From positions 1 to 35,590 of the forward strand of contig JAKAQS010000010.1 of assembly GCA_021819585.1 (NCBI GenBank): a stretch of DNA of 35,590 nucleotides, given 5' to 3'. This DNA comes from Acidobacteriota bacterium (GTDB taxonomy: Bacteria; Acidobacteriota; Terriglobia; Terriglobales; Acidobacteriaceae). Below are positions 1 to 35,590 of this stretch, piece by piece; the first letter of the stretch is position 1; each line of letters opens with the position of its first letter. The position numbers and the translations under genes were made by a program. The notes under the pieces are model-generated. The model made no database searches, had not been told where the DNA came from, and saw only the letters and a list, made by a program, of their open reading frames with translations.

Positions 1-33
1 ACCGGTCTAAAGCGAACTCTCCTGGGCGGCGGG

Positions 34-2121
34 ATGTTCAAGGCGAATCTTTCCAGCGGAGATCTCAACCAGCCTCTGGCCGAAGTTCTAGACTGGAAGA
101 GGCCGATGGACCTCCACGAAAAGATTCGCACACTGCCTGCCGGCGCCGGCTGTTACCTCTATAAAAACGCCGAGGGAGAGGTAATCTACGTCGGCAAGGC
201 GAAGAACCTGCGCGCGCGGGTCCGCTCGTACTTTCTCGACGCAGCGCAAGCCAACGCCAAGACCGGCTCGCTCATGCGCGAAGCCGTTGACCTGGAGTAC
301 ATTCTGGTGGCCAACGAGCAGGAAGCGCTGGCGCTGGAGAACAACCTCATCAAGCAGCGCAAGCCCCGCTTCAACATCCTTCTGCGCGATGACAAGACCT
401 ACCCCTACATCAAGCTGACGCTGGCCGATCGTCATCCCAAGGTCTTTGTCACCCGGCGCGTTCGCAAGGACGGCAGCGCGTACTTTGGCCCCTATTTTCC
501 AGGCAGCCTAGCCTCCCGCCTGGTCGATCTCATCCACCGGAACTTTCTCATTCCTAGCTGCAAGGTGGACCTCAACCGTTACCATCCCCGCGCCTGCCTA
601 CAGTACTACATCCACCGCTGTCTAGGCCCCTGCGTGGAGGGCCTGGTGTCTTCGGAGGCATATGCCCAGGCGGTCCGCGACGCGCAGCTTTTTCTGGAGG
701 GCAAGTCCGGCGAACTGGAGGCCCGGCTCACCGAGCGCATGCGGAAGGCCGCGGAGGAGATGCAGTTCGAGCTGGCGGCCAAGCTGCGCGATCAGATCTC
801 GACTCTCCACCAGGCACAGCACCGGCAGCGAATCGCCTCTGCTGAAGAGGAGGATGTGGACGTCTTCGGCTTCCATCTGGAAAACGGCATGCTCGCGCTG
901 AACCTCTTCCATATGCGCTCGGGCAAGATCGTAGACCGGCGCGAGATGTTCTGGGAAGAACTGCCGGAGATCGCCTTCGCCGAAGCTCTCGATGCCCCGG
1001 AGCCGGGCTCGGAACAAAATCTGGAACCGGATCCAGACCTCAGCTCCGAAGCTGCTCTGGCAGAGGCGGACACCGCAACTTCCGGTGTACCAACAGCGCA
1101 TTCGCCGCGGGACGATGCTCAGCCACTCGCCTTCTCCGCGGCGGCCTTTCTCTCCGCCCTGCTCAAGCAGCTCTACCTTGACCAGACCTATGTTCCAAGA
1201 AACATCTATGTACCGGTCGACTTTCCCGACCGTCTGCTGCTGGCCGAAGCGCTGAGCCAGCGCCTTGGCCGCAAGATCGAGATCAGCGCCCCGCAGCGCG
1301 GCGAAAAGCGCTCTCTGCTGGATCTGGCCGGCCAGAACGCCAAGCAGTCCTTCGACCAGCGCTTCCGGGTGCTGCAACCGGGCCTCGAGGCCATCCAGGG
1401 CGCCTTGCAGGACGCCCTTTTGCTCCCCGAGCCACCGCAGCGGATTGAATGCTTCGACATCTCCCACATTCAGGGCGCCGAGACCGTGGCCTCCATGGTG
1501 GTCTGGGAGAAGGGAGCAATGAAGAACTCTTCCTACCGCAAATTCCAGGTCAAGACCGTCTCCGGCGTGGACGACTTCGCCTCCATGCGCGAGGTGGTTC
1601 ATCGCCGTTACAGCCGCCTGCAGCAGGAGGGCAAGCCGATGCCCTCGCTGGTGCTCATCGACGGCGGACTGGGACAGTTGCACGCCGCAGCGGCCGCGCT
1701 TGAAGCGCTTGGCTTGGTGACCCAGCCGCTAGCCTCCATCGCCAAACGCGAGGAGATCCTCTACCTGCACGGCCAGGAGGACGAACCGGTGGTCCTGGAG
1801 CGCCGATCTCCTGTGCTGCACCTGATCCAGAAGATCCGCGACGAGAGCCACAGGTTCGCCGTCACCTACCATCGCAAGCGGCGTCAGATGCGCGACCGGG
1901 CCAGCGAGCTGGACGAGATTCCAGGTGTGGGCCCCATCACCCGCCGTCGTCTGCTGGAGCATTTTGGCAGCATCCAGGCCCTCCAGCAAACAGCTCAGAA
2001 GGATCCCGAGGCTCTTACCGCGGTCGTCAACAAACCAACCGCCGAAAAGATCCGCCAGTTCTTCGCTGCCGGCCAGGATGCAGCCACACCGGGCGATCTG
2101 GTGAGGATCACCCCTCACTGA
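34..2121 (+). CDS. uvrC: UvrABC excinuclease subunit C
   Basis: UvrC makes both incisions around a DNA lesion after UvrA/UvrB recognition (nucleotide excision repair). The N-terminal GIY-YIG nuclease lies at about residues 35-110 (GCYLY at 39-43, IYVGKAKNLR at 51-60). A UVR (UvrB-binding) helix pair is at about 228-258. The C-terminal RNase H-like nuclease follows, with FDISH near 473, IDGGLGQL near 543 and RDESHRFAV near 605. A helix-hairpin-helix (IPGVGPITRRRLLEHFG) is near 630-650. At 695 aa it is longer than the usual 600-620 aa. The excess is mainly an acidic, low-complexity linker at about residues 322-370 between the two halves. Many homologues start at the equivalent of ATG 106 (MDLHEKIRTLP), so the first 24 residues are uncertain. 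It stands alone and converges on the pirin gene. Confidence 0.97.
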   Translation: MFKANLSSGDLNQPLAEVLDWKRPMDLHEKIRTLPAGAGCYLYKNAEGEVIYVGKAKNLRARVRSYFLDAAQANAKTGSLMREAVDLEYILVANEQEALALENNLIKQRKPRFNILLRDDKTYPYIKLTLADRHPKVFVTRRVRKDGSAYFGPYFPGSLASRLVDLIHRNFLIPSCKVDLNRYHPRACLQYYIHRCLGPCVEGLVSSEAYAQAVRDAQLFLEGKSGELEARLTERMRKAAEEMQFELAAKLRDQISTLHQAQHRQRIASAEEEDVDVFGFHLENGMLALNLFHMRSGKIVDRREMFWEELPEIAFAEALDAPEPGSEQNLEPDPDLSSEAALAEADTATSGVPTAHSPRDDAQPLAFSAAAFLSALLKQLYLDQTYVPRNIYVPVDFPDRLLLAEALSQRLGRKIEISAPQRGEKRSLLDLAGQNAKQSFDQRFRVLQPGLEAIQGALQDALLLPEPPQRIECFDISHIQGAETVASMVVWEKGAMKNSSYRKFQVKTVSGVDDFASMREVVHRRYSRLQQEGKPMPSLVLIDGGLGQLHAAAAALEALGLVTQPLASIAKREEILYLHGQEDEPVVLERRSPVLHLIQKIRDESHRFAVTYHRKRRQMRDRASELDEIPGVGPITRRRLLEHFGSIQALQQTAQKDPEALTAVVNKPTAEKIRQFFAAGQDAATPGDLVRITPH

Positions 2122-2173
2122 TCCAACTCTGAGGGAAGATCCCCCTTCAGAAAGAGCAAGAGATTCTGCTCGA

Positions 2174-2194
2174 CAAAGCGGAGAGCGCGCTTTG
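2174..2194. terminator. Hairpin between converging uvrC and pirin genes
   Basis: A perfect 7-bp inverted repeat (CAAAGCG / CGCTTTG) with a 7-nt loop lies 52 nt after the uvrC stop, in the gap between two convergent genes. There is no strong T run, so a role as a bidirectional terminator is only a guess from position. Confidence 0.3.
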
Positions 2195-2272
2195 ACCTTG
2201 TCCTGAAGAGTCTTTGGGCGCTCGCTCAAGCCGGCCTCTGCGCTCTCTCCATCCTGGAAGCCCGCAAGGGAG

Positions 2273-3187
2273 TCAGGAGCCCCCCTCGGGCTTCAAAAAA
2301 GTACCCGCATTGAGCTCCTCAAACGCACGTCGAAGTTGCTCCTGGGTATTCATGACGATTGGTCCGTACCAGGCTACCGGCTCCTCGAGCGGCTTGCCTG
2401 AGACCAGCAGGAAACGGATTCCCTCATCGCCTGCCTGAACAACAACTTCGTCGCCGCGATCAAAGAGCACCAGGGAGCGGTTGTCTGCCTGCGCCGGAGG
2501 GGTCTTGTCCCACCAACCCACCGGCTCTGTCGGCACCGCCAGCGGACCAGATGCATTGCAGAACTTTCCCGAACCCGCAAAGACGTACGCAAAGGCATGG
2601 CGGGTTGTTTCCACCGGAAGCGTCTTTCTCCTGCCCGGCGGAACAGATACGTCCAGATAGATGGGATCGGCGGCGATCCCATCCACTGGGCCCTTCTTGC
2701 CCCAGAAGCTCCCGCATACGATTCGGACTCCGGTTCCATCGTCATCCTTGACCAAAGGGATCTCCGGCGACTTCACCTCCTGATAGCGTGGCGCTGTCAT
2801 CTTCAGCGACGCCGGCAGATTCGCCCAGAGCTGAAATCCATGCATCCTTCCATCCTGATCTCCCTTGGGCATCTCCTGATGAATGATTCCCCTTCCCGCC
2901 GTCATCCATTGCACATCGCCGGCGGCTATGGCCCCGTGGTTGCCCATGCTGTCTCCGTGCTCCACGGTCCCAGCCAGAACATAAGTGATTGTTTCTATGC
3001 CGCGATGAGGATGCCAGGGAAAGCCGGCCAGATAATCTTCAGGAATGTCGTTGCGAAAATCGTCGAGGAGAAGGAAGGGGTCGAACTCCGATGTCTTTCC
3101 AAAACCGAATGCACGCCGCAGGCGCACACCGGCGCCCTCCAGTGTCGGCTTCGATACGATAAGTTGTTTGACGGGCCGAATGGACAT
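2273..3187 (-). CDS. Pirin family protein (cupin metalloprotein, possible quercetinase)
   Basis: This 304-aa bicupin belongs to the pirin family. The metal ligands are visible in the N-terminal cupin: H59 and H61 (WHPHRGIET) and H103 and E105 (IIHQE), matching the His56/His58/His101/Glu103 set of human pirin. The C-terminal pirin cupin covers about residues 170-280. Bacterial pirins bind Fe and some have quercetin 2,3-dioxygenase activity; others bind metabolic enzymes or redox regulators. Substrate and partner cannot be told from sequence. The ATG at 3187 is supported by a good ribosome binding site (GGGAGG, 5 nt upstream). No cytoplasmic export signal is present. It is monocistronic and its neighbours give no clue to function. 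Confidence 0.93.
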   Translation of the reverse strand: MSIRPVKQLIVSKPTLEGAGVRLRRAFGFGKTSEFDPFLLLDDFRNDIPEDYLAGFPWHPHRGIETITYVLAGTVEHGDSMGNHGAIAAGDVQWMTAGRGIIHQEMPKGDQDGRMHGFQLWANLPASLKMTAPRYQEVKSPEIPLVKDDDGTGVRIVCGSFWGKKGPVDGIAADPIYLDVSVPPGRRKTLPVETTRHAFAYVFAGSGKFCNASGPLAVPTEPVGWWDKTPPAQADNRSLVLFDRGDEVVVQAGDEGIRFLLVSGKPLEEPVAWYGPIVMNTQEQLRRAFEELNAGTFLKPEGGS

Positions 3188-3314
3188 GGTTGCCTCCCAT
3201 AAAAAGCTTGCGGTTGATTCGATGCAATACTACGCCTGCCTCTCAACGGGATGCACATGGACATGCTCGCCAATGCGCAGCAAGCCCTCGTCTACCCAGC
3301 TCAGAGGGAAAACG

Positions 3315-4322
3315 CTAAGCAGGCACTCGCGGCGGCGCAGGAGCATAGCCGTTCGCCACATACCAGGAACAGGCGGCGCGTAACGCTTCCTCGATGCTGC
3401 CCACCCGCAGTCCCAACTCCCGCTCCGCCTTGGCCGAACTGGCGAACATCTTCTTTCGCCCCATCTTCACCGCCTCCACCGTCGCCCGAGGCTCCTTGCC
3501 CAGCAGCCTGCCCGTCACCATCTCATCGAAGAACGCAAACACCATCGCCAGCGCATGCGGCGCCTTCATCGCCGGAGACTTCAGCCCTGTTATCTCTGCA
3601 AGCCGGTCCAAAATCTGCTTCAGCGTCAGATTCTCTCCGCCCAGAATGTACCGCTCCCCCACCCTGCCGCGCTCCAGCGCCACCAGGTGAATCCGGGCGA
3701 CCTCATCCACATCCACCAGGTTCAACCCTGTATCCACATAGGCCGGAAACTTTCGGTTCAAAAAGTCCACCACGATCCTACCGGTCGGCGTCGGCTTGGC
3801 ATCCATCGAACCGATCGGCGTGGTAGGGTTCAGCACCATCACCTCCTGCCCAGCGCCGGCCGCCTCCAGCGCCACGCGCTCGGCCATCCACTTGGAGCGC
3901 TTGTAGTGGCCAATCATATCGGCCTCGCTCACTGGCGTCTCTTCATCCACCACCGTGCCATCGGTCTTGAAGCCCATGGTGGCCACGCTGCTGGTGTACA
4001 CCACGCGCCGCACGCCCGCCTGCCGCGCCAGCAGCAGCAGGTTCCGCGTCCCCTCCACGTTGGTCTGGTACATCTCGACCGCGTCCGGCGCCCACAGCCG
4101 GTAGTCCGCCGCAACATGGATCAGCGCGTCACAGTCGCTCAGCGCCTGGGCAAACCCCTCCGGGGCGCGCAGATCCCCGACCACCAGCTCCGCACCCTTC
4201 GGCAGCCGGGAGGTGTTCGAACTCACCCGAGTCAGCAGCCGCAGCCTGGCCCCTTGCGCCTCGGCCATCTGGGCCACATGCGCCCCCACAAACCCTGTAG
4301 CGCCGGTAAGAAATATCCGCAT
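3315..4322 (-). CDS. hpnA: Hopanoid-associated sugar epimerase HpnA (extended SDR)
   Basis: This is a 335-aa NAD(P)-dependent extended short-chain dehydrogenase/epimerase. The Rossmann glycine motif GATGFVG is at residues 7-13, a TSS segment is at 110-112, and the catalytic Tyr140/Lys144 pair is in HYKRSK. It matches the HpnA family that sits in hopanoid gene clusters, where it is thought to act on the sugar of hopanoid side chains; the exact reaction is not settled. The reading frame is open upstream to 4376, but I chose the ATG at 4322 because MRIFLTGATGFVG is the normal family start and an AGGA lies 5 nt upstream. It is the last gene of the minus-strand shc-hpnH-hypothetical-hpnA run. Confidence 0.9.
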   Translation of the reverse strand: MRIFLTGATGFVGAHVAQMAEAQGARLRLLTRVSSNTSRLPKGAELVVGDLRAPEGFAQALSDCDALIHVAADYRLWAPDAVEMYQTNVEGTRNLLLLARQAGVRRVVYTSSVATMGFKTDGTVVDEETPVSEADMIGHYKRSKWMAERVALEAAGAGQEVMVLNPTTPIGSMDAKPTPTGRIVVDFLNRKFPAYVDTGLNLVDVDEVARIHLVALERGRVGERYILGGENLTLKQILDRLAEITGLKSPAMKAPHALAMVFAFFDEMVTGRLLGKEPRATVEAVKMGRKKMFASSAKAERELGLRVGSIEEALRAACSWYVANGYAPAPPRVPA

Positions 4323-4459
4323 AGGTTCCTGTAAGCAACGCCCCGAGAATCTCTTCCAAGCTCTCCACCTGGCCAAGAGACGAACTCTGCCGCGCCCGCG
4401 GCTATTTGTTCTTTTGGTTGCGTCTAGCTCTTTGCTTCAGTCGGCCCTTCAATAAACCG

Positions 4460-4918
4460 CTAGTCGAGCGCCTCTGGTTCAATGCGAATGTTCGTCTCGC
4501 CCGCAGCCTTTTTCTCCCAGTAGTTCTTCACCCAAGCCTCAAAGGTCTTGCCCGCCGCCGTATCCCGCCCGCTAAACTGCAGGGCTGCCACATCGGCATA
4601 GCGGATGGTGACTCGCCTCACGGCTGCGCCCGGCTCTGGCTTCGGAATCAATCGGATCAGGGAATCCTCCAGCGTTGTACCGCTGCGGCGATCATACAGA
4701 TAGCCCTCCACCGTTGTTCCGTCCTTGCAAGTGACCGTGACGTCGCCGCGGTAGTCAAAGGCTTTTTCCAGCGCCTCTCGCACCTCTGACTCGGTCGCCA
4801 GCTCTGGAATCCATCCCTCCAGATTCTCTCGCTCTCTCCCGGCCACAACCTCCAGGTCATCCGCAGCGGCATGCTGCAGTTGCTCGATCTTCAGGTGTTC
4901 CTGTTCCGCTGTCGCCAT
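4460..4918 (-). CDS. Conserved protein of unknown function in the hopanoid cluster
   Basis: This 152-aa soluble protein has no signal peptide or membrane segment. The N-terminal third is helical and charged (about residues 1-50). The middle (about 52-115) looks like a small beta barrel: DVTVTCKDGTTVEGYLYDRR followed by VRRVTIRYADVAALQF, a pattern like Sm/SH3-type folds. The tail contains GRDTAAGKTFEAWVKNYWEKK, which looks highly constrained. I recall similar proteins beside hpnH and hpnA in other hopanoid clusters, but I cannot run a search and assign no function. The ribosome binding site is GGAGAG, about 5 nt from the ATG. It lies between hpnH and hpnA on the same strand, which suggests a hopanoid-related or regulatory role. 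Confidence 0.85.
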   Translation of the reverse strand: MATAEQEHLKIEQLQHAAADDLEVVAGRERENLEGWIPELATESEVREALEKAFDYRGDVTVTCKDGTTVEGYLYDRRSGTTLEDSLIRLIPKPEPGAAVRRVTIRYADVAALQFSGRDTAAGKTFEAWVKNYWEKKAAGETNIRIEPEALD

Positions 4919-5128
4919 CTTCGCTCTCCGTCTGCCACTCGCAGCCTTCTTGCCGCCGGTAAAGTGCCGCTCTCCTGCGTTGCTAAACTCTCTTACCCAG
5001 GAACATCGCTCCAGAGTCCGGCTGAAGGATCAACCTTCGGTGAAGAATCCACCCAATGGAATGCTTATCTCGGTTTGCGTCTCCATAGACTGGCGCGCCT
5101 CGTTCGCCGCATGGGCGCGATCTCTGAC

Positions 5129-6289
5129 CTAGCTACCCGCCACGCCGGACATCTCATCCACGGACTCTGAGGTCGTCACCACCACCTGATCAACCTTCGG
5201 GCCAATCTGCACCAGCGGCCCATGGTTAGCAACAGGCCACTGGTTCAGCAGTCTCTGCGCATCCTCATCCTCATACATGGAGGGAAACATATACTTCTTC
5301 GCCGTCTCCCAGAATCCCTTCAAAGAGCTGAAGTTATAATCCACAGCCGATGCTTCATGGCCGGAGTGAACCATACAATTAGCGCACTGTGGATTACCGC
5401 TCTTGGCTCCGTACTTGGCCCACTCCACGGTCTCCATCAGCTCCTGGAAGCTGTCCGCATAGCCGTCCTGCAAGAGGTAGCAAGGCTTCTGCCAGCCAAA
5501 GATCGAGTAAGTCGGCATACCCCACGGAGTACATTCAAAGTCGCGCTTGCCCATCAGATACTCCGCAAACAGAGGATGCGTATTGAACTGCCAGCTCTTC
5601 TTCCGGTTGGAGAGAATGGCGCGAAACAGCTTGCGCGACCGCGCTTTGCCAAGGAAGTGGTTTTGGTCCGGGGCCTTGTCGTAGGTGTAGCCCGGCGAGA
5701 CCATCATGCTCTCGACTCCGGCGGCCATCAACTCATCAAAATGCGCTCGCACGGAGTTGGGATCGGCTCCATCGAACAGCGTCGTGTTCGTCGTCACCCG
5801 AAATCCAGCCGCTACGGCAGCACGAATTCCTTCCATCGCAATCTCGTGCCCGCCCTCCCGGCACACGGACATGTCATGATGTTCCTTTTGTCCGTCCACA
5901 TGCACCGAAAAGCTCAGGTACTTGGAAGGCTTGAAGAGATGCAGCTTCTCCTTGAGCAGCAGCGCATTGGTGCATAGATAGATATACTTCTTCCGTTCTA
6001 CCAACCCAGCCACAATCTCGGGCATCTGCGCATGAAGCAGCGGTTCTCCGCCCGGGATCGACACCATCGGCGCACCACACTCCTCCACCGCCCGAAAGCA
6101 CTCCTCAGGCGTCAACTGCGCCTTTAGAATATGCGCCGGATACTGAATCTTGCCGCAGCCGGCGCAAGCCAGGTTGCAGCGAAAAAGCGGCTCCAGCATC
6201 AGTACCAGCGGATACCGCTTCCGTCCCGCCAACTTCTGCTTCAGAACATAAGTGGTAACGGTCAACATCTGTGAGATGGGGATACCCAT
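5129..6289 (-). CDS. hpnH: Adenosyl-hopene transferase HpnH (radical SAM)
   Basis: HpnH joins the 5'-deoxyadenosyl group of S-adenosylmethionine to diploptene, giving adenosylhopane, the first C35 hopanoid. The radical SAM cluster motif CxxxCxxC is at C38, C42 and C45 (RCNLACAGC), followed by the GGEP motif (SIPGGEPLL). Conserved C-terminal cysteines appear in CTPWGMPTYSIFGWQKPCY and in NPQCANCMVHSGHE. Length (386 aa) fits the family. The ATG at 6289 has AAGGAG 9 nt upstream. It lies 152 bp after shc and 210 bp before the small conserved gene. I see nothing recognisable in the 210-bp gap. Confidence 0.96.
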   Translation of the reverse strand: MGIPISQMLTVTTYVLKQKLAGRKRYPLVLMLEPLFRCNLACAGCGKIQYPAHILKAQLTPEECFRAVEECGAPMVSIPGGEPLLHAQMPEIVAGLVERKKYIYLCTNALLLKEKLHLFKPSKYLSFSVHVDGQKEHHDMSVCREGGHEIAMEGIRAAVAAGFRVTTNTTLFDGADPNSVRAHFDELMAAGVESMMVSPGYTYDKAPDQNHFLGKARSRKLFRAILSNRKKSWQFNTHPLFAEYLMGKRDFECTPWGMPTYSIFGWQKPCYLLQDGYADSFQELMETVEWAKYGAKSGNPQCANCMVHSGHEASAVDYNFSSLKGFWETAKKYMFPSMYEDEDAQRLLNQWPVANHGPLVQIGPKVDQVVVTTSESVDEMSGVAGS

Positions 6290-6441
6290 GCTGAATCGCT
6301 CCTTCTAGCCGTGCTTGCGGCACGCATTCACTTCTTGCGGCAACCTTGCGCTGCTTGCTGCAACCAGCGCGGCCAACCGCTCAACTTCCGTCACATCCCT
6401 GGCTTTCCCGCCGCTCTGCCCTGCCCTGCGCGCAGCACCCT

Positions 6442-8478
6442 TCAACCCGATTCGCATTCTACCCGCTCCATCGCCTTGCGGTAGGTCGTCAGCGCCAGCA
6501 GCGGAAAGTACTGCTTATAAAAGTGGTAACCCAAGTAAAACACCTTCGGGAATCCCGTTCCAGTGTAGTAGCTTTCCCCATTGCGTCCCGGCATCAGCTC
6601 ACTCCAGGAACCATCCTTCTGCTGCCGTTCAATCAGCCAACGAACACCCTTGGCCACCGAATCCGAGCGCGTATCGTTGGCTGCCAACAAACCCAGCAGC
6701 GCCCAAGCCGTCTGGCTAGGCGTGGAAGGTCCAACCCCGCGCTGGCTGGGATCGTCATAGGTTCCGGCAGTCTCCCCCCATCCGCCATCGGGATTCTGCA
6801 CCATTCGAATCCACTCGGCTGCCTGCTGCACGGCCGGCTCCAGGTAGCTCACCTCCATCGCCTGCAGGCCACGCAGCACCAGGAAGGTGCCATAGAGATA
6901 GTTCACGCCCCAGCGCCCGAACCACGCTCCATCCGGCTCTTGCTCCTTGAAGATGAACTGAATCGCCTTCTCCACCCGCTTGTCACGGCGCGTGTAACCG
7001 TAACTGGCCAGCATCTCCAGGATGCGGCCGGTAATGTCCACCGTGGGCGGATCGATCATCGCATTGTGATCCGCGAACGGAATCGACTCGAAGATCTTTT
7101 TGGTATTGTCCTTGTCGAAGGACGCCCAGCCACCGCTCTTGCACTGCATGGCGAAGACCCACTGAATCGCCCTTCGCGTCACCTCATGTTGATAACGCTC
7201 GCGAGGATTATCCACGGCCTTTAGCGCCAGCAGCACCTCTCCGGTATCGTCCACATCCGGTTGATGGTCATTGTTGAAGAAGAAACACCAGCAGCTCGGC
7301 TCGGCAACCTTCACGTTGTGTGACCAATCACCCTTGGAACGTATCTCCTTGGAGAGCAGCCAGTCGGCCGCCTTCACCAACCGCGGATCATTCCTGGCAA
7401 GCCCTACCTCACCCAAGGTTGAGAGCACCTGCGCCGTATCCCATACCGGCGAAAAGCAAGGCTGCATCCGGAAGGTGGGAACAGGATAAGCCGGCGTGCC
7501 CTCCGGGCAATCGATTCCCAGGCGCTCAAACTCGTCCAGGGCGCGAATTAACTGTGGATCATCCTTGGAGTAGCCCAGATACACCAAAGCGACAATCGCG
7601 TTCAGCATCGCCGGATAGATGGCGCCAAGGCCATCGGAACGCTCGAAGTGATCCAAAATCCAGTGCTCGGCCTTCTTCAAGGCCACCTTTCGCAATGGCC
7701 GGATATGCACCCGCTCCGACCAGTGCATCAACCGGTCGGTGAACAAAAAGAAGTTGCGCCATGAGAGCAACCGCTTCCGATCAAAACGAAGGTGCAGATT
7801 CGCACCCTCGCGTCCGCCGACAAACAGTTCGTCGATCGTCTGCTCGGAAGCCAGCTTCTTGAACGGCTTCTTGGCGTAGATGATCGACAGCGGCACCAGA
7901 ATCGCCCGCGACCAGGCACTGATCTCGTAGATGTTGAAGTAGAACCACTTCGGGAAAAGAATGATCTCGGGCGGGACCGCCGGTACGGCGTCATAGTCAT
8001 ATTGGCCCATGGCGCAGAGATAGATCTTGGTGAAGGTATTGCACTCCACCACGCCGCCCAGTTCGAGCACTTTCTTGCGCGCCTTCACCATCAGTGGATG
8101 ATCCGCTTTCCAGCCCATCAACTTCAGCGCCAAATAGCACTTCACGCCGTAGTTCACATTGCTGGGCCCACCTGGGTACAAACTCCATCCGCCGTCTTCA
8201 TTCTGGTGGCGCAGAATCTCATTCACCGCGCGTTCCATCCGGCCTCGGTCTCCCGTGCCCAGCAGCGTGTGCATGAAGATGTAGTCGGACTCCAGCATCG
8301 AGTCGGCTTCCAACTCCGCGCACCAGTATCCAAGCTCGTGCTGCCGGCCCAAGAGCCAGTTGGTTGCAGCTTCAATCCCTTCGCTGATCCGCTCGATTGC
8401 GAGGTCCATCCGCCCGAATCGCGGCTGCGCTGTCGTCTGCGGATTGGGTCGTTGTGTACTCATAAACTCATGAGACAA
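6442..8478 (-). CDS. shc: Squalene-hopene cyclase
   Basis: This 678-aa enzyme cyclises squalene to hopene/hopanol, the committed step of hopanoid synthesis, as a monotopic membrane enzyme. The catalytic acid motif DxDD is present as DVDDT (D408, D410, D411). Several QW motifs are visible (for example QNEDGGWSLY near 92-101, EPDGAWFGRWGVNYLYGT, QNPDGGWGET, QQKDGSWSE). No signal peptide is expected or seen. The best start is a TTG at 8478: a strong AAGGAG lies 6 nt upstream. The first in-frame ATG (8463) would put that site 21 nt away. The gene lies between ispH and hpnH on the same strand, so precursor supply, cyclisation and side-chain addition are adjacent. Confidence 0.97.
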   Translation of the reverse strand: MSHEFMSTQRPNPQTTAQPRFGRMDLAIERISEGIEAATNWLLGRQHELGYWCAELEADSMLESDYIFMHTLLGTGDRGRMERAVNEILRHQNEDGGWSLYPGGPSNVNYGVKCYLALKLMGWKADHPLMVKARKKVLELGGVVECNTFTKIYLCAMGQYDYDAVPAVPPEIILFPKWFYFNIYEISAWSRAILVPLSIIYAKKPFKKLASEQTIDELFVGGREGANLHLRFDRKRLLSWRNFFLFTDRLMHWSERVHIRPLRKVALKKAEHWILDHFERSDGLGAIYPAMLNAIVALVYLGYSKDDPQLIRALDEFERLGIDCPEGTPAYPVPTFRMQPCFSPVWDTAQVLSTLGEVGLARNDPRLVKAADWLLSKEIRSKGDWSHNVKVAEPSCWCFFFNNDHQPDVDDTGEVLLALKAVDNPRERYQHEVTRRAIQWVFAMQCKSGGWASFDKDNTKKIFESIPFADHNAMIDPPTVDITGRILEMLASYGYTRRDKRVEKAIQFIFKEQEPDGAWFGRWGVNYLYGTFLVLRGLQAMEVSYLEPAVQQAAEWIRMVQNPDGGWGETAGTYDDPSQRGVGPSTPSQTAWALLGLLAANDTRSDSVAKGVRWLIERQQKDGSWSELMPGRNGESYYTGTGFPKVFYLGYHFYKQYFPLLALTTYRKAMERVECESG

Positions 8479-8490
8479 ATACAGCTCCTT
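8473..8490 (-). promoter_or_regulatory. Ribosome binding site that fixes a TTG start for shc
   Basis: Read on the minus strand, AAGGAG is followed by CTGTAT and then TTG. The spacing of 6 nt is ideal, whereas the downstream in-frame ATG would be 21 nt from it. An out-of-frame ATG overlaps the first codons. The near-consensus site with a weak start codon could set a moderate translation level. Confidence 0.6.
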
Positions 8491-8632
8491 CTCTCATCTC
8501 GGCCGCGCTCAGCGGAAATCTCTCCGGCAGGCGCCCTCTTCCCCGCTCCAACCAAAAAGTGCGCAGCCGAAATCGATGCGGGCTTCTGCCCAGCACCCAG
8601 ATATTGCCCGTAACCATCCTCCGCAACCATCC

Positions 8633-9658
8633 TCAAAGAGACGCGCCGGAGGCGAGCGCGGGCGCCGACGCAATCGCAGAGACGATCTCCTCGGGCAACC
8701 CGAACCTGACGTTCTCCGGCATCACTTCGACCTCTTCCACGGAGCCGTATCCCTTGCTCTGCAGATAGGCAATCACCTCCTGCACCAGAATCTCGGGTGC
8801 TGACGCGCCTGCCGTAATAGCAACGGTCTCCACGCCCTCAAGCCAAACCGGCTGAATATCATCCGCCTTGTCGATCAGATAGGACTGGGTCCCAATCTTC
8901 TGCGAAACTTCCACCAGCCGATTGGAGTTGGAACTGTTCCGTCACCCCACCACCAGCACCAGATCCGCCTCATGGGCCACATTCTTCACCGCCGACTGGC
9001 GATTCTCGGTCGCATAGCAGATGTCCTGGGCATGGGGGCCCACAATCTGGGGAAACCTCTTCTTCAGCGCCTCGATCATGTACCGCGCCTCGTCGAGCGA
9101 AAGTGTCGTCTGGGTCAGGTAGGCGACCTTCTCCGGATCCTCCACCACTAACTCCTCGACTTCCTTCACGGTTGAGACCACCTGGGTTACATCTGGAGCT
9201 TCCCCCTGCGTGCCCTGAATCTCCTCATGATCGCGATGCCCCACCAACACCAGCGAGTACCCCTGCTTGGCAAACTTGACTGCCTCCAGATGCACCTTGG
9301 TAACCAAAGGGCACGTCGCGTCGATCACCTTCAGATGCCGCTGCCGAGCTCCATCCCGAACGGCCGGGCTCACACCATGGGCGGAGTAAATCACCCGCGC
9401 CCCTTCCGGCACCTCATCCAGCTCATTGACGAAGATGGCGCCCTTTTGGGCTAGATCGTTCACCACATAGCTGTTATGTACGATCTCTTTACGCACATAG
9501 ATCGGCGCTCCAAAGGTATCAAGCGCAATCTGGACGATGTCGATCGCGCGCACCACCCCGGCGCAGAAGCCTCGTGGCTTCAGCAACAGGACTCTTTTGA
9601 TGGCAGTTTCGCCTTGGTTCGCACGGACGCTCTCGGCAGGCAGGGTAGGTTGACTCAC
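8633..9658 (-). pseudogene. ispH: 4-hydroxy-3-methylbut-2-enyl diphosphate reductase, interrupted by an in-frame TGA
   Basis: IspH is the last enzyme of the MEP pathway; it makes IPP and DMAPP with a [4Fe-4S] cluster. The three cluster cysteines are present (RGFCAGV, DATCPLV, QDICYATENRQ). The reading starts at GTG 9658, runs 238 codons to ...LVLVVG, meets TGA at 8944-8942, then continues in the same frame through RNSSNSNRLVEVSQ and TAGASAPEILVQ to a normal TGA at 8633. With the TGA read through, the product is about 341 residues, full family length. The TGA takes the place of the first Ser (or Gly) of the G-S-x-N-S-S-N-S substrate-binding motif, so one base change restores the gene. Options are sequence error, recent nonsense mutation, or readthrough. 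I see no obvious SECIS hairpin. Downstream translation from GTG 8914 could not give a working enzyme alone. Confidence 0.85.
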
Positions 9659-9853
9659 CGGTTAAGTATACCTTCTTCACCCCTCCCATGGGCCGATTTA
9701 CCCTCTATCCTTGGGGAAGAATCAACTCGGCGTACCTCACCCAGATCCTTATTTTCGCCGGCCCTTGCAGAGACAGCGAGATCGGCTGAGGATTCTCGCC
9801 AAAAGAATTCCTTATACCCCCAAGATCTCACCGGTCCCGCGCCGCCCCCCTCG

Positions 9854-11557
9854 TCAGACCGCACGACTGGCTCGCAGCATCTGCTCCGCATGGCGCAGAC
9901 TGGTCTCCGTCAGGCTCGCTCCCGAGAGCATACGCGCAATCTCCTCCACCCTCTCCTCCGGCGTCATCAGCCGAATCCCGGTATGCGTTCTTCCTGCTCG
10001 CTCCGTCTTCTCAATCAAAAAGTGCTGGTCCGCAAATGCCGCAATCTGTGGAAGATGGGTAATACAGATCACCTGTTGCGACCGCGATAGCGTCTTCAGC
10101 TTCCGCCCTACCGCCTCGGCCGCTCGTCCGCCGATCCCAATATCGATCTCGTCAAAGATCAGGGTTCTGGGCAGCGCTGTCTTTCCCAGCCGCAAACCGG
10201 CGCCCCCACCCGTCTCGACACTGACCTTCAGAGCCAACATCACCCGGCTCATCTCACCGCCGGAGGCGATCTCGGTCAGGGGCTTCAAGGGCTCTCCCGG
10301 ATTGGTAGCAATCCGGTACTCCACCCGGTCCCATCCAGACGCCGTCCACCCCTGTGGATCCTCCCGGCCGACATCCACCACGTCAACCTCAAACCGTGCT
10401 TGCATGGCCAGATCGTTGATCTGTCTCTGGGCAGCCTTGGCCAGCCTTGCCGCCGCCGCTCTCCTGTCAGCCGTGAGCCTCTCGGCCGCATCCCTGTACC
10501 TCGCCGCGGATGCCGTCAACTCCCGCTCAAGCTCCGCCAGCCGCGCATCCCTGCTCTCCACCTCTTCCAGCTTCGCCGCCAGATCCTCTGCAAATTCCAT
10601 CACCTCGGCCAAGGTGCTGCCGTATTTTCTCTTCAATCGCTCCAGCACCGCCAGTCGGTCTTCGATCTCCACCAAACGCTCCGGCGACGCCGCCACTCTG
10701 CCGGCAAAATCCCGAAGAGCCGCGGCAGCATCCTCCACACTCGCCTTGGCAGCGGCCAACTGTTGCGCCGTCTCCTGAAACGGCTCGTCGAACCGCGCCA
10801 GATCCTCCACATGGCGCAGCGCCCCACCCAACAGCGTCTCAACAGATACCTCGGCCTCGTAGAGCAACTCGCGCGCTGCAACCGCCGATGTATATAACCG
10901 CTCCGAGTTCGCCAGCACTCTCTTTTCAGCCTCCAGGCGTTGATCCTCTTCCGCGTCCTGAATCTCCGCCATGGCAATCTCCCGGGACTGAAAGCTCCAT
11001 AAATCCATGAGCCGCAAACGATCTTGCTCCTGCCCACGCAGGGCCTGGATCTTCTCCTGCCGATCCCGCCATTGCGCATAGGCTGCCCCCACACCCTCGC
11101 TGCTGATTCCCTCAAAACGGTCCAGCAACATCCGCTGTTGTGCTCCATCGAAGGCCACCAGCGTCTCAGACTGGGCATGCACCAATGCCAACTCCGGAGC
11201 CAGCAACCGCAGCACCCCCACCGTCGCCGGTTGGGTATTCACAAACACTCGCCCTTTACCGCTGCTGGAGATCTCGCGCCGCAGAAGAATCTCATCCCCC
11301 TCCGGATCAATCCCGTTAGCCTCCAGAATCTCCTCCGCCCCCGGCGTACTCTCAAAGACGCAGCCCAGCACCGCCCGTTCGGCGCCAAACCGAACCACGT
11401 CACTGGAAGCTTTGCCGCCCAGCAGCAGCGCCAGCGCATCGATCAAGATCGACTTGCCGGCCCCCGTCTCGCCCGTCAGTAGGTTTAACCCAGGCCCAAA
11501 GACCGCCACGGCATGGTCCATCACGGCATAGTTCTCGGCGCGCAGCTCTAACAGCAT
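9854..11557 (-). CDS. recN: DNA repair protein RecN
   Basis: RecN is an SMC-like ATPase that acts early in double-strand break repair. Walker A is GETGAGKS at residues 29-36. A long coiled-coil middle (about 160-400) is rich in Ala/Glu/Leu/Arg. The ABC signature SGGEMSRVMLALK is near 430 and Walker B TLIFDEIDIGIGG near 470, followed by the ICITHLPQIAA D/H-loop region. Length (567 aa) is normal. It lies upstream of ispH on the same strand with a 195-bp gap in which I see no gene. Its start faces tolQ across a 190-bp divergent gap. Confidence 0.97.
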   Translation of the reverse strand: MLLELRAENYAVMDHAVAVFGPGLNLLTGETGAGKSILIDALALLLGGKASSDVVRFGAERAVLGCVFESTPGAEEILEANGIDPEGDEILLRREISSSGKGRVFVNTQPATVGVLRLLAPELALVHAQSETLVAFDGAQQRMLLDRFEGISSEGVGAAYAQWRDRQEKIQALRGQEQDRLRLMDLWSFQSREIAMAEIQDAEEDQRLEAEKRVLANSERLYTSAVAARELLYEAEVSVETLLGGALRHVEDLARFDEPFQETAQQLAAAKASVEDAAAALRDFAGRVAASPERLVEIEDRLAVLERLKRKYGSTLAEVMEFAEDLAAKLEEVESRDARLAELERELTASAARYRDAAERLTADRRAAAARLAKAAQRQINDLAMQARFEVDVVDVGREDPQGWTASGWDRVEYRIATNPGEPLKPLTEIASGGEMSRVMLALKVSVETGGGAGLRLGKTALPRTLIFDEIDIGIGGRAAEAVGRKLKTLSRSQQVICITHLPQIAAFADQHFLIEKTERAGRTHTGIRLMTPEERVEEIARMLSGASLTETSLRHAEQMLRASRAV

Positions 11558-11687
11558 GTTTGGTCTCTTTCACGCAAGAGCATAGCAGGAGCCGTCCCCT
11601 GCATACGCCGGTCTCGGAAACTTTTGCGCCACCAACGGGCGGGACCGATCCGTTTCTATCCGGCATGTCCCTAAAATATCGTAGGCC

Positions 11688-11707
11688 GAGAATCTTTTTA
11701 GATTCTC
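11688..11707. promoter_or_regulatory. Perfect palindrome upstream of tolQ
   Basis: GAGAATCT-TTTT-AGATTCTC is a perfect 8-bp inverted repeat with a 4-nt loop. It lies 42 bp before the tolQ ATG, in the divergent recN/tolQ gap. The AT-rich centre and position suit an operator for a dimeric regulator or an RNA hairpin in the tolQ leader. No known regulator site was recognised. Confidence 0.4.
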
Positions 11708-11749
11708 CTTTCCTCACTTCATGGCCAATTACACTGGGTATTGACGCCT

Positions 11750-12541
11750 ATGACACTGCTCGCCTTCGCTCTCCTCCAGCAAGATATCAATCAGGCCTCC
11801 ACCGCCTCCCCCCTCGGACCCGCTCCTGTCGGCCAGTCCTCCAGCGCTCTGGTTGAGATCCTTCATAACAGCGGTATCACTGCCGATGTGGTGCTGCTGA
11901 TCCTGCTCATCATGAGCATCCTCTCCTGGGCGGTGATGCTCTCCAAGTGGAGAACCTTCAAGGCCGCTGACCAGCAAAACCGCCGCTTTCTGCGCGCCTT
12001 CCGCAAGTCCGGCAGGCTCAGCGAAATCGCCGCCATCTCCGAGCAGTTCAAACCGAGTCCCCTGGTAGCTGTGTTCAACGAGATCCATGACGAGTACCAG
12101 CGCCAGAGCGGGGGGCGCGGCACCCCTCCCAATCCCCAGGGCCTGGAGCGCGCCGCCCAAACTGCCTCCAGCGAGGCTCTCACCCTCATGGAGCGGCGTA
12201 TGAGCTGGCTGGGCACCATCGCCCAGACCGGCCCCTTTGTAGGCCTCTTTGGCACCGTCATGGGCATCATCGACGCCTTCCACGGGCTCGGAACGGAGGG
12301 AGCCGCCACCCTGCGCGCCGTCGCCCCAGGCATCTCGGAGGCTCTGGTCACCACCGCGGCCGGCCTGATCGTCGCCATCCCCGCGGTCATGGGCTACAAC
12401 CAGCTCACCAGCCGACTGCGCGAGTTCGCGGCGCGTATGGATGACTTTGGTCGCGAACTGCTCAACGCCATTGAGAACGCCGCGCTGTACCAGCCCGGTT
12501 CTCCATCGCCATCCTCAGATGATCCCCGACGGAGGTCTTAG
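11750..12541 (+). CDS. tolQ: TolQ/ExbB family proton channel subunit
   Basis: TolQ forms with TolR the proton-driven motor of the Tol-Pal system in the inner membrane. The first membrane segment is VVLLILLIMSILSWAVML (about residues 43-60). A cytoplasmic loop follows, then two further segments around MSWLGTIAQTGPFVGLFGTVMGII and AVAPGISEALVTTAAGLIVAIPAVMGYN, the typical MotA/TolQ/ExbB core with conserved GLFGTV and TTAAGL motifs. I took ATG 11750; a TTG three codons upstream (11741) is possible. The tolR start follows 2 nt after the stop, indicating translational coupling. Position with tolB and pal favours TolQ over ExbB. Confidence 0.93.
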   Translation: MTLLAFALLQQDINQASTASPLGPAPVGQSSSALVEILHNSGITADVVLLILLIMSILSWAVMLSKWRTFKAADQQNRRFLRAFRKSGRLSEIAAISEQFKPSPLVAVFNEIHDEYQRQSGGRGTPPNPQGLERAAQTASSEALTLMERRMSWLGTIAQTGPFVGLFGTVMGIIDAFHGLGTEGAATLRAVAPGISEALVTTAAGLIVAIPAVMGYNQLTSRLREFAARMDDFGRELLNAIENAALYQPGSPSPSSDDPRRRS

Positions 12542-12543
12542 CC

Positions 12544-12951
12544 ATGGCTTTCAGCGCCAACGGAAAGACCCAGACCGCCATGGCCGACATCAATATCACG
12601 CCCCTGGTCGACGTGGTGTTGGTTCTGCTGCTCATCTTCATGCTGACCGCGCCGGTGTTACAGAGCGGCATTCAGGTCGCTGTCCCGCATACCCGCATGG
12701 TCAAACAGCTTACTGAGGTTCATCTGGTCGTCACCATCGACAAAGACCAGAATGTCTACCTCCAGGATAAGCCCGTAAATATCCACGATCTGCCAGGCTT
12801 GCTGGCGTCAAACCCAAAGGATCAAAAAAAGGTGATCTACGTCCGTGCTGACCAGTCCGTTCCCTTCGGCGCCTTCGCCTCGGTGATGGACGCGGTCAAG
12901 CAGGCAGGCATCATGAACATCAGCATCGTCACGCAGCCGTTACGGCAGTAG
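12544..12951 (+). CDS. tolR: TolR/ExbD family protein
   Basis: TolR/ExbD is a single-pass inner membrane protein with a periplasmic domain; its membrane aspartate carries the proton relay with TolQ. This 135-aa protein has a cytoplasmic N-terminus, then DINITPLVDVVLVLLLIFMLTAPVL, where the Asp of PLVDVVLVLL is the expected proton-carrying residue. The periplasmic domain ends with the usual VPFGAFASVMDAVKQAGIMNISIVT. The ATG at 12544 has GGAGG 8 nt upstream, inside the end of tolQ. A strong hairpin follows the stop by 10 nt. Confidence 0.94.
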   Translation: MAFSANGKTQTAMADINITPLVDVVLVLLLIFMLTAPVLQSGIQVAVPHTRMVKQLTEVHLVVTIDKDQNVYLQDKPVNIHDLPGLLASNPKDQKKVIYVRADQSVPFGAFASVMDAVKQAGIMNISIVTQPLRQ

Positions 12952-12961
12952 CCCGTCGCAA

Positions 12962-13010
12962 GCCGGGGCGGATCGGTCCAAGGGAGTGCCCCGGACCGAT
13001 CCGCCCCGGC
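12962..13010. other. 18-bp perfect stem-loop between tolR and the tonB-like gene
   Basis: GCCGGGGCGGATCGGTCC (12962-12979) is perfectly repeated in inverse at 12993-13010, with a 13-nt loop. It begins 10 nt after the tolR stop and ends 90 nt before the next start. The GC-rich stem without a T run is not a classic terminator inside an operon that continues. It may protect the upstream tolQR mRNA, attenuate transcription, or be a REP-like element. Confidence 0.8.
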
Positions 13011-13100
13011 ACTCTCAGCCGAGTCACCGTGCAGATTCCGCTTGGCGCCGGCCTTATCGGCGCCCACTACCAGTAAGAACCGATCAGGACCAAGACGACC

Positions 13101-13883
13101 ATGAGCATGCAAGCCCTATCACGCGACCTGCCGGACGATCGAATCGGCAGCGGCCTGGCCGGCGCCGTCGTCTTGCATCTGCTGATCGCGGCAGCCTTGC
13201 TCGGCCTGGGCTTTTACCTCAACGAATCGACGAACAACTTTGGCGAGAACACTTCTTCGGTAGGAGCCATCCAGGCATCCATGGTCTCCGCTCTCCCTTT
13301 GCCCCAGAAGTTCAAGCCGGTAGAGAACCAGGTTCTGGCGCCCCAGCAAGCCAGTGCGGCCCCGCTGCCCCCTCCCAAGGCAGAGGCGGCTCCGCCGCCG
13401 CGCGAGACTGACATCGAGATCAAGCGTAAGACCTTGCCCAAGAAAGTTGCACCCGTCTATACGCCGGCGCCGCCCAAACATCCCCAGCCCACGCCTCCCA
13501 GCCCCAAGGCCCAGACCGGGGAGAGCGCCATGCAGCTTCCCGAAGCCACCCTGCAAACGGTCAACGGAACGGCCACCGTCACCGTCCAGAGCCAAACCCT
13601 GGGTGAGCGTTACGGTTGGTACATCCAGATCATCAGTCAAAAGGTCCAGCAGTACTATTCACAGCAATATCCCGACCCACGCAGCTCCGCGGGTAGAAGT
13701 GTCACGGTCACGTTTTACGTGGACGACAGCGGCGTTCCAACCCGCGTTCGCATCCAAGCCCCTAGCGGCTCGCCCACTCTGGATAGCGCCGGTCTGCGAG
13801 CAGTCGAGGAGGTAGACACCTTCGGCCCCAACCCGGCCAACCAGCCGATTCCCATCGAGTTCACCTTCAACTATCACAAATGA
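13101..13883 (+). CDS. TonB C-terminal domain protein in the TolA position
   Basis: This 260-aa protein has one N-terminal membrane segment (about residues 18-38, LAGAVVLHLLIAAALLGLGFYL), then a Pro/Ala/Lys-rich periplasm-spanning linker (about 70-145), then a TonB-type C-terminal domain (about 165-260: VTVTFYVDDSGVPTRVRIQAPSG, FTFNYHK). It sits where tolA is found in proteobacterial tol operons, so it probably transmits TolQR energy to TolB/Pal. The C-terminal domain reads as TonB family rather than classic TolA. A role as a conventional TonB for outer-membrane transporters remains possible. A second ATG lies two codons downstream. Confidence 0.87.
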   Translation: MSMQALSRDLPDDRIGSGLAGAVVLHLLIAAALLGLGFYLNESTNNFGENTSSVGAIQASMVSALPLPQKFKPVENQVLAPQQASAAPLPPPKAEAAPPPRETDIEIKRKTLPKKVAPVYTPAPPKHPQPTPPSPKAQTGESAMQLPEATLQTVNGTATVTVQSQTLGERYGWYIQIISQKVQQYYSQQYPDPRSSAGRSVTVTFYVDDSGVPTRVRIQAPSGSPTLDSAGLRAVEEVDTFGPNPANQPIPIEFTFNYHK

Positions 13884-14078
13884 CCAACGAGGCTCCCATC
13901 TCAAGCCGTTCTTCCTCATCCCGAACCGGCAATCCTCTTTACCGGCAGCTTCCGGCGCCCAAAGGTGACCGGCATCCAAACCGTCTTGGCCCACGGATCC
14001 CCGCTTCCAGCCCTATCGAGCCTTCGCCCAGCCTGAACCAGAATTGATCTATTCCTGCATCGTTTTGGAGTGATGATG

Positions 14079-15467
14079 ATGTCCTTTCAAATGATCCATC
14101 CTGCGCCAATCTCCCGCCGCCATGGCCTGCTCGGGCTTATGGCCACGCTTCTCCCAATCCTCTCTCTACCTTGGGCCGGCCCTTTGTGCGCGCAGGATTG
14201 GGTTCATCTCACCGCCGGCAATAACAACTCTGAGATTCGTCTGGCCGCGGCCAACTTCGAACCCATCGCGGGCGACCCCGCCACCCTCGTAGACAAGCAG
14301 ACCTTTGACAAGGTGCTCTTCTCCGATCTGTCCAACGCCGGCATCTTCGCAATGGTCCCCAAGAGCCTGGCCCCACAACCTACCCCCGGCTCGCCCTCGG
14401 AGATCAACCTGGGGCTGTGGGCTCAGGCCCCCGCCAGCGCCGCCATGGTGGCCTTCGGCAATATCAGCATCCAGAACGGCAACCTGGTGGCCAACGGCTT
14501 TCTGGATGACACCCGGAACGCCCAGTATCCGCAGGTCTTCGCCAAACAGTATGTCGCCCCGGCCAGTGACCAGTCCGCTCGCGAGCTCGCCCACCAGTTC
14601 GCCGACGACATCATCTTTCGCCTCGGCGGCGGCATCCCCGGCATCGCCGAATCCAAGATCTTCTACGCGCAACGCACGAGCAGCGGCAACAAGGAGATCT
14701 GGATGATGGACTACGACGGCGCCAACCAAGTCCAGCTCACCCATCTAGGCCAAGACTCGATCTCCCCGGCCGTCTCGCCAGACAACTCCCTGGTCGCATT
14801 CAGCACCCTTACCCACGATGGCTTTGAGCTGAGCATGTACTCCTTGTTGCTGGGCCGGCTCGTCCACTTCACCGATATCGGCAGCGCCAATGTATCCCCG
14901 GCCTGGGCTCCAAACGGCCAGCAGCTTGCTTTTTCCTCCTCGCGCTCCGGAAGTTCGGAGATCTGGATCTCCGATCCCCAAGGATCTCTCTCGCGTCGAA
15001 TCACAAACTACGGCGGACTGGACGTCTCCCCCTCCTGGAACCCCAGAACCGGCACTCAGATCGCCTTCATCAGCGGCCGGACCGGCCTGCCCCAGCTCTA
15101 CATCATGGATGCGGACGGCTCGGGCGTCACGCGCATGACTGACGGCGGCTACGCCACCTCCCCATCCTGGTCCCCCAACGGCCAGTTCATCGCCTTTGCC
15201 TGGGATCGCCACTACGGCCCCGGCGCTCCGGGAGGCCAGGACATCTACGTCATGGAGGTTGCCACCAAACGCTGGATTCAACTCACCCATGACATCGGCC
15301 GGTGCGACTTCCCCACCTGGAGCCCGGATGGCCGTCACATCGCCTTTGCCAACTCTCCCGATGGCCACGACAACCACACCCGCATCGTGTCCATGCTCGC
15401 CGACGGCACCCAACAGCAGAAACTCACCAGCTTCGGAGCCGACATGCCCAACTGGAGCTGGAAGTAA
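14079..15467 (+). CDS. tolB: Tol-Pal system translocation protein TolB
   Basis: TolB is the periplasmic partner of Pal and the TonB/TolA-like protein. It has a signal peptide ending near LSLPWAGPLCAQ. An N-terminal alpha/beta domain follows (LAAANFEPIAGDP, LFSDLSNAGIFAMVPK, then FADDIIFRLGGGIPGIAESKIFYAQR). After it comes a six-bladed PD40 beta-propeller with repeated S-PSWSPNG, LAFSSSRSGSSEIW, SWNPRTGTQIAFISGR and FPTWSPDGRHIAFAN blocks. Four start codons overlap (GTG 14070, ATG 14073, 14076, 14079); I chose 14079, which places GGAG 8 nt upstream. The total of about 462 aa is slightly longer than the E. coli protein. A diverged palindromic repeat starts about 16 nt after the stop. Confidence 0.94.
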   Translation: MSFQMIHPAPISRRHGLLGLMATLLPILSLPWAGPLCAQDWVHLTAGNNNSEIRLAAANFEPIAGDPATLVDKQTFDKVLFSDLSNAGIFAMVPKSLAPQPTPGSPSEINLGLWAQAPASAAMVAFGNISIQNGNLVANGFLDDTRNAQYPQVFAKQYVAPASDQSARELAHQFADDIIFRLGGGIPGIAESKIFYAQRTSSGNKEIWMMDYDGANQVQLTHLGQDSISPAVSPDNSLVAFSTLTHDGFELSMYSLLLGRLVHFTDIGSANVSPAWAPNGQQLAFSSSRSGSSEIWISDPQGSLSRRITNYGGLDVSPSWNPRTGTQIAFISGRTGLPQLYIMDADGSGVTRMTDGGYATSPSWSPNGQFIAFAWDRHYGPGAPGGQDIYVMEVATKRWIQLTHDIGRCDFPTWSPDGRHIAFANSPDGHDNHTRIVSMLADGTQQQKLTSFGADMPNWSWK

Positions 15468-15482
15468 AGCAATCTCAATGTA

Positions 15483-15608
15483 GCCTAAAGCAGTTTCAGT
15501 GTAGGTGCTCCCAATGCCTCGGCTTCTATGGGCGTTTTCCCCAATGGAAACGTCACTGTAAACCCTCTTCGGGGAACCCATCAACACTGAAAATGCTATA
15601 GAAGCCCC
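15483..15608 (+). repeat. Palindromic intergenic repeat, copy A (after tolB)
   Basis: This ~125-bp element belongs to a family with copies near 21577-21690 (inverted) and 24698-24822. The outer stem is TTTCAGTGT (15494-15502) with ACACTGAAA (15584-15592). The inner hairpin is CGTTTTCC (15533-15540) with GGAAACG (15546-15552) and a CCAAT loop. Its end also forms an imperfect inverted repeat (CGGCTTCTAT near 15520, ATAGAAGCCC near 15598). A partial 20-bp tandem duplication (15466-15486 and 15485-15505) lies at the left edge. Confidence 0.75.
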
Positions 15609-15879
15609 TGCCGGTCGGCCGAGGTTCTTGGAGCCAGACCGAGAAACCAACCGTGACGCAAGCCACAGCGCCCTGCGCCGGGAGGCATACGATCTGAGAG
15701 TGCCGCTGCGGAGTTATAACGAGGCTCCTTGATCGTGAATCGCGATCAACCTGACGAGATTTGCACAGCTAATCGCGTCACGATACATATGGTTTAATAC
15801 AGTACAACTTCTGATTTAATAGAATTACTTCACTCCAAGCAGCACTATGCCTGTACCACACGAATAGAAGAGGACTTTT
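15609..15879 (+). promoter_or_regulatory. AT-rich leader and possible promoter region of pal
   Basis: No gene is seen here. It holds an inverted repeat TTGATCG / CGATCAA with a 7-nt spacer (15729-15749). Downstream is an AT-rich stretch with a -10-like TAGAAT at 15820-15825, about 55 nt before the pal ATG. No good -35 box pairs with it, so the promoter call is weak. An AGAGGA ribosome binding site precedes the pal start. pal could therefore be transcribed separately from tolB. Confidence 0.35.
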
Positions 15880-16629
15880 ATGATTGCTCATCGCACGTCA
15901 TTCCGGAAGAAAACCGCACTGGTCGCAACCCTCGCCATGCTGGCGGCAGCCGGTTGCCACAAGAAACAGGCTGCGCCCCCGCCCCCCGCGGCCATGGCTC
16001 CCCAAACCGTAGCTCCGCCCACCGCTTCGATCACTGCGGATCCCATGTCGATTGATCTTGGTCAATCCGTCGTACTCAACTGGCGCACCACCAACGCTAC
16101 CAGTGTGAGCATCGACGGCATCGGTCAGGTTCCTGTCAATGGAACCCAGACGGTCTCCCCTTCGAGCTCCACAAACTTTCACCTCGTCGCCACCAACTCA
16201 GGTGGAACTACAGAGGCCAATGTTCGTGTGACCGTTCGTGTACCGGAAGTTCCCGCGGCGCCGTCCAACAACGTGAGCTCTGAGGCTGACTTCCACGATC
16301 ACGTGCGCGATATCTTCTTCGCCTACGACAGCTACGATCTCTCTTCGGACGCCAAAGCATCCATCTCCGACGCCGCCACCTACCTCAACGCCCATCCTGA
16401 CATCAAAATCCTGATCGGCGGCTACTGCGACGATCGCGGCTCGGCTGAATACAATATCACCCTCGGCGAGAACCGCGCCAACGCCGCCAAGACAGCACTG
16501 GTTGCCGCCGGAGTGGATGGCAGCCGCATCCGCGTCGTCAGCTATGGCAAGGAGAAGCAGTTCTGCACGGAAGATACAGAGAGCTGCTGGCAACAAAACC
16601 GCCGCGACCAGTTCTCCATCGATCAGTAG
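15880..16629 (+). CDS. pal: Peptidoglycan-associated lipoprotein with an extra Ig-like domain
   Basis: Pal anchors the outer membrane to peptidoglycan and is the endpoint of the Tol system. The lipoprotein signal peptide is at residues 1-26, with lipobox LAAAGC and the lipidated Cys about residue 26. A Pro/Ala linker follows, then a ~75-residue Ig-like domain (SITADPMSIDLGQSVVLNWR to VRVTVRVPEV). The C-terminal OmpA-like domain (about 140-249) has the family core ILIGGYCDDRGSAEYNITLG, ENRANAAKTAL and RRDQFSI. At 249 aa it is longer than the ~170-aa proteobacterial Pal because of the inserted Ig-like domain. Start and ribosome binding site are clear. Confidence 0.94.
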   Translation: MIAHRTSFRKKTALVATLAMLAAAGCHKKQAAPPPPAAMAPQTVAPPTASITADPMSIDLGQSVVLNWRTTNATSVSIDGIGQVPVNGTQTVSPSSSTNFHLVATNSGGTTEANVRVTVRVPEVPAAPSNNVSSEADFHDHVRDIFFAYDSYDLSSDAKASISDAATYLNAHPDIKILIGGYCDDRGSAEYNITLGENRANAAKTALVAAGVDGSRIRVVSYGKEKQFCTEDTESCWQQNRRDQFSIDQ

Positions 16630-16680
16630 AGCTTTTCGTGGATGTATAGAACGACGCTGCGACTTCCAAGAGCATGTTCC

Positions 16681-16722
16681 CTCCTTCCACCCCGGCAGGC
16701 TCGCCCGCTGGGGTGGAAGGAG
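16681..16722. terminator. 13-bp perfect hairpin between pal and lolA
   Basis: CTCCTTCCACCCC (16681-16693) pairs perfectly with GGGGTGGAAGGAG (16710-16722) around a 16-nt loop. It lies 51 nt after the pal stop in a convergent gap. There is no T run, so it may be a Rho-type or mRNA-end structure rather than a textbook terminator. Confidence 0.5.
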
Positions 16723-16786
16723 AATGCCGCTTCAAGCAGGTTTCGGGGGCATCAGCACCGAAGACGTTACAAGCCTGCCTTCTTTG

Positions 16787-16845
16787 GGACCGCGCCACAT
16801 CTCACGTAACGCGTGAGCGGAGGCGTGGTCCTTCTTGCTTTTCGT
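16787..16845 (+). terminator. Long hairpin with T-rich tail downstream of pal
   Basis: GGACCGCGCC (16787-16796) pairs with GGCGTGGTCC (16822-16831), with one G-T pair, and inside it CTCACG pairs with CGTGAG around TAACG. A 4x4 internal loop separates the stems. The tract TTCTTGCTTTT follows at once, giving the look of an intrinsic terminator for pal on the plus strand. The rest of the gap (16846-17012) shows nothing recognisable. Confidence 0.5.
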
Positions 16846-17012
16846 CCCGACTCTCATCCCTCCAACTTGCCCATCTTTTCACTCAGCGGCGAGAGATTGA
16901 ATTCGCTGTTGGAAGCTTCTTGCGATCTTCGCACGGCCCATTGGGTCAGCGATGATCGCTCCTCGTCCCCCGGTACGGACACAAAACGGCGGCCATCACC
17001 CTCGTCAACCTC

Positions 17013-17756
17013 CTAAATGGGAGCAGCCCCGTTGATCACCGTCACCCCCGGAGGCGGAGTGAAGGTGAAATCGCTCTGCGGCGCCGGCGCATTCTCTCGG
17101 ATGTCCGAGAAGGTGAACGTCGTCTCCGCCCCATCGGCATCTACAATCCGCAGCGCGTGAATCTGCCCCTGCGCGTCCGCTGTAATTTCCATCGACTGTA
17201 CCGTCTTCTCCATTCCGCGAGGTACGCCGGAGAGAGTGTATCCTCCCTGGACAAGCGTCAGCGTAAGTCCCTTCAGCTCCTTGGCTATCTCCGTGTGCCC
17301 CAGCAGGAAGCGAAGGGGCGAGCGAAGATCGTCCAGATCTTTGGCGGGCGTTCGTTCAGCCTCAGCATCGCCCGGCGTGTAACTGATGGCGAATTTTCCG
17401 TTCAGGACAAAGATCTTTCCCGAGGGAGCATCATAGGCCCAGCGCATCTTGCCCGGCCTGCTCAGGGTCAACGTTCCCGTCTCGGAGCGATCAATCCCCA
17501 TGCCGCGATAGCGCTCGGTAAATCGCGCGGTAAGGGAGTGGAGATGGTTATAGTGCGTATCCACCCGATGCGCCAACTGGACTGCCGACAGGACTGGCGC
17601 AGCCCCAAAGGCCGTAGCGACCCCGGCAATCATGGCTGTTACCGTGGCGAATACCGGTAGAAACTTTCTCGATGCCAAAGTCAAAATCCAATCGAAGAGA
17701 TTCCAGAGAAGCGACGAAACGTGGCGCCGTTCACGAGCGAACTCTGCTCTCTCCAT
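17013..17756 (-). CDS. lolA: Outer-membrane lipoprotein carrier protein LolA
   Basis: LolA carries lipoproteins across the periplasm from LolCDE to the outer membrane. The 247-aa product has an unusually long N-terminal region of about 30 residues before a hydrophobic signal segment (FLPVFATVTAMIAGVATAFGAAP, about 33-55). The LolA fold then follows (HYNHLHSLTARFTERY, TGTLTLSRPGKMRWAYDAPSGKIFVLNGK, SPLRFLLG, FTFTPPPGVTVI). The true start could be internal, but no better ATG with a ribosome binding site is obvious. It begins 27 nt after the HugZ-like gene and is probably co-transcribed with it. Confidence 0.88.
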   Translation of the reverse strand: MERAEFARERRHVSSLLWNLFDWILTLASRKFLPVFATVTAMIAGVATAFGAAPVLSAVQLAHRVDTHYNHLHSLTARFTERYRGMGIDRSETGTLTLSRPGKMRWAYDAPSGKIFVLNGKFAISYTPGDAEAERTPAKDLDDLRSPLRFLLGHTEIAKELKGLTLTLVQGGYTLSGVPRGMEKTVQSMEITADAQGQIHALRIVDADGAETTFTFSDIRENAPAPQSDFTFTPPPGVTVINGAAPI

Positions 17757-17783
17757 TTTAAAACCAGCGAACTCAGGGACTTC

Positions 17784-18593
17784 CTAAGACCGAAGTTCTG
17801 AGCGATTCGCCTGCTGTACCATCTCCACCAGCATCTGACGAGTCTGCTGAGTGTCGGCAACCTCACGGGGAAAGTTGATCCGCTGCCCTTTGATTCCTTC
17901 CGGCGTCTTCAGGCGCAGGGTAAAGCCCAAGCGGTCCACCGAGGTCATCGCAGCTTCGCTCGCCTCAATCCCTGCGCAGGCGCGCGCCAGCCGCAGCATC
18001 GAGTCAACATGATCGGAGTTCATATGCGCCAGAATGGCGGGAGCCGATTGCATGAGCGGATCCGCAGAGGCGCGCTCGTATTCGGCTGGGTCAACCCAGC
18101 CCATCACGCCAAACCCGCCCACATAGTAAAGATCCACCGGTTCCAGGCGAAAGAAACGGAAGTCCGCGAATTCTACCCAATGGCGACTGTTGGGGTGCCG
18201 GGTAAGATAATCCTCGCGCACCGCTGCTCTTTGCTCCCCGGTTAGCATGGCGGCTCTGCCCAGCAAGGTAGCCCGCGCAGCTCCCAGGGGGTCTCCGTCC
18301 TCCGCCGGTTGGGTCACAAACAGGCTACAACGCGGATCGTCGTGCAGATTCTGAGTATGCATGGCCATGCTGCTGATCAAAATCACCGGCCTGCCCTTGA
18401 CATCGAGCGCAAACGGCATCAAGGATCCAAAGGGAAACCCCGTGTGCTTGCGCGAGACCGTGGAGAGCATTCCTACACTCACGAGAGAGAGCAGCGTGCG
18501 GCTGCGCTCGGCGTAGCTGGGCTCAGGGGGCTGCGGTCTGGCGGGCTCGGAGGAAGCATGCTGACGTGGTGCGGAGTCATGGGCAGACGGCAT
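17784..18593 (-). CDS. HugZ-like pyridoxamine-5'-phosphate-oxidase-fold protein
   Basis: This 269-aa protein has a split-barrel flavin-binding fold at about residues 30-165 (LLSLVSVGMLSTVSRKHTGFPFGSLMPFALD, RCSLFVTQPAEDGDPLGAARATLLGRA, FRFFRLEPVDLYYVGGFG). A C-terminal DUF2470-like domain follows (ILAHMNSDHVDSMLRLAR onward), the arrangement of HugZ-type heme-degrading or heme-binding proteins. The first 25 residues are Pro/Ser-rich and probably disordered. Heme use is inferred from family only; no heme transport genes are nearby. It lies upstream of lolA on the same strand. The substrate is uncertain. Confidence 0.85.
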   Translation of the reverse strand: MPSAHDSAPRQHASSEPARPQPPEPSYAERSRTLLSLVSVGMLSTVSRKHTGFPFGSLMPFALDVKGRPVILISSMAMHTQNLHDDPRCSLFVTQPAEDGDPLGAARATLLGRAAMLTGEQRAAVREDYLTRHPNSRHWVEFADFRFFRLEPVDLYYVGGFGVMGWVDPAEYERASADPLMQSAPAILAHMNSDHVDSMLRLARACAGIEASEAAMTSVDRLGFTLRLKTPEGIKGQRINFPREVADTQQTRQMLVEMVQQANRSELRS

Positions 18594-18924
18594 ATCAACA
18601 TCCTCTCACTGCTGTAGGGTTGGAATCCAGCGTTATGCCGCCGGTGCTTCCACCGTTGCGGCCATACATGGAGGCGCACCCGCCTTGAGACCGGCTTTGA
18701 CTCGGCTGCCAAGCACCTCGGCCTCGAACTCCACGACGAAACAAAGCTCGCCCGAGACTTCACAGAGCGGCGCTTATCCCTCAGCCGCAGGCCCCTTGCA
18801 AATTGCACCGGAGTCCGTAAGACTTGAGGAGAACACCTGATTTCAGCCATCCCGGTATCGCGTCTTTCGGCAGCCATGGAGGGTGTATCATCGCTGATCG
18901 AGGATCAGCGCCGGAAGCTGTAAA
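18594..18924. other. Intergenic region between hugZ-like gene and tRNA, with palindrome
   Basis: No gene with a start codon is seen. A plus-strand open frame without a start (18618-18827) reads a zinc-ribbon-like CRRCFHRCGHTW. A perfect 8-bp inverted repeat CGCTGATC / GATCAGCG with a 3-nt loop (18892-18910) lies 14 nt upstream of the tRNA. TATCAT at about 18886-18891 is a weak -10 candidate for the tRNA promoter. Confidence 0.4.
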
Positions 18925-19002
18925 GTCCCCGTCGTCTAGAGGCCCAGGACGACATCACACTCATGGTGTAAACACGCGGTTCGAATCCCGTCGGGGACGC
19001 CA
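18925..19002 (+). tRNA. tRNA-Glu (CTC), with aberrant anticodon loop and T stem
   Basis: The 78-nt sequence, including an encoded CCA, matches bacterial tRNA-Glu. The acceptor stem GTCCCCG / CGGGGAC is perfect, the D arm is GTCT-AGAGGCCCA-GGAC, and the T loop is TTCGAAT with CCCGT as the 3' T-stem strand. Two anomalies stand out. The anticodon stem ACATC / GGTGT encloses 8 nt (ACACTCAT) instead of 7, and the base before the CTC anticodon (18960-18962) is A instead of the universal U33. The 5' T-stem strand is ACGCGG, that is ACGGG with one inserted C. A normal tRNA-Glu is 76 nt with CCA. It is either a degenerate tRNA, a sequence error, or an unusual functional form. Confidence 0.75.
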
Positions 19003-19054
19003 TATCCGAGCTGACCTTGTCCGCTCCACCAGTATCTCCAGACCGGCTACCGGA

Positions 19055-19240
19055 AGCTTGATCTCCGGCCAGGCCCTTGCTCAAAGGCCGGCGCCGTCAA
19101 GATCCAGCCCAGGAATAAGATCGATTCCACCGCCCGCAGATCCACATGCAACAAAGGAAGAACACTTCCCGGTCTGTCGCAAACAGCTTGATGCCGGTCA
19201 GGTGGAGCAAGTCACAACCGGCAGCTCAAGGCCGGCGCCG
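19055..19240 (+). repeat. Degenerate direct repeats in the gap after the tRNA
   Basis: Two motif pairs recur in order: AGCTTGATCTCCGGCCAGG (19055-19073) and AGCTTGATGCCGGTCAGG (19185-19202), and GCTCAAAGGCCGGCGCCG (19079-19096) and GCTCAAGGCCGGCGCCG (19224-19240). The spacing differs between copies (24 versus 39 nt), so this is a diverged duplication. No gene is seen in 19003-19258. Confidence 0.45.
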
Positions 19241-19258
19241 CACAGGTTCCAACCATGC

Positions 19259-21331
19259 TCAGTGCCCTCCAAATGCCGTTTCGCCCGATCGCGATTGATT
19301 TTTCGAGCTGCCGGCGGATGCAGCGCTGCCAAAACTGACATACCGGTCAGAAAAATCTGACTTCACCATCTTCGGCTGGATCACGACTCCGTTATAGAGC
19401 GTCCCCGCCAACAGATGGTCACCGATCGGCCGTGCAAAGCGCAGCTTCCAACCGGTGTCCCAGTAGCGAACCGTAAAGCCGGGAAGCTGAACCGCAAAAA
19501 CCATCGAGGAAGTAGCCGTGGTCAGGAGGATACGGTTTTCCTGGCGGTCAAAGTACAACCCATCCACCTGAGGCGTATCCAGGCTATAGACGATCTTCCA
19601 CTTTAAACCATCATCGGTGGAGTAGAAGACGCCTTCGCGGCCGCCCACCCACAGATCGTTATTGCCATCGATCGCGACCGCGGAGATCTGCGACAGTGTC
19701 GACGGAAGGCCAATCGTCTTCCACTGCGCGCCTCCGTCCGCGGAGAAGTACATTTGCCTCAGACCGGCGGCGAGCAACTGGTTCTTCTCCACGGCAACGA
19801 AGCGCACATCGTCCAGCGGCAGAGAAGTTACCGGGGTCCATGCAATGCCATCATCATCGCTCTTCAACAGCCCCTCCGAGGTGCCCGCATAGCTGATCAA
19901 GCTTCGATCCGAGACCAGGGCATACACCACGGCATCAATCATCGGCTGCTTGGAAGAAAGCCGCTCAGCTCGCAACGCGTCAACCTCCTCAAGGCCCGTG
20001 GATCGCCGGCCATGTCCCGTCTGACGGAGCCATCGGCCAGAGTTGACCCAGACGTCATCCTGGCTGCGGAAGATTCCATGCGGCGTTCCCGCCAGCAAAG
20101 TTCCCGCCGGCGTCATCGCCAGGCTGTAAATATCCCGTCCATCCAGGCCAACGCTGTCTTCCCTCCAGTGCGCGCCACCATCGATGCTCTGGAATACGCC
20201 TCCATCCTGTTTATCGTTGACCACCCCCGCATATACCGTGGCGGGGTGCATCGGATCGGCCGCATACGCCATCACCTGGCGGGAGGAGAATCCGCTATTC
20301 GATGCCACAAAACTGGCGGCGAAGTCTTCGCTGCGCAGCACCCCACCACGCTCGGTCGCCAGCAGAACGTGACCGGAGTCATGCGGATCCACATAGACGT
20401 CATTCACCACCAGATCCGGCGCCGTCAGGCGCTGCCAATCCTTGCCACCATCCAGGGTTCGGTATAGCCCCTCCGTGGTGCCTGCATACACCGTATCCAG
20501 GTGCTCGGGATCCTGTTCCAGCTTGCGGGTTCGGCGCGCCTCAGAGGGAATGCCCTGCACCTTGTGGAAGAGAATCCCAGCATCCAGACTCTTGTAGATG
20601 CCCGAGCAGGCGCTCGCATAGACCACCTGCGGCAGGTTGGGATCGATCAGGATGGAGAAAACATCCGAGTCGTCAATGATGCCATGCTTGATGCTCTCCC
20701 AGTGCTGACCTCCATCGACCGTCTTCCATGGCAGGTGCCATGTACCCGCATAGATTACCTGGGGGTTTCGCGGGTCGATCGCCACTGATTGCACCTCATG
20801 AATTTCTTTGCTATCGATCGGGCTGATCTGCGTCCAATGCAGGCCGTCGTCCATGCTGCGAAAGACGCCCTGGAGCGTACCCGCAACCATCATCTCCGGA
20901 TCGAAGGACGAGCGCGTCAACGAGCGGATGGACTGCCCCCGCATCTCCGGGTCGCTCCACCAGGTCTTGCCTCCATCTTCACTGATAAAGAGTCCCCCAT
21001 CGGGATGATCGACGATCCACGCTCCCACCACCAGCCGTTGTGGATTCCTGGCATCGGTAAGAATGTGATCGATGATAAGATCGCTGCGTTTCCCCACCTC
21101 TCCTAAACGTCTCCAGGTGACGCCACCATCCTGGGAGTCATACACCCAGCCATTGGCCGTGCCCAGGTAGAGATGCTTGGAATTGTTGGGATCGGCGGCA
21201 AAGCTGCGCGCATCTCCGCCGTATGGCCCAAGAGGAAACCATCGCAAAGCATGTATCGGAATGGTACACGCCGTACAACCGAATACCAGAACGGAAAACA
21301 GACGCCAGGGCAGGGATCTCAGACGCTTCAA
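19259..21331 (-). CDS. Exported BNR-repeat (Ycf48/sortilin-like) beta-propeller protein
   Basis: This 690-aa protein has an N-terminal signal (RLFSVLVFGCTACTIPIHA). The Cys at residue 19 follows a weak lipobox-like VFG, so lipidation is possible. The body is made of repeated BNR/Asp-box units: SQDGGVTW, SEDGGKTWW, SMDDGLHW, TVDGGQHW, TLDGGKDW, SIDGGAHW, SDDDGIAW and SADGGAQW, each with DPxNPQxVYAGT strands. This indicates two seven-bladed-type propellers in tandem. Such proteins occur among secreted glycosidases, Ycf48-like assembly factors and many acidobacterial exported proteins of unknown role. No catalytic residues can be assigned. It shares strand with the downstream lolA-side tRNA gap but has no close partner. 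Confidence 0.85.
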   Translation of the reverse strand: MKRLRSLPWRLFSVLVFGCTACTIPIHALRWFPLGPYGGDARSFAADPNNSKHLYLGTANGWVYDSQDGGVTWRRLGEVGKRSDLIIDHILTDARNPQRLVVGAWIVDHPDGGLFISEDGGKTWWSDPEMRGQSIRSLTRSSFDPEMMVAGTLQGVFRSMDDGLHWTQISPIDSKEIHEVQSVAIDPRNPQVIYAGTWHLPWKTVDGGQHWESIKHGIIDDSDVFSILIDPNLPQVVYASACSGIYKSLDAGILFHKVQGIPSEARRTRKLEQDPEHLDTVYAGTTEGLYRTLDGGKDWQRLTAPDLVVNDVYVDPHDSGHVLLATERGGVLRSEDFAASFVASNSGFSSRQVMAYAADPMHPATVYAGVVNDKQDGGVFQSIDGGAHWREDSVGLDGRDIYSLAMTPAGTLLAGTPHGIFRSQDDVWVNSGRWLRQTGHGRRSTGLEEVDALRAERLSSKQPMIDAVVYALVSDRSLISYAGTSEGLLKSDDDGIAWTPVTSLPLDDVRFVAVEKNQLLAAGLRQMYFSADGGAQWKTIGLPSTLSQISAVAIDGNNDLWVGGREGVFYSTDDGLKWKIVYSLDTPQVDGLYFDRQENRILLTTATSSMVFAVQLPGFTVRYWDTGWKLRFARPIGDHLLAGTLYNGVVIQPKMVKSDFSDRYVSFGSAASAGSSKNQSRSGETAFGGH

Positions 21332-21576
21332 TAAAAACTCCTCTTCTGTATCAGGCTAACGCATAGGGAGGGGCAATAGAACTCGCCAGGCGATCCCTGG
21401 GGGCGCCTTGAGGAAAGTCGGTGAGAGTGCTTCTTCGGCGCAGAAGGAACCATGGCTTTTTCAGACCGATCTTAGCTGGCAGACTTCGGCAGGGAGAGCC
21501 CAATCACTGTCATTTCCAGCGGCGGAGTCTCTGCCCATGGGGAAAGACTCGGCATCGGCCGCACCCGGGACAAGGA
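21332..21576. other. Intergenic region upstream of the BNR gene
   Basis: No gene is seen. The segment near 21505-21575 (TCACTGTCATTTCC, then CCATGGGGAAAGACTCGG) loosely resembles the inner part of the palindromic repeat family and may be a decayed fourth copy next to copy B. No clear promoter was found for the BNR gene. Confidence 0.25.
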
Positions 21577-21690
21577 CTATAGCGTTTTTCATGTGGATGG
21601 GTCTCTTGAAGCGGGATTGCTGCCCTTTTTATGGGAAAAATGGCCATAAAGGTCGAGGTCCGGGGTACACCTGCATGGAAAAATCTTGAG
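21577..21690 (-). repeat. Palindromic intergenic repeat, copy B (after the barrel/OmpA gene)
   Basis: This is an inverted copy of the element at 15483-15608. The outer stem is TTTTTCATG (21585-21593) with CATGGAAAAA (21674-21683, one bulged G). The inner hairpin is CCTTTTT (21624-21630) with AAAAATGG (21636-21643). Shared blocks with copy A read on the minus strand include CTATAGC at the edge, GATGGGT near 21596 and GGTCGAGG near 21651. It lies 81 nt downstream of the stop codon at 21772. Confidence 0.7.
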
Positions 21691-21771
21691 AGAAGACCAA
21701 AAAGCTGCGAGTCAACAGCAACGGCCGGTCGGGATCTCTCCCAGCCGGCCGTTGCGGTTGCGAACACAGAG

Positions 21772-23487
21772 TTAGTTGGAGCTGGTTGAGGCGGTCGAGC
21801 TGCTGGCCGCCTTCTTGTGGTGGTGATGAGCATGCCGCACGCCCAAAGGCTTGCGCGGGATGGGTTTCACCTCAGTCTCATCCACGGGCGTCAGCCCGTT
21901 CGTATCCAGGTTTGCACCGGTTGGGATCAGGACAGTCTGGTCAGAGTTGGTGCCGTCTTGGCCGGTGTAGACCTCGATGCTCGACGGGTCCAGCCCCTTC
22001 TCCGTCACCAGGTAGTCCTTCTCGTTGACGGCGCGCAGAGCCGCATTGTGGAGCGTCTCCTTCTCCGCCAGCGCCTGTTTGCGCTGTGTGGAGCGGCCGC
22101 GGACCTTCACCGGCGCGGAGTTGCCGACAATGGCCAACTTCGCTCCGCTGTTCTGCTGCTCCGTCAGGGCGATGTCATCCAGGCAAGCCTTGGCTTCGTT
22201 ATCGACACGCGTCGGACGGCGCTTGTCGCGATCGAAGGTGATGGTGCATAGATTCTTGGTGACCACAGGAGCCGGCGGCGGTGGCGGATTCAAGTTCACC
22301 GTCGTCTGCGCTGAAGCCGTCTGGCCTTGGTCATCGACTACGTTACAAGTCACGGTAATCGTCGAACCCGGCGCCGCGCCCGTGGTGGACAGGGTGGCCG
22401 CGGAGGTGTTGCCGCTGATGGTGCCCGCTGTGGCGCTGTAGCTGTAGGTCAAAGGACGGTTCTGCGGGCTGGATCCAACCGCCGTGATGGCAACCGGATC
22501 ACCCGAATTGACCGTGGTGGGGTTCGCCGAGCAGCCAATGGTGGGCGGCTGGAACTGGGTCACGGTGAACTGGGTGGTGCAGTCTGCGGACTCACCAGGC
22601 TTGTTGGCCTTGCCCTGCGCCACATGGCCTTTGACGGTATAGGCGCCCGGCGCCAGACCCTTGGTGTCGATGGCCGCTACGCTGGAGTTACCCGAGACGG
22701 CGCCACCGCTGCTGGACCACTGATAATGCACAGGCTGCTTGGCGCGCAAGTCGGTCGCCGTGCCGGTGACCGTCACTGGATCACCTGGATAGATGGTGCC
22801 CGTGGGCGCCGTCACCGAGCAAGCGTACTTGACGGGTGGCGGAGGCGTGAGGCTGCCAAAGTGGAAGAGCAGACCGGAGCTCAACTCGGCTCCATTCAAA
22901 TTGGCTCGCCCGCCCTGGAGGTAGATCGCCGGGACCGCGGGGCCAAAGTCGATGTGGGTATAACGGTAATCCGCCTCGAAGAGACGCAGTCCAAGGCGAT
23001 AATGGAAGAACGGCAGTTGGTAGTCCATGCCGCCGCCGGCCATCAGTCCGGTACCCCAAGTATAGGGATTGTACCCAACGCCGCCCGGATTATTGGGCCC
23101 AACGCCTCGCACGGCGCCCACCAAGCCGTGCGCGAACAGCGTATAGTTCTGCATTGGCCAGCGCACGATCGGTCCGACGTAATAGCCATAGAAGCCATCG
23201 CCCTGACCATTCGGGTTTGCCGTCATATTGAACTCTCCGCCAAGATACTTGGTGAAGTAGTAAGCGCCGCTGCCCATCGCGCCCTCATTGACGGAACCAA
23301 ATTGTTCACCCGATGGATTGATATCACTATTCAAACCGTAGTACGAGTACCCCGTAAACACGTCCACACGCGAGGGACTTGGAGCGTTCGGCAAGGTACT
23401 CTGCGCGCTGATGCTGGCTACTCCAAAGCTGACCGCGCACGCGGCCAGAACGAAGCTGCCTAGATTACGAAATGGACGATAAGACAT
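21772..23487 (-). CDS. Outer-membrane protein: beta-barrel, two Ig-like domains, OmpA-like C-terminus
   Basis: This 571-aa protein starts with a signal peptide (LGSFVLAACAVSFGVASISAQ). An OmpA-type eight-stranded barrel follows (about 38-215: VDVFTGYSYYGLN, GEFNMTANPNGQGDGFYGYYVGPIVRW, ALELSSGLLFHF-like last strand). Two Ig/PKD-like domains are next (about 225-315 and 320-400), each with a ~CSV/CSANPT...GDPV...YSYSATAG pattern. A C-terminal domain (about 410-530) has DRDKRRPTRVDNEAKACLDD and RAVNEKDYLVTEKGLDPSSI, like a diverged OmpA peptidoglycan-binding domain. It ends in a basic/His-rich tail (HAHHHHKK) and Ser/Thr. It probably tethers the outer membrane to the wall. The ribosome binding site GGGAGG is 8 nt upstream. 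Confidence 0.85.
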   Translation of the reverse strand: MSYRPFRNLGSFVLAACAVSFGVASISAQSTLPNAPSPSRVDVFTGYSYYGLNSDINPSGEQFGSVNEGAMGSGAYYFTKYLGGEFNMTANPNGQGDGFYGYYVGPIVRWPMQNYTLFAHGLVGAVRGVGPNNPGGVGYNPYTWGTGLMAGGGMDYQLPFFHYRLGLRLFEADYRYTHIDFGPAVPAIYLQGGRANLNGAELSSGLLFHFGSLTPPPPVKYACSVTAPTGTIYPGDPVTVTGTATDLRAKQPVHYQWSSSGGAVSGNSSVAAIDTKGLAPGAYTVKGHVAQGKANKPGESADCTTQFTVTQFQPPTIGCSANPTTVNSGDPVAITAVGSSPQNRPLTYSYSATAGTISGNTSAATLSTTGAAPGSTITVTCNVVDDQGQTASAQTTVNLNPPPPPAPVVTKNLCTITFDRDKRRPTRVDNEAKACLDDIALTEQQNSGAKLAIVGNSAPVKVRGRSTQRKQALAEKETLHNAALRAVNEKDYLVTEKGLDPSSIEVYTGQDGTNSDQTVLIPTGANLDTNGLTPVDETEVKPIPRKPLGVRHAHHHHKKAASSSTASTSSN

Positions 23488-23776
23488 TCGACGATCCTCC
23501 CGATCAATCTGCTAAGTTGAAGGTTTCCAGGTACTCTTGATCACTTGCCTTTGGGGAATACCGATAACCGTTCTCGCAACGAGTGTGAAAAATTGTGACG
23601 CAGACACCAGAAGCGCTGGCAATACACTTCAGCATACAGCGAACTTCGACCTCTCCCCTTTATAACCTTACCGCAACTTCATCCACTGCTTGCATCCAAA
23701 TTCAAGTCGAACCCGATCGATAACAGGCTAGAGCGTCCTCCGACCCTCTTTGCGATCTCCTCTTTGGCCCTCCAAA
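23488..23776. other. Gap between nuoB and the barrel/OmpA gene
   Basis: No gene is seen. The sequence next to the barrel gene is less GC-rich and presumably holds its promoter, but no convincing -35/-10 pair could be picked by eye. It also holds the end of the nuoB transcript. Confidence 0.3.
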
Positions 23777-24394
23777 TCAGGCCAGATTCAACGTCTGCCG
23801 GATCGTGCTTCGGCTGGCTTGAATCTTTTCCTGCAAGAGGGTAATGGCATACAGCAACTGCTCCGGCCGGGGAGGACACCCAGGGACGTACACATCCACC
23901 GGAATGACCTGATTGACTCCCTGCACCAGAGCATAGTTGTTGAAGACCCCGCCTGAGGTCGCGCAGGCGCCCATCGAGATCACCCACTTCGGTTCCGGCA
24001 TCTGTTCATAAAGCCTGCGGATCACCGGCGCCATCTTTTGCGAAACCCGGCCGGCAATGATCATCAAATCACTCTGGCGCGGCGAAGGACGAAACACCTC
24101 GGCGCCAAACCGCGCAATGTCATACCGGGATCCACCCATCGACATCATCTCGATCGCGCAGCAAGCCAAACCAAACGTCATCGGCCAAATCGAGTTCTTG
24201 CGCACCCAGTTGATGGCGGCATCCAGCGACGCCAGCACCACCCCCTCCGGCTGGCCGCTCCCCCAGTTCACCTCTTCCAGCTTCTCTCGATTCTTTCCGA
24301 AGCTCTCCAGACTGCCAAAGAGATACCGGTCATTCCACTGCTGAGCCGTGTTTGGCTGAACAACTTTCTCTGTGTCGTTGGAGGTCTGACTCAT
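23777..24394 (-). CDS. nuoB: NADH-quinone oxidoreductase subunit B, isolated copy
   Basis: NuoB carries the N2 [4Fe-4S] cluster that passes electrons to quinone in complex I. The four ligands are visible: the adjacent C78 and C79 ([10 protein letters not shown]), C144 (MGACATSGG) and C173 ([10 protein letters not shown]). Conserved [20 protein letters not shown] and [10 protein letters not shown]-type segments are intact. Its 205 aa include a ~45-residue N-terminal extension. No other nuo gene is adjacent on either side, which is unusual because nuoA-B-C-D are normally contiguous. It may be a displaced part of a split complex I operon, or a second copy. Confidence 0.95.
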
Positions 24395-24697
24395 GACTTT
24401 CAGTATACGTCCCCTCTGGCTGTCTTCTCCATGGAATGTTCATTGTACAACCCATTTATCTGTCCGGAAACAGACTGACTGAGCCGTACGCCCTGTGGTC
24501 TTCACGCGCTCCAGATCTTTGTTCTCAGATGCCACCATACTCTTCCGCGTTGGATCAAAAGGCGGAAATTTCGACCGTTTCCAAGCTCCTCATACATCAT
24601 CGCGATCCCGCTGGGCGGCTCACCGCGGCTCCGAGTCCGAACTTTGGATCGAAACGCGCCATCCGCAGCCCATTGCCTCCCCAGCCCCCAATTTGAG
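24395..24697. other. Gap between nuoB and the repeat downstream of glnD
   Basis: No gene is seen. TACAAT near 24445-24450 (minus strand) is a possible -10 box for nuoB, but no fitting -35 was found. The remainder shows no structure I can support. Confidence 0.25.
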
Positions 24698-24822
24698 CCG
24701 CTGTCGATTTTTCCGTGCAGGCGCATCCCGGAGCCCCGGCCTTTATTCGCGTTTCCCCCCAATGAAAATGCCACGGCAGGCTCGGTTCGGGAGACCCATC
24801 CGCACGGGAAAAGCTAGAAAGA
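24698..24822 (+). repeat. Palindromic intergenic repeat, copy C (after glnD)
   Basis: This ~125-bp copy is oriented like copy A. The outer stem is TTTTCCGTGC (24709-24718) with GCACGGGAAAA (24802-24812, one bulged G). The inner hairpin is GCGTTTC (24749-24755) with GAAAATGC (24764-24771). Shared blocks with copy A include the GGC-TTTATnnGCGTTT core, CCCAATG and GACCCATC. It ends 5 nt from the glnD stop codon. Confidence 0.72.
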
Positions 24823-24827
24823 CCATC

Positions 24828-27578
24828 TCAGCGGCTGTTCTTCTCAATAGCAGCCAGCAGAGCCGTTCGCAACTCCTTTTCCTGTTCCGCCGTCAGCCGC
24901 CTTCCCTGCAAGGTCAGGTAGAAGACATCGATGGCAGTCTCGCCCTCGGTATCCACCAGCGCCACTTCGACATTAAAACCAAGATCGCTGAGCGTTGCGC
25001 TAATCGCACGCAGGAGTCCGGGAACATCTTGCGTGATCACCTGCAGCAGCGTGCTGTGCGTGGATGCCGTCTCGTCAAATTCAATCCTGGTCTCCACAGG
25101 CACTCGTGGAGACCTGCGCCGGGGACGGCGGCGGCTGCTCAGCAGCTTCTCCACCGAAGTTCTGCCCGCCACCAGATCCCGCAGGCTGGACAGGAACCTC
25201 TCCCGCTCACTCTCGTTCAGCTCTAAAGTGTGGAATGTGTCCGTAAAACGGAAGGTGTCCACCACCACGCCTGCCTGGTTGGCAAAGGCGTCCGCGGTCA
25301 CCACATTCATCCCCCAGGCGGCCAGGGCAGCCGTCATCCCTGCAAACAGCCGCGGACGGTCTGGGGTGACCAGGGTTACCTCATTCACCACCGAACCTGA
25401 CTGTGTGGCCCCGTGGTGAAAGGTCATCTGAAATGGATCCTCGTCAAATCGCTGCGCCATCTCGAAGTGCTGCAGCATCGTCTCGGCCGATCGCGTGCTG
25501 ACGTAACGCTCCGGAAAGCCCTCCAGAAAATGCTCCATCTCCATCTCCCGGCCGGGCAGCAGCGCCAGAACACGGGCGATCTTCTCATCTTTACGCCAGA
25601 ACCCGGTCCCGCCCACTGAAACCCGCGTATGCACCCGCTCCTCATCCACGCTTCGATCCAACTGATTGGCGGTTGCCATGTAGAGCCGCCACAGGCTCTC
25701 GGCCTTCCACGGCGTCAGGGCGTCCGGATGCACGGCGGTGATGTCGGCATAGGTAAACAGCGTCAGCATGCGCAGCAATTCGTGAGTTTGCACCCTTCCC
25801 GCGAAGGCGCGCACGGTCTCGGCATCGAAGATATCGCGCCGGATCGCGGCCGACATCTCCAGATGCATCTCAATGAGGCGCAGAACCTGGCTGGAGTCAT
25901 AGGCGTCCATCTCCAGCCGTTGCAGCACGCTCCGCGCCAGCCGCGCACTCTCCGTCGCGTGACTCTCCCCCACGCGCCCCTTGCCGGTGTCATGCAGCAG
26001 AGCGGCCAGAAACAAGAGCGCCGGGTTCTGCAGTTCTGCCAGAATGGCTCCGAAGCGCACCCTCCAGGCCTCCATCTCCTGCTGGGGCTCCCGAGTTCCG
26101 CCTTTGTCGGCATCCCTGCCCCGGCTTTTGCCGCGCTCCACCGCCGGCTCAGCGGCCATGCCGTGCAGGGTGTCGATCAAGACGAAGGTGTGCTCATCCA
26201 CGGTGTAGCGGTGATAGGCATCCCGAATCACAAGGGCGTCGATCCCATGGAACTCGGGCAGGATCAGTTCCAGCACACCCAGCGAATGCATGGCGCGCAG
26301 CGCATGCCCAGCCTGCCGTCCCGTCAGGATGGCGGCGAGACGTCTCCACAGCCCTGGGCCCTCTTCCAGATTCGCCGAGAGGAGTGGAATCGCCGCGACG
26401 ATCCTGTCTTCGGCGCTGTGCGCCAGGCAAGCTCCGCTCTCCGCCATGGCGCGAAATGCCGAGAGCACGATCTCCGGTTCAAGAGCAACATCCAATCCTC
26501 GAGGAGAAACCTGCTCAAGTTCCAGCACCCCCGCTTTGATTCGGAATCCAGTCTCATTGGACCCGCGAAGACGTTTGACCGAGGCCGGCGTCTCCACCTG
26601 CAACCCGGAGCTCTCCGCCTCGCGCAGCAGGCGCTTTTCAATCACTCGGGCATGGCGAAAGTAGACCCGCATCCAATACGCCGCATCCACGCCGGATCCA
26701 GCCCGGCCGGTGAGACCAATCCGTTGCCGGGCGGCTGCATCCTGCGCCTCCCAGTCCAGGATGTTGTCGTCTCGCTCATGGCGATAGTGCAGAAAGCACC
26801 GCACGGCGGACAGAAACGCCACAGCGTCCCGCAACTCACCGCCTTCAATCCGATCGCCAGGAAGATGGTCAACATGCATCAGCGGCTGGGGCGATCGTCC
26901 CTTTTCCACTCCATCTGGAAGGATCAGGCGTTTGCCCGAACGCAGCTCGTGCAGCCAGTGAGAGGCGTTCACATCCCGCAATCCGCCCGGGGAATCTTTG
27001 ATATTTGGTTCCAGGTGAAACAGCGTGTCGCCAAACTTTGCATGGCGCTCCCGGGTCAACCGCGCCAAGGCTTCGCCAATCGCCCGGCCATCGCGGGAAC
27101 GCAGCTTCGCCAACGACTTGTCCTGTAACCGGGAGAAGAGGGCTGCATCGCCGCCCAGCCGGCGAACGTCCAGAAGCGAAAGAGCGAACTCGGGATTGTC
27201 TTCATCCAGACGCTCGCAGTCGCCCGGAGTTCGTGTGGCCGGCGATACCTGCAGGCCGCAATCCCACAGCGACTGCGAGAGTCGGCGGATGGGCTCCTTG
27301 GCGGGCTTCTCCATCCCCTTCTCGACGCAAAACAACAGATCCACGTCAGAACAGGGAAAGAGCTGTCCTCTTCCGTAGCCGCCGATCGCGCAGACGGCGA
27401 CTCCCTTGCCCAGCGAAGTATCTGCCTGCAACTCCTCTGACCAGAAGCGCAGGACAAACTCGTCGACCAGGGCGGAACGAGCCGCCGTGGCCCGCAAGCC
27501 GTCTCCGTTGGACTCGAAGAGGCCGCGAATCTCCGCCATTCTTCTCTCGTAGGCGCCGCGTGCGGTTACCCCCGACAT
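24828..27578 (-). CDS. glnD: [Protein-PII] uridylyltransferase / uridylyl-removing enzyme
   Basis: GlnD reads glutamine and adds or removes UMP on the PII protein. This 916-aa product has the nucleotidyltransferase motif GGYGRGQLFPCSDVDLLF (residues 66-83, with D78 and D80). The PII-uridylyltransferase middle follows, then an HD hydrolase domain with FLAALLHDTGKGRVGESHATE (near 530-550), then two ACT domains (near 730-800, EVTLVTPDRPRLFAGMTAAL; and near 840-905, LLQVITQDVPGLLRAISATL). All four functional modules are intact, so both activities are expected. The ATG at 27578 has GGAGG 6 nt upstream. It follows glnK by 61 bp in the amtB-glnK-glnD run. Confidence 0.96.
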   Translation of the reverse strand: MSGVTARGAYERRMAEIRGLFESNGDGLRATAARSALVDEFVLRFWSEELQADTSLGKGVAVCAIGGYGRGQLFPCSDVDLLFCVEKGMEKPAKEPIRRLSQSLWDCGLQVSPATRTPGDCERLDEDNPEFALSLLDVRRLGGDAALFSRLQDKSLAKLRSRDGRAIGEALARLTRERHAKFGDTLFHLEPNIKDSPGGLRDVNASHWLHELRSGKRLILPDGVEKGRSPQPLMHVDHLPGDRIEGGELRDAVAFLSAVRCFLHYRHERDDNILDWEAQDAAARQRIGLTGRAGSGVDAAYWMRVYFRHARVIEKRLLREAESSGLQVETPASVKRLRGSNETGFRIKAGVLELEQVSPRGLDVALEPEIVLSAFRAMAESGACLAHSAEDRIVAAIPLLSANLEEGPGLWRRLAAILTGRQAGHALRAMHSLGVLELILPEFHGIDALVIRDAYHRYTVDEHTFVLIDTLHGMAAEPAVERGKSRGRDADKGGTREPQQEMEAWRVRFGAILAELQNPALLFLAALLHDTGKGRVGESHATESARLARSVLQRLEMDAYDSSQVLRLIEMHLEMSAAIRRDIFDAETVRAFAGRVQTHELLRMLTLFTYADITAVHPDALTPWKAESLWRLYMATANQLDRSVDEERVHTRVSVGGTGFWRKDEKIARVLALLPGREMEMEHFLEGFPERYVSTRSAETMLQHFEMAQRFDEDPFQMTFHHGATQSGSVVNEVTLVTPDRPRLFAGMTAALAAWGMNVVTADAFANQAGVVVDTFRFTDTFHTLELNESERERFLSSLRDLVAGRTSVEKLLSSRRRPRRRSPRVPVETRIEFDETASTHSTLLQVITQDVPGLLRAISATLSDLGFNVEVALVDTEGETAIDVFYLTLQGRRLTAEQEKELRTALLAAIEKNSR

Positions 27579-27639
27579 TGGATCCCTCCCCTGCCGCCAT
27601 GCTTCGCATCGCTGAAAACCTGGTCCCTGGCCTCACGTC

Positions 27640-29450
<1,811 letters not shown>

Positions 29451-29909
29451 GGCAACTTCTGCCCTGCCTCCCTTGAATCTTTTGCTTTATCCTTCAAACC
29501 AGCCGGGTTTTGGTTCGTTGCCGACGAGCCGCACCGGTGGCGCCTCACACTGCGGATCGAGCGCGCCTTGCGGAGATCTTTAGCCAAACAGCACTCATTC
29601 AAAAAGACTTATAGGCCATAACGACGCTTCGCGGATCCGATTTCCAAGCTGATCCAGGTGCTTGCATCGCCGGTTGTTCCAGTTTCCCTAGTCTACAACG
29701 GTTCCACATCTCCATGAGAACGGCCATGCGCTCTGCGGGAAGGCATCCCCACGAGCGGCAGACCATTCGTCCGGCTCGATGGCGCAGGATCGGTCCTCAG
29801 GATCGGTCCTCAGGACGCAGAGCGCGGGCACGCATAGCCGCATCAGGGCGCGGCGGCGCAGAGTCGAACCCCCTGCCCCTCCTATCGCGGCTTGCGTTAC
29901 TCTTTGGGA
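29451..29909. other. Divergent gap between amtB and the cupin gene
   Basis: No gene is supported in these 459 bp. The only clear structure is a tandem duplication: AGGATCGGTCCTC at 29786-29798 repeated exactly at 29799-29811, with AGGA continuing. No sigma-54 (GG-N10-GC) promoter was recognised for amtB. Confidence 0.4.
29786..29811 (+). repeat. 13-bp perfect tandem repeat
   Basis: Two exact copies of AGGATCGGTCCTC lie end to end, followed by a partial third (AGGA). The unit has internal dyad symmetry (GGATC/GGTCC-like). It lies about 100 bp upstream of the cupin gene and may be a slippage product or a regulator site. Confidence 0.7.
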
Positions 29910-30278
29910 ATGTCCAATCCATGGCGTCATCTCCGTTGGTCAGAAGAGCCGGTCACGCAACTCAATCCCCTTCTCAGCCGTCAGTTTGTCTCCGGGTCGC
30001 AGTGCATGCTCGCCCGTCTGGAGCTCCGGAAAGGCTGTACCGTCCCCCGCCATCAGCACCACCACGAGCAGATCTCTTCCGTCCTGCGGGGAGCGCTACG
30101 TTTCGTGATGGGCGAAGAGGGTGCGGCCGTGGAGACCATCGTCCGCGAAGGCGAGGTTCTGGTCATCCCCGGCCACGTTCTCCACGCCGTTGAGGCGATT
30201 GAGGACACTCTTGCTCTGGACGTGTTCGCCCCTCCCCGCCAGGACTGGATCTCCGGCGACGATGCGTATCTGCGCTGA
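29910..30278 (+). CDS. Small cupin domain protein
   Basis: This 122-aa single-domain cupin has the first cupin motif as RHQHHHEQISSVLRG (H48, H50, and Q54 in place of the more usual Glu) and the second as GEVLVIPGHVLHAVEAIED (H92). The HEQ form is common in small metal-binding cupins. The catalytic role is unknown; such proteins include isomerases, dioxygenases and regulators. The frame is open to TTG 29892, but ATG 29910 gives the natural N-terminus MSNPWRHL. gmhA follows 98 bp downstream on the same strand, and they may be co-transcribed. Confidence 0.8.
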   Translation: MSNPWRHLRWSEEPVTQLNPLLSRQFVSGSQCMLARLELRKGCTVPRHQHHHEQISSVLRGALRFVMGEEGAAVETIVREGEVLVIPGHVLHAVEAIEDTLALDVFAPPRQDWISGDDAYLR

Positions 30279-30376
30279 CGGGAAAGTTGCTGTATCTTGT
30301 TGACGCAGGTTGAGGAGCACTTCTCCCGCAGCGGGAGCGGCCGGACCGGACGCGGGAGGGGATGAGGAGTACACCC

Positions 30377-30988
30377 ATGACGGATCTGGTAAAGCGCCAA
30401 TTGGCCCAATCCATTGCCACCATGACTCGGGTTCTGCGTGACGAGAGCATTCATGCTGCCGTCGTCTCCGCGGCACGCATCATCACCGACGCCTTGATGT
30501 CGGGACACAAGCTGCTGGTATGCGGCAATGGAGGGTCTGCCGCCGATGCGCAGCATCTGGTGGCTGAGTTTGTCGCCCGCCTCACCGTCGACCGGCCTGC
30601 TCTGCGCGCCATCGCCCTCACCACCGACACCAGCATCCTGACCGCTATCGGCAACGACCACTCCTACGACAATATCTTCGAGCGCCAGGTGGAAGCTCTT
30701 GGGCAAACCGGAGACGTGCTTCTGGCGATCTCCACCTCCGGCAACTCCAGGAACTGCGTCAAAGCCCTCAAGCTGGCCCAGGGGCTCGGCGTGCGCACGC
30801 TGGCATTTACCGGCAACCAGGGCGGCGCCATGAAGGATCTGGCCGAGATCAACGTCATCATCCCCTCCCAGACCACCATGAACATTCAGGAGTGTCACCT
30901 CGCTCTGGAACACATCCTGTGCATGCTGGTGGAGCGCTTCACCTTTGGAGAAGAGTTTGGCGAACGGCCCAGACTGCTATCGGAGTAA
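30377..30988 (+). CDS. gmhA: Phosphoheptose isomerase (SIS domain)
   Basis: GmhA converts sedoheptulose 7-phosphate to glycero-manno-heptose 7-phosphate, the first step to LPS heptose. This 203-aa SIS-domain protein keeps the active-site set H60, E64 (DAQHLVAEFVARL), Q171 and H179 (NIQECHLALEH), equivalent to H61/E65/Q172/H180 of E. coli. The phosphate-binding SIS motifs CGNGGSAADA and ISTSGNSRN are present. I chose ATG 30377 because GAGGAG lies 7 nt upstream; the ATG at 30362 precedes it. The other heptose genes (gmhB, hldE) are not in the window. A GC hairpin (CTCCCGC/GCGGGAG near 30326-30356) precedes the gene. Confidence 0.93.
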   Translation: MTDLVKRQLAQSIATMTRVLRDESIHAAVVSAARIITDALMSGHKLLVCGNGGSAADAQHLVAEFVARLTVDRPALRAIALTTDTSILTAIGNDHSYDNIFERQVEALGQTGDVLLAISTSGNSRNCVKALKLAQGLGVRTLAFTGNQGGAMKDLAEINVIIPSQTTMNIQECHLALEHILCMLVERFTFGEEFGERPRLLSE

Positions 30989-30993
30989 CACGT

Positions 30994-32328
30994 TCAGACT
31001 CCGGCGTGATCTTCCATCTCCGCCTCTTCAGCGTCGGCGAGAATCCCCATCTCCACATAGATCGGCCGCATCACCTTGCGCACCCCCGGTAGCTGGGTAG
31101 TAAACCACAGCGAGCCGAGCACACACATCGACCCGTTCAACATCACCGTATGCGGGGCGCCAAAGTGATGCGCCAGGTACCCTGCGAGCAGACTCCCAAA
31201 CGGAGCCATGCCTACAAAGGCCATCGTGTAGTAGCTCATCACCCGGGCGCGCTTGTCCTCCGGCACCAAGGTCTGAATCACCGTATTGCTGGCAGCCATC
31301 CCTTGCATCATGCCAAAGCCCACCACCGTAAGCAGAAGCATAGACAGCCAGAGCACGTGGGAGAAACCCAGGAGAATCAGCCCGGCGCCAAACATGCCGG
31401 CGGCGATCTGAATCATGGTCGTCAATCCACGCACGCTCTTGCGCACTGCCAGCGATATGGCCGATACCAAGGCTCCCGCCCCCGAGGCGCCGGTGAGAAA
31501 GCCCAGCGTATGCGCTCCTCCATGCAGAACTCCACCGGCAAAGATTGGCAGCAGCACCGTGAAGGGCATACCCATCAGGTTGGTCAGCGCAAACAGCAAA
31601 AGAATCGTTCGGGCGGGTTTGAATCGGCTCACATAGGCCCACCCCTCCTTCATCTGCACCAGCATGGAAGTGGCGGGCCGGCCCAGCCCGGTCGTCTTCA
31701 CCCTCATCATCAACAGAGAGAGAATCACAGCTCCATAGCTGATGCCGTCGATCAGAAAACAGTAACCCTCACCCACCCAGGCGATCACCAGCCCGGCCAG
31801 CGCCGGCCCAACCATCCGGGCCAGATTCACGATCGACGAGTTGATGGCGATGGCATTGCCCAGATCCTGCTTGTCATCCACCATCTGCACCAAAAATGCC
31901 TGGCGGCCCGGCATATCAAAGGCGTTGATCAACCCCTGCAGGGAAGCCAATACAATGACTTCCTTGATGTTGATGATTCGGGAGAGCGTCAGGCCGGCGA
32001 GCGTCAGAGACTGCAACCCCGCCAGGGTCTGCGTACACACCAGAAGCTTGCGGCGATCCATCCGCTCCACCCATACACCGGCAAACGGCGCCAGCAGGAA
32101 GGTAAGAATCTGGCTTGAGAATCCCACCACACCCAGCAACAGCGCTGACCCAGTCAGGCGATAGACCAGCCAACTGGTTGCCAGCCGAGTCATCCAGGTC
32201 CCGATCAGCGAAAGACTCTGCCCGGAGACAAACAGCTTGAAGTTGCGATGTTTCAGAGCTCGCCAGGCATGCGCAAACCTGCTCCCAGTCTCCTCCGCCG
32301 CCATCTCTTCCGCCGCTCTTCCCACCAT
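30994..32328 (-). CDS. MFS transporter, EntS/MFS_3-like exporter
   Basis: This 444-aa protein has about 12 hydrophobic segments. It has the MFS loop 2-3 motif as GVWVERMDRRKLLV and a second-half repeat near GYLAHHFGAPHTV. N-terminal FRRFKLF-like HRNFKLFVSGQSLSLIGTWMTRLATSWLVYRLTGSA is typical of the MFS_3 (EntS-like) group of exporters of siderophores or drugs. Substrate is unknown. It converges on gmhA with only 5 bp between the stop codons. glgX lies upstream on the same strand after a 190-bp gap without a gene. Confidence 0.88.
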   Translation of the reverse strand: MVGRAAEEMAAEETGSRFAHAWRALKHRNFKLFVSGQSLSLIGTWMTRLATSWLVYRLTGSALLLGVVGFSSQILTFLLAPFAGVWVERMDRRKLLVCTQTLAGLQSLTLAGLTLSRIINIKEVIVLASLQGLINAFDMPGRQAFLVQMVDDKQDLGNAIAINSSIVNLARMVGPALAGLVIAWVGEGYCFLIDGISYGAVILSLLMMRVKTTGLGRPATSMLVQMKEGWAYVSRFKPARTILLLFALTNLMGMPFTVLLPIFAGGVLHGGAHTLGFLTGASGAGALVSAISLAVRKSVRGLTTMIQIAAGMFGAGLILLGFSHVLWLSMLLLTVVGFGMMQGMAASNTVIQTLVPEDKRARVMSYYTMAFVGMAPFGSLLAGYLAHHFGAPHTVMLNGSMCVLGSLWFTTQLPGVRKVMRPIYVEMGILADAEEAEMEDHAGV

Positions 32329-32518
32329 CTCACTCTACATGCTACCGCCTGTCCCTGCGGCACAACCTCGCCTGTAAGCCATGAAGCCGGAGGGCCTGCA
32401 TCCAGGTGTTTCTTCACCCTGCGTTACAAGTTGCTGGCTTTGCCGGAGAGCAGAGATGTCCAGCCGGTTCCATGTCCTCGGCCCACCCCCTTTGGATCTG
32501 CTCCCGCCGTCGGCTTGC

Positions 32519-34687
32519 CTACACTGTCCGCGTGAGCTTATACCCCAGCGGTGACCTGGCCCGCTCTTCGGTAGCATCGCTGTAGACGCGCATCGAGCGC
32601 CCGGTAAGAAGCACCTTTTTCTCCGCCTCACCATCGCAAAACGGGTTCTCAATCTTCTCCGTATCCAGCACCTGCCTCCACGGGGTTCCATCGGGCGGCT
32701 CCGGCAGGGTATATTCCACGTCTTCGACGGCGGCATTGACCAGAATCAGAAAACTGTCATCTTCCACAGGTCTTCCTTCATCATCCATCACCTGCAAGGT
32801 CTTGCCATTGAGCAGCAGCCCAATGGACTTATTCCAAGGCTCGCTCCATCCGCGCTCGGGGATCTGCCGGCCATTGGCCCCGTACCAGGCAATGTCCATC
32901 TCCAGGGATCCACGAATCACCCGGTCCTGAAAGAACCTTCGCCGGTGCAGATTGGGATGGCTGCGGCGCAGCTTGATCAGGCCGGCGGTAAACTCCAGCA
33001 GCCGCTCGCCTTCCTCGTCCATCTCCCAGTTGAACCAGCTCAGCTCATTGTCCTGGCAATATGCGTTGTTGTTGCCGCGCTGGGAGCGGCCAAACTCATC
33101 GCCGCCCAGCAGCATCGGAACGCCCTGGCTCAGCATCAGCGTAGCCATGAAGTTTCGCATCTGCCGCCGGCGGAGTTGCAGGATCCAAGGATCGTCGGTT
33201 GGACCCTCTACCCCCATGTTCCAGCTATCGTTGTAGTCGGAGCCATCTCGGTTCTGGTCTCCATTCGCTTCGTTATGCTTCTGGTTGTAGCTGACCAGGT
33301 CGCAGAGTGTGAATCCATCGTGCGCGGTCACGAAGTTGATGGACGCGGACGGCTTGCGTCCGTCGTTCTGATACAGGTCGCTGGAGCCGGTCAGGCGGTG
33401 AGCAAAGTCTGAGAGCTGCCCGCTATCCCCCTTCCAGAACCGCCGCACCGTGTCCCTGTACTTGCCGTTCCACTCCGCCCATAGCACCGGGAAGCGCCCT
33501 ACCTGGTAGCCGCCCTCGCCGATGTCCCAGGGCTCCGCAATCAGCTTGACGTGGGCCAGGATTGGATCCTGGTGAATGGTGTCGAAGAAGGCGCCCAGCT
33601 TGTTGACGTCATGCAGCTCGCGGGCCAGCGTCGATGCCAGATCGAAGCGGAAGCCATCGACATGCATTCCGGTCACCCAGTAGCGCAGGCTGTCCATGAT
33701 GAGCTTGAGGGTCTGCGGATGATAGACATTCAGCGAGTTTCCCGTCCCCGTATAGTCCACATAGCGGCGCGGATTGTCGATCTCGGTGCGGTAGTAGGTG
33801 ATATTGTCCACGCCTTTGAGAAAGAGCATCGGCCCCTGCTCATCGCCCTCGCAGGTGTGGTTGTAGACCACATCCAGAATCACCTCCAACCCGGCTTCGT
33901 GCAGCCGCTTGACCATCTCCTTGAACTCATTCACCTGCTGTCCCGTATCGCCGCCGGAGCTGTAGCGCGCCATGGGCGCAAAGAAGCCCAGCGTGTTGTA
34001 ACCCCAGTAATCGCGCAGGCCGCGCTTGATGAGCTTTGCTTCGTCGATGAAGTGATGCACCGGCATCAGTTCAACGGCTGTGACGCCGAGATTCTTCAGA
34101 TACGCGATACTTGCTTCGTGGGCAAGGCCGGCGAAGGTGCCGCGCAGCTTCTCCGGCACCTTCGGATTTTTAAGGGAAAATCCCCGCACATGCACCTCAT
34201 AGATCACCGAATCGGAGATGGGAGTCTCCAGCGGGTGATCCTCTTCCCAATCGAAGTGCCAATCCACCACAACGCTCTTGGGCACGGAGGCCGCATCATC
34301 GGCGTCGCAGCGGGCAGGATCCTCCTCCTCCATCCCTCCGACACAGGCCCTGATGGGTCCACTGTGATCCACCTCACCTGAGATCGCCCGGGCATAGGGG
34401 TCCACCATGAGCTTGGACCGGTTGAAGCACATCCCCCGGCTCGGATCCCAGGGGCCATCCACGCGGTAGCCATAACGCTGTCCGGGCTGCACACCGCGCA
34501 CCAGGCCGTGCCAGACAAAGGTCGTTTGCTCCTTCAACTCCACACACTCGGTCTGCTCTCCGGCATCATTGAACAGGCAAACAAGGACCGCCGTGGCGTG
34601 CTCGGAGAAGAGAGCGAAGTTTGTCCCCAGGGCCATCGGCGTTGCGCCCAGGGGGTAAGGCTTACCGGGAAGAACCGTGCGAGACAT
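32519..34687 (-). CDS. glgX: Glycogen debranching enzyme GlgX
   Basis: GlgX cleaves alpha-1,6 branches from phosphorylase-limited glycogen. The 722-aa protein has an N-terminal CBM48 (GATPMALGTNFALFSEHATAVLVCLF) and a GH13 barrel. The catalytic nucleophile Asp is in MHVDGFRFDLAST (near residue 346), the acid Glu in LIAEPWDIGEGGYQVG (near 385) and the third Asp in VTAHDGFTLCD (near 455). The starting MSRTVLPGKPYPLGAT is the family norm. There is only a weak ribosome binding site (GAGG, 13 nt). No other glycogen gene is in the window. Isoamylase (TreX-like) is the main alternative name. Confidence 0.93.
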   Translation of the reverse strand: MSRTVLPGKPYPLGATPMALGTNFALFSEHATAVLVCLFNDAGEQTECVELKEQTTFVWHGLVRGVQPGQRYGYRVDGPWDPSRGMCFNRSKLMVDPYARAISGEVDHSGPIRACVGGMEEEDPARCDADDAASVPKSVVVDWHFDWEEDHPLETPISDSVIYEVHVRGFSLKNPKVPEKLRGTFAGLAHEASIAYLKNLGVTAVELMPVHHFIDEAKLIKRGLRDYWGYNTLGFFAPMARYSSGGDTGQQVNEFKEMVKRLHEAGLEVILDVVYNHTCEGDEQGPMLFLKGVDNITYYRTEIDNPRRYVDYTGTGNSLNVYHPQTLKLIMDSLRYWVTGMHVDGFRFDLASTLARELHDVNKLGAFFDTIHQDPILAHVKLIAEPWDIGEGGYQVGRFPVLWAEWNGKYRDTVRRFWKGDSGQLSDFAHRLTGSSDLYQNDGRKPSASINFVTAHDGFTLCDLVSYNQKHNEANGDQNRDGSDYNDSWNMGVEGPTDDPWILQLRRRQMRNFMATLMLSQGVPMLLGGDEFGRSQRGNNNAYCQDNELSWFNWEMDEEGERLLEFTAGLIKLRRSHPNLHRRRFFQDRVIRGSLEMDIAWYGANGRQIPERGWSEPWNKSIGLLLNGKTLQVMDDEGRPVEDDSFLILVNAAVEDVEYTLPEPPDGTPWRQVLDTEKIENPFCDGEAEKKVLLTGRSMRVYSDATEERARSPLGYKLTRTV

Positions 34688-34828
34688 CGAAGATTAAAGA
34701 CCTCGGAGGATACAGACTTGGCTGTCAGTCAAAAGGATACCTCGGCTCCGCGCGGCGTCAGCACGGTTCAGAACGCCGCACTCGCCTGCCGATCGCCCAA
34801 AGACCCTCCAGAGCGATAGTCTCAACTC
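34688..34828. promoter_or_regulatory. Divergent gap between glgX and engB
   Basis: This 141-bp stretch must hold the starts for both divergently transcribed genes. No well-matched promoter or operator could be picked by eye. Confidence 0.3.
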
Positions 34829-35458
34829 ATGCACTTTGTCACCCGGTTTCTGCTTTCGGCAACCAGTCCTGACCACTTCCCCAACGCCGCGCGCACCTTC
34901 GACGCCCCGGAGGTAGCCTTCCTGGGCCGATCCAACGTTGGCAAGTCTTCCCTAATCAACGCTCTGCTTGGCGCCCAGGAGGCAAAGGTCTCCTCCACGC
35001 CCGGCCGCACTCGCGCCATCAACTTCTTTGCGCTGCACAAGACCACCGGCAAGAGTGGCGGGACAAGCTTTGCCCCGCGTCCCTCATTGATCTTCGCCGA
35101 CCTGCCCGGCTACGGCTACGCAAAGGTCTCCAAGTCCATTTCCGCGGAGTGGCCCACCTTCATCGAGCCTTACCTTGGCGAACGTCAGCAGCTCGCGCTC
35201 TGCCTTTGTCTGGTGGACACCAACATTCCCCCTCAGCCGAGCGATACCCTGCTCATCAACGCCCTGCGCGCCATGCAGCGTCCCCACCTGGTCGTGGGCA
35301 CCAAGTCCGATCGCCTCAGCGGAAACCAGCTTGCCAAATCGCTCTCGGCGCTGTGCAAGGCTCATGATGTGGATCGCGTTCTACCCGTCTCGTCAAAGTC
35401 CCCCGCAGGCATCAAAGCCCTGTGGCCGGAGATACTGAATGTGGTCGAGGACGACTGA
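34829..35458 (+). CDS. engB: Ribosome biogenesis GTP-binding protein EngB/YsxC
   Basis: EngB (YsxC/YihA) is an essential GTPase for 50S subunit assembly. This 209-aa protein shows G1 GRSNVGKS (residues 33-40), the G2 threonine region STPGRTRAINFF (56-67), G3 DLPGYGYAKVSK (91-102), G4 TKSD (158-161) and a G5-like SSK near 190. A ~15-residue insert (KTTGKSGGTSFAPRP) lies between G2 and G3. Length and order fit the family. The gene is alone on the plus strand. Confidence 0.95.
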   Translation: MHFVTRFLLSATSPDHFPNAARTFDAPEVAFLGRSNVGKSSLINALLGAQEAKVSSTPGRTRAINFFALHKTTGKSGGTSFAPRPSLIFADLPGYGYAKVSKSISAEWPTFIEPYLGERQQLALCLCLVDTNIPPQPSDTLLINALRAMQRPHLVVGTKSDRLSGNQLAKSLSALCKAHDVDRVLPVSSKSPAGIKALWPEILNVVEDD

Positions 35459-35512
35459 CTCGATATCCACAAGCCGTGACTCCGTCGCGCGATCGACCGC
35501 AGACCGCTCCTG

Positions 35513-35544
35513 TTGGCAGCCGCACTGCTTGGCAGCCGCACTGC
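35513..35544 (+). repeat. 16-bp perfect tandem duplication after engB
   Basis: TTGGCAGCCGCACTGC occurs twice in a row (35513-35528, 35529-35544), 55 nt after the engB stop. It looks like a recent slippage or duplication. No gene is seen in the last 132 bp. Confidence 0.8.
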
Positions 35545-35590
35545 ACAACGGAACGCACCACCCCGGCCAGGCCCGGGACCCTAACAGCGA

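What the first reader, a model, noticed from the sequence alone, without database searches (positions are those of the whole stretch)
8942..8944. In-frame TGA inside an otherwise intact ispH
The ispH frame is uninterrupted except for one TGA. It falls just before NSSNSNRL, at the first Ser/Gly of the G-S-x-N-S-S-N-S substrate-binding motif. Both flanks are in the same frame and match IspH across the full length, including all three cluster cysteines and TAGASAP. IspH is normally essential for MEP-dependent bacteria, and this gene leads a hopanoid run that needs its product. One substitution (TCA or GGA to TGA) explains it. Options are a sequencing error, a recent null allele covered by a second ispH, or stop readthrough/recoding. 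TGA ends other genes here normally, so a general code change is unlikely.
Basis: partly seen in the sequence, partly recalled or inferred. Interest (0 to 1): 0.7.

Follow-up and report, generated by a model that had tools for sequence, protein, structure and literature searches.

The report
Stray stop codon in ispH gene
A single stop codon breaks an otherwise normal essential isoprenoid gene (ispH) in a draft genome of a soil acidobacterium; it is most likely an error or stray variant in the assembled sequence, or else a very recent mutation, and nothing supports a special way of reading it.

Summary
ispH (8633-9658, minus strand) is open except for TGA at 8942-8944, where 80 of 80 named related loci have a serine codon. 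It is the only ispH-family match in the genome and the only listed ispH row carrying a stop among 61 close and 396 phylum genomes, this one included (the second table was cut). Codons on both sides stay conserved. IspG is intact and no HMG-CoA reductase was found, so the cell should need IspH. Recoding is disfavoured: RF2 is intact, 23 of 50 checked gene ends are TGA, no tRNA-Sec or TCA-anticodon tRNA was identified, and no downstream hairpin stands out. Best reading: an isolated base-call/assembly error or minority-strain allele in a 347-contig draft (0.6); next, a real, very recent null allele (0.28). Reads would decide. A separate oddity on the same contig may be more interesting: a tRNA-Glu-like RNA (18925-19002) with an abnormal anticodon arm, in 15 of 28 genomes of the genus.

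The parts
8633..9658 (-). ispH (lytB), 341 codons including the internal stop, plus terminal TGA
   Evidence: PF02401 over positions 1-267, 321.1 bits, '1 TGA' inside; NCBIfam IspH matches of both halves
8942..8944 (-). in-frame TGA in place of a Ser codon
   Evidence: Ser codon in 80 of 80 named loci
8945..9658 (-). N-terminal 238 codons, holds all three cluster cysteines
   Evidence: match to NF002189 positions 6-231
8633..8941 (-). C-terminal 102 codons with the NSSNS and TAGASAP motifs, plus terminal TGA
   Evidence: match to NF002189 positions 233-322
6442..8478 (-). squalene-hopene cyclase gene, downstream of ispH
   Evidence: PF13243 and PF13249; 677 of 678 residues align to G023 without gap
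5129..6289 (-). radical SAM/DUF3463 gene (HpnH-like, name recalled)
   Evidence: PF04055, PF11946
3315..4376 (-). NAD-dependent epimerase gene (HpnA-like, name recalled)
   Evidence: PF01370

Best explanation
The organism's working ispH is intact, and the TGA belongs to the assembled consensus only: a local base-call/assembly error, or an allele of a minority strain picked up in a fragmented draft (probably a metagenome bin; inferred). Shown: the stop is in the assembled sequence, the gene is single copy in the assembly, it is conserved on both sides of the stop, and the genome has IspG but no HMG-CoA reductase. Inferred: that a cell with this allele alone could not live, and therefore that the base call or the allele does not represent the population.
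For: Only ispH-family match in 3.88 Mb. IspG intact and no HMG-CoA reductase; lytB is essential in E. coli and Synechocystis (PMC8837944, passages). Of 61 genomes (this one and 60 relatives) 55 have ispH, and the only row with a stop is this one; the same holds for the listed rows of the 371 matching genomes of 396 in the phylum, a table that was cut. No exact match of a TGA-at-this-codon pattern in the genome collection (the pattern demands N-S-S-N-S-N-R-L-like codons, and the window's own genome may be left out there). Ser codon in 80 of 80 named loci, T. roseus counted twice: TCG 61, TCC 10, TCA 6, TCT 3; these overlap with the genomes. Against the closest relative, over 310 codons, 38 silent and 2 replacement codons lie before the stop and 14 and 0 after it. 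Three of four consecutive bases differ there from the closest relative (ATCG to GTGA), the only such cluster in this gene.
Against: No sign of a generally poor sequence. 18 of the 20 window genes I annotated could be aligned to G023 and do so nearly end to end with one gap in all (these frames were chosen because they are open in the window, so the test for stops is). In 617,121 bases of own-genome sequence, 101 reference proteins gave 37,185 aligned residues (redundant) with no frameshift and, apart from this TGA, one TAG on L230, which I take for a wrongly called antisense frame but did not settle. Window-only replacement changes (29 in 3,432 codons, 100 silent) are not in excess over G023 (53 in 3,428, 122 silent), G026 (23 in 2,936, 89 silent) or the more distant G007 (124 in 3,168, 217 silent). 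Clusters of three changes in four bases are not rare overall (28 in 18,420 bases). Outside the 310 counted codons ispH has two window-only replacements in its last nine codons. No reads were seen.
Confidence: 0.6

Rival explanations
1. A real, very recent nonsense mutation in this lineage. The cell survives because a second ispH lies in the unassembled part, or the sampled population carries the broken allele alongside intact ones.
For: Clean neighbourhood and no excess of error-like changes. The assembly is 93.14% complete. A second ispH occurs in the family: Terriglobus roseus gives two loci on one chromosome (L110, L117).
Against: Each of the 25 matching genomes among the 28 of the genus has one match. 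No decay over the 310 codons counted. A second copy hidden in about 7% of the genome is unlikely a priori.
Confidence: 0.28
2. The TGA is read through or recoded, so that full-length IspH is made from this allele.
For: Both halves are conserved in the same frame. TGA followed by C is a leaky stop context (recalled). An unusual tRNA-Glu-like gene lies 9.3 kb away.
Against: An RF2 gene with the SPF motif is intact (motif meaning recalled). 23 of 50 genes whose ends match a reference end in TGA, and ispH itself ends in TGA. No tRNA-Sec and no ARAGORN tRNA with anticodon TCA. No stable hairpin after the TGA (z -0.49). No relative shows the TGA. The odd tRNA-like gene is in 15 genomes; of the 14 others, 13 have an ispH match and none of these has a stop (G020 has no match).
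Confidence: 0.05
3. A split enzyme: the two parts are made separately and assemble.
For: Both parts are conserved. A GTG codon follows 27 bases after the TGA in the same frame.
Against: A second part starting at that GTG would lack S-R-N-S-S-N-S-N-R-L, hence the pocket residues S225 and N227. The relatives' genes show no stop at this place.
Confidence: 0.01

Closest known systems
IspH/LytB (4-hydroxy-3-methylbut-2-enyl diphosphate reductase), PF02401
   Same: Sequence over the full length, three cysteines, NSSNS and TAGASAP motifs
   Different: One internal TGA; the frame as assembled makes only 238 residues
Nonsense lesions and base errors in draft genomes
   Same: One isolated stop in a single-copy, otherwise conserved gene
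   Different: Needs two base changes from the codon of the nearest relatives
UGA recoding (selenocysteine, or genetic codes with UGA as sense codon)
   Same: In-frame UGA with a conserved continuation
   Different: Replaces Ser, no tRNA-Sec found, no hairpin, RF2 intact, TGA ends many genes

Membership tests
IspH/LytB (PF02401) | Full-length similarity to the family model | tested here: met
   321.1 bits, positions 1-267 of 267 when read through the stop
IspH/LytB (PF02401) | Three cluster cysteines and NSSN/TAGASAP motifs in frame | tested here: met
   roles of the motifs partly recalled
IspH/LytB (PF02401) | One uninterrupted reading frame | tested here: not met
   TGA at 8942-8944
IspH/LytB (PF02401) | Reductase activity | not testable with these tools
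   needs an assay or complementation
Selenoprotein | tRNA-Sec in the genome | tested here: not met
   Nine RF01852 matches at E <= 0.001: the only one over cut-off is tRNA-Ser(TGA), seven others are ordinary tRNAs, the ninth is tRNA-Ser(CGA). Genome 93% complete
Selenoprotein | Hairpin just downstream of the UGA | tested here: not met
   z-score -0.49 for 65 nt
Selenoprotein | selA and selB | not tested
   searches spent elsewhere
Genetic code with UGA as a sense codon | UGA not used as terminator, RF2 lost | tested here: not met
   23 of 50 matched gene ends are TGA; RF2-like gene intact
Pseudogene | Relaxed selection or further lesions | tested here: not met
   14 silent and 0 replacement codons after the stop against G023 within 310 codons; two window-only replacements in the last nine codons; a very young pseudogene is not excluded

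The most novel reading that the evidence does not exclude
The UGA in ispH is real and is decoded at a useful rate by a suppressing tRNA, conceivably one not recognised by tRNA finders such as the abnormal tRNA-Glu-like RNA on the same contig, whose six-base loop CACUCA contains UCA. This would be a single-codon suppression of an essential gene in a bacterium that otherwise uses UGA as stop.
Probability: 0.02. Interest if true: 0.85.

Novelty: not a real feature. Interest (0 to 1): 0.15.

Why it matters
If the TGA were real and fixed, an essential enzyme of the MEP pathway would have to be made by readthrough or by a hidden copy. As it stands the case is mainly a caution about single stop codons in draft genomes. 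The abnormal tRNA-Glu-like RNA found on the way matters more: it is conserved and shows compensatory changes in its anticodon arm, yet ARAGORN does not report it.

Tried and rejected
Second ispH in the assembly: none. Mevalonate bypass: no HMG-CoA reductase (no other mevalonate gene was searched). Selenocysteine: no tRNA-Sec. Suppressor tRNA: the places of the 41 RF00005 matches were looked at with ARAGORN. All are ordinary except two: the odd gene in the window, which ARAGORN does not call, and G000:C266:8852-8921, a repeated 3' part of tRNA-Arg(CCG). Recurrence of TGA at this codon in other species: 0 exact matches. Local template for the changed bases: GGGTGACGG occurs once more in the window, at 17039-17047; 8 of 100 shuffles reach two matches. 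A first comparison of all frames with relatives was useless because antisense frames gave many false stops, and its output was cut; it was replaced. Papers: (ispH, premature stop codon, readthrough) listed 12 of 690, none of the 12 with ispH in the text; one search listed one paper, on ciliates. Only listings were seen for these two. One search listed three papers, of which I saw passages of one (PMC8837944).

Rows dropped: only queries with a best hit of at least 65% identity were counted. In one search, 4 of 54 genes were set aside because their end did not match the reference. In one search codons with fewer than two comparison genomes were skipped. In one search only 310 codons from KRVLLL on were counted. 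In one search, 2 of the 20 annotated window genes were left out (not in the held G023 stretches).

Full report
OBSERVATION. The minus strand from 9658 to 8633 encodes IspH in one frame with a single internal stop, TGA at 8942-8944. The Pfam model PF02401 matches over its whole length with '1 TGA' inside, and the two parts match consecutive stretches of an NCBIfam IspH model. By count on the alignment to solved E. coli IspH the stop stands at Ser222. S225, N227 and S269, which a review lists in the diphosphate pocket (PMC8837944, passages), lie after it, so the 238-residue product should be inactive (inference).

RELATIVES. The window belongs to an unnamed 3.88 Mb draft in 347 contigs, 93.14% complete and 0.29% contaminated. 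The five nearest named relatives are metagenome bins, two of them named Granulicella. Of 61 genomes (this one and 60 relatives), 55 have an ispH match and only this genome's carries a stop. In 396 genomes of the phylum, this one included, 371 match; in the rows that the tool listed this is again the only one with a stop, but the table was cut. At the codon in question 80 of 80 named loci have serine: TCG 61, TCC 10, TCA 6, TCT 3 (one genome gives two loci, and some are the same genomes as). A pattern for TGA at this codon gave no hit in the species-genome collection.

SELECTION. Compared with the closest relative G023, 38 silent and 2 replacement codons lie before the stop and 14 silent and 0 replacement codons after it, counted over 310 codons. 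Beyond that stretch the last nine codons hold two window-only replacements. The gene was under selection on both sides of the stop until very recently, or still is.

NEED FOR ISPH. IspG is present and intact, no HMG-CoA reductase is found, and no second ispH exists in the assembly. The gene heads a run with squalene-hopene cyclase, a radical-SAM/DUF3463 protein, a protein without Pfam match and an epimerase on the same strand.

RECODING. Two release-factor genes are intact; their frames carry the PAT motif of RF1 and the SPF motif of RF2 (motif meanings recalled). Of 54 distinct own-genome genes checked, 50 end where the reference protein ends: 23 with TGA, 15 with TAG, 12 with TAA. ARAGORN reports no tRNA with anticodon TCA. 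The RF01852 hit above cut-off is tRNA-Ser(TGA). The 65 bases from the TGA on fold no better than shuffles.

ERROR OR MUTATION. A first all-frames comparison was too noisy to use. With called genes, 101 reference proteins gave 37,185 aligned residues in 49 own-genome sequences. The only interior stops were this TGA and a TAG on L230 that looks like an antisense frame, and there were no frameshifts. Window-only replacement changes are not in excess over the three relatives counted. So the draft is not visibly error-ridden, which weakens but does not remove the error hypothesis: at modest error rates a few false stops per genome are expected (inference), while a true loss of the only ispH should be lethal. 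The change is not a single step from the neighbours' codon: only 2 of 122 TCG codons of G023 are TCA in the window, and three of four consecutive bases differ here. Such clusters do occur elsewhere (28 in 18,420 bases), so this decides nothing.

VERDICT. Isolated error or minority allele, 0.6; real recent null allele, 0.28; readthrough or recoding, 0.05; split enzyme, 0.01. The rest is left open.

A SEPARATE FINDING. The tRNA search for suppressors turned up a gene at 18925-19002 (+) that scores as tRNA (36.3 bits, gathering score 29) but is not called by ARAGORN. The fast Rfam scan of the whole window also missed it, and folding it alone gives a different anticodon hairpin with an ordinary energy (z -1.63). 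It has the body of tRNA-Glu with CCA. Copies of 78 nt and 91-100% identity are in 15 of the 28 genomes of the genus searched. The other 13 show, as best match, an ordinary tRNA-Glu at 78-82% identity. In the family, only these 15 score above 108 bits with a model built from them, and the next best match has 83.3 bits (398 genomes, stricter filters). Twelve of the lower-scoring 78-nt matches were checked and are normal tRNA-Glu. The odd RNA has either an 8-nt anticodon loop or a 6-pair stem with a 6-nt loop CACUCA, and one extra base (C, U or A) in the T stem. In 15 sequences (8 distinct) all 22 proposed pairs are kept. Three pairs of the anticodon stem, the sixth pair among them, change on both sides. 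Shuffles reach this number of pairs in 9 of 500, the covariation score in 1 of 500, and the number of pair types in 125 of 500. Flanking DNA looks alike only among close carriers in the 13 of 15 printed. A normal tRNA-Glu(CTC) of another body is in 25 of 28 genomes, so the odd one is an extra gene in most carriers. Precedents in passages of a review (PMC7609411): an 8-nt anticodon loop in yeast mitochondrial tRNA-Thr and an A51a bulge in selC* tRNA-Cys. Three literature searches (listings only, plus those passages) showed no report of this RNA.

Noticed in passing
window 18925-19002 (+): Conserved tRNA-Glu-like RNA, missed by ARAGORN, with an 8-nt anticodon loop (or 6-pair stem plus loop CACUCA) and a 1-nt T-stem bulge. 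It is in 15 of 28 genomes of the genus and its anticodon stem shows compensatory changes. Possibly a tRNA recruited to a non-decoding role or a reader of an expanded codon; function untested.
   Followed up: partly
L197 (G023:C87:761-836): A second, 83% identical copy of the odd tRNA-like RNA in the closest relative, not called by ARAGORN; looks like a decaying copy.
   Followed up: no
L176 (G004:C43, next to 124621-124698): The 3' part of a further tRNA-Glu-like sequence lies directly upstream of the odd RNA, with a partial match at 124722-124758.
   Followed up: no
L259:8852-8921 (G000:C266): A repeated 3' part of the neighbouring tRNA-Arg(CCG), as a mobile element might leave.
   Followed up: partly
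L110 and L117 (NC_018014.1): Terriglobus roseus DSM 18391 gives two ispH loci on one chromosome.
   Followed up: no
L224-L228: Partial 3' copies of tRNA-Glu(CTC) at separate places in several genomes of the genus, possible attachment sites of integrated elements.
   Followed up: no
L230:789: An in-frame TAG in an alignment to a frame called in G023; probably an antisense frame, not settled.
   Followed up: no
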